Shown here in pieces: positions 1 to 64,000 of a stretch of DNA of 64,000 nucleotides. The position numbers and the translations under genes are program-made. The stretch is from Rhizomicrobium sp. Lineage in GTDB: Bacteria; Pseudomonadota; Alphaproteobacteria; Micropepsales; Micropepsaceae. The number at the start of each line of letters is the position of its first letter. Positions within the stretch are counted from its first letter, which is position 1. The stretch is from the NCBI GenBank assembly GCA_037200985.1, contig JBBCGJ010000001.1, positions 3,200,756 through 3,264,755 on the forward strand, in the 5' to 3' direction. The notes under the pieces are model-generated. The model had not been told where the DNA came from, searched no databases, and worked only from the letters and a program-made list of their open reading frames with translations.

Positions 1-825
1 GCTGAACAGCCGGCTCTCGCGCATGGCGAAGGCCACGTTGATCACGCCGCCGCGCAGCGGCGAGGTCGCAAAGGTCCAGTTGTTGCCGCGCGCGTCGTCG
101 GCGGAATGCACGTCGCGCTCGCTCGCGAACCGCCGGGCGGTGCCGACGAGGGCGCGGGCGACGCCGGCGTCGTTCGAGGCCAGGATGTTGCCGTCGCGAT
201 CGTAGATGAACACGACCGCGCCCTTCTGCAATCCGTTGCCGCGCACCATGAAATCGAGCCAATGGAGCTGGAGCACGACCGACAGCGCGCCGTCGAAGCG
301 GCCCTCGGAATCGCGCAGCGGCAGCATGCCGATGATCACCGGCTGCTTGAGGACCTGGCTTATCATCTGGCCGCTCACGACGAAGGATTTGGAGGCGCGC
401 GCGCGTTCGAAGATCGGCAGGCCGGCGGCGCTGTTGCCCCTGGCGCGCGGCAGGGCCGAACAGACATCGGTGCCGTCGGCCCCGAGGCGGGAGAGATTGG
501 CGAAATATTTCACCCCGATCAGCGCGTCGCCCAGCACCGCATCGCAATCGCGCGAGACATTGCGCACATCGCTGAGATTGGCGAGGGCGCGGGCGATCTG
601 CTCCGCCGAGGAAAGGAGATTCTCCTCGTCCTTCGCCGCGCCGTTGGCGGACTGGATAAGGCGGTCGTGCACGCGCGCCACGTCGGCTCCGGCACGGTCG
701 ATGCCCTGCAGGATGCTGACGACGGCGATCGGCAGAAGTGCGACGGTTACCGCGATGAGGAGCGTGATGCGGAGCGGCCAGCCCCGCTCACTCGTCTGTT
801 CCCTTGCGTCGTCTGCGGGCTGCAT
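1..825 (-). CDS. Sensor histidine kinase, N-terminal sensor part (runs off window start)
   Basis: Translation gives 275 residues before the window edge. A short cytosolic leader starting MQPADDAREQ is followed by a membrane segment at about residues 16-41 (ITLLIAVTVALLPIAVVSIL) and then a soluble, probably periplasmic sensor region with Cache-like character: an FVVSGQMISQ strand, IYDRDGNILASND and a second half ending FAMRESRLFS. No kinase core is inside the window, so the kinase call is inferred from context. The ATG overlaps the end of ecfG by 38 bases, which implies translational coupling. A membrane sensor kinase beside ecfG/nepR/phyR is typical of alphaproteobacteria, where it phosphorylates PhyR (PhyK/PakF-type role). 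Another kind of Cache-domain receptor cannot be excluded without the C-terminus. Confidence 0.72.
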   Translation of the reverse strand, partial: MQPADDAREQTSERGWPLRITLLIAVTVALLPIAVVSILQGIDRAGADVARVHDRLIQSANGAAKDEENLLSSAEQIARALANLSDVRNVSRDCDAVLGDALIGVKYFANLSRLGADGTDVCSALPRARGNSAAGLPIFERARASKSFVVSGQMISQVLKQPVIIGMLPLRDSEGRFDGALSVVLQLHWLDFMVRGNGLQKGAVVFIYDRDGNILASNDAGVARALVGTARRFASERDVHSADDARGNNWTFATSPLRGGVINVAFAMRESRLFS

Positions 826-1447
826 CGGGACCGTCTTGCGGCGCGAGGCGATCCAATTGCGCCATGATTTCACGGGCAGCTTCCCCTTCGGGCGGTCGGT
901 CCGACTGCGGCAACGCCTCATCGCCGTCGAGGATTGCAATAAGAGCCTTGCGTGCGCGCGCAACCCTGCTTTTCACCGTGCCCACGGCGCAATTGCAGAT
1001 TTCCGCGGCGTCCTCATACGAAAATCCGCCGGCGCCGACCAGGATCAGCGCTTCGCGCTGTTCGTCGGTCAGGGCGCGGAGGGCGCGCGCCGTGTCGGAC
1101 AATTCGGCCGACCAGCCCTGGTCCTGGCCGCCGCCGGGAATCTTCTCGGCGGCTTCCTGATCCCACGGCGCCTGACGCCAGGCGCGGCGGCGGTCGGAAT
1201 AGAACTGGTTGCGAAGGATGGTGAAGAGCCATGCCTTCAGGTTCGTGCCGGGCACGAAGGAATCGCGCGACTGCCAGGCCTTGACCAGGGCTTCCTGGGC
1301 GAGGTCGTCGGCGCCTTCATGGCTGCCGCAGAGCGAGCGCGCGAAGGCACGCAGGAACGGGACGAGTCCCAGGAGCTCCGTCTTGAAGTCGTCCGGTTCG
1401 GACGCGGGAGCGCTGTGCGGGGCGGGGGCGGTGTGGGGGGCGGTCAT
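788..1447 (-). CDS. ecfG: General stress response sigma factor EcfG (ECF15 family)
   Basis: Protein of 219 aa, an extracytoplasmic-function sigma factor with the usual two regions. Region 2 (about residues 25-95) contains GADDLAQEALVKAW and TNLKAWLFTILRNQFYS, which bind core RNA polymerase and the -10 element. Region 4 (about 135-185) contains the SYEDAAEICNCAVGTVKSRV helix-turn-helix that reads the GGAAC -35 box. The start overlaps the nepR stop by four bases (ATGA), so anti-sigma factor and sigma factor are coupled. In alphaproteobacteria NepR sequesters EcfG until phosphorylated PhyR displaces it. A perfect EcfG-type promoter upstream of nepR (1746-1771) suggests that the operon is autoregulated. 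The basic C-terminal tail (RRRRKGTDE) lies in the overlap with the kinase gene. Confidence 0.95.
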   Translation of the reverse strand: MTAPHTAPAPHSAPASEPDDFKTELLGLVPFLRAFARSLCGSHEGADDLAQEALVKAWQSRDSFVPGTNLKAWLFTILRNQFYSDRRRAWRQAPWDQEAAEKIPGGGQDQGWSAELSDTARALRALTDEQREALILVGAGGFSYEDAAEICNCAVGTVKSRVARARKALIAILDGDEALPQSDRPPEGEAAREIMAQLDRLAPQDGPDAARRRRKGTDE

Positions 1448-1659
1448 GACGACTTCTTCCCCGACTCGTCCTTCGCATCGATCCGACGCAACAGGTCCAT
1501 GAATTCGTCCGGCACGGGCTCTTGCGAGACCGCATCGTAGATGCGCCGCAGCTCCCGTCCGATCACCCGCTGCCGCGCGCGGATGGCGCGCGCTTTTTCG
1601 CGGTTAGGGTTCTGTTCCTTAGACAAATTCCAATTCCGCTGTTGCGGTGCGCCTGACAA
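1444..1659 (-). CDS. nepR: Anti-sigma factor NepR
   Basis: Small protein of 71 aa carrying the NepR signature IGRELRRIYDAVSQEPVPDE followed by FMDLLRRID at about residues 33-62. In the family these two helices hold EcfG and are transferred to phosphorylated PhyR under stress. The N- and C-terminal tails are hydrophilic and low in conservation, as usual. It is the first gene of nepR-ecfG-kinase and is divergent from phyR, with a 195-base intergenic region that carries EcfG-like promoters on both strands. Confidence 0.95.
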   Translation of the reverse strand: MSGAPQQRNWNLSKEQNPNREKARAIRARQRVIGRELRRIYDAVSQEPVPDEFMDLLRRIDAKDESGKKSS

Positions 1660-1745
1660 AGCCGTTCTCCGATCGGGGCTGATTACACAGATAAATCAGC
1701 CCCTTAATTTGACTCATCCGCCCACCAACTCCCTCCAGGGAAGCC

Positions 1746-1771
1746 AACGCCTGCCGCCCGCCAATGGTTCC
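1746..1771 (-). promoter_or_regulatory. EcfG-type promoter of nepR-ecfG
   Basis: Read on the minus strand the site is GGAAC-N17-CGTT, an exact match to the EcfG consensus. The -10 box lies about 87 bases before the nepR start, leaving room for a leader of about 80 nt. It indicates positive autoregulation of the sigma/anti-sigma operon. The match and spacing are seen directly; activity is inferred. Confidence 0.82.
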
Positions 1772-1781
1772 CCCCGCTTAT

Positions 1782-1806
1782 GGAACTTTTCGTCTCAAGG
1801 AGCATT
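1782..1806 (+). promoter_or_regulatory. Possible EcfG-type promoter of phyR
   Basis: GGAAC is followed after 16 bases by CATT instead of CGTT, pointing toward phyR about 49 bases downstream. It also fits a looser GGAAC-N18-TT rule described for RpoE2-type sigma factors. The imperfect -10 makes this weaker than the other sites in the window. Confidence 0.45.
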
Positions 1807-1854
1807 CCCCTTTGAGAACGACGATGATAGCGCCGTCGAAGGAGCCCGTTTTTC

Positions 1855-2652
1855 ATGAGCATGTCCCAGACCCTTGCCCCGCATCTTCCCTATCTGCGCC
1901 GCTATGCCCGCGCGCTGTGCGGCTCCCAGTCCAGCGGCGACACCTATGTCCGCGCCGCCCTGTCCGCGCTGCTGGCTGGCGACCAGACGCTGGTCGAGGG
2001 CGTGGCGCCCCGCGTCGGCCTGTACCGCGTCTTCCACGCCATCTGGCAATCGGCCTCGGGCCGCATCGACGAGAACACGACGCGGATCGCCGAGACCAAG
2101 CCGTCGCCGGAGACGCGCCTGAGCGCGCTCGATTCGAACAAGCGCGCCGCACTGCTCCTGACCGCCGTGGAGGCCTTCAGCCTCGAAGAGGCCGCCTTCA
2201 TCCTGGACGAGACCGCCGAGGAAGTGGAGCGCGCCATCGTCGACGCGCAGCAGACCATCGACCGCCAGCTCGCCAGCCGCGTCCTCATCATCGAGGACGA
2301 GCCGATCATCGCGCTCGACCTGGAGAACCTCGTCACCGAGCTCGGCCACAAGGTCGTCGCGACGGCCGCGACCCGGGCCGAGGCGGTCGCCAAGGCCCAT
2401 TCGGAGCGGCCCGGCCTGGTGCTGGCCGACATCAATCTGGGCGAAGGCGGCTCGGGCATCGACGCGGTGGCCGAGATCCTGAACAGCTTCGACATTCCGG
2501 TGATCTTCATCACCGCCTATCCCGAGAAGCTGCTGACCGGCGAGCGGCCGGAGCCGACCTATCTGATCGCCAAGCCCTTCCTGCCCGAGACGGTGCAGGC
2601 GACGGTCGGCCAGGCGCTTTTCTTCCATTCGGCGGCCAAAAAAGCCGCGTAA
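1855..2652 (+). CDS. phyR: Stress response regulator PhyR (sigma-like domain plus receiver)
   Basis: Protein of 265 aa. The N-terminal part (about residues 1-135) is a sigma-factor mimic resembling regions 2 and 4 (LRRYARALCG, FSLEEAAFILDET), which binds NepR. The C-terminal part (about 140-260) is a receiver domain: acidic pair in LIIEDEPIIALDLE, phospho-acceptor Asp in LVLADINLGEGGSGID, switch Thr/Ser region VIFITAYPEK and conserved Lys in IAKPFLPE. Phosphorylation exposes the sigma-like domain so that NepR swaps from EcfG to PhyR. It is divergent from nepR-ecfG. A second start (MSQ) lies two codons downstream; the first was used. Confidence 0.96.
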   Translation: MSMSQTLAPHLPYLRRYARALCGSQSSGDTYVRAALSALLAGDQTLVEGVAPRVGLYRVFHAIWQSASGRIDENTTRIAETKPSPETRLSALDSNKRAALLLTAVEAFSLEEAAFILDETAEEVERAIVDAQQTIDRQLASRVLIIEDEPIIALDLENLVTELGHKVVATAATRAEAVAKAHSERPGLVLADINLGEGGSGIDAVAEILNSFDIPVIFITAYPEKLLTGERPEPTYLIAKPFLPETVQATVGQALFFHSAAKKAA

Positions 2653-2656
2653 TTCC

Positions 2657-2679
2657 AAAGTTCCCTAACACGGAACTTT
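2657..2679. repeat. Inverted repeat AAAGTTCC-N7-GGAACTTT
   Basis: An exact 8-base inverted repeat with a 7-base spacer begins five bases after the phyR stop. The right arm contains GGAACTTT, the same sequence as the possible phyR -35 box at 1782, and AAAGTTC occurs again just downstream near 2703. It has no T-run, so it is a poor terminator. It could be an operator, or a weak EcfG -35 for the next gene (CATT follows only after 18 bases). Confidence 0.4.
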
Positions 2680-2730
2680 GAGGCATGGTGGGGCCATTCC
2701 CCCAAAGTTCTGGGATATTCGGAGAGAACG

Positions 2731-3084
2731 ATGAGCGCCGCCGGCAACACCGAAATCGACGCGAGACTGTCCGCCTTGCGGACCGATCTGGAGACATTGC
2801 AGAAGGATCTGAGGGCCTTGGCCGGCGACGTCGGCGACGTCGCCTCGCACCAGGCCAGGGACGCCCTCAAGAAGGCCGAAGCGGTCGCCGAGCGGGCCTA
2901 TGCGCTGGCCGAGGATGCCGCCTCCCAGGCCAGCAAGACCGCGTTCGACGCCGCCGAAGACGTCGAGGAATGGGCGAGCGAGAACGCCGAGAGCCTGCGC
3001 ACCACGGTGCGCGAGCAGCCGCTGACCTCGCTCGCCATCGCCGCCGGCGTCGGCGCGTTCCTGGCCCTGCTTCTTCGCCGCTGA
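2731..3084 (+). CDS. DUF883/ElaB-YqjD-like membrane-anchored stress protein
   Basis: Protein of 117 aa. Residues about 5-95 form a long charged amphipathic helix with heptad-like Ala/Leu (DARLSALRTDLETLQKDLRA, then KKAEAVAERAYALAEDAA). It ends in a short C-terminal membrane anchor, LTSLAIAAGVGAFLALLLRR, with the family's closing arginines. ElaB/YqjD proteins are stress-induced inner-membrane proteins; YqjD binds ribosomes in E. coli. The position after phyR and 11 bases before a small membrane protein suggests a stress-controlled operon. Confidence 0.8.
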   Translation: MSAAGNTEIDARLSALRTDLETLQKDLRALAGDVGDVASHQARDALKKAEAVAERAYALAEDAASQASKTAFDAAEDVEEWASENAESLRTTVREQPLTSLAIAAGVGAFLALLLRR

Positions 3085-3095
3085 CGGGATCCGTC

Positions 3096-3443
3096 ATGGG
3101 GGCGAAAATCGCCGCGGCGTCGGTGCTTGCGGTCATCGGATTGCTGCTCGTCGTGTTCGGCGTGGGCTTTCTCAGCTATGCGCTGGTGCTGGCCCTCACG
3201 CCGCTTCTGGGCGCGGCCGGCGGCGCGGCGGTGACCGGCGCGGTCTTCGTCGGTCCGCCGGTGCTGTGGGCCGGCATCGTCCTCATGCGCGGGCCGCCCA
3301 AGCCGAAGCCGACGGCGCTGCCGTCCAGCCTGTGGATGGCGCTGTTCGCGGCGATCGCCAAGGAGACGCCGTGGATCGCGATCGTCGGCGCCATCGTCGT
3401 CGCCGGCGCCGAGATGTTCTTCGGCGGCCGGACGCGGAAATAA
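3096..3443 (+). CDS. Small membrane protein, phage-holin-III/YqjE-like
   Basis: Protein of 115 aa with three probable membrane segments: about residues 5-30 (AASVLAVIGLLLVVFGVGFL), 32-62 (rich in Ala/Gly/Val) and 88-108 (PWIAIVGAIVVAGAEMFFGG). A proline/lysine loop (PPKPKPT) lies between the second and third. The start was taken at the ATG 11 bases after the DUF883 stop. DUF883 followed by a YqjE-like membrane protein is a common alphaproteobacterial pair (yqjD-yqjE in E. coli). Exact function is unknown; family membership is by organisation rather than strong sequence identity. Confidence 0.7.
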   Translation: MGAKIAAASVLAVIGLLLVVFGVGFLSYALVLALTPLLGAAGGAAVTGAVFVGPPVLWAGIVLMRGPPKPKPTALPSSLWMALFAAIAKETPWIAIVGAIVVAGAEMFFGGRTRK

Positions 3444-3445
3444 CC

Positions 3446-3470
3446 GGAACTCCCGCTTTTCCCTGACGTT
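3446..3470 (+). promoter_or_regulatory. EcfG-type promoter of the DUF1328 gene
   Basis: Exact GGAAC-N16-CGTT on the plus strand, starting two bases after the previous stop codon and 30 bases before the start of the 57-aa membrane protein gene. Match and spacing are seen; control by EcfG is inferred. Confidence 0.82.
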
Positions 3471-3499
3471 TCCTCTGCAAGCAGCAGAGGACGATCGTC

Positions 3500-3673
3500 A
3501 TGCTCGGATATGCGGTTCTGTTTTTGATCCTGGCGCTCGTCGCCGGCTATCTGGGCTTCTTCGGATTGGCGGGCCTTGCGGCCAGCATCGCCAAGATCCT
3601 CTTGATCGTCTTCGTCGTGCTCCTGATCGTGAGCGCCTTTTCCGGCGCGCTGCGCGGCCGCCCGCCGATCTAA
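3500..3673 (+). CDS. DUF1328 (YtjA-like) small membrane protein
   Basis: Protein of 57 aa, mostly hydrophobic: MLGYAVLFLILALVAGYLGF, then a GLAGLAASIAKIL turn, a second segment (LLIVFVVLLIVSAF) and a basic tail (GALRGRPPI). The length, two membrane segments and glycine pattern fit the DUF1328/YtjA family, which is common in stress regulons of proteobacteria. The Shine-Dalgarno-like AGAGGA lies about 8 bases upstream. It has its own EcfG promoter and is followed by a strong terminator hairpin, so it is probably monocistronic. Molecular function is unknown. Confidence 0.85.
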   Translation: MLGYAVLFLILALVAGYLGFFGLAGLAASIAKILLIVFVVLLIVSAFSGALRGRPPI

Positions 3674-3706
3674 AGTCGGTTTGCCCTGAAACTATCCACA
3701 GTCGTC

Positions 3707-3737
3707 ATTGCCCGGCTTGGCCGGGCAATCCGTTTTT
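3707..3737 (+). terminator. Rho-independent terminator after DUF1328 gene
   Basis: A perfect 10-base stem, ATTGCCCGGC/GCCGGGCAAT, with a 3-base loop is followed by CC and five T. It lies 33 bases after the stop codon. Confidence 0.8.
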
Positions 3738-4039
3738 CGCCGCCAAATTGGGTCGCCCGCATGGTCCGAGCGCCATGTGTGGACGGCGATGACGATTGTT
3801 CTTGGGGCCCGTCGGCGGCGGCGCCGTTCGCGCGAAAAAAATCAAGTCGATCAAGCGGCTGCGATAGGCGCCGGGACGGGTTATGCATCCCGCAAATTAT
3901 TTTCTGAAACCCGGCAACCCAAATTAACCCCGTGCATTCTCTTCTCCGAGCGGACGTCCGGTCCGGAACGCCCCAGCCCCTTCGACAGCCCGCATCGGGT
4001 GTCCGCTCGTCTTCCTCCCCCTCGAAAATCCGGAAGCGC
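3738..4039. other. Intergenic stretch without a supported gene
   Basis: About 300 bases separate the stress genes from the 3' end of the minus-strand glycosyltransferase. Open frames here have no codon bias, ribosome site or recognisable product. A lower-GC patch lies near 3880-3930. Nothing else is seen. Confidence 0.5.
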
Positions 4040-5500
4040 TTACGGCAAGCGCCCGAAGCGCGTGCCGCGCCAATCGCCCAGCAGATAGGCGACGTAGTGC
4101 GCGATCGGCACGCCATGGCGCAGCCGGTCGAAGCGCGCCACTTCACGCACCTGGCCGAAGCGGCCGGCCAGTTCGGCGTGCTTGTCCAATCTCTGCTCCA
4201 CCACATAGAGCACCGGCTTCGCCAGAAGCCCGGCATCCGGCACCGGCGCGTCGAGGTAGCGATCGTCCTCGTTCGCCTGGATCACCGGCGGGTGGTCCGG
4301 CAGGTAGAACGCGAACCAGGACGTCGACGCATAGTCCGTCGTCACGATGGCGGCGGCGTTGTTGCTCCGCCGCAAGGTTTCGATGTTCGCCGCCACGCCG
4401 TCGAAGCCGACGGCCAGGAGCCGCGCCAGGGGATCGCTCCTGCCGAAGGGGATGACGCCGAACAGCGCCTGGGCATAGACCGCCAGCAGCAGGACCGCCG
4501 CGACCGGCGTCGCCGCGGGACGCGCCACGCGCCAGACCGCCTTCATCCATCCCGTCCAGTCGCTTTGCACCCAGGCCTGCGCCGCCGCCACGCCAAGGGC
4601 GGGAAACAGGAAGGACGGCCAATTGCCCTGGATGCGGTCGTGCAGCGAATGGATGAGAAAGTAGAGCGCCGAAGGAAAGACGAGGGCCGCCAGCAGGAAT
4701 TCCGCGCTGTCGCTGTCGCGCGCGCGGAAGGCCAGCGCCAGCGTCGCCAGCACGAAGATGAAGGGCGAGGCCAGCACGAGCTGGGCGCCGAGGAATTCGA
4801 GCAGGAAGCGCAGCGTGAAATGCCCTCCGGCGATGCGGCCGAACTGGAAGGCGAAGGTCGCCCAGCCATGCGCGTCGTTCCACAAAAGGTTGGGCAGGAA
4901 GACGATGAGCGCGACCGCGCCGCCGGCCCAGGGCCAGGGCGTGACGAGCCAGCGCCGCGCCTTGGGCGACAGCAGCAGCCACACCGCCATGCCGGCGCCC
5001 AGGAAGAAGATCGTGTATTTCGACAGCAGGCCCAATCCCGCGGCGAGGCCGACGCCCAGCCACCACGCGCCGTTTCCGGACTCCCGCACCTTGGCCAGCG
5101 CATAGAGCACCGCCGCCGCGGCCGCGACCGACGGCCCGTCCGGCGTCGCCGCCAGCGTCTCGACCGAGATCATCAGGGTCAGGTTGAAGAACAGGCAGGC
5201 GCGCGCCCCCGCATCCGCGTCGCGCAGCAGCGCGGCGCCGGCACGCCAGACGAAAAAGCTCGCCAGGATCGAAAGGACGATGCCTCCGGCGCGCACGCCG
5301 AGCGCGGTGTCGCCGAAGAGCAGCGTGCCGGCGCGGATGACATAGGCGATGGCGGGCGGATGATCGAAATAACCGGCGCCGAGATGGCGCGACCACAGCC
5401 AGTAATAGGCCTCGTCGGCCGAGAGCGGCAGGACGGCCGCGGCCACCGCGCGCAGCACCGTCAGGCCGAGGATCGCGAGAAGGATATGCCGGCGCGTCAT
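4040..5500 (-). CDS. ArnT/PMT-family lipid-linked glycosyltransferase (GT39/GT83-like)
   Basis: Protein of 486 aa with about 10-12 membrane segments. The first extracytoplasmic loop carries the acidic motif SADEAYYWLWSRH, then GYFDHPPAIAYVI, which is the catalytic-loop signature of ArnT/PMT-type enzymes that transfer sugars from polyprenyl phosphate donors. Residues about 370-486 form the periplasmic C-terminal domain. The start was set at MTRRHILLAILG because its ATG overlaps the upstream GT2 stop (ATGA). The pair is a standard module: the GT2 makes polyprenyl-phosphate sugar and this enzyme transfers it to lipid A, protein or another envelope acceptor. The acceptor cannot be told from sequence. 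Confidence 0.86.
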   Translation of the reverse strand: MTRRHILLAILGLTVLRAVAAAVLPLSADEAYYWLWSRHLGAGYFDHPPAIAYVIRAGTLLFGDTALGVRAGGIVLSILASFFVWRAGAALLRDADAGARACLFFNLTLMISVETLAATPDGPSVAAAAAVLYALAKVRESGNGAWWLGVGLAAGLGLLSKYTIFFLGAGMAVWLLLSPKARRWLVTPWPWAGGAVALIVFLPNLLWNDAHGWATFAFQFGRIAGGHFTLRFLLEFLGAQLVLASPFIFVLATLALAFRARDSDSAEFLLAALVFPSALYFLIHSLHDRIQGNWPSFLFPALGVAAAQAWVQSDWTGWMKAVWRVARPAATPVAAVLLLAVYAQALFGVIPFGRSDPLARLLAVGFDGVAANIETLRRSNNAAAIVTTDYASTSWFAFYLPDHPPVIQANEDDRYLDAPVPDAGLLAKPVLYVVEQRLDKHAELAGRFGQVREVARFDRLRHGVPIAHYVAYLLGDWRGTRFGRLP

Positions 5501-6585
5501 CTGGTGCGCCACACGAACAGGCTCGACATCGCGTAGTTCCAGAACAGCCCCATCGCCGCGCCGGCGGCGCCGGCCACCCACCACACCTTCTCTTCCGCAT
5601 AGAGCCAATTGGCGATGCCGACATTCGTGAAGGCGCCGATCGAGCAGAACAGGCAGAAGACGACGAAGCCCCAGAACATCGAGGCGCCCTTGAGGCGCCG
5701 GTCGCGATAGGTCAGCTCGTTGTTGAGGAAGAAATTGCTGGTCAGCGCGACGAAGGTGGCGATCGCCTGGGCGGTGTAGAAGTCCCGCGCGCCCGCCAGC
5801 AGCGCCGACTTCAGCGCGATCAGATGGACCACGAGGCCGAGCGCGCCGACCAGCGCGAAGAACAGAAAGCGCGGCTCGACCACGTCGCCGGTCAGCTTGG
5901 CGAAGATGAGGCCCAGGAATTCGACGCCGATCTGGACGTTGAACTTGCTTTCGCCCTGCTCGCGCCTGCCGAACACATAGGACTGCTCCGCCACCCGCAG
6001 CGAAGGCCCGGCGGTGGCGACGATGTCGAGCAGGATCTTGAAGCCGGCCGGCGACAGCCGCTCCGCGATCGCGTCGAACCGGTCGCGCCGCAGCATGAAG
6101 AAGCCGCTCATCGGATCGGACAGCGGCACGTCGAGGATCTTGCGCGTGATGTTCGTGGCGAGAAGGCTCAGCCGGCCGCGCGCCGCATCGAACGATTCGG
6201 CGCTGCCGCCCGCGATATAGCGGCTGGCGGCGACGAGGTCGGCCGTGCCGCCGCGCAGCTTATCGAGCATCGCCACCAGGGCGTGCTCGTCATGCTGGAG
6301 GTCGGCGTCCATCACCGCGACGAACGGCGCGCTGGAAGCCAGCATGCCCTCGATGCAGGCGCCGGCAAGCCCGCGCCGGCCGACGCGGCGCAGGCAGCGC
6401 ACGCGCGGATCGCGCGCCGCGATCGCCTTGGCGGTCTCGGCGGTGCCGTCCGGCGAATCGTCGTCGACGAAGATCGCCTCCCAGGCGATGCCGGCCAGCG
6501 CCGCATCCAGCCGCCGCACCAGCTCGGCGACATTGTCCCGTTCCTTGAAGGTGGGAAGGACGATGGAAAGCTCGACAGCGGACAC
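5497..6585 (-). CDS. GT2 polyprenyl-phosphate glycosyltransferase with GtrA-like domain
   Basis: Protein of 362 aa from the GTG start. The N-terminal GT-A domain (about residues 1-225) has LSIVLPTFKERDN, the FVDDDSPDGT nucleotide-binding motif and the VMDADLQHDE metal-binding Asp motif, as in dolichyl-phosphate mannose synthase/ArnC-type enzymes. The C-terminal 120 residues form a four-segment GtrA-like membrane domain (FLFFALVGALGLVVHLIALK, then NFFLNNELTYRDRR). The GTG at 6585 was chosen because AGGAG lies 6-7 bases upstream; a longer frame begins ten codons earlier. It is translationally coupled to the ArnT-like gene, for which it probably makes the lipid-linked sugar donor. Confidence 0.88.
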   Translation of the reverse strand: MSAVELSIVLPTFKERDNVAELVRRLDAALAGIAWEAIFVDDDSPDGTAETAKAIAARDPRVRCLRRVGRRGLAGACIEGMLASSAPFVAVMDADLQHDEHALVAMLDKLRGGTADLVAASRYIAGGSAESFDAARGRLSLLATNITRKILDVPLSDPMSGFFMLRRDRFDAIAERLSPAGFKILLDIVATAGPSLRVAEQSYVFGRREQGESKFNVQIGVEFLGLIFAKLTGDVVEPRFLFFALVGALGLVVHLIALKSALLAGARDFYTAQAIATFVALTSNFFLNNELTYRDRRLKGASMFWGFVVFCLFCSIGAFTNVGIANWLYAEEKVWWVAGAAGAAMGLFWNYAMSSLFVWRTR

Positions 6586-6644
6586 GCAAATCTCCTGGCG
6601 CCGCCTTGGTGGCAACAGGCCAGGACGGCGTCAAGGGATGCCCG

Positions 6645-6806
6645 CTAGAGGAAGTAGACCGACCAGAGGACGACGCCGGCCACCACCGCCAGCGCCAGGC
6701 TGACGCGCAGGACCCAGCGGACATGGCCCGAGGTCTCGCCCTGGCGGGCGTCCTCGGTCGATACGACCTGTTTGGGGGTCGAATTGTCGGTCATGGGTGT
6801 CGCCAT
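6645..6806 (-). CDS. Small single-pass membrane protein, unknown function
   Basis: Protein of 53 aa. It has a hydrophilic N-terminal half (MATPMTDNSTPKQVVSTEDA) and a C-terminal membrane segment, WVLRVSLALAVVAGVVLWSV, ending YFL. The ATG at 6806 lies one base after the upstream gene's stop and has AGGGAG about 6 bases before it, so it is favoured over a longer frame starting inside that gene. It is the last gene of a three-gene unit (7222 to 6645) downstream of an EcfG-like promoter. I do not recognise the family. Confidence 0.7.
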   Translation of the reverse strand: MATPMTDNSTPKQVVSTEDARQGETSGHVRWVLRVSLALAVVAGVVLWSVYFL

Positions 6807-6807
6807 G

Positions 6808-7050
6808 TCACGCTCCCTGTGGGGCGGCGGGATGGATGCGCCGTTCGAGCTCCGCGCGGGCATCGTTGACGAGCTGCAGGCGCTGGGTTTCGCCCTCGCC
6901 GTCCTGCTCGCGAATCCGCCGCTCCCAGGCGCTCAGGATCTCGAGCCGCTCCTCGTCGTTGAATCGCCGGTCGCGCATCACGTCCAGCGGGGCGCGATGG
7001 AAGCGGAGCGGCTCCTGCACGATGTCTTCGATGAGCTTCTTCTTGGTCAT
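6808..7050 (-). CDS. Small charged protein, unknown function
   Basis: Protein of 80 aa: MTKKKLIEDIVQEPLRFHRA, then PLDVMRDRRFNDEERLEILSAWERRI and a helical, charged C-terminus ending HPAAPQGA. No membrane segment or signal peptide. Small proteins with this pattern of an R-F-x-D-x-E-R-L-E-I-L core occur in many alphaproteobacteria as hypothetical proteins, often near stress genes; I cannot name a function. It lies 16 bases after the DUF3309-like gene and 1 base before the next, consistent with one operon. Confidence 0.72.
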   Translation of the reverse strand: MTKKKLIEDIVQEPLRFHRAPLDVMRDRRFNDEERLEILSAWERRIREQDGEGETQRLQLVNDARAELERRIHPAAPQGA

Positions 7051-7066
7051 CAGCGGGACAATCGGA

Positions 7067-7222
7067 TCAGAACCGCCCCAGAAGCACGAGCACCAGCACG
7101 ATGATGAGAACCAGGCCCAACCCGCCGCTCGGGTAGTAGCCCCAATTGCGGCTGTGCGGCCAGGACGGCCACGCGCCGAACAAAAGAAGCAGAAGGACGA
7201 TGATGAGAATTGTGCCGAGCAT
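7067..7222 (-). CDS. DUF3309-like small membrane protein
   Basis: Protein of 51 aa: a hydrophobic MLGTILIIVLLLLLFGAWPS segment, a central hydrophilic W-P-H-S-R-N-W-G-Y-Y-P-S-G-G loop and a second membrane segment (LGLVLIIVLVLVLLGRF). The WGYYPSGG centre and length match the DUF3309 family, frequently stress-induced in alphaproteobacteria. It begins a three-gene unit and lies 32 bases downstream of an EcfG-like promoter. Confidence 0.83.
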   Translation of the reverse strand: MLGTILIIVLLLLLFGAWPSWPHSRNWGYYPSGGLGLVLIIVLVLVLLGRF

Positions 7223-7254
7223 CTGGACTTACCTCGCAAGAACCTTGTGTTGGG

Positions 7255-7279
7255 AACACCAAGGTCACGGCAGAGTTCC
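7255..7279 (-). promoter_or_regulatory. EcfG-like promoter of the DUF3309 operon
   Basis: On the minus strand: GGAAC-N16-TGTT, one mismatch in the -10 box (T for C). It lies between the basic-protein gene and the DUF3309-like gene, 32 bases before the start codon. Confidence 0.65.
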
Positions 7280-7288
7280 GCCGCCGGT

Positions 7289-7591
7289 TCAGCGTCCGCG
7301 CCGTTTGCGCGTCGCGGCGGCCTTCTTCGCGGACGCCGAACGCTGCGCCGCGGTGCGGCCGGCCGCGGCGGCGCCGCCGAGGCGTCCGCCCTTGCGCGAC
7401 GGCGCACGGTCCTCGCTGCGCCCGCGGCCCGAGCCGCTCTTCTTGCCGCCATGGGTCTCGGCGTTCACCGTCGCCCAAGCGCGCCGTTCGGCTTCCTTCT
7501 TCGCCGTTCCGTGTTTCTCGTAGCCTTCCTCGATATGTTCGGCCTGACGCTTCTGTTTGCCGGTGTAACTCGACTTGTCGCCGCGCGGCAT
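7289..7591 (-). CDS. Small basic KGG-like stress protein
   Basis: Protein of 100 aa. The N-terminal half, MPRGDKSSYTGKQKRQAEHI then EEGYEKHGTAKKEAERRAWA, is a well-conserved soluble helical motif of a family often annotated as plasmid stabilisation or KGG/stress proteins in alphaproteobacteria. The C-terminal half is Gly/Ala/Lys/Arg-rich (GGKKSGSGRGR, then SAKKAAATRKRRGR), which suggests nucleic-acid binding. It has its own perfect EcfG-type promoter 22 bases upstream of the start, divergent from another stress gene. The toxin/antitoxin reading of the old annotation is not supported by anything visible here. Confidence 0.82.
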   Translation of the reverse strand: MPRGDKSSYTGKQKRQAEHIEEGYEKHGTAKKEAERRAWATVNAETHGGKKSGSGRGRSEDRAPSRKGGRLGGAAAAGRTAAQRSASAKKAAATRKRRGR

Positions 7592-7613
7592 GGCTGTCTC
7601 CCTTTCGGGTGCA

Positions 7614-7639
7614 AACGGCTCGGCGCCGAAACGGGTTCC
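7614..7639 (-). promoter_or_regulatory. EcfG-type promoter of the basic-protein gene
   Basis: Exact GGAAC-N17-CGTT on the minus strand, with the -10 box 22 bases from the ATG at 7591. Confidence 0.83.
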
Positions 7640-7666
7640 CCTGCGGCGTTATCCCGGCGGGTTCCC

Positions 7667-7691
7667 GGAACGGCCGGCGCGCCCCGGCGTT
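7667..7691 (+). promoter_or_regulatory. EcfG-type promoter of the secreted Asn/Gly-rich protein gene
   Basis: Exact GGAAC-N16-CGTT on the plus strand, 37 bases before the ATG at 7729. Only 27 bases separate it from the divergent EcfG promoter at 7614-7639, so the region is a compact bidirectional stress promoter. Confidence 0.83.
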
Positions 7692-7728
7692 CAAACGCGG
7701 GACGGGCGCGCCTCACAGGAGAACAACC

Positions 7729-8076
7729 ATGACGATTCACAAATTCGCATTGGGCGGTGCCGCCGTTTTCGCGCTGGTGACACTGGCCGCACCGGCCTTT
7801 GCGTTTACGCACCATCCGGCCACGCCGGCCGAAAACGCGCAGACCGACGAGTTGAACGCGCAGGCGTTGGCCAATGCGCAGGGCGGAACGGCCCCGGCCG
7901 GCGCGACCAATGCCGGAGCGAACAGCAACACGTTGAACAATGGCGGCATGATCACCGGCTCGGGCATGAATGCCGGCGGCATCGACGAGAACGGGAACGC
8001 CGCGCCGCCGCCCAAGCCGACCCAGCCGACGCCGGACAAGCCGTCGGACGATTCGACGCCCAACAACGGACAGTAA
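7729..8076 (+). CDS. Exported low-complexity protein, unknown function
   Basis: Protein of 115 aa with a clear Sec signal peptide (HKFALGGAAVFALVTLAAPA, likely cleavage after AFA near residue 25). The mature part is Ala/Asn/Gly-rich (AGATNAGANSNTLNNGGMIT) and ends in a Pro-rich tail (PPPKPTQPTPDKPSDDSTP). No catalytic motif or lipobox. AGGAG lies about 8 bases upstream of the ATG. Its EcfG promoter implies stress-induced export to the periplasm or surface. Function unknown. Confidence 0.78.
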   Translation: MTIHKFALGGAAVFALVTLAAPAFAFTHHPATPAENAQTDELNAQALANAQGGTAPAGATNAGANSNTLNNGGMITGSGMNAGGIDENGNAAPPPKPTQPTPDKPSDDSTPNNGQ

Positions 8077-8102
8077 CGCGGCGTAATCGCGGTGTGCGAG
8101 AG

Positions 8103-8133
8103 GGCCGGCGCCCAGGCGCCGGCCTTTTCTTTT
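8103..8133 (+). terminator. Rho-independent terminator
   Basis: A perfect 10-base stem GGCCGGCGCC/GGCGCCGGCC with a 2-base turn (in practice a 4-base loop) is followed by TTTTCTTTT. It lies 26 bases after the stop of the exported stress protein gene. Confidence 0.85.
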
Positions 8134-8205
8134 CGGACGCGCGGCAAGCGCTCGAGCCTGCCGCGCGCGATTGCCTGACCCGGCACGATAGCCCATCATC
8201 GCGCC

Positions 8206-9456
8206 ATGACCGACGACGCCGAACCCGCGTCCGGACGCGGGCGAGCGGCGTTCGGTTTCATTTTCGCGAGCGCGGTGGCGTGCGCGGTGACGATCGGCAT
8301 CATGATTCCGGTCCTGCCGAACCTGCTCAAGCAGTTCAACGGCGGCGACACCGCCGCGGCCGCCGACTGGAATGTCGCCTTCGCCGTGTTCGGCGGGGCG
8401 ATGAGCTTCCTCGCGGGGCCCGTGCTGGGCCTGTTGTCGGACCGGCTCGGACGCCGGCCGGTGCTTCTTCTGTGCATCGGCGGCCTCGGCCTCGACTTCC
8501 TGTTCATGGCCTTCGCGCCGAGCCTCGCCTGGCTGTTCGTCGGTCGGCTGATCAGCGGCGCGACCTCCGGCGTATTCTCCACGGCGAATGCCTATGTCGC
8601 GGACGTGACGCCGCCCGAGGAGCGCGCCCAGGCCTTCGGCTGGATGGGCGCCGCGTTCAGCGTCGGCTTTCTCGCGGGGCCTGCGATCGGCGGCTATCTC
8701 GGCGACATCAATCTGCGCCTGCCCTTCCTCGTGGCGGCGGCGCTCACGCTCGTCAACGCGCTCTACGGCTTCTTCGTGGTCCCGGAATCGCTGCCGCCGT
8801 CCAGGCGCACGGCGGCCTTCCATTGGCGGCGCGCCAATCCCTTGGGATCGCTGAAGCTGCTGCGCTCGCATCATGAGTTGCTGCCGCTGGCGACCGTCGG
8901 CTTCCTCAACCAGCTCGCCAACATGGTGTGGCCGAGCGTGTTCGTTCTCTATGCCGGCTATCGCTTCCACTGGACGGCCGGCACGACCGGCCTGTTCATG
9001 GCGGCCTTCAGCTGCGTCGGCGTCTCGGTGCAGAGCTTCATCGTCGGACCTTTCGTCAGGCGGTTCGGCGAGCGCGCCTGCCTGATCGCCGGCGCGGCCT
9101 TTCCCATTCTCGGCCTGGCGTGGATCTCCTGGGCGCCGACGGTGTGGCTCTATCTGCTGGCCGTGCCGTTCAACGCGCTGTGGCAATTGCTCGTGCCGGG
9201 CCTGCAGGGATTGATGACGCGGCGCGTCGGGCCTTCCGAACAGGGACAATTGCAGGGCGCCAATCAGAGCCTGGCCGGTGTCGCCTCGGTCGCCGGGCCG
9301 CTCGTCTACGGCCTGTCCTTCGCCTGGGCGGTGCGCCATCCGCAGTGGAATATTCCCGGCCTGCCCTTTCTTCTGGCGTCGCTCACCATGATGCTGTGCC
9401 TCGCCATCGCGATCCGCTCGGGCCGCATGGCGCGCGCCGCCGAAGCGGCGGCCTAA
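8206..9456 (+). CDS. TetA-like MFS efflux transporter
   Basis: Protein of 416 aa with 12 predicted membrane segments. Motif A between segments 2 and 3 reads GLLSDRLGRRPVLLLCIGGL and motif C-like glycines occur in segment 5 (FSVGFLAGPAIGGYLGD), as in drug/proton antiporters of the TetA/MFS.2 group. It is a proton-driven inner-membrane exporter; the substrate is unknown. It is convergent with the DHA2 exporter and their stop codons overlap (9453-9456), so the two genes touch end to end without a terminator. Confidence 0.87.
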   Translation: MTDDAEPASGRGRAAFGFIFASAVACAVTIGIMIPVLPNLLKQFNGGDTAAAADWNVAFAVFGGAMSFLAGPVLGLLSDRLGRRPVLLLCIGGLGLDFLFMAFAPSLAWLFVGRLISGATSGVFSTANAYVADVTPPEERAQAFGWMGAAFSVGFLAGPAIGGYLGDINLRLPFLVAAALTLVNALYGFFVVPESLPPSRRTAAFHWRRANPLGSLKLLRSHHELLPLATVGFLNQLANMVWPSVFVLYAGYRFHWTAGTTGLFMAAFSCVGVSVQSFIVGPFVRRFGERACLIAGAAFPILGLAWISWAPTVWLYLLAVPFNALWQLLVPGLQGLMTRRVGPSEQGQLQGANQSLAGVASVAGPLVYGLSFAWAVRHPQWNIPGLPFLLASLTMMLCLAIAIRSGRMARAAEAAA

Positions 9457-10988
9457 GCGACTTCCGGTCCCATCGCCGAGCGGCGGATGTGGCGCATGAA
9501 GGGCAGCACCAGAAGCGACAGCGCGAAGAACAGGCCGATCGCGATCCACGCCTCGTTGAACGACTGCACCAGCGCGGCCTTTTGGATCAGCGGCTCGGCG
9601 AAGGCGCGCATGGTCTCGTCGACCGGTCCCATGTCGCGGCCGTGGAAGTATTGCGCCGGCAGGCCGACGAGACGCGCCGCGTCGGCGTCGCCGGCCTGGA
9701 GCCGTTGCGCCAGCGCCCGGGCGTGCGTCGGCGTGCGCTGATAGAGGATCGTGTCGACCAGCGCGATGCCGATGGCGCCGCCCAGATTGCGCATCAGGTT
9801 GAACAGCGCGCTGCCGTCCGCGACCTGGCCCGGCATCAGCGTGTCGAGCGCCAGCCGCGTCGCCGGCAGGATGCAGAGCATGACGCTGGCGCCGCGCATC
9901 ACCTGCGGCCAGAACAGGCCGTCATAATCCGTCGCCGCCGTCTCGTAGCCGTTGGCGATCAGGCCGGCGGCGAACAGGCTGTAGCCGAAGCCGGTCAGGA
10001 TGCGCGGATCGACCTTGCTTTCGAGCCAGGCGGCGACGGGCGCGGTCGCAAGCTGGGCCGCGCCGGAGACGATCATGATCGTGCCGATCTCCCATGGCGA
10101 ATGCTCGCGCACCAGGCCGAGGAACAGGGCGAGCAGGTAGACCGAGCCGTAAAGACCCAGCCCCAGCACGAAGCTCAGCGTGCAGCCGAGCGTGAAGGTG
10201 CGCTCGCGGAAGCGGTAGAGGTCGAGGAAGGGATGCCGGCTGAACAGGCTGCGCCAGATCGCGCCCGAGCCGGTCACCACGCAGACCCCGATGCAGCCGA
10301 ACACGAAGGCGCCCTGCCATTGGTATTTCGGCGCTTCCTTGAGCACCAGTTCGAGTGTCGCCAGGAAGACCGCCGCCAGCGCGACGGCGAAATAGTCGAT
10401 GCGGCGGAATTCGGACGCGTCCGGCTCGCCCAGCCGCACGAAGCCGATCACCAGGCCCACGATCGCGATGCCGGGGACGAGATTGATCAGGAAGATCCAG
10501 TGCCAGCTATAGTACTCCGTGAGATAGCCGCCGATGGCGGGCCCGACCGTCGGCGCGATCACCGCCAGCGTGCCGGCCAGCGCGGTGGCGGCGATGCGGT
10601 GCTTCTCCGGCATCATCACGAAGACCGAGGTGAAGACGCCGGGGATCAGCATGCCGCCGCAGAAGCCCTGGACCACGCGCAGGACGATGAAGGGCGGCAG
10701 CGAGGTGCACAGGGCGCAGGCCATGCTCGCCAGGGTGAAGCCCAGTGTTGCGGCCGCGAACATCCAGCGCAGGGACATCGCCCGCGTGAGCCAGCCGGTC
10801 AGCGGAATGGCGATCACCTCCGCCATGAGATAGCCGGTCTGGATCCAGCTCAGTTCGTCCGACGTGACCTTGAGCGAGGCCTGGATGGTGGTGAAGGAGC
10901 TGGCGACGATCTGGATGTCCAGCACGGCCATCGCCATGCCGAGACACATGGCCGCGAAGCCGATCCAGATTTTGACGATGGGCGGCAT
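9453..10988 (-). CDS. EmrB/QacA-type DHA2 MFS exporter of the polyketide cluster
   Basis: Protein of 511 aa with about 14 membrane segments. The first segment has the DHA2 signature MAMAVLDIQIVASSFTTIQA with Asp in the membrane; motif A-like WLTRAMSLRWMF and antiporter motif C PTVGPAIGGYLTEYYSWHWI are present. Proton-driven exporters of this family move hydrophobic compounds. It lies six bases after the AlkB-like gene and is the last gene of the unit starting with the type III polyketide synthase, so export of the pathway product (or self-protection) is the likely job. No membrane-fusion (EmrA) partner gene is adjacent. Confidence 0.86.
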   Translation of the reverse strand: MPPIVKIWIGFAAMCLGMAMAVLDIQIVASSFTTIQASLKVTSDELSWIQTGYLMAEVIAIPLTGWLTRAMSLRWMFAAATLGFTLASMACALCTSLPPFIVLRVVQGFCGGMLIPGVFTSVFVMMPEKHRIAATALAGTLAVIAPTVGPAIGGYLTEYYSWHWIFLINLVPGIAIVGLVIGFVRLGEPDASEFRRIDYFAVALAAVFLATLELVLKEAPKYQWQGAFVFGCIGVCVVTGSGAIWRSLFSRHPFLDLYRFRERTFTLGCTLSFVLGLGLYGSVYLLALFLGLVREHSPWEIGTIMIVSGAAQLATAPVAAWLESKVDPRILTGFGYSLFAAGLIANGYETAATDYDGLFWPQVMRGASVMLCILPATRLALDTLMPGQVADGSALFNLMRNLGGAIGIALVDTILYQRTPTHARALAQRLQAGDADAARLVGLPAQYFHGRDMGPVDETMRAFAEPLIQKAALVQSFNEAWIAIGLFFALSLLVLPFMRHIRRSAMGPEVA

Positions 10989-10994
10989 CAGGTC

Positions 10995-12017
10995 TCAGGC
11001 AGGTGCGTTGCTGATGCCAGTTTGAAGCTTTTGGACCGCTGGGTCCATGACGCGCCGCCACAGAGGCGGCACGAGCGCGAGAAGGATGCTGCCGGCATAG
11101 CCGGCCGGAAGCTCCGGCGCGGCGGCGACCCATTCCAGACGCTCGAACGACGATGCGGGCCGTGCGTGGTGGCACGAATGGCGGCCCATGTTGAAGATGA
11201 GCGCGTTGGCGAGCGCGTTGCTCGAGTTCCAGCTATGCGCCGCGGTGAACGGTTCGTGGCCCCGTCCCCGGCGCTTCCGCGTCAGGCCGTAATGGGCGAT
11301 GTAGTTGAACAGTTCGAGCACGACGATGCCGACCGCGCTCTGGCCTGCGAACAGTCCGGCGCTGCGCGGCCCGAGCGTTGCTGCGATTGCGAAATAGAGC
11401 GCGAGCATCGCCGCGACGTCGCGGGCGATTCGGTTGTTCCAGATCGCGCCGCCATGCAGCCGCCGCGTCTCGAACCCCCAGGCATCGGCGAACTGCGCCG
11501 CGACGGTGCGCGGCAGGAAGGCGTAGAAGCTTTCGCCGAGCCGGGCGCTGGCCGGATCGTGCTCGGTCGCGGCCCAGCGGTGATGCCCGAAGATATGCGC
11601 GACGCGGAAATGGCGATAGCTCATGCCGGTGAGCATCACGAGGCCGAGGAACCGCTCCGCGCGGTCATGGCCGTGCACGAGTTCGTGCGCCGCCAGCACG
11701 CCGAACACGCCGGTCGTCACGCCGACCGATACGGCCAGCGCCGCGAAGCCGGCGGGGCCCGCGTCCCTCGCCACGACGACCGCCCAGCCGATCACGCCGA
11801 GCTGCACCGGCACGTAGAGATTGGGCAGCACCCGAAAGAGACGCACATCCTCCGCCACGGCCGGGCCCTGGCCGCGATCCGAGACGAGCTCGGCGCCGAT
11901 CAGCGCCGCCAGCAGCGCCGCGACGGTGAGGAACGGTCCCCAGGGACCGACGAGATAGTAGAAAGCCGGAATCGACGCTGCGAAGAGGAACGGTCCGACG
12001 AAGCGCAGCGCTCCCAT
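10995..12017 (-). CDS. AlkB-like integral-membrane di-iron oxygenase (alkane/fatty-chain hydroxylase)
   Basis: Protein of 340 aa from the ATG at 12017, nine bases after the methyltransferase stop. It has about six membrane segments and the full AlkB-type histidine set: HELVHGHD, HIFGHHRWAATEHD, NYIAHYGL and GRHSCHHARP. The NYxxHYG and HSxHH boxes are specific to alkane monooxygenase/xylene monooxygenase-type enzymes rather than ordinary desaturases. Such enzymes use O2 and rubredoxin or ferredoxin electrons to hydroxylate terminal methyl groups of alkyl chains. No rubredoxin gene is adjacent. Within the type III PKS operon it probably oxidises the alkyl tail of the product. Free alkane growth is the alternative. 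Confidence 0.86.
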   Translation of the reverse strand: MGALRFVGPFLFAASIPAFYYLVGPWGPFLTVAALLAALIGAELVSDRGQGPAVAEDVRLFRVLPNLYVPVQLGVIGWAVVVARDAGPAGFAALAVSVGVTTGVFGVLAAHELVHGHDRAERFLGLVMLTGMSYRHFRVAHIFGHHRWAATEHDPASARLGESFYAFLPRTVAAQFADAWGFETRRLHGGAIWNNRIARDVAAMLALYFAIAATLGPRSAGLFAGQSAVGIVVLELFNYIAHYGLTRKRRGRGHEPFTAAHSWNSSNALANALIFNMGRHSCHHARPASSFERLEWVAAAPELPAGYAGSILLALVPPLWRRVMDPAVQKLQTGISNAPA

Positions 12018-12025
12018 GGCGGGCC

Positions 12026-12544
12026 TCAACCCGTGCCGGCCGGCAGGCCGCGCCGCGCGGCGAGCGCGGTGTCCTCCTGGCGGATGCGCCAGGCGAGCAT
12101 CAGGCCGTTCAGGATCGTGAAGACAACCGCGACACCGATCTCGCCGAAGGCGAGCGGCAGCGCCGCGATCTCGCCGGCCACGACGAGATAGTTGGGATGG
12201 CGCACGAAGCGATAGGGACCCTTGCGCACCAGGGGCGCCTGCTCGATCGTGATGATCCGCGTCGTCCAATAGGGACCGAGCGTGGCGATGACCCAGACGC
12301 GCGCCAGCTGCAGCGCGACGAACAGCGCCAGCGCCCACCAGTGGATCGTCGCATCGGGCGGCAGCAGCAGGACGATGGCGGTCAGCCAGGCGGCATGCAG
12401 CACGACGATCAGCGGATAATGCGCACGGCCGGCCTCGACCGCGCCCCGCGCCAGGAGCGCGCGCGTGTTGCGCTCGGCATAGGCGATCTCGACCAGCCGC
12501 TGCACGGCGACGAGGACGAGGACGATGTAGATCGCGAGCCTCAC
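12026..12544 (-). CDS. Isoprenylcysteine carboxyl methyltransferase-like membrane methyltransferase
   Basis: Protein of 172 aa with four to five membrane segments. The C-terminal catalytic region has the family signature PYRFVRHPNYLVVAGEIAAL preceded by APLVRKG, and an acidic end (RIRQEDTAL). The GTG start overlaps the PKS stop (GTGA), showing tight coupling. Members of this family beside type III PKSs (BpsB in Bacillus, SrsB in Streptomyces) O-methylate alkylpyrones or alkylresorcinol-derived phenols, so S-adenosylmethionine-dependent methylation of the polyketide is the expected role. Confidence 0.88.
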   Translation of the reverse strand: MRLAIYIVLVLVAVQRLVEIAYAERNTRALLARGAVEAGRAHYPLIVVLHAAWLTAIVLLLPPDATIHWWALALFVALQLARVWVIATLGPYWTTRIITIEQAPLVRKGPYRFVRHPNYLVVAGEIAALPLAFGEIGVAVVFTILNGLMLAWRIRQEDTALAARRGLPAGTG

Positions 12545-13572
12545 GGCCCGCCGATCGCCAGGAAGACGGCGGTGAAGCCGGGGCCGAGCGCGGTCATCAG
12601 CGTGCGCTGCTCGCGCCATTTCATGCGTTCCAGCACGAACAGCGCCGTCACCGCCGACATATTGCCGAAGGCGCGCAGGATGGCGCGGCTGTCCACCAGA
12701 TCGCCGCGCTGGATGCCGAAGGCATCCTCCAGCGCATCGAGCACCTTGGCGCCGCCCGGATGGCAGGCGAAGCGGTCGAAATCGCAGAGCGAGAGCCCGT
12801 TCGCTTCCAGATAGCCGTGCAGGATCGGCTTGAAGTCGTTGGCGACGAGGGAGGGGATGCTCTGGGAGAAAATCGCCTTCAGCCCGTCGTCCTGCACATC
12901 CCAGCCCATGATGCCGAGCGAATCCGGCCAGGTGTATTCGCCGCTCGCGCCCACCTTCGGCCCGTCGCCCTCGGTCGAGAGGATTGCGCCGGCGGCGCCG
13001 TCGCCGAACAGCGCGGTCGCCACGATGTTGCTCTTGGACGTATCGTCCTTGCGGAAGGTCAGGGCGCAGAGCTCGACCACCAGGAACAGCACCTTGCTGC
13101 CGGGATAGGCCCGGGCGAGCTCGGCGGCCCGCGAGAGGCCGACCACGCCCCCGGCGCAGCCCAGCCCGAAGATCGGCAGCCTGCGGACATTGCGCCGCAG
13201 ATCGAGCCGTTCGATCACCAGCGCGTCGAGGCTCGGCGTGGCGATGCCGGTGGTGGAGGAGACCACGATGGCGTCGATGTCCTCGCGCCCCAGGCCGGCC
13301 TCGTCCAGCAGCGCGCCGGTCAGCGTCTCGAACAGGTCGACGGCGTTCTCGATGTAGAGGGCGTTGCGGTCGGTCCAGCCATGCGGCTGGCTGTACCAGT
13401 CGATCGGAACGCAGGAATAGCGCCGTTCGATGCCGGTATTCTCGAACACCGGCATCAGCCGGGTCATGTCGCGGTGCCCCTCGAACAGCGCCGCGGCGCG
13501 TACGGAGACGTCTGTCTGGTTCAAGACATAGGGCGGGACGGCACTTTTCAAAGCCAGCAAACGTGCCTGCAT
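12541..13572 (-). CDS. Type III polyketide synthase (alkylpyrone/alkylresorcinol type)
   Basis: Protein of 343 aa, chalcone/stilbene-synthase superfamily. The Cys-His-Asn triad is visible: nucleophile in FGLGCAGGVVGLSRA (about residue 140), His in FACHPGGAKVLDAL (about 275) and Asn in AFGNMSAVTALF (about 305). The N-terminal half carries SSTTGIATPSLDALVIERL and the C-terminus ends in GPGFTAVFLAIGG, as in bacterial long-chain acyl-CoA-primed enzymes. It would extend a fatty acyl starter with malonyl-CoA. The ATG at 13572 is preferred over an in-frame GTG two codons upstream because GGGAG sits five bases before it. First gene of the PKS-methyltransferase-AlkB-exporter unit, immediately downstream of luxI1. 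Confidence 0.93.
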   Translation of the reverse strand: MQARLLALKSAVPPYVLNQTDVSVRAAALFEGHRDMTRLMPVFENTGIERRYSCVPIDWYSQPHGWTDRNALYIENAVDLFETLTGALLDEAGLGREDIDAIVVSSTTGIATPSLDALVIERLDLRRNVRRLPIFGLGCAGGVVGLSRAAELARAYPGSKVLFLVVELCALTFRKDDTSKSNIVATALFGDGAAGAILSTEGDGPKVGASGEYTWPDSLGIMGWDVQDDGLKAIFSQSIPSLVANDFKPILHGYLEANGLSLCDFDRFACHPGGAKVLDALEDAFGIQRGDLVDSRAILRAFGNMSAVTALFVLERMKWREQRTLMTALGPGFTAVFLAIGGP

Positions 13573-13679
13573 CGTCACTCCCGGGTCACGGATCGCGGCC
13601 CATCCGGGCGTGAGTATAGCGACTGGCGAGCGAAAGGCTACGCGAGGAGATTTTACGTCCTAACCGCGACAGGGCGGTA

Positions 13680-14360
13680 CTATTCGGCGGCTTCCAGCGG
13701 CCGCGCGGGAATCCGCGCCGGCGCGAGTTCCAGCGGATCGCCCGCCCGTGCGCCGACATAGTAAATAAGGGGCTCGTAGACATCGAGCGCCAGCCGGACG
13801 GCATCCAGCGCCGTCTGGTCGACGGTCGCCGCGACCGCGACCTGCTTGGTGCCGTCGCGCTCCACCGCCAGGCCCAGCGGCTTGATATCGACGCCCATCA
13901 CGAGGTTGCGGAACAGAAGGTCGGTGGGCATCAGGGTGGTGAATTTCTCGCAGCCGGCGCGCACGCAGAACTCGAACAGGCCGACCAGGAGGTTCTTGCG
14001 GGCGGTCTCCATCTGGGCGCGGCCGAGCCCCTTCTCGTCGACGATGGCGCGGCTGAGCTCCAGGATCCGCGCGCCGCGCTGCACGCCGCGGACCGCGCAC
14101 AGATGCGGCACCGCGTCGGCGAAGACATGCGGCCCCGTCGTCGGCAGGAGGCGCGCGGCGCCGCGCACCCTGCCCCCATCCTCGGTCAGGAGCAGATAGA
14201 TGGCGTCGGCGGTATCGAAGCGGTCGGTCTGCAGCCCGTCGCGCCGGCGCAGGCGTTCGATGCCCCTGTGCTCCACCAGCACGCGATGCCTGAGGCGATA
14301 CATGTCGCGCAGCGGCGCTTCGTAGAGCAGCGCGTTGCGGCTGGTCACCACTTCGATCAT
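13680..14360 (-). CDS. LuxI-family autoinducer synthase 1 (divergent)
   Basis: Protein of 226 aa, GNAT-like N-acyl-homoserine lactone synthase fold. Conserved features: DRFDTADAIYLLL (the D-x-F-D core), RGAARLLPTTGPHVFADAVP and the ELSR motif (Glu/Arg that handle S-adenosylmethionine) at about residues 100-105. The N-terminal substrate region reads RLRHRVLVEHRGIE, lacking the usual Phe and Trp of R-x3-F-x5-W, so it is divergent. The C-terminus, with an Ala/Pro-rich tail, is longer than in LuxI2. It lies 76 bases after luxR1 and 108 bases before the PKS gene. The product is probably an acyl-homoserine lactone; the acyl group is unpredictable and could be unusual. Confidence 0.87.
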   Translation of the reverse strand: MIEVVTSRNALLYEAPLRDMYRLRHRVLVEHRGIERLRRRDGLQTDRFDTADAIYLLLTEDGGRVRGAARLLPTTGPHVFADAVPHLCAVRGVQRGARILELSRAIVDEKGLGRAQMETARKNLLVGLFEFCVRAGCEKFTTLMPTDLLFRNLVMGVDIKPLGLAVERDGTKQVAVAATVDQTALDAVRLALDVYEPLIYYVGARAGDPLELAPARIPARPLEAAE

Positions 14361-14414
14361 CGGGCGCCGTCCCAGGGAGCGGCGGGGAGGCTCGCGCCCC
14401 GCCCGCGTCCCGTC

Positions 14415-14436
14415 ATCCCCCCGGTATGAGGGGGAT
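14415..14436 (-). promoter_or_regulatory. Dyad ATCCCCC-N8-GGGGGAT before luxI1 (possible LuxR box)
   Basis: A perfect 7-base inverted repeat with an 8-base spacer, ending at the luxR1 stop codon and 55 bases upstream of the luxI1 start. A C-rich dyad occurs at the equivalent place before luxI2 (16837-16852). There is no T-run on either strand, so an operator is favoured over a terminator. Function is inferred. Confidence 0.5.
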
Positions 14437-15155
14437 CAGGCGGTGATCTGCTTGGTGAAGATGGCGACCGCCACGGCCTGAGCCCGCGTCGTCGCGTTGA
14501 GCTTGATGAGCGCGTTCTGGACGTATTCGTGCACCGTCTGCTCGGCGATGGCGAGGATCTGCGAGATTTCCCAATCGGTCTTGCCGGCCGCCACCCAGGA
14601 GAGGCATTCGCGCTCGCGGCGCGTCAGCCGCGGGCTGTGCGGCGGCGGCGCGTCCTTGGCGCGCAGGCGCTCGAGCTTGGCGTGGAAATAGATCGAGCCG
14701 ATATGCAGGCACATCTCTTCGAGCTTGCCCAGCTCGTAATGCTCGGCGCCCATCGAGATGGCGATGACGAACCCCTCGCGGCTGTAGATCGGCAGCGCGA
14801 AGCCGTCCTTCATGCGGAATTCGTTGGCTTCCTCGAAGATGCGGGCGCCGGTCTTGTTGCTGGCGGTCTGCGCTTCGCTCCAGCGCACCGGCTCGTTGCG
14901 CCGCATGAGCTGCGCCGCCACCGGATCGACGAAAAAATACTTCCGCGACATCCAGTGGTTCAGCCACTCCTCCGGCCAGGTCGTCGCCCACAGCCGGTCC
15001 TCGCGCTGCATGGCGGGATGGTCCCGGTTGCCCGCCATGAAATAGAGCATTCCAAACTTGCCGATCAGGCTCTGATAGGAGTCGACCAGCGTCGGGATGT
15101 CATCCTTGCGGTCGATCTCCTCGATGAAATCAAACGTCGCGTTCGTGAGAAGCAT
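14436..15155 (-). CDS. LuxR-family quorum-sensing regulator 1
   Basis: Protein of 239 aa. The N-terminal autoinducer-binding domain (about residues 15-165) keeps Trp57, Asp70, Pro71 and Trp85 (TraR numbering) in EEWLNHWMSRKYFFVDPV and EPVRWSE, but the Tyr61 position is Trp. The C-terminal LuxR DNA-binding helix-turn-helix (about 172-235) reads LTRRERECLSWVAAGKTDWE, then ISQILAIAEQTVHEYVQNAL. It is upstream of luxI1 on the same strand and should respond to the LuxI1 signal. Altered position 61 suggests a changed acyl-pocket. A DNA dyad directly after its stop may be its target or that of LuxR2. Confidence 0.92.
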   Translation of the reverse strand: MLLTNATFDFIEEIDRKDDIPTLVDSYQSLIGKFGMLYFMAGNRDHPAMQREDRLWATTWPEEWLNHWMSRKYFFVDPVAAQLMRRNEPVRWSEAQTASNKTGARIFEEANEFRMKDGFALPIYSREGFVIAISMGAEHYELGKLEEMCLHIGSIYFHAKLERLRAKDAPPPHSPRLTRRERECLSWVAAGKTDWEISQILAIAEQTVHEYVQNALIKLNATTRAQAVAVAIFTKQITA

Positions 15156-15212
15156 AGTTGATATCTTGCACTCGCCTCGGCCGCCGGTCCGCCGGCAGGT
15201 ACCCGCTTCGAG

Positions 15213-16100
15213 TCAGCCTAACACAGAGCCTGTACGCTGGCGCGCCTTGAATTCCGCGATCAGCTCCGCCTGATCCGCACGCAGACCATCGACCGAATGC
15301 AGATATTCCGGCACCTCGTCCTGCAGCAGCACGGACGGGCTCTGCCCCTCATAGTTGCCGAGGTTCGGACGATGCATCCGATAGCCCGCCAGGGCCGCCA
15401 GATCCGGAGGAAATGTCCGCGCGATTTCAGGCGGATAGACCAGCCACTGGTTCTCGAAGGGTTTCAGCCATCCCAGGCTGTAGCTGATGATCATGCCGGC
15501 CCGCGGCGCCGCGGTGATGTTGGCTCCGGCGCCATGCATCGTCGAGCCGAGATAGACCAGGGCGTCGCCCGGGTTCATTTCGGCCGCGATCGCCTCGCCG
15601 CGGTCGATGATGTTCTCGTCCTGCCGGCGATGGCTGTTCGGCCAGATCAGCGTGGCGCCGTTCTCCTTCCGATAGGGCGTGAACGGCCACATGATGTTGA
15701 TCAGATATTCGATCTCGCCGATCGGTCCGCGCCACATGTCCTGGTCGCGGTGCGGGACCTGCTCCCATTCGCCCGGCCAGATCTCCAGCGCCTGCGTCAG
15801 ATTGAGCTGGATGCTGTCGCAGAACGGGCCGAGAAGCGTCTGCGCGATGTCCAGGATCAGAGGCTGCTGGACGAACGCCGCCGCATGGGCGGAGCGCTTG
15901 AGCAGGCCGCCGAACCTCTTGGTGTGGCTGCCGTAGAATTCGCCTTCGCAGAAGGGCGTCCTTTCGAAGCGATCCTTCAGGTCGTTGTGGATCGCCTGGA
16001 CCTTGGACTTGGGCATGATGCCGGGAACGATACAGTAGCCCTGTTCCCGTATCTCTCCGATCCAGTCGGAGAGCCGGGGTTCGGCGAATGCGACGGACAT
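15213..16100 (-). CDS. Phytanoyl-CoA dioxygenase (PhyH) family Fe(II)/2-oxoglutarate oxygenase
   Basis: Protein of 295 aa with a double-stranded beta-helix fold. The iron ligands are visible as H-x-D in VPHRDQDMWRG (about residue 118) and the distal His in STMHGAGANIT (about 190), followed by the 2-oxoglutarate-binding Arg in PRAGMIISYSLGW. Such enzymes hydroxylate or halogenate small molecules. It sits between the two quorum-sensing pairs, 33 bases after luxI2 on the same strand, so co-transcription with luxI2 is likely. It may tailor the signal or the polyketide. Substrate unknown; it is unrelated to PhyR despite the similar abbreviation. Confidence 0.86.
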   Translation of the reverse strand: MSVAFAEPRLSDWIGEIREQGYCIVPGIMPKSKVQAIHNDLKDRFERTPFCEGEFYGSHTKRFGGLLKRSAHAAAFVQQPLILDIAQTLLGPFCDSIQLNLTQALEIWPGEWEQVPHRDQDMWRGPIGEIEYLINIMWPFTPYRKENGATLIWPNSHRRQDENIIDRGEAIAAEMNPGDALVYLGSTMHGAGANITAAPRAGMIISYSLGWLKPFENQWLVYPPEIARTFPPDLAALAGYRMHRPNLGNYEGQSPSVLLQDEVPEYLHSVDGLRADQAELIAEFKARQRTGSVLG

Positions 16101-16133
16101 GGTTCTTCCACCCGTTGGAAATTGAGGGAGAGT

Positions 16134-16778
16134 CTATGCGGCCTTCGCGGCGGTCGTGGCCGCGGCGTGCCCGACGGCGTCGAGCTCGAGAATGGGATGG
16201 CGCCAGCCCATCCGCATGCGCAGAAGCTGCAGCGTCGCGGGCGATATCTTGATCAAGAGCGCGCCGACCGTCTCGCCGTTGACCTCGCGCGGCAGGCCGA
16301 GCGGCTCGCATTCCCAGCCGACCGCCATGATGGTCGACAGGAAGGCCGGGACGGCCAGGCAGGTGTAGCGCGTGATGCCGTAGAGCAGCGCCAGTTCGAC
16401 CATGCCGATCGCCAGGCGGCTCTGCACCATGAAGGAATCGCGGCCGCGCAGATGGGTCGCGGCGCAGAAGCGGGTGATCTCCCAGATGTCGTCGCCGACC
16501 GGAACGCCGTCGTCGCACACCATCGGGAAGACTTCGCTCAAAAGGTGCGGCTTGGTGGTCGGCAGGAGCCGCACCGAGCCCAGATGCGTCTGCTTGGTCT
16601 CGTCGAGCACGACGAGATAGGTCGCGTCGGGGGTGTCGAACTGGTCGATCTCATGCTCGCCGTCGACCGGGATGTTCCATTTCAGGTTGTCGACGAAAAT
16701 CTTCTTGCGGTCGCGATGCATGGCCTCGACCGCTGGAACGTATTTGTGGCGATTGTTGGCGTTGATGACCTGGACCAT
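16134..16778 (-). CDS. LuxI-family autoinducer synthase 2
   Basis: Protein of 214 aa with more canonical LuxI features than synthase 1: HRDRKKIFVDNLKWNI gives the R-x3-F-x5-W substrate motif, followed by EIDQFDTPDATYLVV, GSVRLLPTTKPHLLSEVFP and the WEITRF motif (Glu and Arg). The C-terminal acyl-ACP-binding half (GITRYTCLAVPAFLSTIMA) is also recognisable. Expected reaction: acyl-ACP plus S-adenosylmethionine to acyl-homoserine lactone. It lies 78 bases downstream of luxR2, with a perfect palindrome in the gap. Confidence 0.92.
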   Translation of the reverse strand: MVQVINANNRHKYVPAVEAMHRDRKKIFVDNLKWNIPVDGEHEIDQFDTPDATYLVVLDETKQTHLGSVRLLPTTKPHLLSEVFPMVCDDGVPVGDDIWEITRFCAATHLRGRDSFMVQSRLAIGMVELALLYGITRYTCLAVPAFLSTIMAVGWECEPLGLPREVNGETVGALLIKISPATLQLLRMRMGWRHPILELDAVGHAAATTAAKAA

Positions 16779-16836
16779 GGAGCGTCTCCCTCGGGCTGAG
16801 GCCGGGAGAGTTGCACCAACGGGCGCCGCGCCGCCT

Positions 16837-16852
16837 TCCCCTAGTTAGGGGA
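16837..16852 (-). promoter_or_regulatory. 16-base palindrome before luxI2 (possible LuxR box)
   Basis: TCCCCTAGTTAGGGGA: 7-base arms around a 2-base centre, four bases past the luxR2 stop and 59 bases upstream of luxI2. Place and C/G-rich arms match the dyad before luxI1 at 14415-14436. Confidence 0.52.
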
Positions 16853-16856
16853 GGCG

Positions 16857-17621
16857 TCAGTTCACGAGATCGGCGAACGCCAATTGGCTGTCGAACAGCG
16901 CGCGGACGACGAGCTGCATGCGCGTCGCGACCTCGTATTTGCGCTTGGCCTCTTCCATGTGCTGGTGGACGGTCTGGTCGCTGATGCCGAGGATCTGGCC
17001 GACGTCGCGGTCGCTCTTGCCGCGTCCGGCGAGCACGACGCAGTCGAGCTGGCGGCGCGTCAGCTTCGGCTTGGCCGTCGTCTGGATCCTGGTCTGCGCC
17101 GTCTGGGCGCGGCGCTGGACGAGGCGGCGGGCCGCCTCGAACGCGAAGCAGCCGACATAATGCGCGGCGGGCAGCGCGTGTTCGGGAACGTCGCGGCCGG
17201 TGCGGGTGCTGAACGAACAGGCGCCGGTGTGCTCGCCCGGCACATGGATGGGAACGGTGAACCCGCCGCCCAGACCAGCATCCTGGGCCGACTTCAGGAT
17301 TTCCTGCTGGCGGCCGGTCAGCTTGACGATGCGCGACACTTCGGACCACACGAAAGGCGCGGCCGATTTCTCGCAGGCGACGAGCACCGGATCGTCCGAA
17401 AAATATCCCCTGCGGTCGATCTGATCGGCCCATGCCTGCGGAAAGTCGAACAGGTAAACCACGTCGCCATTGGTCTGATAGATGTTCACATGGTGGACCA
17501 GCGCGAAATAGTCGAACCCCAGCGTCTGCACGATGCCTTCCAGCAGACTGCGAAGCTCCTTCACCTCCGTGATTCGATTGGCTTCGCGAACGAACGCCTG
17601 CACGTCTTCGACCAAACTCAT
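16857..17621 (-). CDS. LuxR-family quorum-sensing regulator 2
   Basis: Protein of 254 aa from the ATG at 17621, chosen because GGAGG lies five bases upstream; an open frame continues 51 codons further without support. The autoinducer domain keeps Trp57, Asp70, Pro71 and Trp85 (TraR numbering) in WADQIDRRGYFSDDPV and PFVWSE, with Ile in place of Tyr61. The C-terminal helix-turn-helix reads LTRRQLDCVVLAGRGKSDRD, then VGQILGISDQTVHQHMEEAK. It heads the luxR2-luxI2-dioxygenase group. Two similar dyads lie just upstream of its start (17635-17699). Confidence 0.92.
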   Translation of the reverse strand: MSLVEDVQAFVREANRITEVKELRSLLEGIVQTLGFDYFALVHHVNIYQTNGDVVYLFDFPQAWADQIDRRGYFSDDPVLVACEKSAAPFVWSEVSRIVKLTGRQQEILKSAQDAGLGGGFTVPIHVPGEHTGACSFSTRTGRDVPEHALPAAHYVGCFAFEAARRLVQRRAQTAQTRIQTTAKPKLTRRQLDCVVLAGRGKSDRDVGQILGISDQTVHQHMEEAKRKYEVATRMQLVVRALFDSQLAFADLVN

Positions 17622-17634
17622 ATACGCCTCCACC

Positions 17635-17699
17635 GAGCCCATAGGGCTCCGCGATGTTCCAGCATCGCCGGGATGTCCGACACGAGCCTGCCCCATGGG
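17635..17699. promoter_or_regulatory. Two related dyads upstream of luxR2
   Basis: GAGCCCATAGGGCTC at 17635-17649 is a perfect 6-base dyad around ATA, 14 bases before the luxR2 ATG. A second copy-like element, CCCATGGG followed by CTC, lies at 17692-17702. Shared core CCCAT(A)GGGCTC suggests paired operator sites. The binding protein is unknown. Confidence 0.38.
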
Positions 17700-17840
17700 C
17701 TCAATATATGCAGCGCCCCTCGCGCGAGACGAGTCCTTTCGCCCGCTCGTCGCAGGGCGCCCGCCGGGCAGCATAAGTACTGTTGAATCAGAGCCTTACG
17801 GACTGGGGACAACCGGAGCGGAACGGCGATTGCCGAACGC

Positions 17841-18803
17841 TCAAGGAATAAGGAGAACTCGGCCCACAGCTTTTCTGCTTTCGATGTAAGCGTGTGCCGC
17901 CGCCGCCTGCGAAAGCGGGAATGTCTTGTCGATAACGACTCGCAACGATCCAACGGCAACTTCGTCCACCAAACCCTGAATCATGTCGTGCACGCGATCG
18001 GTCGCGAGTTCCGCACCGAGAAAGACGCCGGTGAGGCTCCGGTTTCCGACCATGAGCGAGCCGACATCGACACGCATCGGCTCGCGTCCCGCGGCGCCGA
18101 CCATCGACACCCGGCCGCGATAGCCGAGCGACAGGAGCGATCCCTGCAGCGTCGACCCGCCGACCGGATCAACGACCAGATCGACGCCCTTGTTGTCCGT
18201 GATCGTCATCACGGCCTGCACGACGTCGGAGGTCTTGTAGTTGATGCCGTGATCGAGGCCGAGCGGCTTCAGCTTCTCGAGCCGCTCGTCGCTGGAGGCG
18301 GTGGCGAGCACGCGCGCGCCGGCGCGCTTGGCGAGCTGGATCGCCGCGACGCCGACGCCGGAGGCGCCGGCCTGCACCAGCACGGTCTCGCCGCGCTTGA
18401 GGCGGCCGAACTCGAACAGGCAGTCATGCGCCGTGCCGAACGGCACCGGGACCGCGGCGGCAAGCCTGACATCGGCACCCTTGGGAATCTTCCACGCCGT
18501 GCGCGCCGCGACCGAGCGCAGCTCGGCATGGCTGCCGTTGAAGCCGGTGGTCACCGCCTTGTCGCCGATCTGGAAATCGGTGACGTCGGCGCCGACCGCG
18601 ACGACTTCGCCCGCCGCCTGGTAGCCGACGACATGCGGCACGGTCATCAGGGGACCGCCCTGGCGGTTCAGCGTGTCGCCGCCCTCGATCGACACCGCCT
18701 CGACGCGGATGACGATGCCGTTCGGCATCACCTGCGGATCGGGGACGTCTTCGTATTTCAGGACGGAGGGCGGACCGTTCTCGTAGTAGACGGCGGCTTT
18801 CAT
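17841..18803 (-). CDS. MDR-superfamily NADPH:quinone reductase-like oxidoreductase
   Basis: Protein of 320 aa, zinc-independent medium-chain reductase. The N-terminal GroES-like domain starts MKAAVYYENGPPSVLKYEDV, and the Rossmann domain has the nucleotide motif VLVQAGASGVGVAAIQLAKR (about residue 145), with the NADPH-preferring AxxGxG pattern. No catalytic or structural zinc cysteines. It reduces quinones or enones with NADPH in the cytosol. It is divergent from the thiolase gene, 132 bases away. Substrate undetermined. Confidence 0.85.
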   Translation of the reverse strand: MKAAVYYENGPPSVLKYEDVPDPQVMPNGIVIRVEAVSIEGGDTLNRQGGPLMTVPHVVGYQAAGEVVAVGADVTDFQIGDKAVTTGFNGSHAELRSVAARTAWKIPKGADVRLAAAVPVPFGTAHDCLFEFGRLKRGETVLVQAGASGVGVAAIQLAKRAGARVLATASSDERLEKLKPLGLDHGINYKTSDVVQAVMTITDNKGVDLVVDPVGGSTLQGSLLSLGYRGRVSMVGAAGREPMRVDVGSLMVGNRSLTGVFLGAELATDRVHDMIQGLVDEVAVGSLRVVIDKTFPLSQAAAAHAYIESRKAVGRVLLIP

Positions 18804-18935
18804 GGCGTTCTCCCGATGGCGTTTGCGCGAAGGCTAACGCGGTCCGGCCAGAGCGGCAATTCCGCGGGCAAACGCGTGTTTGGCGAAGGTGGCGGCCTTG
18901 GCTAAGTTGGTCCAATAAGCCATCGGGAAAACGCC

Positions 18936-20150
18936 ATGTCCGCTCTCAAAGATGCCTATATCTGCGATGCCGTGCGCACGCCCATCGGGCGCTATGGCGG
19001 CGGCCTCGCCTATGTGCGCACCGACGATCTCGCGGCGCTGCCGATCAAGGCCCTGATGGCGCGCAACGGCGCGGTGGATTGGGCCAAGGTGGAAGAGGTC
19101 TATCTCGGCTGCGCCAACCAGGCGGGCGAGGACAACCGCAACGTCGCGCGCATGGCGGCGCTGCTCTCCGGTCTGCCGGAGACGGTGCCGGGGACGACGA
19201 TCAACCGGCTCTGCGCCTCGGGTCTCGACGCGGTGGGCTCGGCGGCGCGCGCGGTGAAGGCGGGCGAGATTTCGCTCGCCATCGCCGGCGGCGTCGAATC
19301 GATGACGCGCGCGCCCTTCGTGATGGGCAAGGCCGAGAGCGCCTTTCCCCGCGCGGCGGAGAACCACGACACGACGATCGGCTGGCGCTTCGTCAATCCG
19401 AGGATGAAGGCGGTATACGGCACGGATTCGATGCCGGAGACCGGCGAGAATGTCGCCGAGGCTTATCGGATATCCCGCGCCGACCAGGACGCCTTCGCGC
19501 TGCGCAGCCAGCAGAAGGCCGGCCGCGCCATCGCAAGCGGATTTTTCGCGGAGGAGACCGTCGCCGTCGAAGCCAAGGACGGCAAGGGCAAGCCCATGCC
19601 GTTCACCGCCGACGAACATCCGCGCCCGCAGACCACGGCGGAGGATCTCGCCCGGCTGAAGACGCCGTTCCGTAATCCCGGCACGGTGACGGCGGGCAAT
19701 GCCTCGGGCGTGAACGACGGCGCGGCGGCGATGATCATTGCTTCCGAAGACGCAGCGAAGAAGAACGGGTTGACCATCCGCGGCCGCGTGCTGGGCATGG
19801 CGACAGCGGGCGTGGCGCCGCGGGTGATGGGCGTCGGGCCGGTGCCGGCGACGGAGAAGCTGCTGGCGCGCCTCGGACTCAAGATCGGCGACTTCGACGT
19901 CATCGAGCTGAACGAGGCCTTCGCCAGCCAGTCGCTGGCGGTGCTGCGCGGGCTGGGGCTGCCCGACGACGCCGATGTCGTGAACCCGAATGGCGGCGCC
20001 ATCGCGCTCGGCCATCCGCTCGGCATGAGCGGGGCGCGGCTGGCGCTGACCGCGCTGCATCAGCTAGAGAAGACCGGCGGCCGGCGCGCGCTGGCGACGC
20101 TGTGCGTCGGCGTCGGCCAGGGCGTCGCGCTGGCGATAGAGAGGGTCTGA
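18936..20150 (+). CDS. Acetyl-CoA acyltransferase (thiolase II), 3-oxoadipyl/3-ketoacyl-CoA type
   Basis: Protein of 404 aa with all thiolase landmarks: nucleophile Cys in [19 protein letters not shown] (about residue 91), His in [16 protein letters not shown] (about 360) and the second Cys in [17 protein letters not shown] (about 390). The N-terminus, [20 protein letters not shown], resembles PcaF/PaaJ 3-oxoadipyl-CoA thiolases. No other aromatic-degradation genes are nearby, while three acyl-CoA dehydrogenases follow, so a beta-oxidation role is equally likely. Two bases separate it from the cupin gene. Confidence 0.9.
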
Positions 20151-20152
20151 CC

Positions 20153-20572
20153 ATGCGAAATCTTGCCTTTGCGGCGGCGTTCGTCTTCGTCACCGGCGCG
20201 GCCATGGCGGCCGACGCGCCCAAGGTGACGGCGGTACCGGTCTTTCGCGGCAACACGACGATCACCGGCCAGCCCATCGTCGTGCCGGACAAGCCGGATG
20301 TGGCGGTCTCCATCGCGACGTTCCCGCCGGGCGCGACGCTGCCGGAGCACCAGCATCCCTATCCGCACTATGTCTATGTGCTGGAAGGCGTGCTCACGGT
20401 GGTCAACACGCAGACCGACAAGACCTTCGAGGTCAAGGCGGGCGCGTTCATCGCCGAAATGCAGAGCACCTGGCACTACGGAGTCAACAAGGGCTCGGTG
20501 CCGGTCAAGCTGCTGATCATCGACCAGGTGCCGGCGGGCACCACGAGCAACGTGGTGCCGAAAGCGCAATAA
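20153..20572 (+). CDS. Exported cupin-domain protein
   Basis: Protein of 139 aa. A signal peptide (MRNLAFAAAFVFVTGAAMAA) is followed by a single cupin barrel: metal-binding motif 1 in LPEHQHPYPHYVYVLEGVLT and a second His in STWHYGVNKG. Periplasmic small cupins of this type may bind metal or small ligands; no reaction can be assigned. The start two bases after the thiolase stop suggests co-transcription. A perfect hairpin follows its stop immediately. Confidence 0.82.
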   Translation: MRNLAFAAAFVFVTGAAMAADAPKVTAVPVFRGNTTITGQPIVVPDKPDVAVSIATFPPGATLPEHQHPYPHYVYVLEGVLTVVNTQTDKTFEVKAGAFIAEMQSTWHYGVNKGSVPVKLLIIDQVPAGTTSNVVPKAQ

Positions 20573-20602
20573 TTTCCTCCCCCGCTGTTGCGGGGGAGGA
20601 AA
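20573..20602. terminator. Bidirectional terminator made of a short interspersed palindrome
   Basis: A perfect 13-base stem, TTTCCTCCCCCGC/GCGGGGGAGGAAA, with a TGTT loop fills the gap between the convergent cupin and acyl-CoA dehydrogenase genes. It is the shortest form of the palindrome family also found at 21770, 39015, 51510 and, as a relative, 58055. Confidence 0.72.
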
Positions 20603-20604
20603 GT

Positions 20605-21735
20605 CTAATATCCCAATAACGTCGCGTAGCGGTCGCGGTGGTAGGACGAGCCGCCGAAGGTCGCTTCCTGGGCGCGGGCGCGCTTGAGATAAAGACCCGC
20701 GTCATGCGCGTCGGTCATGCCGATGCCGCCATGCATCTGCACCATCTCGTTGGAGACGAGGTGCACCAGATCGCCGACCTTGGCCTTGGCCAGCGAGGCA
20801 AGCTGCGCCACGTCGTTGGCGTCGCGGTCGATGGCCGACAGGGCGCCCTCGACGCAAGAGCGCGCCAGCTCCAGATCGGTGAACATCTTGGCGGCGCGGT
20901 GCTGCAGCGCCTGGAAGGTGCCGATCTTCTGGCCGAACTGCTCGCGGGTCTTGAGATAGTCGAGCGTCACCTCGAAGGACTGCATCGCCTGGCCGAGCAT
21001 CTCGGCGGCAAGGCCGGCGCGGGCACGGTCGAGCGTTGTTTCCAGGATGCCGCCGCCTTGGTTCGACGTGCCGAGGACGTCGCCCTGGACGTCCTGGAAC
21101 GTCAGATTGGCATAGCCGCGGCTGTCGACGGTCTTCAGCTTCTGGCGCGTCAGGCCGGACGCCTTGCCGTCGACCAGGACCAAGGTGATGCCGCCCTTGT
21201 CGCCGGGTTTTCCGCTGGTGCGCGCCGCGACGATGATCAGGTCCGCCGTGCCGCCGTCGAGCACGAAGGTCTTCTTGCCGTTCAGCATCACCTTGCCGTT
21301 GCCGCCGTCGGTGCCGGCCAGCGCGATCTTCTCCGGCGCATGATGCGGGCCTTCGTCGACGGCGAGCGTCGCGATCAGCTTTCCTTCGGCGATGGCGGGC
21401 AGGTATGTCTGCTTCTGCGCATCCGAACCGGCGAGCAGCAAGGCCGTCGTCGCGGTCAGCGCGGTCGAGATCAAGGGCGACGCCGTCAGCGTGCGGCCCG
21501 TCTCCTCCAGCACTAGGCCGAGGGTGAGATAACCCAGCCCCACGCCGCCGAATTCCTCGGGCACGAGGATGCCAGCCCAGCCCAGCTCGGCCATCTCCCG
21601 CCACGCGGCGCGGTCGAAGCCGTCTTCGTTGTCGCTGTCGCGCAGCTTGCGGAAAGCGGTGACGGGCGATTTTTCCTGCACCCAGGATTTCGCGGCGTCG
21701 CGGATGAGCGTCTGTTCTTCGTTCAGGACTGCCAT
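20605..21735 (-). CDS. Acyl-CoA dehydrogenase (paralogue 1)
   Basis: Protein of 376 aa. N-terminal helical domain (EEQTLIRDAAKSWVQEKSPV), LGWAGILVPEEFGGVGLGYL, a middle beta domain (LAVDEGPHHAPEKIAL) somewhat diverged from the usual TEP motif, and C-terminal helices with REQFGQKIGTFQALQHRAAK and MQMHGGIGMTDAHD. It is an FAD enzyme of fatty-acid or related CoA-ester oxidation passing electrons to ETF. First half of the usual large/small pair pattern: two longer homologues lie upstream on the same strand, so the group may form heteromeric dehydrogenases like those for steroid side chains. Confidence 0.88.
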   Translation of the reverse strand: MAVLNEEQTLIRDAAKSWVQEKSPVTAFRKLRDSDNEDGFDRAAWREMAELGWAGILVPEEFGGVGLGYLTLGLVLEETGRTLTASPLISTALTATTALLLAGSDAQKQTYLPAIAEGKLIATLAVDEGPHHAPEKIALAGTDGGNGKVMLNGKKTFVLDGGTADLIIVAARTSGKPGDKGGITLVLVDGKASGLTRQKLKTVDSRGYANLTFQDVQGDVLGTSNQGGGILETTLDRARAGLAAEMLGQAMQSFEVTLDYLKTREQFGQKIGTFQALQHRAAKMFTDLELARSCVEGALSAIDRDANDVAQLASLAKAKVGDLVHLVSNEMVQMHGGIGMTDAHDAGLYLKRARAQEATFGGSSYHRDRYATLLGY

Positions 21736-21769
21736 GTTCGTTCTTCCCTAGCGTTCGTACCCGATTTCA

Positions 21770-21897
21770 TTTTCCTCCCCCATTGTTATGGGGGAGGTGG
21801 CGCGAAGCGCCGGAGGGGGCCAGCCCCGAGCGAGCCCCCTCCGCTTCGCTCGCAAGTGCTCGCTCAGCACCTCCCCCATAACAATGGGGGAGGAAAA
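21770..21897. repeat. Long interspersed palindrome between acyl-CoA dehydrogenase genes
   Basis: The two ends form a 30-base inverted repeat: each end is itself a hairpin CCTCCCCCAT/ATGGGGGAGG with a TGTT-type loop. The centre has a second, imperfect inverted repeat rich in CGAAGCG and GAGCGAGC. It is 128 bases long, noncoding, and similar to the element at 51510-51649. Confidence 0.8.
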
Positions 21898-21911
21898 GTG
21901 CGGATCGCGTC

Positions 21912-23129
21912 TCACTGATGATCCAAGAGGCCAAGGATGCGCTTGGCGATGATGTTGTTCTGGATCTCCTGGCTGCCGCCATAGATCGTCGTGGCCTTGC
22001 CGCCGAGCCAGCCCCGCACCGTATCGAGCTCGCCGCGGCTGAAGCCTTCGCCGTCCCAGCCCAGCCCCTGATGGCCCATCATCTCGATCAGGAGCTCGGA
22101 GCGCTCCTGGCCGATGCGCGAGCCGGCGTTTTTCATGATAGAGGTCGTCGCCGACGGTCCCTGGTTGCCCTTGGCCTCGGCTTGGGCGCGCAGCACGGTG
22201 AGCATGAAGGCGCGGCTGTCCATCAGGTGATTGGTGATCCGGGCGCGTAGATCGGCGTCGGCGATGCGGCCGTTGTCGTTCGCGCCGGCATAGGCCTTGG
22301 CGACCTGGTCGAGCGTGCGGGTCTCGCCGCTGCGGCCGAGCCCGGCGGCGCTGCCGATATTGCCGCCCAGGCCGGCGCGCTCGAACTGCAGCAGGCGCTT
22401 GCCGATGGTCCAGCCGCCGTTGAGCGGGCCCATCAGGTTCTCCTTCGGCACCTTCACGTCGGTGAAGAAGGTCTCGCAGAAGGGCGAGTTGCCGCTGATC
22501 AGCTTGATCGGCCGCACTTCGACGCCTGGCGACTTCATGTCGATCAACAGGAACGAGATGCCCTCGTGCTTCTTCGTGTTGTCGGTGCGCACGAGGCAGA
22601 AGCACATGTCGGCATATTGCGCGCCCGAGGTCCAGATCTTCTGGCCGTTGACCAGGAAGTGATCGCCCTTGTCGACGCATTGCGTGCGCAGGGCGGCGAG
22701 GTCGGAGCCGGCGCCGGGCTCGCTATAGCCCTGGCACCACCACGTCGTGCCCTGGACGATGCCCGGGACGTATTTCTTCTTCTGCTCTTCCGAGCCGTAT
22801 TCCAGCAGCGTGGGGCCGAACATCATCACGCCCATGCCGCCGATCGGATTGAAGGCGCCGATGCGGGCCAGCTCCTGGCTCACCACGCGCGCCTGCGCGG
22901 TCGAAAGCCCGCCGCCGCCATATTGCTTCGGGTAGGTGGGCGTGCCCCAGCCCTTCTCGCCCATCGCCTTCTTCCATCGGGCGAAGTCGCCGCCGCCGGC
23001 CGGGCCGCCCTCGCCCGCCATCATCGCGCCCTTGCCCTTCAGCGACGGGGGGAAATTCTCCTCGATCCATCGGCGCGCCTCGGCGCGGAACGCCTCCAGG
23101 TCGGTATCGATGTTTTCAGCCGCGCTCAT
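21912..23129 (-). CDS. Acyl-CoA dehydrogenase (paralogue 2)
   Basis: Protein of 405 aa. It has the full family pattern: YPKQYGGGGLSTAQARVVSQ, FAD/substrate motif WWCQGYSEPGAGSDLAALRT, KIWTSGAQYADMCFCLVRTD, and C-terminal YGGSQEIQNNIIAKRILGLL. The end motif is typical of enzymes acting on branched, steroid or bulky acyl-CoA esters (FadE-like). Closely related to the next upstream gene; the two probably arose by duplication. A 128-base palindrome separates it from paralogue 1. Confidence 0.9.
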   Translation of the reverse strand: MSAAENIDTDLEAFRAEARRWIEENFPPSLKGKGAMMAGEGGPAGGGDFARWKKAMGEKGWGTPTYPKQYGGGGLSTAQARVVSQELARIGAFNPIGGMGVMMFGPTLLEYGSEEQKKKYVPGIVQGTTWWCQGYSEPGAGSDLAALRTQCVDKGDHFLVNGQKIWTSGAQYADMCFCLVRTDNTKKHEGISFLLIDMKSPGVEVRPIKLISGNSPFCETFFTDVKVPKENLMGPLNGGWTIGKRLLQFERAGLGGNIGSAAGLGRSGETRTLDQVAKAYAGANDNGRIADADLRARITNHLMDSRAFMLTVLRAQAEAKGNQGPSATTSIMKNAGSRIGQERSELLIEMMGHQGLGWDGEGFSRGELDTVRGWLGGKATTIYGGSQEIQNNIIAKRILGLLDHQ

Positions 23130-23191
23130 GCGTAATTCCTCCGGTTTGGCGATCGCGAGAGGGCATTTCTATTCGCTGCCCGTCCTCTTGT

Positions 23192-24400
23192 TCATTGATG
23201 ATCCATCAGGCCCAGCACGCGCTTGGAGATGACGTTCAGGTTCACTTCCGACGTGCCGCCCTCGATGGAATTGCCCTTGGCGCGCAGCATGGCGCGCATC
23301 GCGGCGATCTCTTCGGGCTTGTAGGCCTCGCCCTCCCAGCCCAGCGCCTGGGTGCCCAGCGCCTCCACCATCAGCTCGGTGCGCTCCTGGTTTATCTTGG
23401 CGGCGGCGTATTTGATGATCGAGGTCGCGGCCGAAGGACCCTTGCCCTGCTTGGACTCTTCTTCGGCGCGGCGCACGGTCAGCGCGAAGGCGCGCGCCTC
23501 CATCTTGTGCGCCGTGATGCGGCCGCGCAGGTCGGCGTCCGCGATCTTGCCGTCGTCCCTGCCGATATGGTCGAGCGCGGCATGTTCGAGATCGTAGCCG
23601 CCGCTGCCGCCGCCGAAGCCGCCCGCCGAGATGTTCTGGCGCTCGTATTGCAACAGGCGCTTGGCGATGTCCCAGCCGCCATTGAGCTTTCCGACCAGCT
23701 GGCTCTTGGGCACTTTCACGTCGGTGAAGAAGGTCTCGCAGAACGGCGACTGGCCGCTGATCAGCTTGATCGGCCTGGGCTCGACGCCCGGCGACGCCAT
23801 GTCGAACAGGAGGAACGAGATGCCTTCGTGCTTTTTCGTGTTATCGGTGCGCACGAGGCAGAAGATCCAGTCCGCCTTGTCGGCATAGGAGGTCCAGATC
23901 TTCGAGCCGTTGACGAGATAGTGGTCGCCCTTGTCGACCGCCTGGGTGCGCAGGCCCGCGAGGTCGGAACCGGCGCCGGGCTCGCTATAGCCCTGGCACC
24001 AGCGGATCTCGCCCTTCACGATCTGCGGCAGGAAGCGCTTCTTCTGTTCTTCGTCGGCGTATTCGAGCAGCACCGGCCCCAGCATCCAGATGCCGAAGGA
24101 CATCAGCGCGGGACGCGCTTTCAGGCGGCCGAGTTCCTGTTGCAGCACGCGGGCTTCGGCGTTCGAAAGCCCGCCGCCGCCATAGTCTTTCGGCCAGGTC
24201 GGCGCGGTCCAGCCTTTCGCCGCCATGCGGTCGAGCCAGAGCTTCTGCTCGGGATTCTTGAACCTGGCCTTGGCGCCGCCCCAGATGGAATCGTCGTCGC
24301 CCTCCGTCACCGACAGTTCGGCGCCGCCGCGCATCGAGGGCGGACAATTGGCCTCCAGCCAGGCGCGCGTTTCGCTTCGGAACGTCTCGAGATCGCTCAT
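23192..24400 (-). CDS. Acyl-CoA dehydrogenase (paralogue 3)
   Basis: Protein of 402 aa starting MSDLETFRSETRAWLEANCP; the ATG at 24400 has GAGGA upstream and is preferred to a start seven codons earlier. Motifs: WPKDYGGGGLSNAEARVLQQ, RWCQGYSEPGAGSDLAGLRT, KIWTSYADKADWIFCLVRTD and SIEGGTSEVNLNVISKRVLG. Cytosolic FAD flavoenzyme of acyl-CoA oxidation. It probably begins the three-gene dehydrogenase group (24400 to 20605). The actual substrate is unknown. Confidence 0.9.
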   Translation of the reverse strand: MSDLETFRSETRAWLEANCPPSMRGGAELSVTEGDDDSIWGGAKARFKNPEQKLWLDRMAAKGWTAPTWPKDYGGGGLSNAEARVLQQELGRLKARPALMSFGIWMLGPVLLEYADEEQKKRFLPQIVKGEIRWCQGYSEPGAGSDLAGLRTQAVDKGDHYLVNGSKIWTSYADKADWIFCLVRTDNTKKHEGISFLLFDMASPGVEPRPIKLISGQSPFCETFFTDVKVPKSQLVGKLNGGWDIAKRLLQYERQNISAGGFGGGSGGYDLEHAALDHIGRDDGKIADADLRGRITAHKMEARAFALTVRRAEEESKQGKGPSAATSIIKYAAAKINQERTELMVEALGTQALGWEGEAYKPEEIAAMRAMLRAKGNSIEGGTSEVNLNVISKRVLGLMDHQ

Positions 24401-24571
24401 CGTCCTCACCAGTCCGGGCACGTATGTCCCGATGCGGGCGGCCCGGTGCGCTTGGACTCTAGCGGGCCGGCCCGGCGCCTTCCATACCGGCGCTTCTAAA
24501 AATAGGCGCTACCATGGGGCGCCGCCGCGGGTCCATGGTGACGCAGCGACAGGTTTGCCGTGCGGCGGCGG

Positions 24572-27421
24572 TTAGGGCGCCAGGACGGGCGGCGTGAAGC
24601 CCTGCGGAACCACGACGACGCGCCAGGCATGCGCGTCCTTGAGCCAGTCCTGCGCGGCCGTCTGCACGTCGGCGGCCGTCACGCTCTGAAGATCGGGAAC
24701 GGTGGAGCGGATGACGTCGAGCAGGCGCGGATTCACCTGGGAACCGCCGAGCAGCGAGAGCCAGTATTCGTTGGTCTGCTGCTGGCGCTGGATATCCTCG
24801 ATGCGCGGGCCGCGGCCGCGGTTCAGCTCGTCCTCGCCGACCGGCTTGTCGCGCAGATCGGACGCGACCGCGTCGGCCGCGGCATAGAAATTCGCCAGCT
24901 TGTCCGGCGGAAGCTGCGCCAGCGCGTAGAAATAGCCATAGGTCTTGGACTCCATCGCGGAGACCGTCGCGGCGCCGGGCGTGTAGGTGATGCCTTCGCG
25001 GGTGCGCAGATCGTCGAGCAGGCGCTGCGAGAAGATCTCCGACAACACGCGCAAGGTGCGCTGCAGCTTCATGTCGGGCAGGAAGCCCTGCGTCGGCCAG
25101 GCGATCATGGCGATCGCCTGGTTGGGCGCGCCGTGATGCGCCAGCACGACGGGCTGCGCCGCCGGACCGGGAAAACGCTCGTCGCCCATCGCCGGACCGT
25201 CCGGCGCCGGGCGCGGCGGCAGCGCGCCGAAGGTCGTCGCCACCGCATGGATCGCGGCATCGACCGTGGTGTCGCCGACGACGGTCACGTCGATCGGGCC
25301 GGACTGCAGCGCGTCGGCCAGCAGGGCCTTGGTCTGGCCCAGCGTCGTGGCGGAGACCGCGGCCGCATCCGGCTGGCTCCAGCGCGGATCGCCGTCATGG
25401 ATCAGCCCGGCGAAGGCGTGGCCGAGCACGCCGTTGGGCGACGCCTGCTGCTCCACGAGGCTGGTCGCGTAGGCGGCGCGGGCCTGGTCGAAGGCCTGCG
25501 GCGACCACGCGGGATCGGTGACATAGGCGGCGAGCACCTGCATCTCCGCGTCGAGATCGGCGGCGCGCGCCTGCCCGGTCAGGAGAAAGGCATCGTCGGC
25601 GGCGCCGAGCGTGGCGCCCCACATCTTGTCGGCCATGCGCTTCTGCAGATCGTCGATGCTGTATTTGCGCAAGCCTCCCTGCACGAAGGAGCCGCTGAGC
25701 GCCCAGGCCGGCGCGATGCGGTCGCGCGGCAGGCCCAGCCGGCCCTTGCCCAGCCGAACGCTCATCAGGATCTCGCCGACATGAAACTTGGTCGGCTTGA
25801 CGGTGAGCAGCACGCCATTGTCGAAGCGGACATAGGTGACGCCGAACTCGTCCACCGTGCGCGTCGCGGCGACGGTGCCGGGCTTGCCGAAATCGCCATA
25901 GGGCCAGGGCGGCAGGGCCGCCTGGGCGCGCGCCGCGAACGGCGCGGAATCGGCCTTGGCGATCGTGGCCTTCACGCCGGCCTCGCCGCCGGGCAGGGGC
26001 GCGGCGGCGCTGGCGAAATAGAGCGGCCCGTCGCCGCCGAAGACGAATTTCAGCGCCTCGTTGACCTTGGCGAGCGTCAGGTCCCGCACCACCTCTTCGT
26101 AAAGTTCGAGGTCGGAGGACGGCGCGGTGAACACGGTGCGTTCGTCGACGGCGCGCAGCAGCGCGTTGATGATCTGGGGCGACGGCGTGGTGTCGGCGGC
26201 GGCGGCATTGCCCTGGAAGAAGGTGCGGAACTGGGCGACGATCTGGTCGACCTCGTCCTGGCGCACGCCGTTCTGCACCGCCTCGCGCCACGCGGTTTCG
26301 GCGGCGCTGAGCCCGTCATCCGGCTGGCCGCTGCGATAGCTCACCACGATATTGGTGGTGTCGGCGATGGTGGCGGTGTGGTCGTGGCTGGCCGAGGCGT
26401 TGACGAAGGGCGGATTGGCGCCGTGCGACAGCACGGCCAGGCGCTGGTTCAAGACGCCGAGCGCGATGAAGCGGACGACGTCGCGCGCCTCGTTCGCCTT
26501 GTTGTCCGGCGAGCCGTCATAGGGCCGCAGCCAGCTGAAGATGAGATAGGGCTGCGAGCCCGCCTCGGCGAACAGCCGGACCGGATCGGGATGGTGCAGC
26601 GGCGGGGCGTATTGCACGGCGGTGCGCGGCGCCGCCTTCGCCGTCCAGTCCGCGAACAGGGCCTTGATCTTGGCTTCCACCTCGCCGGGATCGACGTCCC
26701 CGACGATCAACAGCGTGGCGCGCTCCGGCCGGTACCAGGCTTCGTAGAACCCGCGCACCAGCTTGTCGGTCGCATGCGCGACGATGCTCTCCTTGCCGAT
26801 CGGCATCAGGGCCGCGGCCGCGCGGTCGCCATAAAGGAACGCCCAGTCGGATTTCTGCAGGTGCTGGATCGGCACGTCGCGCAGATGCGCCTCGGCCAGC
26901 ACGACGTTGCGCTCGGTGTCGAGCGCGGCCTGGGAGAGGGTGAGGTTGCTGGCGATCTCGCGCATCAGCGTCAGCGCGGTATCGACCGACGCCGCGTCGT
27001 TCTTGGGCATGTCGAAGGCGTAGACGGTCTGCGTCGCGGCGGTGAAGGCGTTGGTGTCGGCGCCGAAGGTGAGGCCCAGGCTCTGCAGCTTCTTGACCAT
27101 GTCGCCGTCCGGGACATGGGCCGAGCCGCGGAACGCCATATGCTCCAGCATATGGGCGATGCCCTGTTCGTTGTCGCGCTCCATCAGCGAGCCGGCGCCG
27201 ATGCGGAAGCGCAGCGACACCGCGCCCGTGGGCGTGGCGTTGCGCTTGATCGCATAGCGCATGCCGTTGGGCAGCGTGCCGAAGCGGACCGAGGCGTCGG
27301 CCGGCAGATCGCTGGCGGTCTGCGGCCAGGGCTGCGACGGCGGCGTCGCATAGGCGGCAGGGCTTGCGAGGATGAGAAAGGCGAGAAGTGCGCGGAGCAT
27401 CCAGCGCGAAGGAAAGGTCAT
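24572..27421 (-). CDS. Exported M16-family zinc metallopeptidase (two-domain, pitrilysin-like)
   Basis: Protein of 949 aa with a signal peptide (MLRALLAFLILASPAAYA). The zinc motif is the inverted H-x-x-E-H, in GIAHMLEHMAFRGSAHVPDG, with the third ligand Glu about 75 residues on (TERNVVLAEAHLRD). The C-terminal half is a second M16-like repeat (IYDLQKRM region, then REGITYTPGAATVSAMESKT) without the zinc motif, as usual. Length near 950 aa is typical of PqqL/YhjJ-type periplasmic members. It degrades peptides in the periplasm. The ATG at 27421 gives the correct signal peptide; nine extra codons upstream are unlikely. Confidence 0.92.
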   Translation of the reverse strand: MTFPSRWMLRALLAFLILASPAAYATPPSQPWPQTASDLPADASVRFGTLPNGMRYAIKRNATPTGAVSLRFRIGAGSLMERDNEQGIAHMLEHMAFRGSAHVPDGDMVKKLQSLGLTFGADTNAFTAATQTVYAFDMPKNDAASVDTALTLMREIASNLTLSQAALDTERNVVLAEAHLRDVPIQHLQKSDWAFLYGDRAAAALMPIGKESIVAHATDKLVRGFYEAWYRPERATLLIVGDVDPGEVEAKIKALFADWTAKAAPRTAVQYAPPLHHPDPVRLFAEAGSQPYLIFSWLRPYDGSPDNKANEARDVVRFIALGVLNQRLAVLSHGANPPFVNASASHDHTATIADTTNIVVSYRSGQPDDGLSAAETAWREAVQNGVRQDEVDQIVAQFRTFFQGNAAAADTTPSPQIINALLRAVDERTVFTAPSSDLELYEEVVRDLTLAKVNEALKFVFGGDGPLYFASAAAPLPGGEAGVKATIAKADSAPFAARAQAALPPWPYGDFGKPGTVAATRTVDEFGVTYVRFDNGVLLTVKPTKFHVGEILMSVRLGKGRLGLPRDRIAPAWALSGSFVQGGLRKYSIDDLQKRMADKMWGATLGAADDAFLLTGQARAADLDAEMQVLAAYVTDPAWSPQAFDQARAAYATSLVEQQASPNGVLGHAFAGLIHDGDPRWSQPDAAAVSATTLGQTKALLADALQSGPIDVTVVGDTTVDAAIHAVATTFGALPPRPAPDGPAMGDERFPGPAAQPVVLAHHGAPNQAIAMIAWPTQGFLPDMKLQRTLRVLSEIFSQRLLDDLRTREGITYTPGAATVSAMESKTYGYFYALAQLPPDKLANFYAAADAVASDLRDKPVGEDELNRGRGPRIEDIQRQQQTNEYWLSLLGGSQVNPRLLDVIRSTVPDLQSVTAADVQTAAQDWLKDAHAWRVVVVPQGFTPPVLAP

Positions 27422-27640
27422 GCGTGTCCTTGGGGGCACTGCCACAGACGTTGGCGGAGGGGAGGATTGTCAGCGCCGCCGCCGCCGGGTCAAGCCCGGG
27501 AGGGTTAATTCAGCGAAGGAATAGCGCGTTGGAATCGGCTTTTTCTTGTAGATTTATACGTTGTCTTGTCCGCGCAGGCGGGCATCCCGGCGACCGGGTC
27601 CGACTGGCCTGGAATGGATTTCGCCAAAGCCGGCCGCGCC

Positions 27641-29092
27641 TTAGCGCGGCAGTTCCGACGCGCCCATGAGGAATTCGTCCACCGCGCGGGCGCATTGGCG
27701 GCCCTCGCGGATCGCCCAGACCACCAGCGACTGGCCGCGCCGCATGTCGCCGCAGGCGAACACCTTCTGCACGCTGGTCTTGTAGTCGAGCGTGTTGGCC
27801 TTGACGTTCCTGCGCGCGTCGAGCGCCACGCCGGATTGCTCTACCAGCCCGTTATGGCGCGGGCAGACGAAGCCCATCGCGAGCAGGACGAGATCGGCCG
27901 CGAGCTCGAAGCCGCTATCCGCGATCTCCTTCATCTGGGTGCGGCCGTCGGCGCCCTTGACCCATTCGACGCGGACGCATTCCAGCGCCACGATGCGGCC
28001 GTCCTCGCCTCGCGCGCGCTTGGCCAGCACCGACCAGTCGCGCAGCGCGCCTTCCTCATGGCTCGACGAGGTCCGCAGCTTGAGCGGCCAGTCGGGCCAG
28101 GTGAGCGCCTTGTTCTCCTTCTCCGGCGGCCGGGGCATGATCTCGAGCTGGACGATCGAGGCGGCGCCCTGGCGGTTGGAGGTGCCGATGCAGTCCGAAC
28201 CGGTGTCGCCGCCGCCCATCACGATGACGTGCTTGCCCTTGGCGCTGATCGTCCCCGCCGGCGCCGCCTTCTTCTCCGGGTCGCCGGCGACGCGCTTGTT
28301 CTGCTGGGTGAGGAAATCCATCGCGAAATGGATGCCGTCGAGCGCGCGGCCCTCGATCTCCAGGTCGCGCGGCAGCTCGGCGCCGCCGGCCATGACCACC
28401 GCGTCGTAATCCTGGTGCAGCATCGCCACCGACATGCCGGCGCCGACCTCGACGCCCGGGCGGAAGGTGACGCCTTCGGCCTCCATCTGGCGCAGGCGCC
28501 GGTCGACGGGATGCTTCTCCATCTTGAAATCGGGAATGCCGTAGCGCAGCAGCCCGCCGATGCGGTCGGACTTCTCGAACACCGTCACGCCATGGCCGGC
28601 GCGCGCGAGCTGCTGGGCGCAGGCGAGGCCCGACGGTCCCGAGCCGACAACGGCGACGTTCTTGCCGGTCTTGGCGCCCGGCGGCTGCGGCTGGATCCAG
28701 CCTTCCTCCCAGCCGCGATCGACGATCTGGCATTCGATGGTTTTGATGGTGACCGGATTGTCGTCGATGTTCAGCGTGCAGGAGGCTTCGCACGGCGCCG
28801 GGCAGACCCGGCCGGTGAATTCGGGGAAGTTGTTGGTCGAGTGCAGGTTGTCGAGCGCCGCCCGCCACTGGTCGCGATAGACCAGGTTGTTCCAGTCGGG
28901 GATCTGGTTGTTGACCGGGCAACCGTTGTGACAATAGGGGATGCCGCAATCCATGCAGCGCGACGCCTGCTTGACGACCTCCGGGTAAGCCAGCGGCTTG
29001 ACGAATTCGCGATAATTGTGCGTGCGCTCGGCCGGCTTCTCATAGCCGCGCTCGTGCCGTTCGACGGTGAGGAATCCGGTGGGGTTCGCCAT
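27641..29092 (-). CDS. gltD: Glutamate synthase small subunit (NADPH)
   Basis: Protein of 483 aa. The N-terminal two [4Fe-4S] cysteine sets are seen in [17 protein letters not shown] and [16 protein letters not shown]-binding [20 protein letters not shown] and NADPH-binding [20 protein letters not shown] follow, and the C-terminus has [20 protein letters not shown]. It supplies NADPH electrons to GltB for making two glutamates from glutamine and 2-oxoglutarate. The ATG lies two bases after the gltB stop; a longer in-frame start lies inside gltB and is not needed. Confidence 0.97.
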
Positions 29093-29094
29093 GG

Positions 29095-33732
<4,638 letters not shown>

Positions 33733-34090
33733 CGGCGTTCAAATCCAAACCCAAGGGCACAGAGCAATCAAACTGCTCATTCCAGGGTCCACTAGATCAT
33801 AAATTGCCGGGAGGCAAAATGCGAAAATGCCGCGCTGCAGCACATAGCTGTTGACCGCGCGGCGCCTGCCTGCGGACCGCGCCGCGTCGCGGCCAGGCGT
33901 TGGCGGGCGCCGCGGCAGCCGCAGGCTTTATTCTCCGCCTGTTCGGCCATCGCGGGCATCGCGGCCGGGTGGATCGCAGAGCGGTCCGGACGGCCGGTTT
34001 CCGTTCGGCGGTGCGGCTGGTTTTCGGGGTGGACAGGGTATGGACGATGGCCTATATCCGCGCACCCTTCGTGCAAGCGAGGGGCCATGA
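33733..34090. other. Intergenic stretch between gltB and the initiator tRNA
   Basis: About 358 bases hold the gltB promoter (minus strand) and the tRNA promoter (plus strand). I see no supported gene; short open frames here are Arg/Ala-rich noise and one runs across the tRNA. No clear sigma-54 or EcfG site. Confidence 0.5.
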
Positions 34091-34167
<77 letters not shown>

Positions 34168-34182
34168 ATGTGAGCCCACGAT

Positions 34183-34211
34183 CTTAGGCCCGGCCCTTCG
34201 CCGGGCCTAAG
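34183..34211 (+). terminator. Hairpin terminator after tRNA-fMet
   Basis: A 12-base perfect stem, CTTAGGCCCGGC/GCCGGGCCTAAG, with a 5-base loop, followed by the weakly T-rich TCGTTCTT. Confidence 0.7.
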
Positions 34212-34230
34212 TCGTTCTTGGGCGAACATT

Positions 34231-34250
34231 GCCCCCGCGAAGGCGGGGGC
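34231..34250. repeat. Small GC hairpin with GAAG loop
   Basis: GCCCCCGC-GAAG-GCGGGGGC, an 8-base perfect stem. A shorter relative, TGCCCGC-GAAG-GCGGGCA, lies at 62043-62060 between flagellar genes. Confidence 0.55.
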
Positions 34251-34354
34251 CCACGACGCCGATCGGTCCCCAGCTTCATCTCCGCGATCACAAGTTCAAA
34301 TCGTCCGGCGCGGTCGCGCCGGACCCGACGCAGGCGGGCCTATGCCGGAATTCG

Positions 34355-34741
34355 CTACGGCGTCGCCTTGGCCGTGAGGCGGATCTCGACGCGCTGGTCG
34401 CCGACCACGCCCGCGTCCATGCCGTCATCGGCGATCGAGGAGCGCGCGATCAGCGCGGTGTCGACGCCATCGGCGACCAGCGCGTCGCGGACGGCGGCGA
34501 AGCGCGGCTGGCTCAGATGAGGATCGCTGCCCGACGACACGCCGGCGCCGATCGTCACCGCGGCCGGATGCGTGTGCTTGATGTCGACGGCCGCCTGATC
34601 CACGATCTTCTTCGCGTCGGTCGCAAGCTCGGTGCTGCCCTTGGGAAAATAGACGACATAGACCGACGGCACGTCGCGCGAAAAAACCGCGCATCCGCCG
34701 AGGCAGGCGAGCGCCATCACACCGATGAATCGATACCGCAT
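34355..34741 (-). CDS. OmpA-like outer-membrane lipoprotein
   Basis: Protein of 128 aa. A lipoprotein signal peptide ends at the lipobox in MALACLGGCAVF (Cys17). The mature part is a short OmpA-type peptidoglycan-associated domain: VYFPKGSTELATDAKKIVDQ, a middle strand AAVTIGAGVSSGSD and the RFAAVRDALVADGVD helix, ending RVEIRLTAKATP. Such proteins tie the outer membrane to peptidoglycan. Upstream on the minus strand, GGAAC-N16-GGTT at 34780-34804 could be a weak EcfG-type promoter. Confidence 0.82.
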   Translation of the reverse strand: MRYRFIGVMALACLGGCAVFSRDVPSVYVVYFPKGSTELATDAKKIVDQAAVDIKHTHPAAVTIGAGVSSGSDPHLSQPRFAAVRDALVADGVDTALIARSSIADDGMDAGVVGDQRVEIRLTAKATP

Positions 34742-34854
34742 ATGTCCCCACTCGGTCCGGATGGACCTGATGGGATGGGAACCATCGAAGGGTGCAAGAG
34801 TTCCGCGGCCGGTCCCGGCCGGCGAAGATTCTTCGCTGCGGGGATCGCCGGGCG

Positions 34855-36339
34855 CTAGGACCGCGCGAGGATTTCCCGCACGCTTTGCAGCAGATCGGCC
34901 CGTTTCACCGCCTTCTGCGCGCGCGCCGTCCAGTCTTCCTTGGTCTTGGCATCGGCCGCGCCCTGGGCGCCGAGCGCCAGGTCGCGGATCGTGACCTCGC
35001 CCTTGGCGCGCTCGTCGCTGCCCTCGATGATCGCGATGGGGGCGCGGCGGCGATCGGCGTATTTTAGCTGGGCCCGCATGCCGCTTTCGCCCAGATAGAG
35101 CTCGGCCGCGATGCCGGCATTGCGCAATTCGCTGACCATCGCCTGGTAGCCGGGCAGCGCCGCCTTATCGAGCACCAGCACGACGACGGGCGCGCGGTCG
35201 GCGCCCTCCGGAACGATGCCGCGCGCTTCGAGCACGTCGGCGAGGCGCGAGACGCCGATGGAGACGCCGGTCGCCGGCACCTTGCGGCCGAGGAAGCGCT
35301 CGACCAGGCCGTCATAGCGCCCGCCGCCGCCGACCGAACCGAACTGGACCGGCCGTCCTTCGTCGTCGCGCGTCTCGAAGGTGAGCTGCGCCTCGAACAC
35401 GGGGCCGGTGTAATAGGCGAGCCCGCGCACCACGCTGGGATCGATCGCGACGCGGCTATCGCCGAAGCCGGCGGCGGTGAGGATCGCATCCATCTGCGCC
35501 AATTCGGCGACGCCTTCCTCGCCGGTCCGGCTGCCGGCGACCAGCCCGGCCAGCGCGGCGCAGGACTGGGCGCGACTGGCCGCGCCCGCGCTCAGAAAGC
35601 CCAGCACCCGGTCGATGCCGGCGCGCGCCAGATCGGCGCCCGGCGTGAAATCGCCCGACTCGTCCTTGCGGCCCTTGCCGAGCAGGAGCGCCACGCCGTC
35701 CGGCCCCAGCCGGTCCAGCTTGTCCATCGCGCGCAGCACGGTGCCGCGCTGTTCTTCGCCGCTTTCGTCGTTCGGAATGCCGATGAGTTCGAGCACGCCG
35801 TTCAGGATCTTGCGGTTGTTCACCTTGACGACATGCTCGCCGTCTTTCAGCCCGATGGCGTTCAGCGAATCCGACACCAGCATGCAGAACTCCGCGTCCG
35901 CCGCCATCGAGGCGGTGCCGACCGTGTCGGCGTCGAACTGGATGAATTCCCGGAAGCGGCCCGGACCCGGCTTCTCGTTGCGGAACACCGGGCCGGTCTG
36001 GAAGCGGCGATAGGGCAGCGCGATGCGGTTGATGTTCTCGGCGACATAGCGCGCCAGCGGCGCGGTCAGGTCGTAGCGCAGCACCAGCCATGGCGCCTTC
36101 TCGTCTTCCGCGCCGTCGCGGAAGAAGAAGACGCCGTCATGCGGCCGGTCCTTGTCGGGCAGGAATTTGCCCAGCGCGTCGGCATATTCGACGATGGGCG
36201 TGCTCAGCCGCTCGAAGCCGTAGCGGGCATAGACCTCGGCCAGCCGGCCGACCAGCCATTCGCGCCGCGCCAGCTTGGGCCCGCCGATGTCCTGGAAGCC
36301 GCGCGGCAGTTCGGCGGCGGGGCGGGGGCTATCGGTCAC
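34855..36339 (-). CDS. hisS: Histidyl-tRNA synthetase
   Basis: Protein of 494 aa, class II synthetase of the alphaproteobacterial HisRS type. Motif 2 is GPVFRNEKPGPGRFREFIQF, the histidine-binding segment is RGLAYYTGPVFEAQLTFE, motif 3 is GVSIGVSRLADVLEARG, and the C-terminal anticodon-binding domain begins near residue 395. The chosen start is a GTG, seven bases after the hisG stop, with AAGGA about nine bases upstream. It shares an operon with hisG and hisZ, so a real synthetase and its paralogue lie in one unit. Confidence 0.94.
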   Translation of the reverse strand: MTDSPRPAAELPRGFQDIGGPKLARREWLVGRLAEVYARYGFERLSTPIVEYADALGKFLPDKDRPHDGVFFFRDGAEDEKAPWLVLRYDLTAPLARYVAENINRIALPYRRFQTGPVFRNEKPGPGRFREFIQFDADTVGTASMAADAEFCMLVSDSLNAIGLKDGEHVVKVNNRKILNGVLELIGIPNDESGEEQRGTVLRAMDKLDRLGPDGVALLLGKGRKDESGDFTPGADLARAGIDRVLGFLSAGAASRAQSCAALAGLVAGSRTGEEGVAELAQMDAILTAAGFGDSRVAIDPSVVRGLAYYTGPVFEAQLTFETRDDEGRPVQFGSVGGGGRYDGLVERFLGRKVPATGVSIGVSRLADVLEARGIVPEGADRAPVVVLVLDKAALPGYQAMVSELRNAGIAAELYLGESGMRAQLKYADRRRAPIAIIEGSDERAKGEVTIRDLALGAQGAADAKTKEDWTARAQKAVKRADLLQSVREILARS

Positions 36340-36345
36340 CTTGTC

Positions 36346-37356
36346 TCATCCTTCCGCGGCGCGCTTGAGCACGTCCTTGAAGCCGGCGATCGCCGCCGAG
36401 CCGCCTTGATAGATGAATTCGCTGCGGTCGACGATGGTCTCGGCCGAGCCTGCGTTCCGCAGGAAATGCACCGCGCCATGGACCTTGGCCGGCCCGCACA
36501 GCGCCACGACGAAATCGCGCCGGCCCGACAGCTCGTTCTCGGTGCGCACCGAGGTGACGGTGCAGCCATGCTTGGCGTTGAGCGTCCTCAGCGTCTGCGC
36601 CGCCGTCTCGTGCGGGATCGAGAAGCGCAGGATCTGGGTGGCCTTGGCGCGGGTGCGCGCCTCGATCTGCTCGACGACGTGTTCCAGCGCGGCCAGCGTG
36701 CCCTGCGACCACAGGCGCGCCTTCAGCGCCGCGATCATGCAGCAATGCGAACGGATGACCGTGCCGCCCTCGATCTCCTTCAGATGGTTCTGCGTCATCG
36801 TCGCGCCGGTCGAGGTGAGGTCGACGATCAGATCGGCGACGCCGGCGGCGGGCGTGCCTTCCGTGGCGCCGGCCGATTCCACCAGCGTGTATTCGACGAT
36901 GCCGTTCTCGGCGAAGAAGGCGCGGGTCAGCCGCGCGAATTTGGTCGCGACGCGCAGGCTGCGGCCGTGCTTCTGGTGGAACAGCATCGCCGCCTCGTCC
37001 AGATCGTTGAGCGTCGAGACGTCGATCCAGGATTGCGGCACGCCGACCACCAGCCGCGCCGCGCCGAAACCGAGATTGGGCATCAGGAGATGCGAGGCAT
37101 GCTGGCCCTCGCCATATTCGCGGTAGAGGTCCTCGCCGGTCAGCCCGACATGGGCATCGCCGAGGTCGATGCGCGCCGGAATCTCGTCGGGGCGGAAATA
37201 GATGATGCTGACGCCTTCGATGCCGCTCAGCTTGGCGACATATTCGCGCCCGTCGCCGGACTTGCGCACGCCGAAGCCGCAATCGTTGAGGAAATCGATC
37301 GCCTGGTCGTGCAGGCGGCCCTTGCTCGGCAGGGCCATGACGAGAGGCCCGCTCAT
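36346..37356 (-). CDS. hisG: ATP phosphoribosyltransferase catalytic subunit
   Basis: Protein of 336 aa. HisG landmarks: MALPSKGRLHDQAIDFLNDC at the N-terminus, HVGLTGEDLYREYGEG, KFARLTRAFFAENGI, and the PRPP-binding loop VADLIVDLTSTGATMTQN. It catalyses the first step of histidine synthesis. The length exceeds the roughly 210-230 aa of short HisG proteins that work with HisZ: about 110 extra C-terminal residues (ILRFSIPHETAAQTLRTLNA onwards) are present, although a hisZ gene is adjacent. The ATG overlaps the hisZ stop by four bases. Confidence 0.94.
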   Translation of the reverse strand: MSGPLVMALPSKGRLHDQAIDFLNDCGFGVRKSGDGREYVAKLSGIEGVSIIYFRPDEIPARIDLGDAHVGLTGEDLYREYGEGQHASHLLMPNLGFGAARLVVGVPQSWIDVSTLNDLDEAAMLFHQKHGRSLRVATKFARLTRAFFAENGIVEYTLVESAGATEGTPAAGVADLIVDLTSTGATMTQNHLKEIEGGTVIRSHCCMIAALKARLWSQGTLAALEHVVEQIEARTRAKATQILRFSIPHETAAQTLRTLNAKHGCTVTSVRTENELSGRRDFVVALCGPAKVHGAVHFLRNAGSAETIVDRSEFIYQGGSAAIAGFKDVLKRAAEG

Positions 37357-38855
37357 GGGCGCCTCGCCGCCTTCGCGACATAGGCGGCAAGCTCGGCCAC
37401 CGCGACCGGCCGCTCCTCGCGCTCCTCCAGCCGCTTGATGAGGACGATGCCTTTGGCGATCTCGTCTTCGCCGACGAAGACGACATGCGGCACGCCCCGC
37501 TTCACCGCCTCGCGCACGACGTTCTTGGGACGGCGGCCGGACAGCTCCGTCTCCACCGACCAGCCGGCATCGCGCAGCGCGACGCTGACGCGGACGCATT
37601 CGCGCCGGTCGACCGCGCCGGCGGCGACGACGACGGCGTCGGGGCCGTTCGATGCGGCGGCCGCGCTCTCATTCGCGAGCAGCAGCCGGTCGACGCCGAT
37701 GGCGCAGCCGACCGCGGGGATCGCCTCATGCGCCCCCAGGGCCTGCAGCAGGTTGTCGTAGCGCCCGCCGCCGCACAGATGCCCGATATCGGGATTGTCG
37801 CTGGCGTAAATCTCGAACACGAAGCCGGTGTAATATTCGAGGCCCCGATGCATGCCGACATCGAAGGTCATCGCATCGGCGCCGCCGCGATAGACCTTGA
37901 GAAGCTCCAGCCTTTCGCGGCAATCGCCGAGCACATTGTCGGCGAGCGGCACGCCGAGCGTCCGGAAGTGCTCCTCGACCTTGGCCAGCACCGCAGCGGG
38001 CTCGCCGCGGATTTCCAGCAGCGTCGCGATGCCTTCCAGCAATTCGCGCGAGATGCCTTCGAAGGTCGAAAGCGCGGTGCGGGTCACCAGCCGCTCCACG
38101 ATCTCTTCCGGCGTGCGGCCGCCGACATGGCGCAGGTCGACCAGGGCGTAGATTTCGCTCAGCAGCTTCTCGGCCTTGTCGGTGCCGATGGAGGCGAGCA
38201 GCGTCGCCAGCTCGTCCGGCGCCGCGTCCGCCGGCGGCGCGACCCGCTCGGCGGCGGCCTTCATCAGCCGCTCCGTCGCGTCCTTGCGCGAGGCGATGCG
38301 GCGCAGCCGCGCCTTGGTGACCTCGTCGACGGCGAGGCCGGCGATGAAGGCGAACAGGATCGCGATGTCGCCGGTGACGATGGAGAGGCCCTTCGCCCCG
38401 CCGCGCTCGATCGCGTCCAGCGCCAGGGCCAGGATCTCGGCATCCGCCGCCACGCGGTGGTCGGCGCCGATCAGCTCGACGCCGGCCTGGTAGAACTGGC
38501 GGTAGCGGCCCTCCTCCGGCGAATCGTAGCGGAACGCCGGCCCCATATAGGCGAGCCGCGCCTCCTGGTCCGACACCCGGGTCCGCAGATAGGCGCGGCA
38601 GGTGGGAATGGTCAGCTCCGGCCTGAGGCAGATCTCGCGCCCGCCGGGATCGGAGAAGATGTACATCCGCCGGCGGATGGTCTCGCCCGAGCGGTCGAGG
38701 AAGGGCGAGGCGCGCTCCAGGATCGGCGGATCGACGATGTTGTAGCCGTAGCGCTGGAAGGTCGCCTCCAGGGACGCGCGCGCCCGGCGCAGCGCGACGG
38801 CATCGTCGCCCGCGTAGTCGCGCGTTCCCGAAAGCCGGCTTTGTATCGTCTCCAT
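37353..38855 (-). CDS. hisZ: ATP phosphoribosyltransferase regulatory subunit HisZ-like (HisRS paralogue)
   Basis: Protein of 500 aa. It has the class II synthetase-like fold: RREICLRPELTIPTCRAYL, motif 2-like GPAFRYDSPEEGRYRQFYQA, HisRS-like HRGLEYYTGFVFEIY and CGGGRYDNLLQALG. HisZ proteins are usually near 370-390 aa without anticodon domain, but here residues about 400-500 form a full anticodon-binding-like domain (RECVRVSVALRDAGWSVETE; VVFVGEDEIAKGIVLIKRLE). The role is inferred from overlap with hisG (ATGA) and the separate hisS downstream. A second histidyl-tRNA synthetase is the alternative. Confidence 0.8.
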   Translation of the reverse strand: METIQSRLSGTRDYAGDDAVALRRARASLEATFQRYGYNIVDPPILERASPFLDRSGETIRRRMYIFSDPGGREICLRPELTIPTCRAYLRTRVSDQEARLAYMGPAFRYDSPEEGRYRQFYQAGVELIGADHRVAADAEILALALDAIERGGAKGLSIVTGDIAILFAFIAGLAVDEVTKARLRRIASRKDATERLMKAAAERVAPPADAAPDELATLLASIGTDKAEKLLSEIYALVDLRHVGGRTPEEIVERLVTRTALSTFEGISRELLEGIATLLEIRGEPAAVLAKVEEHFRTLGVPLADNVLGDCRERLELLKVYRGGADAMTFDVGMHRGLEYYTGFVFEIYASDNPDIGHLCGGGRYDNLLQALGAHEAIPAVGCAIGVDRLLLANESAAAASNGPDAVVVAAGAVDRRECVRVSVALRDAGWSVETELSGRRPKNVVREAVKRGVPHVVFVGEDEIAKGIVLIKRLEEREERPVAVAELAAYVAKAARRP

Positions 38856-39014
38856 CCGCCTGCTGCCCGCATCTGCTCCCGGCCAATGCGCTCGCCGCGA
38901 GGGGCCTCTGCATATACCGGGACGGTGCCCCGTTCCAGTATGGCCTGTCCCGCGGTTTTCGGGGGCTTTGGCCCCGTAAGGAGGCCGCCGTGGCCGGCGC
39001 CGGCCGCCCCCCGA
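38856..39014. other. Intergenic region upstream of hisZ
   Basis: Contains the expected hisZ promoter on the minus strand; no clear consensus boxes seen. With the palindrome at 39015-39090 and the following 175 bases it forms a 410-base stretch without a gene. Confidence 0.45.
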
Positions 39015-39090
39015 CTTTCCCTCCCCCGCGTTTGCGGGGGAGGTGTCGAGCGAAGCGGTCCGTAGCGACAGCGTACGGACGAGGGGGGCC
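39015..39090. repeat. Half copy of the interspersed palindrome
   Basis: Hairpin CCTCCCCCGC/GCGGGGGAGG with a 4-base loop, followed by the TGTCGAGCGAAGCGG segment and a second hairpin GTCCGTA-N9-TACGGAC. It corresponds to the left half of the elements at 21770 and 51510, but the right half is missing. 39091-39265 holds nothing recognisable. Confidence 0.7.
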
Positions 39091-39265
39091 TTGCGGATAG
39101 AGCGCGCTTAGGGCCATCCGGTTGAGGCGCGGAAACCGCTGCAGGCACCGGGAAGCAGCCTCGCGCGACCCATACAAATCCGAATAGAAACTCTACGGAC
39201 TTCACCAATTCCCGTTTGACCGCCGCGGGCGCATCTTCCGCTCGTCAGCAAGGACCGGACGGATC

Positions 39266-39974
39266 ATGGCAATGACAGGAACGGTGGACGGCGGCGTGCG
39301 CAGGGTGCTGCGCGCCGAAGGGCTGGCCCTGCTGGCCGGCGCCGCGGCGCTCTATTGGCGGTGGGCGGCGACTGGAAGCAGTTCGCGATCCTGTTCCTCG
39401 CGCCCGATCTCAGCTTCGCAGGCTATCTCGCGGGTCCGCGCTTCGGCGCGGCGGCCTACAACACGCTGCATTCCACGCTGTCGGCGCGCTGGCCCTGGCG
39501 GCTTCGTTCGGCGCGCTGACGGTGCTGTTCTTCCGGGACCGTCGCGCCGCGGCGGGCGCGATCGTGGTGGGCGCGGTGTTCTCGCACTGGCTGCTCGACC
39601 TCGTGGTCCATGTCGCAGACCTGCCGCTGCTGGGCGATTCGTTCAAGGTCGGGTTCGGCCTGTGGCGGCATGTTTGGATCAGCGTCCCGCTGGAGATCGC
39701 GATCCTCATCGCCGGCGCCGCGCTCTATGCCCGCGCGGTGCCCAGCCGCGGTGTCGCCGGCGACCGATGGCTGTGGGTCTTCGTCGCGGCGATGATCGGC
39801 GTGCAGACCTTTGGCACGTTCGGGCCGGCGCCGGAGTCGGGCCTGGCCGAGGCGCATACCGCGCTCGGCGCCTATCAGGTGCTGGCCGGGATGGCCGCCC
39901 TGGTCGACTGGGCGCGGGGAACCGTGGGAACCCGGACCGCCGCTCCGGCCCCGACGCTCGCGCCCGCCCGGTAA
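39266..39974 (+). pseudogene. Frameshifted membrane protein gene (DUF4260-like N-part, SHWLLD-type C-part)
   Basis: Three consecutive reading frames are needed. Frame one (from 39266) gives VRRVLRAEGLALLAGAAALY; the next, from about 39361, gives VGGDWKQFAILFLAPDLSFA then GYLAGPRFGAAAYNTLHST, which is DUF4260-like; the third, from about 39475, gives VGALALAASFGALTVLFF and GAVFSHWLLDLVVHVADLPL and runs to the stop at 39974. Each change fits loss of one base. The C-part resembles small inner-membrane proteins with an SHW-x-LD-x3-H motif. A real pseudogene or two sequencing errors are both possible. Confidence 0.68.
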
Positions 39975-39999
39975 CTGCGTTAACGAAATGAGATTGACG

Positions 40000-40028
40000 G
40001 GCCGGGGGGCATCGCTATAACCCCGGCC
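40000..40028 (+). promoter_or_regulatory. Hairpin in the dksA leader/promoter region
   Basis: GGCCGGGG-N13-CCCCGGCC, an 8-base perfect stem 34 bases upstream of dksA. It could end transcription from the pseudogene or act in the dksA leader; there is no T-run. Confidence 0.35.
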
Positions 40029-40061
40029 CTCGATCACGCGTTCCAGTCGAAGGGAGTGCGC

Positions 40062-40478
40062 ATGGGTACCCAGCTTCCAGCCGGCTACAGGCCGTCTGAG
40101 AATGAGCCGTTTATGAATGAGCGGCAACGGGAGTACTTCCGCCGCAAGCTTAACACCTGGAAGGACGACATCCTCCGCGAGAGCCGCGAGACCATCCAGA
40201 ATCTGCAAGCCGAAACCGTGCCCCATGCCGACCTGGCCGACCGCGCCTCGACCGAGGCCGAGCGCCAGCTCGAACTGCGCACCCGCGACCGCCAGCGCAA
40301 GCTGATCGCCAAGATCGACGCCGCGCTGCGGCGCCTGGAAGACGGCTCCTACGGCTTCTGCGAAGAGACCGGCGAGCCGATTTCCTTAAAGCGCCTGGAC
40401 GCGCGCCCGATCGCGACTTTGTCGCTGGAAGCCCAGGAGCGCCACGAGCGCCGCGAAAAGGTCTATCGGGACGATTAG
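40062..40478 (+). CDS. dksA: RNA polymerase-binding transcription factor DksA (zinc-less alphaproteobacterial form)
   Basis: Protein of 138 aa. The N-terminal coiled coil (about residues 18-85: RQREYFRRKLNTWKDDILRE onward) carries the Asp-rich tip region (HADLADRASTEAERQLELRT). The C-terminal domain reads YGFCEETGEPISLKRLDARP then IATLSLEAQERHERREKVY: three of the four zinc cysteines of E. coli DksA are replaced, as is common in alphaproteobacteria. It inserts into the RNA polymerase secondary channel and acts with ppGpp. The ATG at 40062 has AAGGGAG five bases upstream; a GTG two codons earlier is unlikely. Confidence 0.93.
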   Translation: MGTQLPAGYRPSENEPFMNERQREYFRRKLNTWKDDILRESRETIQNLQAETVPHADLADRASTEAERQLELRTRDRQRKLIAKIDAALRRLEDGSYGFCEETGEPISLKRLDARPIATLSLEAQERHERREKVYRDD

Positions 40479-40513
40479 GCTGTCCCGTTTCGTGCGCTTC
40501 CGGCCTTCGGTTT

Positions 40514-41197
40514 CTAACCCCAATAGATGCAGAGCTGCACGGATCGATCCGCACCTTCTGCTTTGGGCGCAATCCCGGCGCCGACGATCTGCGCCCCACG
40601 GGGAACAACGGTGATCGAGGGCGCCAGCTCGCCGCTCCACGCGCGCCGTATCTCCCGCTCGACGAAGTCGGCGCGGGATTGGGCCAGTTCGGGATTCGAG
40701 CGCACGCCTCTTCCAGGCTTCAACTCTCTCTGATCGGTTGAACCGATCAGCGCGACGCCCACGACGCGCTGGCCTGTGGCGTGCTCGGTGTCCTGAATCC
40801 TGCCGACGATCCCGTCGATCAGTCCCAGCAACTGCCGCTGGTCGCCGCCTTCGAGTTTTTCATATCCGCTGGTTTCAAACGGCCAGATCAGCCAGTCGTG
40901 CTCTTTGACGTGGCAATCGAGACGCGGCGAAGTGTTGGAGAATTTGATCAGGACGTCGGACGGCTTGCCCGGAATCACAATCGGAACTGGCGGCTTGTTG
41001 TCGGGAAAAATGTGCCCGAAGAAATCGAACCCGGCATTGGCGCCCGTGATCATCGCCACCAGCACCGCTCCGATCTTGGACGAGAGCGAAATCGCCTTGG
41101 CGATTTGCCGGAGCGGCGTCAGGCGCCTGAACCTGAACCAAAACCCGGTCCAGGCCTTCCCGATGTCCTTCCCAAGCCGTCCGAACCACCTCGTCAC
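40514..41197 (-). CDS. Membrane-anchored protein with OmpA-like C-terminal region, unknown function
   Basis: Protein of 227 aa. A basic N-terminus (FRRLTPLRQIAKAI) leads to one membrane segment at about residues 38-62 (IGAVLVAMITGANAGFDFFG). The rest is probably periplasmic. Residues about 140-225 look OmpA/MotB-like in pattern: VVGVALIGSTDQRELKPGRG, then NPELAQSRADFVEREIRRAW, i.e. the G-x-T-D and L-x-x-x-R-A signatures of peptidoglycan-binding domains. It overlaps the preceding gene by four bases. I do not recognise a named family. GC content and codon usage are less extreme than in neighbours. Confidence 0.68.
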   Translation of the reverse strand: MTRWFGRLGKDIGKAWTGFWFRFRRLTPLRQIAKAISLSSKIGAVLVAMITGANAGFDFFGHIFPDNKPPVPIVIPGKPSDVLIKFSNTSPRLDCHVKEHDWLIWPFETSGYEKLEGGDQRQLLGLIDGIVGRIQDTEHATGQRVVGVALIGSTDQRELKPGRGVRSNPELAQSRADFVEREIRRAWSGELAPSITVVPRGAQIVGAGIAPKAEGADRSVQLCIYWG

Positions 41198-41733
41198 GAC
41201 CGTTCATCCACTTCCTCGGTCTTCCGGCGGGACCCATCGACCCAGCGGTCGAGAACGTAGGAAAGCAACAGCAACAACCCCGAAAGCAAAAAGCCTCGGA
41301 CGGTCGATAGAATCTGCGGGGGCGAGCGATCGGGCAGCGCAACGGTTTCGCCGCGCGTCCTGTCGGGCAGCGAATTGATCGCGTTGAGCAGGTCGTTCTG
41401 GCGCTTGTCCTGCACGTCGGGTTTCGGAAGCCTTTGCTCCAGAAGGTTCTGGAGCGCCGGATCGACCGTTACGACGGCCACTTGCCGCGGAGCGACGCCA
41501 AGCTCGTATGTTGAGACCGCCAGACCTACACCGGCGATGAGCGCCGCGCCGGCGCCGACCGCAAGCCGTAGCCGTCGCGTGGTTGACCAAATCAACCGAC
41601 GCCGCAACCATTTTACCAGACGGCCGGCCTGCCCTTCGGACAGCCGGGCGAGCCGCCAAAACAGCACTGCGCTGAGAACGATCAGTCCAAGCGCCGCCAG
41701 GACCGAAAGATTCCACCAAAATTCGGAAATCAC
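41194..41733 (-). CDS. Three-pass membrane protein, unknown function
   Basis: Protein of 179 aa from the GTG at 41733 (a TTG five codons upstream is possible). Membrane segments lie at about residues 5-25 (LSVLAALGLIVLSAVLFWRL), 55-78 ([20 protein letters not shown]) and 146-165 (FLLSGLLLLLSYVLDRW). A hydrophilic stretch between the second and third (LEQRLPKPDVQDKRQNDLLN) is predicted periplasmic or coiled. It is translationally coupled to the OmpA-like protein. No named family was recognised; the pair may form a small envelope complex. Confidence 0.66.
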   Translation of the reverse strand: MISEFWWNLSVLAALGLIVLSAVLFWRLARLSEGQAGRLVKWLRRRLIWSTTRRLRLAVGAGAALIAGVGLAVSTYELGVAPRQVAVVTVDPALQNLLEQRLPKPDVQDKRQNDLLNAINSLPDRTRGETVALPDRSPPQILSTVRGFLLSGLLLLLSYVLDRWVDGSRRKTEEVDERS

Positions 41734-41863
41734 CGCCCGCCCCCGCAACCGCGGACTTCAGGCACGAACGCACCTGCAGGGATTGTTGCAAGAGGACCGT
41801 GGAGCGTAAAGCCAAAAAAATACGGCGCGTCCGAGCCGGGCGCAGCCATTCGCACGGAAATCG

Positions 41864-41897
41864 ACAATGGCCGGGCTCTTTCGATCCCGGCCATTGT
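41864..41897. terminator. Inverted repeat downstream of flgH
   Basis: ACAATGGCCGGG-N10-CCCGGCCATTGT, a 12-base perfect stem 105 bases past the flgH stop and before the membrane-protein gene. A terminator of the flgFGAH operon is likely, though T-runs are absent on the flgH-transcribed strand. Confidence 0.55.
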
Positions 41898-42001
41898 TCG
41901 GCCCCTCCACCCCATTCAGGAGTGGAATTCCAGTTGGACCCCGGATCGCGTTCACGCGCCGCCGCCATGAACGGCGTCCGGGGTGATCCGGCTTCGCCGG
42001 A

Positions 42002-42745
42002 TCAGAACGGCATCAGGATGTCGAAGAGCTGCGAGCCGTAGCGCGGCTGCTGCACGTCGCTGACCGTGCCGCGCCCGCCATAGGATATGCGCGCCTCGGC
42101 GATCTGGCTGAGATCGACGGTGTTGGCGCTGGTGATGTCTTCCGTGCGCACGATGCCGGCGACCTGCAGGTCGCGCAGCTCGTTGTTGACCCGCACCTGC
42201 TGATGGCCGCCGATCACCAGGTTGCCGTTCGGCAGGACCTGCGTCACCAGCGCGGCGAGCGTCAGGTTGATCGCCTCCGACCGGTCGATCGAGCCCGAGC
42301 CGGCATTGGACATGTCGGAACCCATCTTGACCAGGCTCGACGGGTCGGCGCCGGTGCCGGCGGCCAGCGGCGTTTCGAGGCCGAAGAAGTTGGTCAGGTT
42401 GGCGTTGTCGGAATTGGTGCGGTCCCGCGTCGTCGAGTTCGAGAGCTTGGCGGTGTCGGCGACCGAGATGTTGACCGTGATGATGTCGCCCGGCCGGCTG
42501 GCGCGCGGATCGTGGAAGAAGCTGTGCGCGCCGTTCGACCACAGCGAATTGAGCGCGCGGGTCGGCTCGGGCGGCGGCGGCAGCGGCACGTTCGGCGTCC
42601 CGGCATGCACCGGCGAATTGGGATCGGCGACGCCCGCCATGGTCGGCGGATCGCCGATCTCCCTGATGCGGTCGACCGCGGTGCAGCCGGCGAGCGCGGC
42701 GACGCAGCCTGCGAGGCTCAGGACTTTCAGGATTGGCCGGGGCAT
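42002..42745 (-). CDS. flgH: Flagellar L-ring lipoprotein FlgH
   Basis: Protein of 247 aa. A lipoprotein signal ends at LSLAGCVAALAGCTAVDR (Cys after ALAG). The mature part has the FlgH core: SLWSNGAHSFFHDPRASRPG followed by DIITVNISVADTAKLSNST and, at the end, GNLVIGGHQQVRVNNELRDL with DISSANTV-like ITSANTVDLSQIAEARISYG. It forms the outer-membrane ring around the rod. Last gene of flgF-flgG-flgA-flgH. Confidence 0.95.
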   Translation of the reverse strand: MPRPILKVLSLAGCVAALAGCTAVDRIREIGDPPTMAGVADPNSPVHAGTPNVPLPPPPEPTRALNSLWSNGAHSFFHDPRASRPGDIITVNISVADTAKLSNSTTRDRTNSDNANLTNFFGLETPLAAGTGADPSSLVKMGSDMSNAGSGSIDRSEAINLTLAALVTQVLPNGNLVIGGHQQVRVNNELRDLQVAGIVRTEDITSANTVDLSQIAEARISYGGRGTVSDVQQPRYGSQLFDILMPF

Positions 42746-42756
42746 GGGCGTATCTT

Positions 42757-43239
42757 TCAGCGGGGGGTGGTGGCGGCAACGATCAGGGCCGAGCTCGCGG
42801 CGCGCACCGCGCCGGGGCCGGTGACGATGCAGCTGATCTGGCGGAACGAGGCCGGGTTCTGCACGGTGATGGTGTCACCGAGGCCGCCTTCGTTCATCGC
42901 GCGGCCCGAGGCGGTGAGCGTCACGCCCGGCGCCAGGAAGGTCATGGTGACGATCGAGCCCTTGGCGACGACCACCGGATGGCGCACGTCGTCGGCGCGC
43001 ACGATCTCGCCGGCGCGCAGCATGCGGCGCGCCTCCATGCCCTTCAGCGTATCCATCGCGGTGACGACGCCGGAGAACACATTGGTCGAGGGGATCGTGC
43101 CGTAGACGAGGTCGCTTTCGGAGATCGTCTCGCCGCGCGCGATGTCGCGGTTGGGGACGACGACCCGCATGCCGGGATCGGCGAAGGCCGGCCAGGCGAT
43201 AAGCAGGGCCGAAACGAAGAGGGCGAGGCGGAGCATCAT
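42757..43239 (-). CDS. flgA: Flagellar P-ring assembly chaperone FlgA
   Basis: Protein of 160 aa. Signal peptide MMLRLALFVSALLIAWPAFA; then a SAF domain (VVVPNRDIARGETISESDLV and RRMLRAGEIVRADDVRHPVV) and the C-terminal VTMTFLAPGVTLTASGRAM strand region. FlgA assists polymerisation of FlgI into the P ring in the periplasm. It is shorter than the approximately 220 aa of E. coli FlgA, lacking most of the N-terminal domain, as is common in alphaproteobacteria. Two bases follow the flgG stop. Confidence 0.92.
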   Translation of the reverse strand: MMLRLALFVSALLIAWPAFADPGMRVVVPNRDIARGETISESDLVYGTIPSTNVFSGVVTAMDTLKGMEARRMLRAGEIVRADDVRHPVVVAKGSIVTMTFLAPGVTLTASGRAMNEGGLGDTITVQNPASFRQISCIVTGPGAVRAASSALIVAATTPR

Positions 43240-43241
43240 GG

Positions 43242-44033
43242 TCAGGAACCTCCCAGGCGTGCGGTTTGCTGCAGCATCTCGTCGGCCGCGGTGACGACCT
43301 TGGAGTTCATTTCATAGGCGCGCTGCGCCGTGATCAGCGAGGTGATCTCGTCGACCGCGTTGACGTTCGAGGTCTCGAGAAAGCCCTGCTGCAGCGTGCC
43401 GTAGCCGACCGAGCCCGGAACGCCGGCCTGCGGCGCGCCGGAGGACGGCGTCTCGAGGAAAAGGTTGTTGCCGATGGGCTTGAGGCCCGAATCGTTGGCG
43501 AAGCGGTTCAGCTCCAGCGTGCCGACGACCTGCGGCGCGGTCTGGCCCGGCACGGTGACCGAGACCTGGCCCTGGGCGTTGACCGCGATGGCGACGGCGT
43601 TGCTCGGGATCGCGATGCCGGGCGCTACGGTATAGCCCTGGTCGGTGACGATCTGGCCCTGCGGCGACAGGCCGAAATTGCCGGCGCGGGTATAGGCGTC
43701 CGAGCCGTCGGGCTGGGTGACGCGGAAGAAGCCGGGCCCCTGGACCGCCACGTCGTAGGGATTGGACGTGCTCTTGAGGTCGCCCTGCGTGGTGATGCGA
43801 TAGACCGAGGCGGTGCGCACACCCGCGCCGAGCTGCACGCCGCTGGGCAGCAGCGTGCCGGTGTCCGACGAATTGGCGCCCGGCTCCGAGACGTTCTGGT
43901 AGAGCAGGTCCTGGAAGTCGGCCCGCTGCGCCTTGAAGCCCGTCGTGTTCATGTTCGCCAGATTGTTGGCGATGACCTCGACATTGGTCTGCTGGGCGAG
44001 CATTCCGGTCGCGGCGATGGAAAGGGCACGCAT
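43242..44033 (-). CDS. flgG: Flagellar distal rod protein FlgG
   Basis: Protein of 263 aa, normal length. The N-terminal rod/hook motif is MLAQQTNVEVIANNLANMNT, then TGFKAQRADFQDLLYQ; the central FlgG domain has YDVAVQGPGFFRVTQPDGSD and YTRAGNFGLSPQGQIVTDQG; the C-terminal helix is NAVDEITSLITAQRAYEMNS. It builds the distal rod. It is encoded directly after flgF with an 11-base gap. Confidence 0.97.
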   Translation of the reverse strand: MRALSIAATGMLAQQTNVEVIANNLANMNTTGFKAQRADFQDLLYQNVSEPGANSSDTGTLLPSGVQLGAGVRTASVYRITTQGDLKSTSNPYDVAVQGPGFFRVTQPDGSDAYTRAGNFGLSPQGQIVTDQGYTVAPGIAIPSNAVAIAVNAQGQVSVTVPGQTAPQVVGTLELNRFANDSGLKPIGNNLFLETPSSGAPQAGVPGSVGYGTLQQGFLETSNVNAVDEITSLITAQRAYEMNSKVVTAADEMLQQTARLGGS

Positions 44034-44044
44034 GTCTGACTCTC

Positions 44045-44785
44045 CTAGCTCGGCATGGCGCCAAGCTTGTCGATCGCCTGGCGCATGAGGTCTTCCTGGG
44101 TCTGGGTGAGCGTCGCGGTCGCCTGATAGGCGCGCATGACCTCGATCATGTGGCTGATCTCGATCACCGGCTCGACGTTCGAACTCTCGATCATGCCGGA
44201 ATGCAGCGTAAAGGCGTCGGCCGAGGCCGGCGACTGGCCGTTCGCGGCGTAGAGGCTGGCGCCTTCCTTGACGAGGGCGCGCTCATTGGCGAATTCGACG
44301 ACGCGGATCTTGCCGATGATGCCGTTCTTGCCGCTGACCGTGCCGTCCTGGGCGATGTCGATGTCGCCGTCGTCGGGCGTAATGGTGATCGCGCCGCCGT
44401 CGCCCTGCACCGGATCGCCGTTCGAGGTGACGATCTGGCCGCCGGCATCGAGCGTGAAATGGCCGTTGCGGGTATAGCGGTCGCCCTGCGCCGTCTGGAC
44501 GACGAAATAGCCCCGGCCGTGGATCGCCATGTCGAAGGGCGCGTTGGTGGTGTCGAAATGGCCCTCGGTCAGGTCGCGCACCACGCCGGCATCCTGCACG
44601 AAGCTCAGCGACTGCATGCCGGTCTGGCCCTCGGCGGGCGGGACCTGCGTCACATATTCCTGGAATGTCTGCTCCTCGCGCTGATAGGCGGGGGTCGACA
44701 GGTTGGCCAGATTGTTCGCGATCACGTCCATCGAGCGATAGGACGCGACCTGATGCGACAAGCTGATGAGCAGCGAATTATCCAT
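44045..44785 (-). CDS. flgF: Flagellar proximal rod protein FlgF
   Basis: Protein of 246 aa. The N-terminal motif reads YRSMDVIANNLANLSTPAYQ, the central region FDMAIHGRGYFVVQTAQGDR with YTRNGHFTLDAGGQIVTSNG, and the C-terminal helix EISHMIEVMRAYQATATLTQ. First gene of the rod/ring operon. AAAGG lies seven bases before the ATG. A near-consensus sigma-54 promoter lies about 46-60 bases upstream of the start. Confidence 0.95.
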   Translation of the reverse strand: MDNSLLISLSHQVASYRSMDVIANNLANLSTPAYQREEQTFQEYVTQVPPAEGQTGMQSLSFVQDAGVVRDLTEGHFDTTNAPFDMAIHGRGYFVVQTAQGDRYTRNGHFTLDAGGQIVTSNGDPVQGDGGAITITPDDGDIDIAQDGTVSGKNGIIGKIRVVEFANERALVKEGASLYAANGQSPASADAFTLHSGMIESSNVEPVIEISHMIEVMRAYQATATLTQTQEDLMRQAIDKLGAMPS

Positions 44786-44830
44786 AGGGGGCCTTTAGAA
44801 CCGTTCTGGTCCTTTGCGTGCCGAAGCCGG

Positions 44831-44846
44831 TGCAGCCCGCGTGCCA
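44831..44846 (-). promoter_or_regulatory. Sigma-54-type promoter of flgF-flgG-flgA-flgH
   Basis: On the minus strand: TGGCACG-N4-CTGCA, one mismatch to TGGCACG-N4-TTGCA, with the GG and GC dinucleotides exactly 12 bases apart. The site lies in the divergent flgF/fliL intergenic region and predicts a start about 35 bases before flgF. Confidence 0.72.
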
Positions 44847-45014
44847 TGCGCAAAGCCGCGGCTTTCCTGGATTTTTCGAGCAGGACCCGGCGCGCGCGAC
44901 GACGAATGCCCGGCAAGAATTTCCGCTCGGGCGGTTTCGGACGGCCGATTTGAACCCATCCTTAACCACGTCTGCCTAATTTCGCGGGGCGAGAGATGCG
45001 AGGGGCCGCGCACC

Positions 45015-45566
45015 GTGGCGAAGAAAGACAAGCAAGCCGAGGCCGACGAGGCCGAGCAGGACGGCGAAGCCGCGGCCGACGCGCCCAAACAGGGCCTCGT
45101 CCAGAAAATCCTGGGCAACAAGTTGATCCTGTTCGGCGGCATCGGAGCGCTCGTGCTGCTTCTGGTCGGCGGCGGCGCGGCCTATTGGCTGTTCGCCGGC
45201 GAATCCAAGCCGACCGAGCTGGCCGCCGGCGCCCCCGAGCCCCTGCCCGCGACGCCGCCCAACATCGTCTATTTCGACGTTCCCGATCTCATCGTGAACA
45301 TCCAGGGCACCGACGCGGCGCCGGCCTATCTGAAGCTGTCGGTCTCGCTCGAGCTCGACAATCCGGAGGAGAAGGCTGGCATCCAGGCGCTGATGCCGCG
45401 CGTCGTCGACCAGTTCCAGGGCTATCTGCGCGAGCTGCGCATGGACGACCTCAAGGGCTCGGCCGGCATCGTGCGGCTGAAGGAAGAGCTCCTGCGCCGC
45501 ATCAACACCTCCGCCGCGCCCTATCGCGTGCGCGACGTGCTGCTCAAGCAAATGATCGTTCAGTAA
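45015..45566 (+). CDS. fliL: Flagellar basal body-associated protein FliL
   Basis: Protein of 183 aa from a GTG start (AKKDKQAEADEAEQDG follows); AGGGG lies about 9 bases upstream. One membrane segment at about residues 42-65 (LILFGGIGALVLLLVGGGAA) is followed by the periplasmic FliL domain: NIVYFDVPDLIVNIQGTDAA, YLKLSVSLELDNPEEKAGIQ and the C-terminal VRDVLLKQMIVQ. FliL associates with the stator around the motor. First gene of the fliL-fliM-DUF6468-motE-like unit. Confidence 0.93.
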   Translation: MAKKDKQAEADEAEQDGEAAADAPKQGLVQKILGNKLILFGGIGALVLLLVGGGAAYWLFAGESKPTELAAGAPEPLPATPPNIVYFDVPDLIVNIQGTDAAPAYLKLSVSLELDNPEEKAGIQALMPRVVDQFQGYLRELRMDDLKGSAGIVRLKEELLRRINTSAAPYRVRDVLLKQMIVQ

Positions 45567-45577
45567 GGCGGATGGCC

Positions 45578-46636
45578 ATGGCCGACGAGACTCCCGACAA
45601 GACCGACGGCGTGGACGCGGCCGAGACCATACCGGCGGCGGCGCAGCCGCAGACCGGCGCCGCCGAGCGCATCCTGAACCAGGAAGAGATCGACAGCCTT
45701 CTGGGCTTCGACGTCAATTCCGACCAGCTCCAGGACAAGTCCGGCGTCCGCGCCATCATCAATTCGGCGCTCGTCTCCTATGAGCGCCTGCCGATGCTGG
45801 AAATCGTCTTCGACCGCCTGGTGCGGCTGATGACGACGAGCCTGCGCAATTTCACCTCCGACAATGTCGAGGTGAGCCTGGACAGCATCACCTCCATCCG
45901 CTTCGGCGACTATCTGAACTCGATCCCGCTGCCCGCCATCCTGGCGGTGTTCCGCGCCGAACAGCTCGACAATTACGGCCTCTTCACCGTCGATTCCAAC
46001 CTCATCTACTCCATCGTCGACGTGCTCCTGGGCGGCCGCCGCGGCTCCTCGGCGATGCGCATCGAGGGCCGCCCCTACACCACCATCGAGCGCACCCTGG
46101 TGCAGCGCATGATCGAGGTCATCCTCGCCGACATGTGCGCCGCCTTCGAGCCCCTGGCGCCGGTGAGCTTCACGCTCGACCGCCTGGAGACCAACCCGCG
46201 CTTCGCCGCCATCGCGCGCCCCGCCAATGCCGCCATCCTCGTCAAGCTGCGCATCGACATGGAAGACCGCGGCGGGCGAACCGAGCTGCTGCTGCCCTAT
46301 GCGACGCTGGAGCCGATCCGCAAGCTCCTCTTGCAGCAATTCATGGGCGAGAAATTCGGCCGCGACTCGATCTGGGAGAGCCATCTCGCGACCGAGCTGT
46401 GGTCCACCAATGTCGAGATCGCCGCGATCCTCGACGAGCAGACCCTGCCGCTCAACCGCGTGATGAACCTGGAGGTCGGCCAGACCATCATGCTGAACGC
46501 CACCCCCGATTCGAAGATCGAGATGCGCTGCCGCGGCGTGCCGCTGCTGAAAGGACGGATGGGCCGCGTCGGCTCCTCCGTCGCCGTGCGCATCGAGGAA
46601 GCCGTCGAGCGCACCGACGCCTCCAGAGGCCTTTAG
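45578..46636 (+). CDS. fliM: Flagellar motor switch protein FliM
   Basis: Protein of 352 aa. The N-terminal region, after an acidic linker, has LNQEEIDSLLGF, the conserved CheY-P-binding-like segment. The middle CheC-like domain includes ALVSYERLPMLEIVFDRLVR and FRAEQLDNYGLFTVDSNLIY; the C-terminal SpoA domain (about 275-345) includes LNRVMNLEVGQTIMLNATPD. It forms the C-ring middle layer and binds phospho-CheY. Two in-frame ATGs are six bases apart (45572 and 45578); the second has better Shine-Dalgarno spacing (AAGG, 9 bases). Confidence 0.95.
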   Translation: MADETPDKTDGVDAAETIPAAAQPQTGAAERILNQEEIDSLLGFDVNSDQLQDKSGVRAIINSALVSYERLPMLEIVFDRLVRLMTTSLRNFTSDNVEVSLDSITSIRFGDYLNSIPLPAILAVFRAEQLDNYGLFTVDSNLIYSIVDVLLGGRRGSSAMRIEGRPYTTIERTLVQRMIEVILADMCAAFEPLAPVSFTLDRLETNPRFAAIARPANAAILVKLRIDMEDRGGRTELLLPYATLEPIRKLLLQQFMGEKFGRDSIWESHLATELWSTNVEIAAILDEQTLPLNRVMNLEVGQTIMLNATPDSKIEMRCRGVPLLKGRMGRVGSSVAVRIEEAVERTDASRGL

Positions 46637-46645
46637 GAGACCGCC

Positions 46646-47059
46646 ATGTCCATCGCCATGAATTTCGGCCTGATCGTCGAGCTCGCCCTGACCGGCCTTC
46701 TCGCCGTGACGCTGGTCTATTGCATCGTGCTGGAGCGGCGTCTCGCCGCCGTGCGCCGCGGCCAGGAAGGCCTCAAATCCACCATCGGCGAGCTCAACGC
46801 CGCCATCGCCCATGCCGGCGGCTCGATGCGCGCGCTGAAGGCCGCGGCGAGCGGCGCCGCCGAGACGCTGGACGAACGCATGAGCCGCGCCCGCGCGACG
46901 ATCGACGAGTTGTCGCTGCTGACGGCGTCGGGCGAGCGCATCGCCGAGCGCTTCGACCGCGCGGTGTCGACCCAGGCCCCGGCGCGGCGGCAGCCCGCGT
47001 CCGAACTACCCTCGGGCAGCATCATGAAACGTCTCGACATGCTCAGGGCGGTCAGATGA
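46646..47059 (+). CDS. DUF6468 flagellar-associated membrane protein
   Basis: Protein of 137 aa. One N-terminal membrane segment (LIVELALTGLLAVTLVYCIV, residues about 9-28) followed by a cytosolic helical region (LKSTIGELNAAIAHAGGSMR; ERMSRARATIDELSLLTAS) and the conserved C-terminal SIMKRLDMLRAVR. The pattern matches the DUF6468 family, found almost only between fliM and motE-like genes in alphaproteobacteria. Its role is not established. Its stop overlaps the next start (ATGA). Confidence 0.85.
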   Translation: MSIAMNFGLIVELALTGLLAVTLVYCIVLERRLAAVRRGQEGLKSTIGELNAAIAHAGGSMRALKAAASGAAETLDERMSRARATIDELSLLTASGERIAERFDRAVSTQAPARRQPASELPSGSIMKRLDMLRAVR

Positions 47060-48102
47060 GCCTCGTTCCCCGCTATCTGCGGCTGCTGCCCGCCGTCGTC
47101 GTGCTCGGCACCGGCCTCCTCGTCGTCAAGGGCGTCGACATCGCGCGCGCGGCACAGGCCACGGTCGATCCCGACGAGCCCGACAATTCCGGCCTGGCCC
47201 CGGCCGCGGTCGGCGGCAGACCCGCGCCCGACTATGCCGACGACGACACGGCGCTGGCGAGCCCGGCGGAGGCCGATGTGCAATCGAGCCTGACGCGGCG
47301 CCGCGCCGAGCTCGACGCGCGCGAGCGGGCGCTCAACATGCGCGAGAACGTGCTCAATGCCGGCGAAGGCCGCGTCGACCAGAAGATCGCGGCGCTGAAG
47401 GATCTGCAGACGCAGATCCAGGGACTTCTCGCCCAGCGCGACGCCAAGCAGGACGCCCAGATCGCCGCGCTGGTGAAGACCTATTCGGCGATGAAGCCCA
47501 AGGACGCCGCCCGCATCTTCAATGCGCTCAGCGACGACGTGCTGCTGCCGGTCGCCAAGGGGATGAAGTCCGACGCGATGGCGCCCATCCTGGCGGCGAT
47601 GACCCCCGACGCGGCGCAGAAGCTGACGGTCAAGCTGGCCGCGCTGCTGAAGCTTCCCGAAACCGCGCCGGCCGCCATCTGTCCGGCGCCCACGACGACC
47701 GCCGATGCGGCGGCGCCTACGCCGGGCGCGACCGCCGCCGCGCCGCCGCCGGCCGCACCCGTGCAAACCGCTGCGCTGACGCCGCCTCCACCCGTCGTCA
47801 CCCCCGCGCCGGCCCTGCCGACGCCGCCGGCACCGCCGGCGCCCGCCGCCGCGCCGCCGCCGGCCCAGGCCGCCGCCACGCCGCCGCCCCACAAGCCGGA
47901 GCCGCATCACGTCGCGCCGGCGAAGCCCGCACCCGCCAAGCCGACAACGGCAAGCGCGCCGCCGCCGGCCAAGCCCACGACCGCCGCCGCGACTCCGACT
48001 GCGACCCCGCCGGGCGCGCCCGCGCCTGCGACGCCCGCCAAGCCGCCGTCCCAGGCGGCGAACGGACCGCCGACCGCGCTCGCCCCGCCCGCAGGCGGCT
48101 GA
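47056..48102 (+). CDS. motE: MotE-like flagellar motor chaperone with Pro/Ala-rich tail
   Basis: Protein of 348 aa. A signal anchor (LRLLPAVVVLGTGLLVVKGV) is followed by a coiled coil (about residues 80-125: TRRRAELDARERALNMRENV) and an MgtE-N-like domain (TYSAMKPKDAARIFNALSDD; LAAMTPDAAQKLTVKLAALL). This is the MotE arrangement; MotE stabilises the periplasmic MotC/PomB-side stator partner in rhizobia. From about residue 190 the protein is an unusually long low-complexity Pro/Ala/Thr tail (TPPAPPAPAAAPPPAQAAAT-like), which may span the periplasm or bind peptidoglycan. Gene symbol is by resemblance. Confidence 0.78.
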   Translation: MSLVPRYLRLLPAVVVLGTGLLVVKGVDIARAAQATVDPDEPDNSGLAPAAVGGRPAPDYADDDTALASPAEADVQSSLTRRRAELDARERALNMRENVLNAGEGRVDQKIAALKDLQTQIQGLLAQRDAKQDAQIAALVKTYSAMKPKDAARIFNALSDDVLLPVAKGMKSDAMAPILAAMTPDAAQKLTVKLAALLKLPETAPAAICPAPTTTADAAAPTPGATAAAPPPAAPVQTAALTPPPPVVTPAPALPTPPAPPAPAAAPPPAQAAATPPPHKPEPHHVAPAKPAPAKPTTASAPPPAKPTTAAATPTATPPGAPAPATPAKPPSQAANGPPTALAPPAGG

Positions 48103-48111
48103 CCTTTAGGG

Positions 48112-48126
48112 TTTACGGAGAGTTAA
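48112..48126 (+). promoter_or_regulatory. Possible CtrA box upstream of the TPR protein gene
   Basis: TTTA-N7-TTAA, one mismatch to the CtrA consensus TTAA-N7-TTAA, 47 bases before the start at 48173. In Caulobacter-like bacteria CtrA controls flagellar genes. A single short match, so weak. Confidence 0.3.
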
Positions 48127-48172
48127 GACCGGCCCGCCACACTGATCAGGGACAAGGACCGTCCTTCCGACC

Positions 48173-51100
48173 ATGAAGCCTGCGTTCTCCCGCGTCGTCC
48201 TCCTCCGGCTCGTCCTGTCGGCATGCGCCTTCGCGGCCGGCTTCTGGAGCCAGGCCAAGGCCGACACGGTGAACGTCAGCACGGCCGGCGGCTATGCGCG
48301 GATGCTGTTCACCTTCACGCCGAAGGCGCATGTGACCGCGGCGGTCGACGGCGGCGTGCTCACGCTCGGCTTCGACCGCAAGACCGACATCACCCCCGCG
48401 ACGCTGGCGCAGAACATCTCGGGCTTCGCGAGCGGCGCCCGCCTCGATCCCGACGGGCTGACCTACCATTTCGCATTGGCCCAGCCGATGCGCATCCACC
48501 AGAGCCAGTCGGCCAACCAGGTCGCGGTCGACCTGGTGCCGGCCGGCTTCGCCGGCACGCCCCCGGATCTTCCCCCGCCGCCGCCTCCGCCGCCCAGGAC
48601 GATCGACGTCTCCACCCTGCCGATGATCGCGGTGCGCTCCGGCGCCTATCGCAATTTCACCCGGCTGGTGTTCGACTGGCCGCAAGTCGTCAAATATTCG
48701 GTGTTTCCCGGCGCCGGCAAGCTCGGCATCCGGTTCGAGACGCTGGCGCGCGTCGACGTCTCGACCATCGCGCGCTTCGCGCCGCCCTGGGTGAAGAACG
48801 CCGCCTGGCGCGTCGAGAACAAGGGCACCGTCGTCGAGTTCGGCACCGACCAGGCGTCCGGCTTTCACGATTTCCGCGACGGGACCAAGATCGTCATCGA
48901 CGTGCTGGCGCCCAGGACCGACGCCGACAGCTACCGCCCGCCGGGCGACGGCAAGCCGACCGTCACGGCGCTCATGCCGAACAAGCCGTCCGCGGTGTCG
49001 GCGGCGCAGGCCGCCGAGATCGCCGCGACGGCGCAGAAGCTGGCCGACGCCAACAAGCCCGCGCCGCCGCCGCAACAGACCGCCCCCCCGCCGGCCGCAC
49101 CCGCCGCAACGCCGCCCGCGACGACGCCGCCAGGCGCCGCCGCCGATCCCGCTGCGCTGCCGCTTCAGGACGCCAATGGCCAGCTCACCCGCAGCGGCGC
49201 GATCCTGACCTTCGCCGGCGCCGCCAATCGCGGCTCCGCCGTGTTCATGCGCGGATTGACGGCGTGGATCGTGCTGCAGGGCGCCGCCCCGCTCGACGCG
49301 GTGAAGCTCAAGACGTCGCTGCGCAGCTTTCCCGTCGCGGTGGAAGCGGCCTCGTCGGACGGCGTCAGCGTGCTGCGGATCACCTTCGCGCAGCCCGAGC
49401 AGATCGGCGCCCATGCCGACGGATCGGACCTGAAAGTCACCGTCGCGCCCGAGGTCGGCGAACAACCCATCGCCATCGGCTTTTCCCGCAACCAGGACGA
49501 CGCGACGCATTCCTCGCTGAGCACGCTTTTGCCCGGCGCACGGCATCCGGTGATGTTGACCGATCCCATCGCCGGCGACCGGCTCGTGCTGGTGCCCGCC
49601 GCGGCGGGCCGCGCCATGCTGGCGTCGCACGACTATGTCGAGTTCGGCGTGCTCAAGACCGCATCGGGCCTCGTGCTGACGCCCTATATCGACGATCTCT
49701 CCGTCACCATCGACCGCACGCGGGTGACGATCACCCATCGCGGCGGCCTGGTGCTGACGCCGCCGACCATGCCGGTCGCCGATTCGCCGGCCGCGGTCGC
49801 GGCGCGGGGCGGCAGCCCCTCCTTCCTCGATTTCCCAGTCTGGGCGAAATTCACCGGCGGCAGCTTCCTCAACACCGAGCGGCGGATGCGCGCCGCGACT
49901 GCGCGGCTGAAGCCGGAGGACGCGCAGCATGCGCGGCTGACTCTGGCGCGGTTCTATCTCGCCAACGGCTTTTCCGCCGAGGCGCTCGGCCTGATCAACC
50001 TGATGCAGGCGCAGGATCCGGCGCTGCAAAGCGATCGCCAGCTCCAGACCATGCGCGGCGCGGCGAATTACGCGATGGGGCGCTATCGCGACGCGCATAA
50101 CGACTTGTCGGCCGCCGCCTTCGATGCCGACCGCCACGCCGCCTATTGGCGCGGCCTGATCGAGGCGGCGCAGGAAGATTGGAACAATGCCCGCGCCGAT
50201 CTCGACCGCGCCGAGCCGGTCCTGAACCAATACCCGCCGGACGGCCAGGCGCGGCTGCGCATCGCGAAGGCCGAGGCCGCGCTCGGCCAGGGCCATCTCG
50301 AAGTCGCCGACGCGGCCATCGCGCGGCTGCCCAACGGGATCGCGCCCGACCTGCAGATCGAGGCCAATGTCGTGCGCGCCCGCCTGCTCGCGGCGGAGAA
50401 TCGCGGCCACGAAGCGGCCGTCCTGTTCGACGCGATCGAGAAGAGCGGAAACGCGCATGCCGCCGCCGAGTCGCTCTATTACCGCACCGACGCCGCGCTG
50501 AAGGCCGGCGTGATGACCGGCGACGCGGCCATCGCCGCGCTGGAAAGGCTGCGCTTCCGCTGGCGCGGCGATCTCTTGGAAATGAAGGTGCTGCGCAAGC
50601 TGGCCTCGATGTATTTCGCCAAGCAGCGCTGGCGCGACGGATTGCGCACGCTGCGCATCGCGGCGGTCGCCTTTCCCAATGACGACATCTCGCGCAAAGC
50701 GCAGGACGACATGCGCGCCGCCTTCGCCGATCTCTTCATCCGCGGCCGGGCGGACAAGATCGCGCCCATCGAGGCGCTCGCCATCTTCTACGATTTCGTC
50801 GACCTGACGCCGATCGGGCCGGACGGCGACGAGATGATCCGGCGCATGTCGGACCGGCTGGTGGCGCAGGACCTGCTGGGGCCGGCCGCCGATCTCTTGA
50901 GCTATCAGATCGACAAGCGCCTCGACGGCGTCGCCCGCGCCCAGGTCGCGACGCGGCTGGCGATGATCTATCTGATGGACCAGAAGCCGATGAAGGCGCT
51001 CGACGCCATCCGCACGACGCAGATCAGCACCCTGCCCGACGATGTCGGCCATCAGCGCCTGCTCCTAGAGGCGCGCGCCTTCGCGGCGCTCAAGCAATGG

Positions 51101-51502
51101 AACAACGCGCTCGACCTGATCGCGGTCGATCCGGCCTCGGACACGGCGCGGCTGCGCGCCGACATCTATTGGGAGAGCGGCAATTGGGCGGTCGCCGGCC
51201 AGAAGGCCGAGGAGCTGCTCGGCCAGCGCTGGAGCGATGCGGGGCCGCTCAGCCCGGCCGAGCGCGAAGAGGCGATGCGCGCCGCGGTCGCCTATTCGCT
51301 GGCGAATGACGAGGCCAGCCTCGACCGGCTGCGCGACCATTTCGGCCCGAAGATGAAGGCCAGTCCGGACGGCAACGCTTTCGCGGTGATCGCCCAGCGC
51401 ATCGACGAGCACGGCGTCGCCTTCCGCGACCGCGCCGCGCAAATCGCCTCGATCGACACCCTCCAGGCCTTCATGGCCGACTTCAAGAAAAAGTACGATT
51501 GA
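48173..51502 (+). CDS. Large exported AMIN-like/TPR-repeat protein of the flagellar cluster
   Basis: Protein of 1109 aa. Signal peptide (VVLLRLVLSACAFAAGFWSQ, cleaved near AKA). Residues about 30-130 and 150-250 look like beta-rich AMIN/secretin-like domains (GGYARMLFTFTPKAHVTAAV; LPMIAVRSGAYRNFTRLVFD), separated by a run of prolines. Another Pro/Ala-rich stretch follows near 300-330, and residues about 570-1090 are helical repeats of TPR type (ARFYLANGFSAEALGLINLM; YRDAHNDLSAAAFDADRHAA). It follows the motE-like gene by 70 bases. A periplasmic scaffold for the motor is a reasonable guess; no family is named with confidence. Confidence 0.8.
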   Translation: MKPAFSRVVLLRLVLSACAFAAGFWSQAKADTVNVSTAGGYARMLFTFTPKAHVTAAVDGGVLTLGFDRKTDITPATLAQNISGFASGARLDPDGLTYHFALAQPMRIHQSQSANQVAVDLVPAGFAGTPPDLPPPPPPPPRTIDVSTLPMIAVRSGAYRNFTRLVFDWPQVVKYSVFPGAGKLGIRFETLARVDVSTIARFAPPWVKNAAWRVENKGTVVEFGTDQASGFHDFRDGTKIVIDVLAPRTDADSYRPPGDGKPTVTALMPNKPSAVSAAQAAEIAATAQKLADANKPAPPPQQTAPPPAAPAATPPATTPPGAAADPAALPLQDANGQLTRSGAILTFAGAANRGSAVFMRGLTAWIVLQGAAPLDAVKLKTSLRSFPVAVEAASSDGVSVLRITFAQPEQIGAHADGSDLKVTVAPEVGEQPIAIGFSRNQDDATHSSLSTLLPGARHPVMLTDPIAGDRLVLVPAAAGRAMLASHDYVEFGVLKTASGLVLTPYIDDLSVTIDRTRVTITHRGGLVLTPPTMPVADSPAAVAARGGSPSFLDFPVWAKFTGGSFLNTERRMRAATARLKPEDAQHARLTLARFYLANGFSAEALGLINLMQAQDPALQSDRQLQTMRGAANYAMGRYRDAHNDLSAAAFDADRHAAYWRGLIEAAQEDWNNARADLDRAEPVLNQYPPDGQARLRIAKAEAALGQGHLEVADAAIARLPNGIAPDLQIEANVVRARLLAAENRGHEAAVLFDAIEKSGNAHAAAESLYYRTDAALKAGVMTGDAAIAALERLRFRWRGDLLEMKVLRKLASMYFAKQRWRDGLRTLRIAAVAFPNDDISRKAQDDMRAAFADLFIRGRADKIAPIEALAIFYDFVDLTPIGPDGDEMIRRMSDRLVAQDLLGPAADLLSYQIDKRLDGVARAQVATRLAMIYLMDQKPMKALDAIRTTQISTLPDDVGHQRLLLEARAFAALKQWNNALDLIAVDPASDTARLRADIYWESGNWAVAGQKAEELLGQRWSDAGPLSPAEREEAMRAAVAYSLANDEASLDRLRDHFGPKMKASPDGNAFAVIAQRIDEHGVAFRDRAAQIASIDTLQAFMADFKKKYD

Positions 51503-51509
51503 AGCTCTT

Positions 51510-51649
51510 TTTTCCTCCCCCGCTGTTGCGGGGGAGGTGCCGAGCGAGCACTTGCGAGCGAGGCGGAGGGGGCCTTGCGGACAGCATCCGCCCAGTCGCC
51601 CCCTCCACCGCTTCGCGGTCCCCCTCCCCCACAACAGCGGGGGAGGAAA
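51510..51649. repeat. Full copy of the interspersed palindrome
   Basis: The ends are hairpins CCTCCCCCGC/GCGGGGGAGG (TGTT loop) and its inverted counterpart, with the middle containing GAGCGAGCACTTGCGAGCGA and GGAGGGGGCC. It lies between the convergent TPR-protein and hydrolase genes, so it may end transcription both ways. 140 bases. Confidence 0.78.
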
Positions 51650-52450
51650 TCATCTGCTCTTCACCGTCTTGACCGGCGCCGCCGTCACCTCGCCGATCCA
51701 CCGGATCGCTCGCGCCGCGATCTTCTCCCATCCCGGCTCGCCCACCAGCCAGTGGCTATGGCCTTCGACCTCTTCGAAGATCGCGCGGCCCTTGTAGCGC
51801 TCGGCGATGCGCCGGACGGTCGACGGCGGGTTGATGCGGTCGTGGCTGCCCGCGAAGCAGAGGATCGGACAGGTCACGCTCTCGGCATGCACCAGCGCGG
51901 CGCGCTTGGCATCGAACGCCCAATGCATGATCTCGAACGTGGCCAGCCCCGATTCCGGCACGAAGCGCGCGAACACCTTGTGGCGCTCCGCCGGCGGCAG
52001 ACGGTCGAGCGAATTGGCGGCCGCGATGCCGTAGTCCGGCTTCAGCGGCGCGTTCCAGAAATCGCCCGCGAACAACATGGTCTGCGCCGAGGCGATCTCG
52101 AAGAAGGTCGAGGGCAGCACGCCCCAGGGCGGCGACGGCGCCAGCAGGACGAGCGCCCGCGCCAGCCCCTTCGCCGCCAGCATCTGCGCCAGCAGACCGC
52201 CGAGCGAATGGCCGAGCAGCACCGGCGGCGCCTCCAGCCCTTCGACGAATTTCGCCAGGTCGTTCGCGTAGTCGACAAGGCTCGTGGTGCCGAGCGCGCG
52301 GTTGGCCGGGGCGCCGTGCTCGTGGAAGCGCAGCGGCGGCGCGTGGACGCGATAGCCCGCCGCCTCGAACGGCTTGCGGAATTTCTCGAACGCCCAGGGC
52401 CCGCAAAAGGCGCCGTGGATCATCACGATGTCGGCGTTCCGGACGCTCAC
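51650..52450 (-). CDS. Alpha/beta hydrolase
   Basis: Protein of 266 aa from a GTG that overlaps the rppH stop (GTGA). The oxyanion strand is IVMIHGAFCGPWAF, the nucleophile elbow is LLGHSLGGLLAQML (Ser about residue 92), a likely acid is in FAGSHDRINPP and the catalytic His in VEGHSHWLVGEPGW. Cytosolic esterase/lipase-like enzyme without signal peptide; substrate unknown. The overlap with rppH puts it at the end of the gpmI-to-rppH operon. Confidence 0.86.
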   Translation of the reverse strand: MSVRNADIVMIHGAFCGPWAFEKFRKPFEAAGYRVHAPPLRFHEHGAPANRALGTTSLVDYANDLAKFVEGLEAPPVLLGHSLGGLLAQMLAAKGLARALVLLAPSPPWGVLPSTFFEIASAQTMLFAGDFWNAPLKPDYGIAAANSLDRLPPAERHKVFARFVPESGLATFEIMHWAFDAKRAALVHAESVTCPILCFAGSHDRINPPSTVRRIAERYKGRAIFEEVEGHSHWLVGEPGWEKIAARAIRWIGEVTAAPVKTVKSR

Positions 52451-52941
52451 GCTTCCGGGCCGGCGACGTCGCGAAAGGCGGCGATCACCCTGGCGTAGGT
52501 GTCGCGCTTGAAGGGAACGATGAGCCGCGGCAGCGCCTCGGGCGCCAGCCATTTCCAGGCGGCGAATTCCGGCTCCGGCGTCTTGACGTCGATATCGCTG
52601 TCCTCGCCCAGGAACCGCATGGCGAGCCATTTCTGGCGCTGGCCGCGATAGCGCCCGCGCAGCGCCACGCCGAGCAGATGCGGCGGCAGGTCGTAGCACA
52701 GCCAGTCGTCCATCGCCGCGAGCAGCCTGGCCTTGTCGGTGCCGATCTCTTCCTTCAGTTCGCGCAGGCCCGCCTGTTCGGGCGTCTCCCCGTCGTCGAT
52801 GCCGCCCTGCGGCATCTGCCAGCCCTCGACCGTCTGGTCGATGCGGCGGCCGACGAACACCAGCCCCTCGCGATTGATCAGCATGATGCCGACGCAAGGG
52901 CGGTAGGGCAGATCGTCATGCGAGAGAATGACACGCGCCAT
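52447..52941 (-). CDS. rppH: RNA pyrophosphohydrolase (Nudix)
   Basis: Protein of 164 aa. The Nudix box is complete: GGIDDGETPEQAGLRELKEE then IG, preceded by RRIDQTVEGWQMPQ, the RppH-type start that binds the RNA 5' end. The N-terminal YRPCVGIMLINREGLVFVG is typical of alphaproteobacterial RppH/IalA proteins. It removes pyrophosphate from mRNA 5' ends and so starts decay. Twelve bases separate its start from the deacetylase stop. Confidence 0.94.
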   Translation of the reverse strand: MARVILSHDDLPYRPCVGIMLINREGLVFVGRRIDQTVEGWQMPQGGIDDGETPEQAGLRELKEEIGTDKARLLAAMDDWLCYDLPPHLLGVALRGRYRGQRQKWLAMRFLGEDSDIDVKTPEPEFAAWKWLAPEALPRLIVPFKRDTYARVIAAFRDVAGPEA

Positions 52942-52953
52942 CGCAGAGCTTCG

Positions 52954-54057
52954 CTATTTCTTCGGGACGACTATGGCGGAAGCGGGCACCAGAACAAAGC
53001 CCCGGCCGGAAAGGCCCTGGGCCCATTGCGCCACGCGCTCGACGGTGACGGGATAAAGGAACCCGGCGCCGGACGCGGTGCCGTGGACACGCGCGGCGTT
53101 CTCCAGCTCGGAGAGCTCGCGGTCGATCTCCATCGCGGTCTGGATCTTGTCGATGGTGGCGGTCGCCTGGGTGAAGGACGTGCCGGCGCGCGCGGCGACG
53201 TCGGGCGCCGAGGAATGGCTCGCCGCGCCGTTGTCGTAGAACAGAAGCCCGCGCCGCGCGAGATAGGTCATCACCGGTTCGAGCGAATCCGGATCGGAGA
53301 GGAATCGCCCGCCCAGAAGATTGGTCACGCCGGTATAGCCGGTGAAGCGCGTCAGGGCCCAGACCAGGCGTTCGGTGTTGGCATCCTCGGCGGCGCCGGA
53401 GCGCAGCGTGTGCGCGCCGGGATCGCTGTCGGGAAAGTCGAACGGCTCCATCGGGACTTCGAGCAGGACTTCATGGCCCTCGCGCCGCGCCTCGGCGACC
53501 CAGCGCTGCACGTCGCTGGCATAAGGCGCGAAGGCGAGCGTCACCTGCGGCGGCAGGCTGGCGAGCGCGGCCGCCGTCTGCTTGGCGCTCATGCCCAGGC
53601 CGCTGATGACGATGGCGATGCGCGGCTTGCCGTTGTCGAAGGCCGGCGCCGCATAGGCGCGCATCGGCGGCGTGCCGTCGGCGGCGATCTTGGGCAAGGG
53701 ACCGTTCTCGGTGCCTTCGATCAGCGCCGGATCGGCGACCAGGGCGCGCCCTGCATAGATCGGCTGCGTGACGGTGGCCGGAACGACCGCGGGCGGGACG
53801 GCGGTCTCGCCCGCGCCGGCGGCCGGCGCCGCGACGGGCTCGGGCACGGCGGGATGGGCCAGCACCGCGGCCACTTTGGCCGGCGTCTGGGGCAGGCGCA
53901 CGCGCACGACCGGATCGCCGGCGCGCGGATCGCCGAACAGCACCACCGCGATGCCGAACAGGATGAGGGCCGCGAACACGGCGAAATAGGCGATGACGAG
54001 CGGGCGCGCCCCGCGCGAGGCGTCCGCGTCGTCGCCGGTCGTGCCGCTCGCCGCCAT
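52954..54057 (-). CDS. Divergent polysaccharide deacetylase family protein (DUF610/YibQ-like)
   Basis: Protein of 367 aa. A cytosolic leader, one membrane anchor at about residues 20-42 (PLVIAYFAVFAALILFGIAV), a Pro/Ala linker, then the deacetylase-like barrel: PRIAIVISGLGMSAKQTAAA, VTLAFAPYASDVQRWVAEAR and EVLLEVPMEPFDFPDSDPGA. NTERLVWALTRFTGYTGVTN and a GRFLSDPDSLEPVMTYL strand follow. Family members lie next to ctpA and envC in alphaproteobacteria and are thought to act on cell-wall or envelope polysaccharide. Confidence 0.88.
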   Translation of the reverse strand: MAASGTTGDDADASRGARPLVIAYFAVFAALILFGIAVVLFGDPRAGDPVVRVRLPQTPAKVAAVLAHPAVPEPVAAPAAGAGETAVPPAVVPATVTQPIYAGRALVADPALIEGTENGPLPKIAADGTPPMRAYAAPAFDNGKPRIAIVISGLGMSAKQTAAALASLPPQVTLAFAPYASDVQRWVAEARREGHEVLLEVPMEPFDFPDSDPGAHTLRSGAAEDANTERLVWALTRFTGYTGVTNLLGGRFLSDPDSLEPVMTYLARRGLLFYDNGAASHSSAPDVAARAGTSFTQATATIDKIQTAMEIDRELSELENAARVHGTASGAGFLYPVTVERVAQWAQGLSGRGFVLVPASAIVVPKK

Positions 54058-54108
54058 GGATCAGAGACTAACGCAATGCACGGTTACGATGACGTTAACG
54101 ATCTTCTC

Positions 54109-55398
54109 TCAGGCATGGTCGGGCGACTTGCTTTCGACCGCCAGCGTCTTGTGCAGATAGGCTAGCCCCATCGCGAGCTGGAAATCGTCATAGGCGCGGC
54201 CCGCCGCCGGCTCGATCGACTTGCCCGGCGGCCTGGCGGGCGGCCCTTCGGCCAGGAGATGGTGCGGCAGCTCGGCCTCGCGCTGGTAGTCCGGCGCGTC
54301 GGGGCCGCCGGAGACGACGATGTCCGGCACGATGCCGGTCGCCTGGATCGAGCGGCCGGCCGGCGTGTAATAGCGCGCCGTGGTCATGTGCAGCGCCCCG
54401 CCCGCGCCGTTGTCGAGCGGGATGATCGACTGCACCGAGCCCTTGCCGAAGCTGAGCGTGCCCAAGACGGCGGCGCGGCGATGGTCCTGCAGCGCGCCGG
54501 CGACGATCTCCGACGCCGAAGCCGTGCCGCCGTTGATGAGGAGCACGACGGGCTTGCCGCCCGCGATGTCGCCGTAATGGGCGTCGTAGCGTTCGATGGC
54601 GCCGGCGCCGCGGCCGCGCACCGAGACGATCTCGCCGGCATTGAGGAAATCGTCCGAGACGTCGATCGCGGCCTGCAGCACGCCGCCGCCATTGTTGCGC
54701 AGGTCGATCACGAAGCCCTTGAGCGAGGGGCCGATCGCGCGCTTCAGCGTCGCGACCGCGATGCGCAGGTCGGGATCGGTGCGGTCGCTGAAGGCGAGGA
54801 TCTTGATGTAGCCGACATCGCCCTCGCGGCGGAAGGTCAGCCGCTCCACCTCGATCGACTCGCGCGTCAGCTTGACGTCGAACGGCGCCGCCGCGCCGCG
54901 CCCGACCGAGAGCGCCACCTGGGTACCGATGGCGCCGCGCATGCGCGAGGACACGTCCTCCAGCGTATGGCCCTTCATCGCCACGCCGTCGATGGCGACG
55001 AGCACGTCGTCCTTGCGCAGGCCGGCGCGCGAGGCCGGCGTATCGTCGATCGGCTCGACCACCTGCGCCGCGCCGTTCTTGACGGTGACGACGAGGCCGA
55101 TGCCGCCATAGGCGCCCGCCGCCTTGGTCTGGATCGCCTCATAGGCGTCGCGGTCGAAATAGCTCGAATGGGCGTCGAGATTGCTCAGCATGCCGCCGAT
55201 GGCGTTTTCGACCAGCTTGCGGTCCGCCGGCTTGGACAGGTAGTTGTCGCGCACCGCCTGGAACGCCTCGCCGAAGCGCAGGATCTGGTTCTGCGCCGAC
55301 GCGTGCGGCCCGATGGCGCCATAGGCGAAATGCGACGCCGCGACGGCGAGGCCGAAACCGCCCGCCACCCCCAGCGCCAGCAGGAAAAGCCTTTTCAT
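54109..55398 (-). CDS. S41 C-terminal processing peptidase (second copy)
   Basis: Protein of 429 aa starting MKRLFLLALGVAGGFGLAVA (export signal). PDZ domain at about residues 90-170 (AYGGIGLVVTVKNGAAQVVE; LRKDDVLVAIDGVAMKGHTL). The catalytic pair is visible: Ser in NGGTASASEIVAGALQDHRR and Lys in LSFGKGSVQSIIPL. Tail-specific protease in the periplasm. It is a tandem paralogue of the next gene (about 450 residues with the same order). The ATG at 55398 is preferred over one 13 codons upstream, as it starts the signal peptide properly. Confidence 0.91.
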   Translation of the reverse strand: MKRLFLLALGVAGGFGLAVAASHFAYGAIGPHASAQNQILRFGEAFQAVRDNYLSKPADRKLVENAIGGMLSNLDAHSSYFDRDAYEAIQTKAAGAYGGIGLVVTVKNGAAQVVEPIDDTPASRAGLRKDDVLVAIDGVAMKGHTLEDVSSRMRGAIGTQVALSVGRGAAAPFDVKLTRESIEVERLTFRREGDVGYIKILAFSDRTDPDLRIAVATLKRAIGPSLKGFVIDLRNNGGGVLQAAIDVSDDFLNAGEIVSVRGRGAGAIERYDAHYGDIAGGKPVVLLINGGTASASEIVAGALQDHRRAAVLGTLSFGKGSVQSIIPLDNGAGGALHMTTARYYTPAGRSIQATGIVPDIVVSGGPDAPDYQREAELPHHLLAEGPPARPPGKSIEPAAGRAYDDFQLAMGLAYLHKTLAVESKSPDHA

Positions 55399-55433
55399 CG
55401 TCCCCCCAAAACCACCTTTCGATGGCCGGCCTT

Positions 55434-56765
55434 TCAATTCGCCGCGGCGGTGCTGGCGGGAATGGCCGCCACCTTGCCGTGCAGAAGCTGCAGCGCGTAG
55501 TTGAGCTGGAAGTCGTAGGGCTTGCCGTCGGCGCCCGTCTTGGGCGCATTGGCCGGCGGACGGATCACCGTCTGGTTCGGCTTCTTCGGCAGCGGCTCGC
55601 CCGCCAGATGGCCGGGCAGGTCCGCCTCGCTCGGACGGGCGATCTTCGGCACATCGTCCTCGTCGCCGGCGGCGACCGCCACGTCGGGGATGATGCCCTG
55701 GGCCTGGATCGAATGGCCGGACGGCGTGTAATAGCGCGCCGTGGTGAGACGCAGCGCGCCGCCGCCTTCGGTGAGCGGGATGATGGTCTGCACCGAGCCC
55801 TTGCCGAACGAGGTCATGCCCAGGATCGTCGCGCGGTGATGGTCCTGCAGCGCGCCGGCCACGATCTCCGACGCCGAGGCCGTGCCGGCATTGATCAGCA
55901 CGATGACCGGCTTGCCGTCGGTGATGTCGCCGGGATGGGCGTCGTAGCGCTGCGTGTCGTCGGGATGGCGGCCGCGCGTCGAGACCACTTCGCCCGCGGT
56001 CAGCAGGTCGTCGGACACCTGCACCGCCTGGTCGAGCAGGCCGCCGGGATTGTTGCGCAGGTCGAGGACATAGCCCTTGAGGCCCGGGCCGACCTGGCGC
56101 TTGAGATCGCGCACCGCGGTCTCGAGCCCGCTCGCCGTGTTCTCGTTGAAGCCGGGCATGCGGATATAGCCGATGTCGCCCTCGCGGTGCCAGCGCACCT
56201 CGTCCACCGCGACGACGGCGCGCGTCAGCGTCACGTCGAACGGCTTCTTGGGCGCGTTCTTGTCGGTGGTGCGCAGGATGGTGAGGGTGATCTTGCTCCC
56301 CGCCGGGCCGCGCATCTTGTCGATGGCGTCGTTGAGGTTGAGGCCCTGGACCGAGGCGCCGTTGATCGCGGCGATATAGTCGCCCGCCTTCAGGCCGGCC
56401 TTGGCGCCTGGCGTATTGTCGATCGGCGAGACGATCTTGACGAGGCCGTTCTCCATCGTGACCTCGATGCCGATGCCGCCGAACGAGCCCTTGGTCTGGA
56501 TCTGCATGTCGGCGAAGGCTTTCGCATCCATGTAGCTCGAATGCGGATCGAGGTTGGAGACCATGCCTTCGATGGCGGCGTTGATCAGCTCGCTGTCCTC
56601 GACCGGCCGGACGTAATTGGCGCGCACCCGCTCGAACGCGTCGGAGAACAGATCGAGCTGGCGATAGGCGCTCATGTCGTTGGCGCCGTGGGCGGCGGGC
56701 AGGATGCCCAGCGCGGCGACGAAGCCGATGGCGATGCCGGCGCCGACGAATGCGATCTTGTTCAT
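55434..56765 (-). CDS. ctpA: S41 C-terminal processing peptidase CtpA (first copy)
   Basis: Protein of 443 aa. Signal anchor (IAFVGAGIAIGFVAALGILP), helical segment with NYVRPVEDSELINAAIEGMV, PDZ domain (SFGGIGIEVTMENGLVKIVS), catalytic Ser in NAGTASASEIVAGALQDHHR and Lys in MTSFGKGSVQTIIPLTE, and a C-terminal Pro-rich end. It processes periplasmic proteins and cell-wall hydrolases. Its ATG overlaps the envC-like stop by four bases, and 35 bases separate it from the second copy. Confidence 0.94.
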   Translation of the reverse strand: MNKIAFVGAGIAIGFVAALGILPAAHGANDMSAYRQLDLFSDAFERVRANYVRPVEDSELINAAIEGMVSNLDPHSSYMDAKAFADMQIQTKGSFGGIGIEVTMENGLVKIVSPIDNTPGAKAGLKAGDYIAAINGASVQGLNLNDAIDKMRGPAGSKITLTILRTTDKNAPKKPFDVTLTRAVVAVDEVRWHREGDIGYIRMPGFNENTASGLETAVRDLKRQVGPGLKGYVLDLRNNPGGLLDQAVQVSDDLLTAGEVVSTRGRHPDDTQRYDAHPGDITDGKPVIVLINAGTASASEIVAGALQDHHRATILGMTSFGKGSVQTIIPLTEGGGALRLTTARYYTPSGHSIQAQGIIPDVAVAAGDEDDVPKIARPSEADLPGHLAGEPLPKKPNQTVIRPPANAPKTGADGKPYDFQLNYALQLLHGKVAAIPASTAAAN

Positions 56766-58039
56766 GTTCTTCTTGCCTTCCTTAGATCGGATCCCAAAAG
56801 GGACGCGGGGCTGGATGCCCGCCCGTTCTGACGCAGTTCGAAGTAAAGCTCGCCATCTTGGCCCATTTTGGGCATGACGCCCACCGGCTCACCCGCCAGC
56901 ACCTGATCGCCCGGCTTGACCACGATGCGATCGAGCCCCGCGAGCACCAGATCGTAGCCAGTGGTGACTTCCAGGATCAAGACTTGGCCGTTCTTATGGT
57001 AAGGACCCGCGAAAAGCACCTCGCAATCGGCCGGTGCGACCACCTGCGCCCCGGGTGCGGCCGTGAACGTCACCCCCGGAGCCTTGGCAGAACCGTCCGC
57101 CCGCAACATTGTTCCCACGACGGGCTGGAGCAGAGAGCCGCGGCCGCCCGGACCGCCCGCATTCTGGGCGGTTACCACCACGACGGATTGCTGCGCCGGC
57201 TCGGCGCGCAGCGCCGCGACCTTGACCAACAGCACCTCCAGATTGGCGGCTTCACCCGCGATCGCCTGCAATTTCGTGCGAAGCCCGGCATAGGTTACGT
57301 CGGCCGTGGCGGCCTGCGCGCTTTTGATCGCGAGGAGTTGATCGAGTTCCACCCGGGCATGGCGCAGCTCGGTCGCGTTGCTCAGGGCCTCGGCCCGCCT
57401 TTGCACCAGCGCGGCCCGCGTCTGCTTCAAGGTCTCGATCCGCCGCGCGAGCGCGGCCGCCTTGCCGTAGACGTCGGGCAGCGAGGCGCCGATCAGCATC
57501 GCGCCGCGCGCAGCCCCCAGCGCGTCGTCGGGCCGCATCGCCAGTGCCGGCGGCGTGTCGTGCTGCAGCCTTTCGATCACGGCCAGCAACCGCGCGACCT
57601 CGACGCGGTCGTGCACGAAGCCGGCGGAGAGTTTCCTGTCCTCGGCCGCGAGCCGCACGATCTGGGCGTCGAGCACGATTTTCTCGCGTTCGAGGCTCTG
57701 CACGCGCGCCGCCGTGACGATCAGCTTATGGCGCAGGGCCTCGGCCTCGGCCTTCAACCGATCGCGGCGGGCCTTCGCCGCATCGGCTTCCGGCTTGCCC
57801 TTGGCGAGATCGCCCTTGAGCTGGCGGTACTGGTCGACGGTGGAGGGAAGCTTGCCAAGGACCTTCGCCGGCAGCGCATGGGAAAGGTCGGGCAACGCCT
57901 CGACCGTCGGCGCGACGACCGGCGCGGGCACGCGAGCGGGCGCGACATGTTCGGTGCCGGGCTTGGCGCGCGGATGAAGATGCGGCGGATGCGGCGGTTT
58001 CTTCGCCGCCGTCAGGAACAGCATGCAAGCGAGCGCCAT
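56762..58039 (-). CDS. envC: EnvC-like murein hydrolase activator (degenerate LytM/M23 domain)
   Basis: Protein of about 425 aa with a short hydrophobic signal (MALACMLFLTAA). Residues about 65-275 form a long coiled coil (DRLKAEAEALRHKLIVTAAR; ALARRIETLKQTRAALVQRR). The C-terminal LytM-like domain (about 310-425) has GAQVVAPADCEVLFAGPYHK and LYFELRQNGRASSP but lacks the zinc-binding HxH set, so it is probably an activator of amidases rather than an enzyme. The start is uncertain: an in-frame GTG lies 18 bases upstream and the palindrome at 58055-58193 begins at once. Confidence 0.86.
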   Translation of the reverse strand: MALACMLFLTAAKKPPHPPHLHPRAKPGTEHVAPARVPAPVVAPTVEALPDLSHALPAKVLGKLPSTVDQYRQLKGDLAKGKPEADAAKARRDRLKAEAEALRHKLIVTAARVQSLEREKIVLDAQIVRLAAEDRKLSAGFVHDRVEVARLLAVIERLQHDTPPALAMRPDDALGAARGAMLIGASLPDVYGKAAALARRIETLKQTRAALVQRRAEALSNATELRHARVELDQLLAIKSAQAATADVTYAGLRTKLQAIAGEAANLEVLLVKVAALRAEPAQQSVVVVTAQNAGGPGGRGSLLQPVVGTMLRADGSAKAPGVTFTAAPGAQVVAPADCEVLFAGPYHKNGQVLILEVTTGYDLVLAGLDRIVVKPGDQVLAGEPVGVMPKMGQDGELYFELRQNGRASSPASLLGSDLRKARRT

Positions 58040-58054
58040 GCTTAGCGCACGCCT

Positions 58055-58193
58055 CACCTCCCCCTTGCGGGGAAGTCGAAAAATCGCGAGCGAAGCGAAG
58101 CGGTTTTTCGGGTGGGGGGGAAGTTGGGCGCCCAGCAACACCCCCACCCGAAATTCGCTTCGCGAATTTCGACCTTCCCGCAAGGGGGAGGTG
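58055..58193. repeat. Inverted repeat between envC-like and gpmI genes
   Basis: The ends, CACCTCCCCCTTGCGGGGAA and its inverted partner, match for about 27 bases apart from small differences; the middle has CGAAGCG-type inverted repeats (ATTCGCTTCGCGAAT). It is a relative, not a close copy, of the CCTCCCCC family at 21770 and 51510. 139 bases, noncoding. Confidence 0.72.
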
Positions 58194-58209
58194 AATATGG
58201 GATGCTCCA

Positions 58210-59781
58210 TCAGGCGGCGCTCTCCGCCGTCTGCCGTTCGATCAGCGAATGGCCCGTCATCTGCGGCGACATCGGCAGCCCCATCAGATCGAGCAGGGTC
58301 GGCGCGACGTCGGCGAGCCGGCCATTGGCGAGCTTCGTGCCGGGCGGTGCGTTCACCGCCAGGATCGGCACGTCGAGCGTGGTGTGCGCGGTGTGCGGCT
58401 CATGCGTCACCGGGTCCTTCATCATCTCGATATTGCCGTGATCGGCGGTCACCAGCAGCACGCCGCCGGCCTTCTCCACCGCCGCGCGCAGCCGGCCGAG
58501 GCATTCGTCGATCTCGTCGACCGCGCGGATCGCCGCCGACATGATGCCGGTGTGGCCGACCATGTCGGGATTGGCGAAATTGACGACGATGAGATCGTAT
58601 TTGCCGCTTGCGATCGCTTCCTCGAGCTTGTCGATCACCTCCGGCGCGCTCATCTCCGGCTTCAGGTCGTAGGTCGCGACCTTGGGGCTGGGCACCAGGA
58701 TGCGGTCCTCGCCCGGGAAAACCGTTTCGCGGCCGCCGTTCAGGAAGAAGGTGACATGGGCGTATTTCTCCGTCTCGGCGATCCGCAATTGCTTCAGGCC
58801 GCGGTCCGAGACGATCTCCCCCAGCGTGCCGATGATGTTTTCGGCGGGGAAAAGCTGGGTCATCAGCGTGTTGAGGTCGTCGGAATATTCCGTCATGCCG
58901 GCGGCGGCCGAGAACCGGACGACGCGGCGGCGCGCGAACCCCGCGAAGCCCGCATCGAGCAGCGCCAACGAAATCTCCCGCGCCCGGTCGGCGCGGAAAT
59001 TCGCGAAGATCAGCGAATCGCCATCCGCCATGCCGGCATAGTCGCCGATCGCGCAAGGCAGGACGAACTCGTCGGTGACGCCCTCTTTGTACGACTCCTC
59101 GACGGCGCTATAGGCATCGGGGAATTTCGGTCCCTTCGCATCGACCATCGCGTCATAGGCCTTGATCACGCGGTCCCAGCGCTTGTCGCGGTCCATCGCG
59201 TAATAGCGGCCGGACACCGTCGCAAGGCGCACGCCGGCGAGACCGGCGACGGCATCGGCGAAGGTCTTGAGGAATCCCAGCGCGCTCTTGGGCGGCACGT
59301 CGCGCCCGTCGAGGAAGGCATGCACGAAGACCGGCACGCCGGCGCCCGACAGCACGCGCACCAGCGCCGCGATGTGGCCCTGATGGCTGTGCACGCCGCC
59401 GGGCGACAGCAGGCCCATCACATGGATCGCGCCCTCGCTCGCCTTGGTCCTGGCGATGACGTCGAGCAGCGCGGGGCGCTGCGCGAAGCTGCCGTCCTCG
59501 ATGGCGAGGTCGATGCGCGGCAGGTCCTGGCTCACGACCCGGCCGGCGCCGATGTTCATGTGACCGACTTCCGAATTGCCCATCTGGCCGGCCGGCAGGC
59601 CGACGGCATGGCCCGAGGTCGCCAGCAGCGCATGCGGGCTGTCCGCCAGCATGCGGGTGTAGTTCGGCGTCTTGGCTTCCGCGATGGCGTTGTCGGTCGG
59701 ATCGGGCCGCCAGCCCCAGCCGTCGAGGATGCACAGCACCGCGGGACGCGGGCGGGACTTGGGAAGAGCGGCGGATGACAT
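58210..59781 (-). CDS. gpmI: 2,3-bisphosphoglycerate-independent phosphoglycerate mutase
   Basis: Protein of 523 aa, full length for GpmI. The phosphatase-domain metal and nucleophile motifs are AVLCILDGWGWRPDPTDNAI and MGNSEVGHMNIGAG (catalytic Ser). Further: VHSHQGHIAALV, FLDGRDVPPKSALGFLK, FANFRADRAREIS and, near the end, NFANPDMVGHTGIMSAAIR and VTADHGNIEMMKDP. Manganese-dependent glycolytic enzyme in the cytosol. It begins the envelope operon; a metabolic gene at that place is normal for alphaproteobacteria. Confidence 0.97.
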   Translation of the reverse strand: MSSAALPKSRPRPAVLCILDGWGWRPDPTDNAIAEAKTPNYTRMLADSPHALLATSGHAVGLPAGQMGNSEVGHMNIGAGRVVSQDLPRIDLAIEDGSFAQRPALLDVIARTKASEGAIHVMGLLSPGGVHSHQGHIAALVRVLSGAGVPVFVHAFLDGRDVPPKSALGFLKTFADAVAGLAGVRLATVSGRYYAMDRDKRWDRVIKAYDAMVDAKGPKFPDAYSAVEESYKEGVTDEFVLPCAIGDYAGMADGDSLIFANFRADRAREISLALLDAGFAGFARRRVVRFSAAAGMTEYSDDLNTLMTQLFPAENIIGTLGEIVSDRGLKQLRIAETEKYAHVTFFLNGGRETVFPGEDRILVPSPKVATYDLKPEMSAPEVIDKLEEAIASGKYDLIVVNFANPDMVGHTGIMSAAIRAVDEIDECLGRLRAAVEKAGGVLLVTADHGNIEMMKDPVTHEPHTAHTTLDVPILAVNAPPGTKLANGRLADVAPTLLDLMGLPMSPQMTGHSLIERQTAESAA

Positions 59782-60182
59782 GCGGGTCCGGGTGTAAGCG
59801 TGTGAATCGAAAATAGAAACGGCCCGCCGCCCTGTCCATGCGCGCGATTGCGGGGCTCGGCCGGCCGCGACACAAAACTTGATCGCGCCGAGACCTTGAA
59901 CGCCGGACTTTAAGAAACATTTCTGGCATGGCGGCGCTTCGAGCCGCCTGCGGTGGGCTATCCTTCCGTATTTCCAATAAGAGTCAGGCCCTTAGCGTAA
60001 GATTCGGCGATTGGAACGATCTTTTTGCGATCGAATGGCCCGGAAATTCCTGCCGGGCGGCGTGAGCTGCCTACCCGCGTCATAATCAAGGCATTGATAT
60101 TAAAGAGATATTTTATCGGAAACCCGCGGCACGAAGCTGGCAAGGAGCGACGCGGAATAGTGTCAGAGAGCAGAACAAGCTC
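59782..60182. other. Intergenic region between divergent gpmI and flgI
   Basis: 401 bases without a supported gene. It holds two small hairpins (GGCGGC/GCCGCC near 59930 and GCCCGG/CCGGGC near 60043) and an AT-rich patch at 60091-60118. In the patch, TTAA-N7-TTTT at 60100-60114 is a poor CtrA-box match upstream of flgI. No sigma-54 site was found. Confidence 0.5.
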
Positions 60183-61310
60183 ATGCGCCGCGCACTCTAT
60201 ATACGACTGGCCTGCCTCATTCTGGGGGCCGCCCTGGCCGCCGCGCCCGCGCCGGTGCTCGCCTTCAGCCGGGTCAAGGACCTGGTCGAGGTCGAAGGCA
60301 TCCGCGACAACATGCTGGTCGGCTACGGTCTGGTGGTCGGCCTCAACGGCTCCGGCGACAGCCTCAAGAACGCGCCCTTCACCCAGCAGAGCCTGCAGAC
60401 CATGCTGGAGCGCATGGGCGTCAACACCCGCGGCACCACGATGCAGACCAAGAACGTCGCCGCCGTGATGGTGACGGCGAACCTGCCCCCCTTCGCGGCC
60501 CAGGGCACCCGCATCGACGTGTCGGTCAGCGCCCTCGGCGACGCCAAGAGCCTGCAGGGCGGCACCTTGCTCGTCACCAGCCTGTTCGGCGCCGACGGGC
60601 AGATCTACGCGCTGGGCCAGGGCCCGGTCGCGATCGGCGGCTTCACCGCCAGCGGCGACGCCGCCAGCGTCACCCGCGGCGTGCCGACGGCGGGCCGCAT
60701 CTCCAACGGCGCCATCGTCGAGCGCGAGATCACCTTCAACCTCGGCGCCCAGCACTCCCTGCGCCTGTCGCTGCGCAATCCCGACCTGACGACCGCCACG
60801 CGCATCGCGAGCGCGGTCAACGCCTATATGGGCGGCGGCGTCGCGGAAGCGACCGACCCGTCGACCGTGCGCGTGACCGTGCCGGACGGCTATCCGCACG
60901 GCGTGATGGGCGTCCTGACCGACCTCGAACAGGTCAAGGTCGATCCCGACGAGGCCGCGCGCGTGGTGATCGACGAGCAGTCCGGCGTGATCGTGATGGG
61001 CGCCGATGTGCGCATCTCCACCGTCGCCATCGCCCAGGGCAACCTCACCATCCGCGTCACCGAGACGCCGCAGGTGAGCCAGCCCGAGCCGTTCTCCAAC
61101 ACCGGCACCACCACGACCGTGCCACGCACCCAGATCAACATCGACGACAGCAAGGGCAACCGGATGGCGGTGCTGCACGAGGGTGTCTCGCTGCAGAGCC
61201 TCGTCGACGGGCTGAACGCGCTGGGCGTCGGGCCGCGCGACATCATCTCCATCCTGCAGGCAATCAAGGCGGCCGGCGCGCTCCAGGCCGACATCCAGGT
61301 GATCGGATGA
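60183..61310 (+). CDS. flgI: Flagellar P-ring protein FlgI
   Basis: Protein of 375 aa with a signal peptide (LACLILGAALAAAPAPVLAF). The family core is complete: RVKDLVEVEGIRDNMLVGYG, LVVGLNGSGDSLKNAPFTQQ, NTRGTTMQTKNVAAVMVTAN, GSLLV-like GGTLLVTSLFGADGQIYALG and the C-terminal LVDGLNALGVGPRDIISILQ. It forms the P ring in the peptidoglycan layer around the rod. First gene of flgI-flgJ-flgN-like; the start of the next gene overlaps its stop. Confidence 0.97.
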   Translation: MRRALYIRLACLILGAALAAAPAPVLAFSRVKDLVEVEGIRDNMLVGYGLVVGLNGSGDSLKNAPFTQQSLQTMLERMGVNTRGTTMQTKNVAAVMVTANLPPFAAQGTRIDVSVSALGDAKSLQGGTLLVTSLFGADGQIYALGQGPVAIGGFTASGDAASVTRGVPTAGRISNGAIVEREITFNLGAQHSLRLSLRNPDLTTATRIASAVNAYMGGGVAEATDPSTVRVTVPDGYPHGVMGVLTDLEQVKVDPDEAARVVIDEQSGVIVMGADVRISTVAIAQGNLTIRVTETPQVSQPEPFSNTGTTTTVPRTQINIDDSKGNRMAVLHEGVSLQSLVDGLNALGVGPRDIISILQAIKAAGALQADIQVIG

Positions 61311-61621
61311 CCGGCGGCCTCGACACCAGCGCGGCGCTGACCTCGCTGCAGCCGGGCATCCCCACCGCACCGCGCGCCGCCGATCCGGCCGCGGCGAAGA
61401 AGGCGGCCGAGCAGTTCGAAAGCGTGTTCATCACCCAATTCGTCGGCGAGATGTTCAACGGCATCTCCACCGACGGCCCGTTCGGCGGCGGCCAGGGCGA
61501 GTCGATGTTCCGCTCCCTGCTGATGGACGAGTACGGCAAGCAGATGGCGGCACAGGGCGGTTTCGGCCTGTCCGACGCGATCCAGCGCGAATTGCTGAAG
61601 ACCCAGGAGACCTCGCATTGA
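61307..61621 (+). CDS. flgJ: Rod-binding protein (FlgJ N-terminal domain, CheL-like)
   Basis: Protein of 104 aa. It carries only the rod-scaffold half of FlgJ: AAEQFESVFITQFVGEMFNG, GGGQGESMFRSLLMDEYGKQ and AAQGGFGLSDAIQRELLK. The muramidase domain of enterobacterial FlgJ is absent, as is usual in alphaproteobacteria. It helps rod assembly in the periplasm. It overlaps flgI by four bases (ATGA) and its stop overlaps the TTG start of the next gene. Confidence 0.9.
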   Translation: MTGGLDTSAALTSLQPGIPTAPRAADPAAAKKAAEQFESVFITQFVGEMFNGISTDGPFGGGQGESMFRSLLMDEYGKQMAAQGGFGLSDAIQRELLKTQETSH

Positions 61622-62040
61622 ACCCGGACAGCGACAAGATCGAGCGGCTGGTCAAACTCGCCGAGCGTCTGATCGAGGCGATCGAGGCCGATATCGCGGC
61701 GCTGAAGGACGGCAAGCCGCAGGCGATGCGCACAACGGATCCGGAAATCCAGCGCCTGTCGGCGCTCTACAGCCGCGAGGCGCACGGCTTTTCGCCGAAT
61801 ACGGTCAAGGCCGCGCCGGCGCCGCTTCGCGGCCGCTTCACCGAGGTAACGGCGAAATTCCGCGAGACGCTGCAGCTCCATGCCCGCATGCTGACGCGCG
61901 TGCGCAATGCCAGCGAAGGCATGATCAAGGCGATCGCCGCCGAAGTCGACCGCCGCGCCGCCCCGACCCGCACCTACAACCCGCGAGCCGCCGCCTATGG
62001 CAAGCCGGCGCAGGCGATGGTCTACAACAGCGTCGTTTAA
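61618..62040 (+). CDS. FlgN-like flagellar export chaperone
   Basis: Protein of 140 aa starting at a TTG inside the flgJ stop region (TTGA overlap). Helical and soluble: KIERLVKLAERLIEAIEADI, a middle EIQRLSALYSREAHGFS and FTEVTAKFRETLQLHARMLT, then a Lys/Arg-rich helix and a C-terminal YNPRAAAYGKPAQAM. The FlgN-type four-helix pattern and the flgI-flgJ context support a chaperone for hook-associated proteins, though identity to E. coli FlgN is not visible. Confidence 0.72.
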   Translation: MNPDSDKIERLVKLAERLIEAIEADIAALKDGKPQAMRTTDPEIQRLSALYSREAHGFSPNTVKAAPAPLRGRFTEVTAKFRETLQLHARMLTRVRNASEGMIKAIAAEVDRRAAPTRTYNPRAAAYGKPAQAMVYNSVV

Positions 62041-62042
62041 GC

Positions 62043-62060
62043 TGCCCGCGAAGGCGGGCA
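62043..62060. repeat. Small GC hairpin between convergent flagellar genes
   Basis: TGCCCGC-GAAG-GCGGGCA, three bases after the flgN-like stop, same design as 34231-34250. No T-run. Confidence 0.5.
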
Positions 62061-62093
62061 TGACAGGGCCGGCTTGCAGTATTCGATCGGAAA

Positions 62094-64000
62094 TTATGCC
62101 GTAAGCCCGGGTATCGATGCCGCGCTCGACCCGCCCAGCATGTTCAGCGCGAGCGTGTAGCTCGACAGCTGGGATGTCATGTAGGCCGGCGCGGTGCCGG
62201 AGGTGTTGCCCGGTGCAGCGGCCGGCGCGGGCGGCGCATTCGTCGTCTGATAGGCGCTCTGGATCTTCGACAGCACGCCGAGCAGCGCCGAGCGCGCCAG
62301 GTCGGCGCCGGTCTTGGTCGACAGGTCGAAGCTGGTGCCGAGGCCCAGGCCGAAAGCCTGCGTATTCGAGGTCGAGGCCGGAGACGGCGTGCCGGACGAC
62401 CCTTTCGCCGCCGGCGCGCTTAGCGTGCCGGCCGCGATGCCGAGGCGCGCCAGCGCGTCGAACTGTGCCGGGCCGGAGACAAGCGTGACGGTCTGGCCGG
62501 GATTGGCCTCGATCTTCAGGCCTTCCGCGCCGCCGGTATAGTTGACCGAGGCCTTGCCATAGGTCTGGAGCTGGATATTGATCTTGGTGGCGAGCGACTG
62601 GAGCGTCTCGCCCTTGTCGATGGTCACGGTGGCGGTACGCGCCCCCACGCCTTGTATCTGGATTTTGAACGTATCGCCGGCGCGCAGCGTCGTCTGCGCC
62701 GTCAGATCGACCGACTGGTTCGGATTGACGGTGCCGCGCGGCAAGCCGAGCGCGTCCAGTACGCTCGACCCGCTCGGGTCGATCGCGATGCCGGCACCGG
62801 ACGAAATGCCGTCGAGGCCGGCATATTGCTTGGTCCAGGTGATCGCGCCCGTCGCCGACAGCGCGGTCGCGAAGCTGTTGCTGACATTGGCGATGTTGCG
62901 GTTCTGCCCCGCGAAAGTGCCGGTGGTCGAACCGGTCAAATAGATCGTGCCGTCGCCGCCGACCGTCACCGCGCCGCCCTTCTCCTGCCCGGCCGTGCCG
63001 ACATAGGAGACGAAATTCGCCGCCGCGGTCGTGCCCTGATCGGTCAGGGCGAAGACGAAGGCGTCGCTGCCGCCCGAGGAGGCGTTGGCGACCGTCGCGG
63101 CGCCGCTCGCGGTCAGGTTCGCGTTCTGTGTCGTGCCCGAGACATAAACCTGGTTGCCGGAGACGGTGAGGCCGCCGATGGCGCCGCCATTCTGAAGATC
63201 ACCAAGATCCTGCGTCCAGGTCGGCGGCACGGTGATGTCGCCGCCGGCATACTTCGCCACCACGGCATGGCCGTTCTGCACGCTGGCGACATACAGGCTG
63301 CCGTCGCTGCCCGTCGCCGTCGCGGCGACCGTATCGGCGGCCGAGGTGCCGAACTGGCTTTCGGAAATCAATTTGCCCTTGGAATCGAACTTGGCCAGAT
63401 AGGCGTCGCCGCCGCCCAATGCGGTCTGCCCGCTGCCGATCACGCCGCCTTGCATCGTGACCGCCTTGCCGCCGACATTGGCGGTATAGCCGCCGACCGC
63501 GCCGCCGATATAGACGTTGCCGCCGGCGTCAACGCTGACGGTGTTCGCCTGATTGTTGATCAGGGTCTGGATTTGCGTAATCCAGGTCTGGTTGCCGTTG
63601 GCGTCGTATTTCGCGACGAAGGAATCGGTGTTGCCGTTCGCGACCGAGGTCGGCGAGAGATCGGCGGTGGTCGAGCCGGTGACGACAACGCCACCCGTCG
63701 GATTGAGCGCCAGCGAAGTGCCGGTCGCCGTGCCGGCGCTGCCGAGCAGGCGGGTCCACAACACATTGCCGGCGGAGTCGTATTTGGTGAGATAGGCGTC
63801 CTGGTCGCCCTGGTTGACCTGGTTGCCGAAATCACCGGTGGCGTTGCCGAGCACATAGACGTTGCCGCTCGAATCCACGACAGTTGACGCTGCGGTCGTC
63901 GTGCCGCTGGTCGGCGCGGCAGTGACGCTGACTGTGCTGGTCGGCGCGGTGCTATCGAGATCGGAGAGCTTGATCAGGCGCCCCTGCTGATCCGCGGCCT
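62094..64000 (-). CDS. FlaEY-like beta-propeller (SBBP) repeat protein, 5' end outside window
   Basis: At least 635 aa; the frame stays open to the window edge. The visible part has repeated SBBP-type beta-propeller units (SSGNVYVLGNATGDFGN, AGGNVYIGGAVGG, SDGSLYVASVQNG, GDGTIYLTGSTTG). After these come a hook-IN-like motif (TVTIDKGETLQSLATKINIQ) and AEGLKIEANPGQTVTLVSGP, which resemble flagellar hook/filament proteins. The C-terminus ends YTLALNMLGGSSAASIPGLT. Convergent with flgN-like. A regulatory or filament-surface role as for Caulobacter FlaEY is possible; assignment is moderate. Confidence 0.62.
   Translation of the reverse strand, partial: AADQQGRLIKLSDLDSTAPTSTVSVTAAPTSGTTTAASTVVDSSGNVYVLGNATGDFGNQVNQGDQDAYLTKYDSAGNVLWTRLLGSAGTATGTSLALNPTGGVVVTGSTTADLSPTSVANGNTDSFVAKYDANGNQTWITQIQTLINNQANTVSVDAGGNVYIGGAVGGYTANVGGKAVTMQGGVIGSGQTALGGGDAYLAKFDSKGKLISESQFGTSAADTVAATATGSDGSLYVASVQNGHAVVAKYAGGDITVPPTWTQDLGDLQNGGAIGGLTVSGNQVYVSGTTQNANLTASGAATVANASSGGSDAFVFALTDQGTTAAANFVSYVGTAGQEKGGAVTVGGDGTIYLTGSTTGTFAGQNRNIANVSNSFATALSATGAITWTKQYAGLDGISSGAGIAIDPSGSSVLDALGLPRGTVNPNQSVDLTAQTTLRAGDTFKIQIQGVGARTATVTIDKGETLQSLATKINIQLQTYGKASVNYTGGAEGLKIEANPGQTVTLVSGPAQFDALARLGIAAGTLSAPAAKGSSGTPSPASTSNTQAFGLGLGTSFDLSTKTGADLARSALLGVLSKIQSAYQTTNAPPAPAAAPGNTSGTAPAYMTSQLSSYTLALNMLGGSSAASIPGLTA

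Follow-up and report, generated by a model that had tools for sequence, protein, structure and literature searches.

Regulator genes and candidate promoters in the window

The window, a stretch of 64,000 nucleotides of Rhizomicrobium sp. DNA, contains general stress regulator genes, several small genes and six candidate promoters of the EcfG type:

1..825, minus strand: HisKA_2 sensor histidine kinase gene with dCache domain, in a PhyK-like position (PF07568, E 1e-22; PF02743, E 6e-17)
788..1447, minus strand: ecfG, ECF sigma factor (PF04542, PF08281; PDB 5uxx_A, E 3e-46)
1444..1659, minus strand: nepR, anti-sigma factor (PF18557, E 4e-14; PDB NepR 3t0y_B, E 4e-7)
1746..1771, minus strand: candidate EcfG promoter of nepR-ecfG, GGAAC-N17-CGTT, exact site
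1782..1806, plus strand: candidate EcfG promoter of phyR, GGAAC-N16-CATT, one mismatch
1855..2652, plus strand: phyR, anti-anti-sigma response regulator (PF22029, PF22233, PF00072; NF006623; PDB 3n0r_A, E 2e-87)
2731..3084, plus strand: DUF883-type small protein gene (PF19029)
3096..3443, plus strand: orf115, conserved small hydrophobic ORF without family match
3446..3470, plus strand: candidate EcfG promoter of the DUF1328 gene, GGAAC-N16-CGTT, exact site
3500..3673, plus strand: DUF1328 small membrane-type protein gene (PF07043, E 3e-12)
6645..7050, minus strand: orf80 (6808-7050) and orf72, two small genes downstream of DUF3309 after a 16-base gap, order conserved in relatives
7067..7222, minus strand: DUF3309 small membrane-type protein gene (PF11752, E 9e-24)
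7255..7279, minus strand: candidate EcfG promoter of the DUF3309 gene, GGAAC-N16-TGTT, one mismatch
7289..7591, minus strand: kggA (working label), 100-aa basic small protein without Pfam or NCBIfam match
7614..7639, minus strand: candidate EcfG promoter of kggA, GGAAC-N17-CGTT, exact site
7667..7691, plus strand: candidate EcfG promoter of orf116, GGAAC-N16-CGTT, exact site
7729..8076, plus strand: orf116 (working label), 115-aa protein with a signal-peptide-like start, without family match

Family and solved-structure matches indicated that ecfG, nepR and phyR are all intact. PhyR combines a sigma-like N-terminus with a receiver domain (Pfam matches above the cut-offs; NF006623 with 352 bits, cut-off 240). 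NepR, encoded beside ecfG, had 52.4 bits for PF18557 (cut-off 25.7) and 50.6 bits for NCBIfam NF051865, under the cut-off of 100; its start codon is probably TTG. The best NCBIfam model for EcfG reached 187.9 bits, under the cut-off of 219; the ECF domains are present, 5uxx_A was the best solved-structure match and the context fits the ECF15 type. A second EcfG-like gene was not found in the genome, which has five other ECF-like matches of at most 32 % identity. The HWE/HisKA_2 kinase gene near the PhyR-NepR-EcfG locus probably starts at about 825 and is cut on its C-terminal side by the window edge (complete gene, L031:4086-5963).

The exact pattern GGAAC-N16/17-CGTT occurs at exactly four sites in the window, all within 6 kb (1746-1771, 3446-3470, 7614-7639, 7667-7691). 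These and the one-mismatch sites at 1782-1806 (plus strand, CATT) and 7255-7279 (minus strand, TGTT), the latter before the DUF3309 gene, were recovered where the original prediction had placed them. It had also described every site as correctly oriented and within about 100 bases of a start codon; all six are, with 22 to 86 bases between the end of the -10 element and the start codon (nepR 86, phyR 48, DUF1328 29, DUF3309 32, kggA 22, orf116 37). EcfG-type sites thus precede both nepR-ecfG and phyR, and since these two would be the regulators' own autoregulatory promoters, four of the six remain for neighbouring target genes. By count alone, the four exact sites are marginal: window shuffles had a mean of 0.79 exact sites, and 3 of 100 shuffles reached four. 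Position and conservation raise the sites above chance. Below position 8000, 12 matches with at most one mismatch were present, some of them within coding sequence (3037-3061, 5916-5940, 6936-6960), so not each near-match is meaningful.

Among the small genes, the DUF883 gene is probably transcribed by read-through from phyR; an EcfG site of its own was present in 8 of 31 loci, in none of the close syntenic ones. A candidate N18 site before it (2672-2698) was rejected, being absent from most relatives; the inverted repeats at this position are clear only in the window and in locus L142, and degenerate in L143. The genes orf80 and orf72 probably share a transcript with DUF3309. A separate site of orf80 was dismissed, the 22 of 24 upstream matches being largely the DUF3309 site falling in the 250-base stretch. 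For kggA, a match to the KGG repeat family was sought and no Pfam hit was obtained at E 0.01.

Genome-wide distribution and conservation of the sites

Equally frequent matches inside coding regions would have spoken against the predicted promoters. This was not the case: 59 of the 100 exact matches in the genome were intergenic, about 11 being expected. Forty-five exact intergenic sites had the same orientation as the gene that follows and were at most 200 bases from its called start, 32 of them within 53 bases. The gene calling behind this count was home-made; scores are weak for some of the genes behind the 45 sites, and the caller missed ecfG, which has an overlapping frame, and put the nepR start too late. 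The reversed pattern matched 74 times, and with an excess of only 100 over 74 a match that is not near a gene start carries little weight by itself. Among the genes behind the 45 sites, 41 of which were scanned against Pfam, are CsbD (twice), Usp, hemerythrin, cyclopropane synthase (CMAS), PRC barrel, a second DUF1328, an HWE kinase, a GlgE domain and MgtC. The idea of a local stress regulon holds in that four candidate promoters cluster here, but "local" is too narrow, because 45 candidates are spread over the chromosome and only four are at this locus. No stretch of 5,950 bases in the genome, a length chosen to fit the observed cluster, has more than four promoter-type sites, and 21 of 20,000 random placements of the 45 sites reached four.

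In relatives, the sites were again present in front of the same genes. The nepR site was exact in 37 of 39 de-duplicated loci; 32 of 41 loci had the phyR site with no more than one mismatch, 14 of them in exact form. Before DUF1328 the site was exact in 22 of 29 loci, and 20 of 21 loci had the DUF3309 site with one mismatch or none (exact in 2). In front of nepR, phyR, DUF1328 and DUF3309 the spacers have drifted while the sites were kept. The orf116 site was exact in all five de-duplicated loci having the gene. The kggA site was exact in three of the five loci having the gene; for this site the case against chance is weakest.

Genes for which no promoter had been claimed gave few matches: orf115 0/20, GT2 0/19, mfs 0/4, ecfG 1/38, orf72 2/19 and GT39 4/19. 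Some background does exist, as the exact matches at orf72 and the one-mismatch matches at GT39 indicate; the GT39 candidate (5516-5540) lies within coding sequence and was rejected as conserved codons. Anagrams of the motif, used as controls, averaged at most 0.62 loci per gene, although single anagrams reached 19 of 39 loci for nepR and, for phyR, 13 exact loci versus 14 for the real motif. Some of these anagrams, though perhaps not all, are register-shifted copies of the site; the frequent anagram GACGA/TGCT (109 in 80 phyR loci) is no register shift. The N16/N17 spacing is specific: in the 80 phyR loci 242 sites had N16 and 87 had N17, whereas each other spacing from 10 to 24 had only 4-13.

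The DUF3309 site has the form GGAAC-N17-GTTCC, and this palindrome lets each strand match with one mismatch. Palindromic two-way promoters were rejected as a general class: GGAAC-N11-25-GTTCC occurred 62 times in the genome versus 73 for the reversed control, and the N17 form was under the reversed control in 60 of 69 genus genomes. The genome does contain five overlapping pairs of exact matches, all ten of them intergenic.

Crowding of sites around phyR

In 48 pooled phyR loci the density of sites reached at most 5.65 per 10 kb close to phyR and had dropped almost to background at 7.5-9 kb, and the nearby sites often preceded DUF1328 or DUF883 genes. Three of these 48 loci belong to the Steroidobacteraceae (Gammaproteobacteria). 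The distance profile leaves aside the Sphingomonadales group (32 of the 80 loci), which served as the default bin for loci without other label and includes a few unclassified MAGs; there the crowding was weak, with 0.86 sites per 10 kb once the stretch upstream of phyR is set aside. Fourteen loci grouped as Caulobacter had 5-11 exact sites each. Enrichment over whole genomes was not seen in three of four Steroidobacter and Caulobacter genomes, with exact/reversed counts of 142/156, 148/213 and 60/79 (fourth genome, 66/64). As the exact counts did not exceed the reversed control in these three, no large regulon is claimed for Steroidobacter and Caulobacter, only the crowding at phyR.

We tentatively propose, at somewhat below even odds, that EcfG targets have come together around phyR, no more than about 7.5 kb away, in a portable stress island made up of regulators and DUF1328, DUF883, DUF3309 and orf80-like genes. 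This island would have been reassembled in varying order in several alphaproteobacterial lineages and the Steroidobacteraceae, either because closeness to the sigma gene is selected or because the module travels as a unit. The promoters might also be real while their crowding reflects gene order inherited in a few lineages, without selection for closeness. The nearest relatives keep the order ecfG-nepR/phyR-DUF883-orf115-DUF1328-GT39-GT2-orf72-orf80-DUF3309, hence their sites are not independent events, and the Sphingomonadales loci crowd weakly. We consider this explanation rather unlikely: the same families carry EcfG sites near phyR at other positions and on other strands in Caulobacter, Hyphomonadaceae, other alphaproteobacterial MAGs and Steroidobacteraceae, and the pooled density declines with distance from phyR. 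Should the clustering prove to be selected, or to move as one module, a spread of the general stress response outside the Alphaproteobacteria would become testable. The terms PhyR and DUF883 both occur in PMC3595295. In the open-licence literature searched we did not find EcfG together with DUF1328, Steroidobacter together with PhyR, or EcfG and NepR in Gammaproteobacteria with horizontal spread; the one paper with DUF3309 mentions neither PhyR nor EcfG.

A probable general stress response core compared with known systems

With a probability of roughly 0.9, the locus is an alphaproteobacterial general stress response core, in which EcfG would read its own operon, phyR and the neighbouring small-protein genes. 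Genes, sites, position bias and conservation were computed here; from the known family we infer the phosphorylation chain, the partner switch, the operons and the EcfG dependence. By this analogy, stress would activate the HisKA_2-type kinase and lead to phosphorylation of PhyR, which would draw NepR off EcfG. RNA polymerase with EcfG would then read GGAAC-N16/17-(C/N)GTT promoters. A positive loop would arise at nepR-ecfG and phyR, the latter probably with DUF883 and orf115 behind it. At once EcfG would read DUF1328, DUF3309 together with orf80 and orf72 downstream of it, and the divergently oriented kggA and orf116. About 40 more candidate promoters of the same kind are located elsewhere on the chromosome.

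It is very unlikely that the sites of the small genes nearby are read mainly by a different ECF sigma factor that recognises a similar -35 element. A GGAACTT -35 element is also used by E. coli RpoE (PMC8103513), the genome offers the five further ECF-like matches, and the DUF3309 -10 element, [A/T]GTT in 17 of 21 rows, could mark a second specificity. However, N16/17 with GTT is of the EcfG type, 16 of 30 rows of the phyR promoter likewise have an ending other than CGTT, and the endings CATT, AGTT, TGTT and GGTT are all among those tabulated for EcfG-controlled genes in Sphingomonas melonis (PMC6599016). Chance matches in a GC-rich genome are hardly credible, as the shuffles reaching four sites and the reversed matches are outweighed by the intergenic excess, the spacing profile and the conservation beside drifted spacers. 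That the regulators sit beside several likely targets, as originally predicted, is thus supported on sequence grounds by orientation, upstream concentration and conservation. This suggests a likely regulatory assignment in the present lineage for DUF1328, DUF3309, kggA and orf116, proteins without assigned function, and that targets of EcfG may be found by searching next to the sigma gene.

The conserved layout, a stress sigma gene beside its likely targets, is real, but of a well-known system type, and autoregulated nepR-ecfG and phyR are textbook knowledge. As in the PhyR-NepR-EcfG (ECF15) system of Alphaproteobacteria, the ecfG-nepR operon is divergent from phyR and both have EcfG promoters; the motif is given there as GAAC-N16,17-C/GGTT (sections of PMC4814048). 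The promoter GGAAC-N16-CGTT is described for Rhizobium etli and Sphingopyxis (PMC3892343, PMC7083833), and motif and autoregulation appear in all three sources. Unlike the class as described, conserved small-protein genes with their own EcfG sites come after the regulators here, and a single EcfG-like gene was found. The SigT locus of Caulobacter likewise combines regulators with SigT-dependent genes nearby: the starvation SigT list in PMC3073932 includes CC_3466, CC_3473 (entericidin B homolog) and CC_3477 (phyR), CC_3466 being said to appear regulated through SigU. It differs in gene order and in the opposite strand of DUF1328, and DUF3309 was not found in the Caulobacter loci examined. The RpoS regulator of enteric bacteria is non-homologous to EcfG. 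Its small-protein regulon nevertheless has the DUF1328 and CsbD families in common with the present one; sigma-S control in Salmonella is described for DUF1328 (ytjA), CsbD (yjbJ) and KGG proteins (within PMC5437024), whereas kggA here lacks a KGG family match. The clustering pattern near phyR is the part that may go beyond the known locus and is worth following.

Genes and candidate promoter sites of the locus

A motif scan of the whole 64-kb window found four exact EcfG-type sites, GGAAC-N16/17-CGTT (-35 GGAAC, -10 CGTT), all within the first 8 kb and at the positions originally predicted (1746-1771, 3446-3470, 7614-7639 and 7667-7691). The two predicted one-mismatch sites (1782-1806 and 7255-7279) were also confirmed and, as claimed, all six face a start codon, 22-86 bases away. 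The window count by itself is marginal, with 0.79 sites expected on average and at least four in 3 of 100 shuffles; position, rather than count, sets these sites apart. Profile searches gave the following genes:

788-1447, minus strand, ecfG, ECF sigma factor (domain profiles)
1444-1659, minus strand, nepR, anti-sigma factor, probable TTG start
past ecfG/nepR, cut by the left edge of the window, minus strand, HisKA_2 kinase
1855-2652, plus strand, phyR, anti-anti-sigma response regulator
beyond phyR, plus strand, DUF883-type gene, orf115 and DUF1328

DUF3309, two small genes behind it and two genes given the working labels kggA (7289-7591) and orf116 (7729-8076) complete the set. The nearest solved sequences were 3n0r_A for PhyR (E 2e-87), 3t0y_B for NepR (E 4e-7) and, for EcfG, the RNA polymerase sigma factor 5uxx_A (E 3e-46). 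One EcfG-like gene is present in the genome; none of five further ECF-like matches exceeds 32% identity. Between phyR and DUF883 (2653-2730) a CAAAGTTC / GAACTTTG repeat occurs three times and could form alternative hairpins; it is clear in the window and in one related locus (L142), but has degenerated or is missing in the remaining relatives compared.

Genome-wide distribution of the motif

The exact motif matches 100 times in the genome, its reversed form 74 times. The original prediction named equally frequent matches within coding regions as evidence against itself, and this was not seen: 59 of the 100 matches were intergenic, with 89% of the window called coding by a simple codon-model gene caller (binomial p about 1e-31). 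Forty-five intergenic sites on the same strand as the next gene and at most 200 bases from its called start were taken as candidate promoters. The window has four of them, the maximum for any 5,950 bases of the genome; 21 of 20,000 random placements matched this density, at a length picked to fit the cluster. The regulon is therefore chromosomal and this locus its densest spot; the predicted "local stress regulon" understates its extent. A second, looser cluster in the genome has five intergenic exact sites in about 20 kb (G000:C1:687909-708114); the genes that follow them include those for a pyrophosphatase, a TPP-enzyme and a DUF4142 protein.

Among the 45 first genes, 37 and the four of the window were scanned with Pfam, four short ones being left out. 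Matches at E 0.001 were obtained for 27 of the 37, in 25 cases above the curated cut-off, including CsbD (twice), universal stress protein, hemerythrin, cyclopropane synthase, PRC barrel, inorganic pyrophosphatase, MgtC, haemolysin III, a GlgE domain, HWE kinase and a second DUF1328. Judged by these domains, the gene set is a recognisable general stress regulon.

Conservation and crowding near phyR

Forty-three PhyR loci were compared (23 from 80 named loci, 20 from further family genomes); two near-copies were removed, close pairs such as L032/L033 kept. Exact sites lie upstream of nepR in 37/39 loci, DUF1328 in 22/29, orf116 in 5/5 and kggA in 3/5, and sites with at most one mismatch precede phyR in 32/41 and DUF3309 in 20/21, while spacer sequences vary widely from row to row. 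Genes without a claimed promoter had none (orf115 0/20, GT2 0/19, mfs 0/4) or some background (ecfG 1/38, orf72 2/19, GT39 4/19); for DUF883 the count was 8/31. Motif anagrams averaged at most 0.62 loci per gene, with high single scores of 19/39 for nepR and, for exact phyR sites, 13 versus 14 for the real motif. In 17 of 21 rows DUF3309 has a non-consensus -10, [A/T]GTT (site 7255-7279 and the relatives' upstream stretches), and the phyR -10 differs from CGTT in 16 of 30; a table of genes under EcfG control in the literature likewise contains CATT, AGTT, TGTT and GGTT endings (PMC6599016). The nepR and DUF1328 sites near DUF3309 mostly retain CGTT.

In the 80 named loci (1.34 Mb), 242 exact sites had a spacing of 16 and 87 of 17, with 4-13 at each other spacing from 10 to 24. 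These 329 sites compare with a mean of 23 over 359 anagrams; the top anagram (129) corresponds to a -35 displaced by one base, which GACGA/TGCT (109) does not. In 48 loci outside the Sphingomonadales group, excluding 450 bases before phyR, the number of sites per 10 kb, binned by 1.5 kb outward from phyR, was 3.1, 5.65, 2.26, 2.76, 1.56, 0.27 and 0, pooled over related, non-independent species, versus about 0.17 for the reversed pattern (13 in 780 kb). Within the Sphingomonadales group itself (32 loci) crowding was only weak. Near phyR, in varying positions and strands, DUF1328 occurs in 29 of the 80 loci, 23 of which have an exact site before it; the corresponding figures are 30 and 19 for DUF883 and 10 and two for DUF3309, whose remaining eight loci have a one-mismatch site. 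Among 115 genomes drawn from the class, DUF1328 was present in 31 and DUF3309 in 22; counting the window's own copies, an exact site was present in 11 of the 30 DUF1328 loci read, rising to 16 when one mismatch was allowed, and for DUF3309 the numbers were 5 and 13 of the 26 loci read out of 30. The Caulobacter loci L067 and L054 have 11 and 10 exact sites around phyR, in L067 over about 9.6 kb; their whole genomes contain 66 and 60, where the reversed control gives 64 and 79.

Relation to known systems

EcfG has been called exclusive to Alphaproteobacteria (PMC3892343). Three loci of Steroidobacteraceae (Gammaproteobacteria; L084, L089, L096), two on contigs above 1.6 Mb, carry nepR-ecfG and phyR around 8500-10200, with exact sites before nepR, a neighbouring DUF1328 and a lipoprotein-like gene. 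Their PhyR proteins form a single branch (100/100) of a 49-row tree; this tree is unrooted and thus gives no direction of transfer.

Read from its sequence, this is a real general stress response locus, conserved and with candidate targets alongside, of a kind already known; what deserves following is how targets crowd around phyR in several lineages. Both the motif and the partner switch are well established in the class, with GGAAC-N16-CGTT described in R. etli (PMC3892343) and likewise in Sphingopyxis (PMC7083833), and ecfG-nepR and phyR are reported as mostly divergent, with EcfG promoters on both (PMC4814048). The SigT starvation list of Caulobacter includes CC_3473 and CC_3466, the latter apparently regulated through SigU (PMC3073932). 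In Salmonella, DUF1328, CsbD and KGG proteins are listed under sigma-S control (PMC5437024), so similar small proteins may be driven by different stress sigmas.
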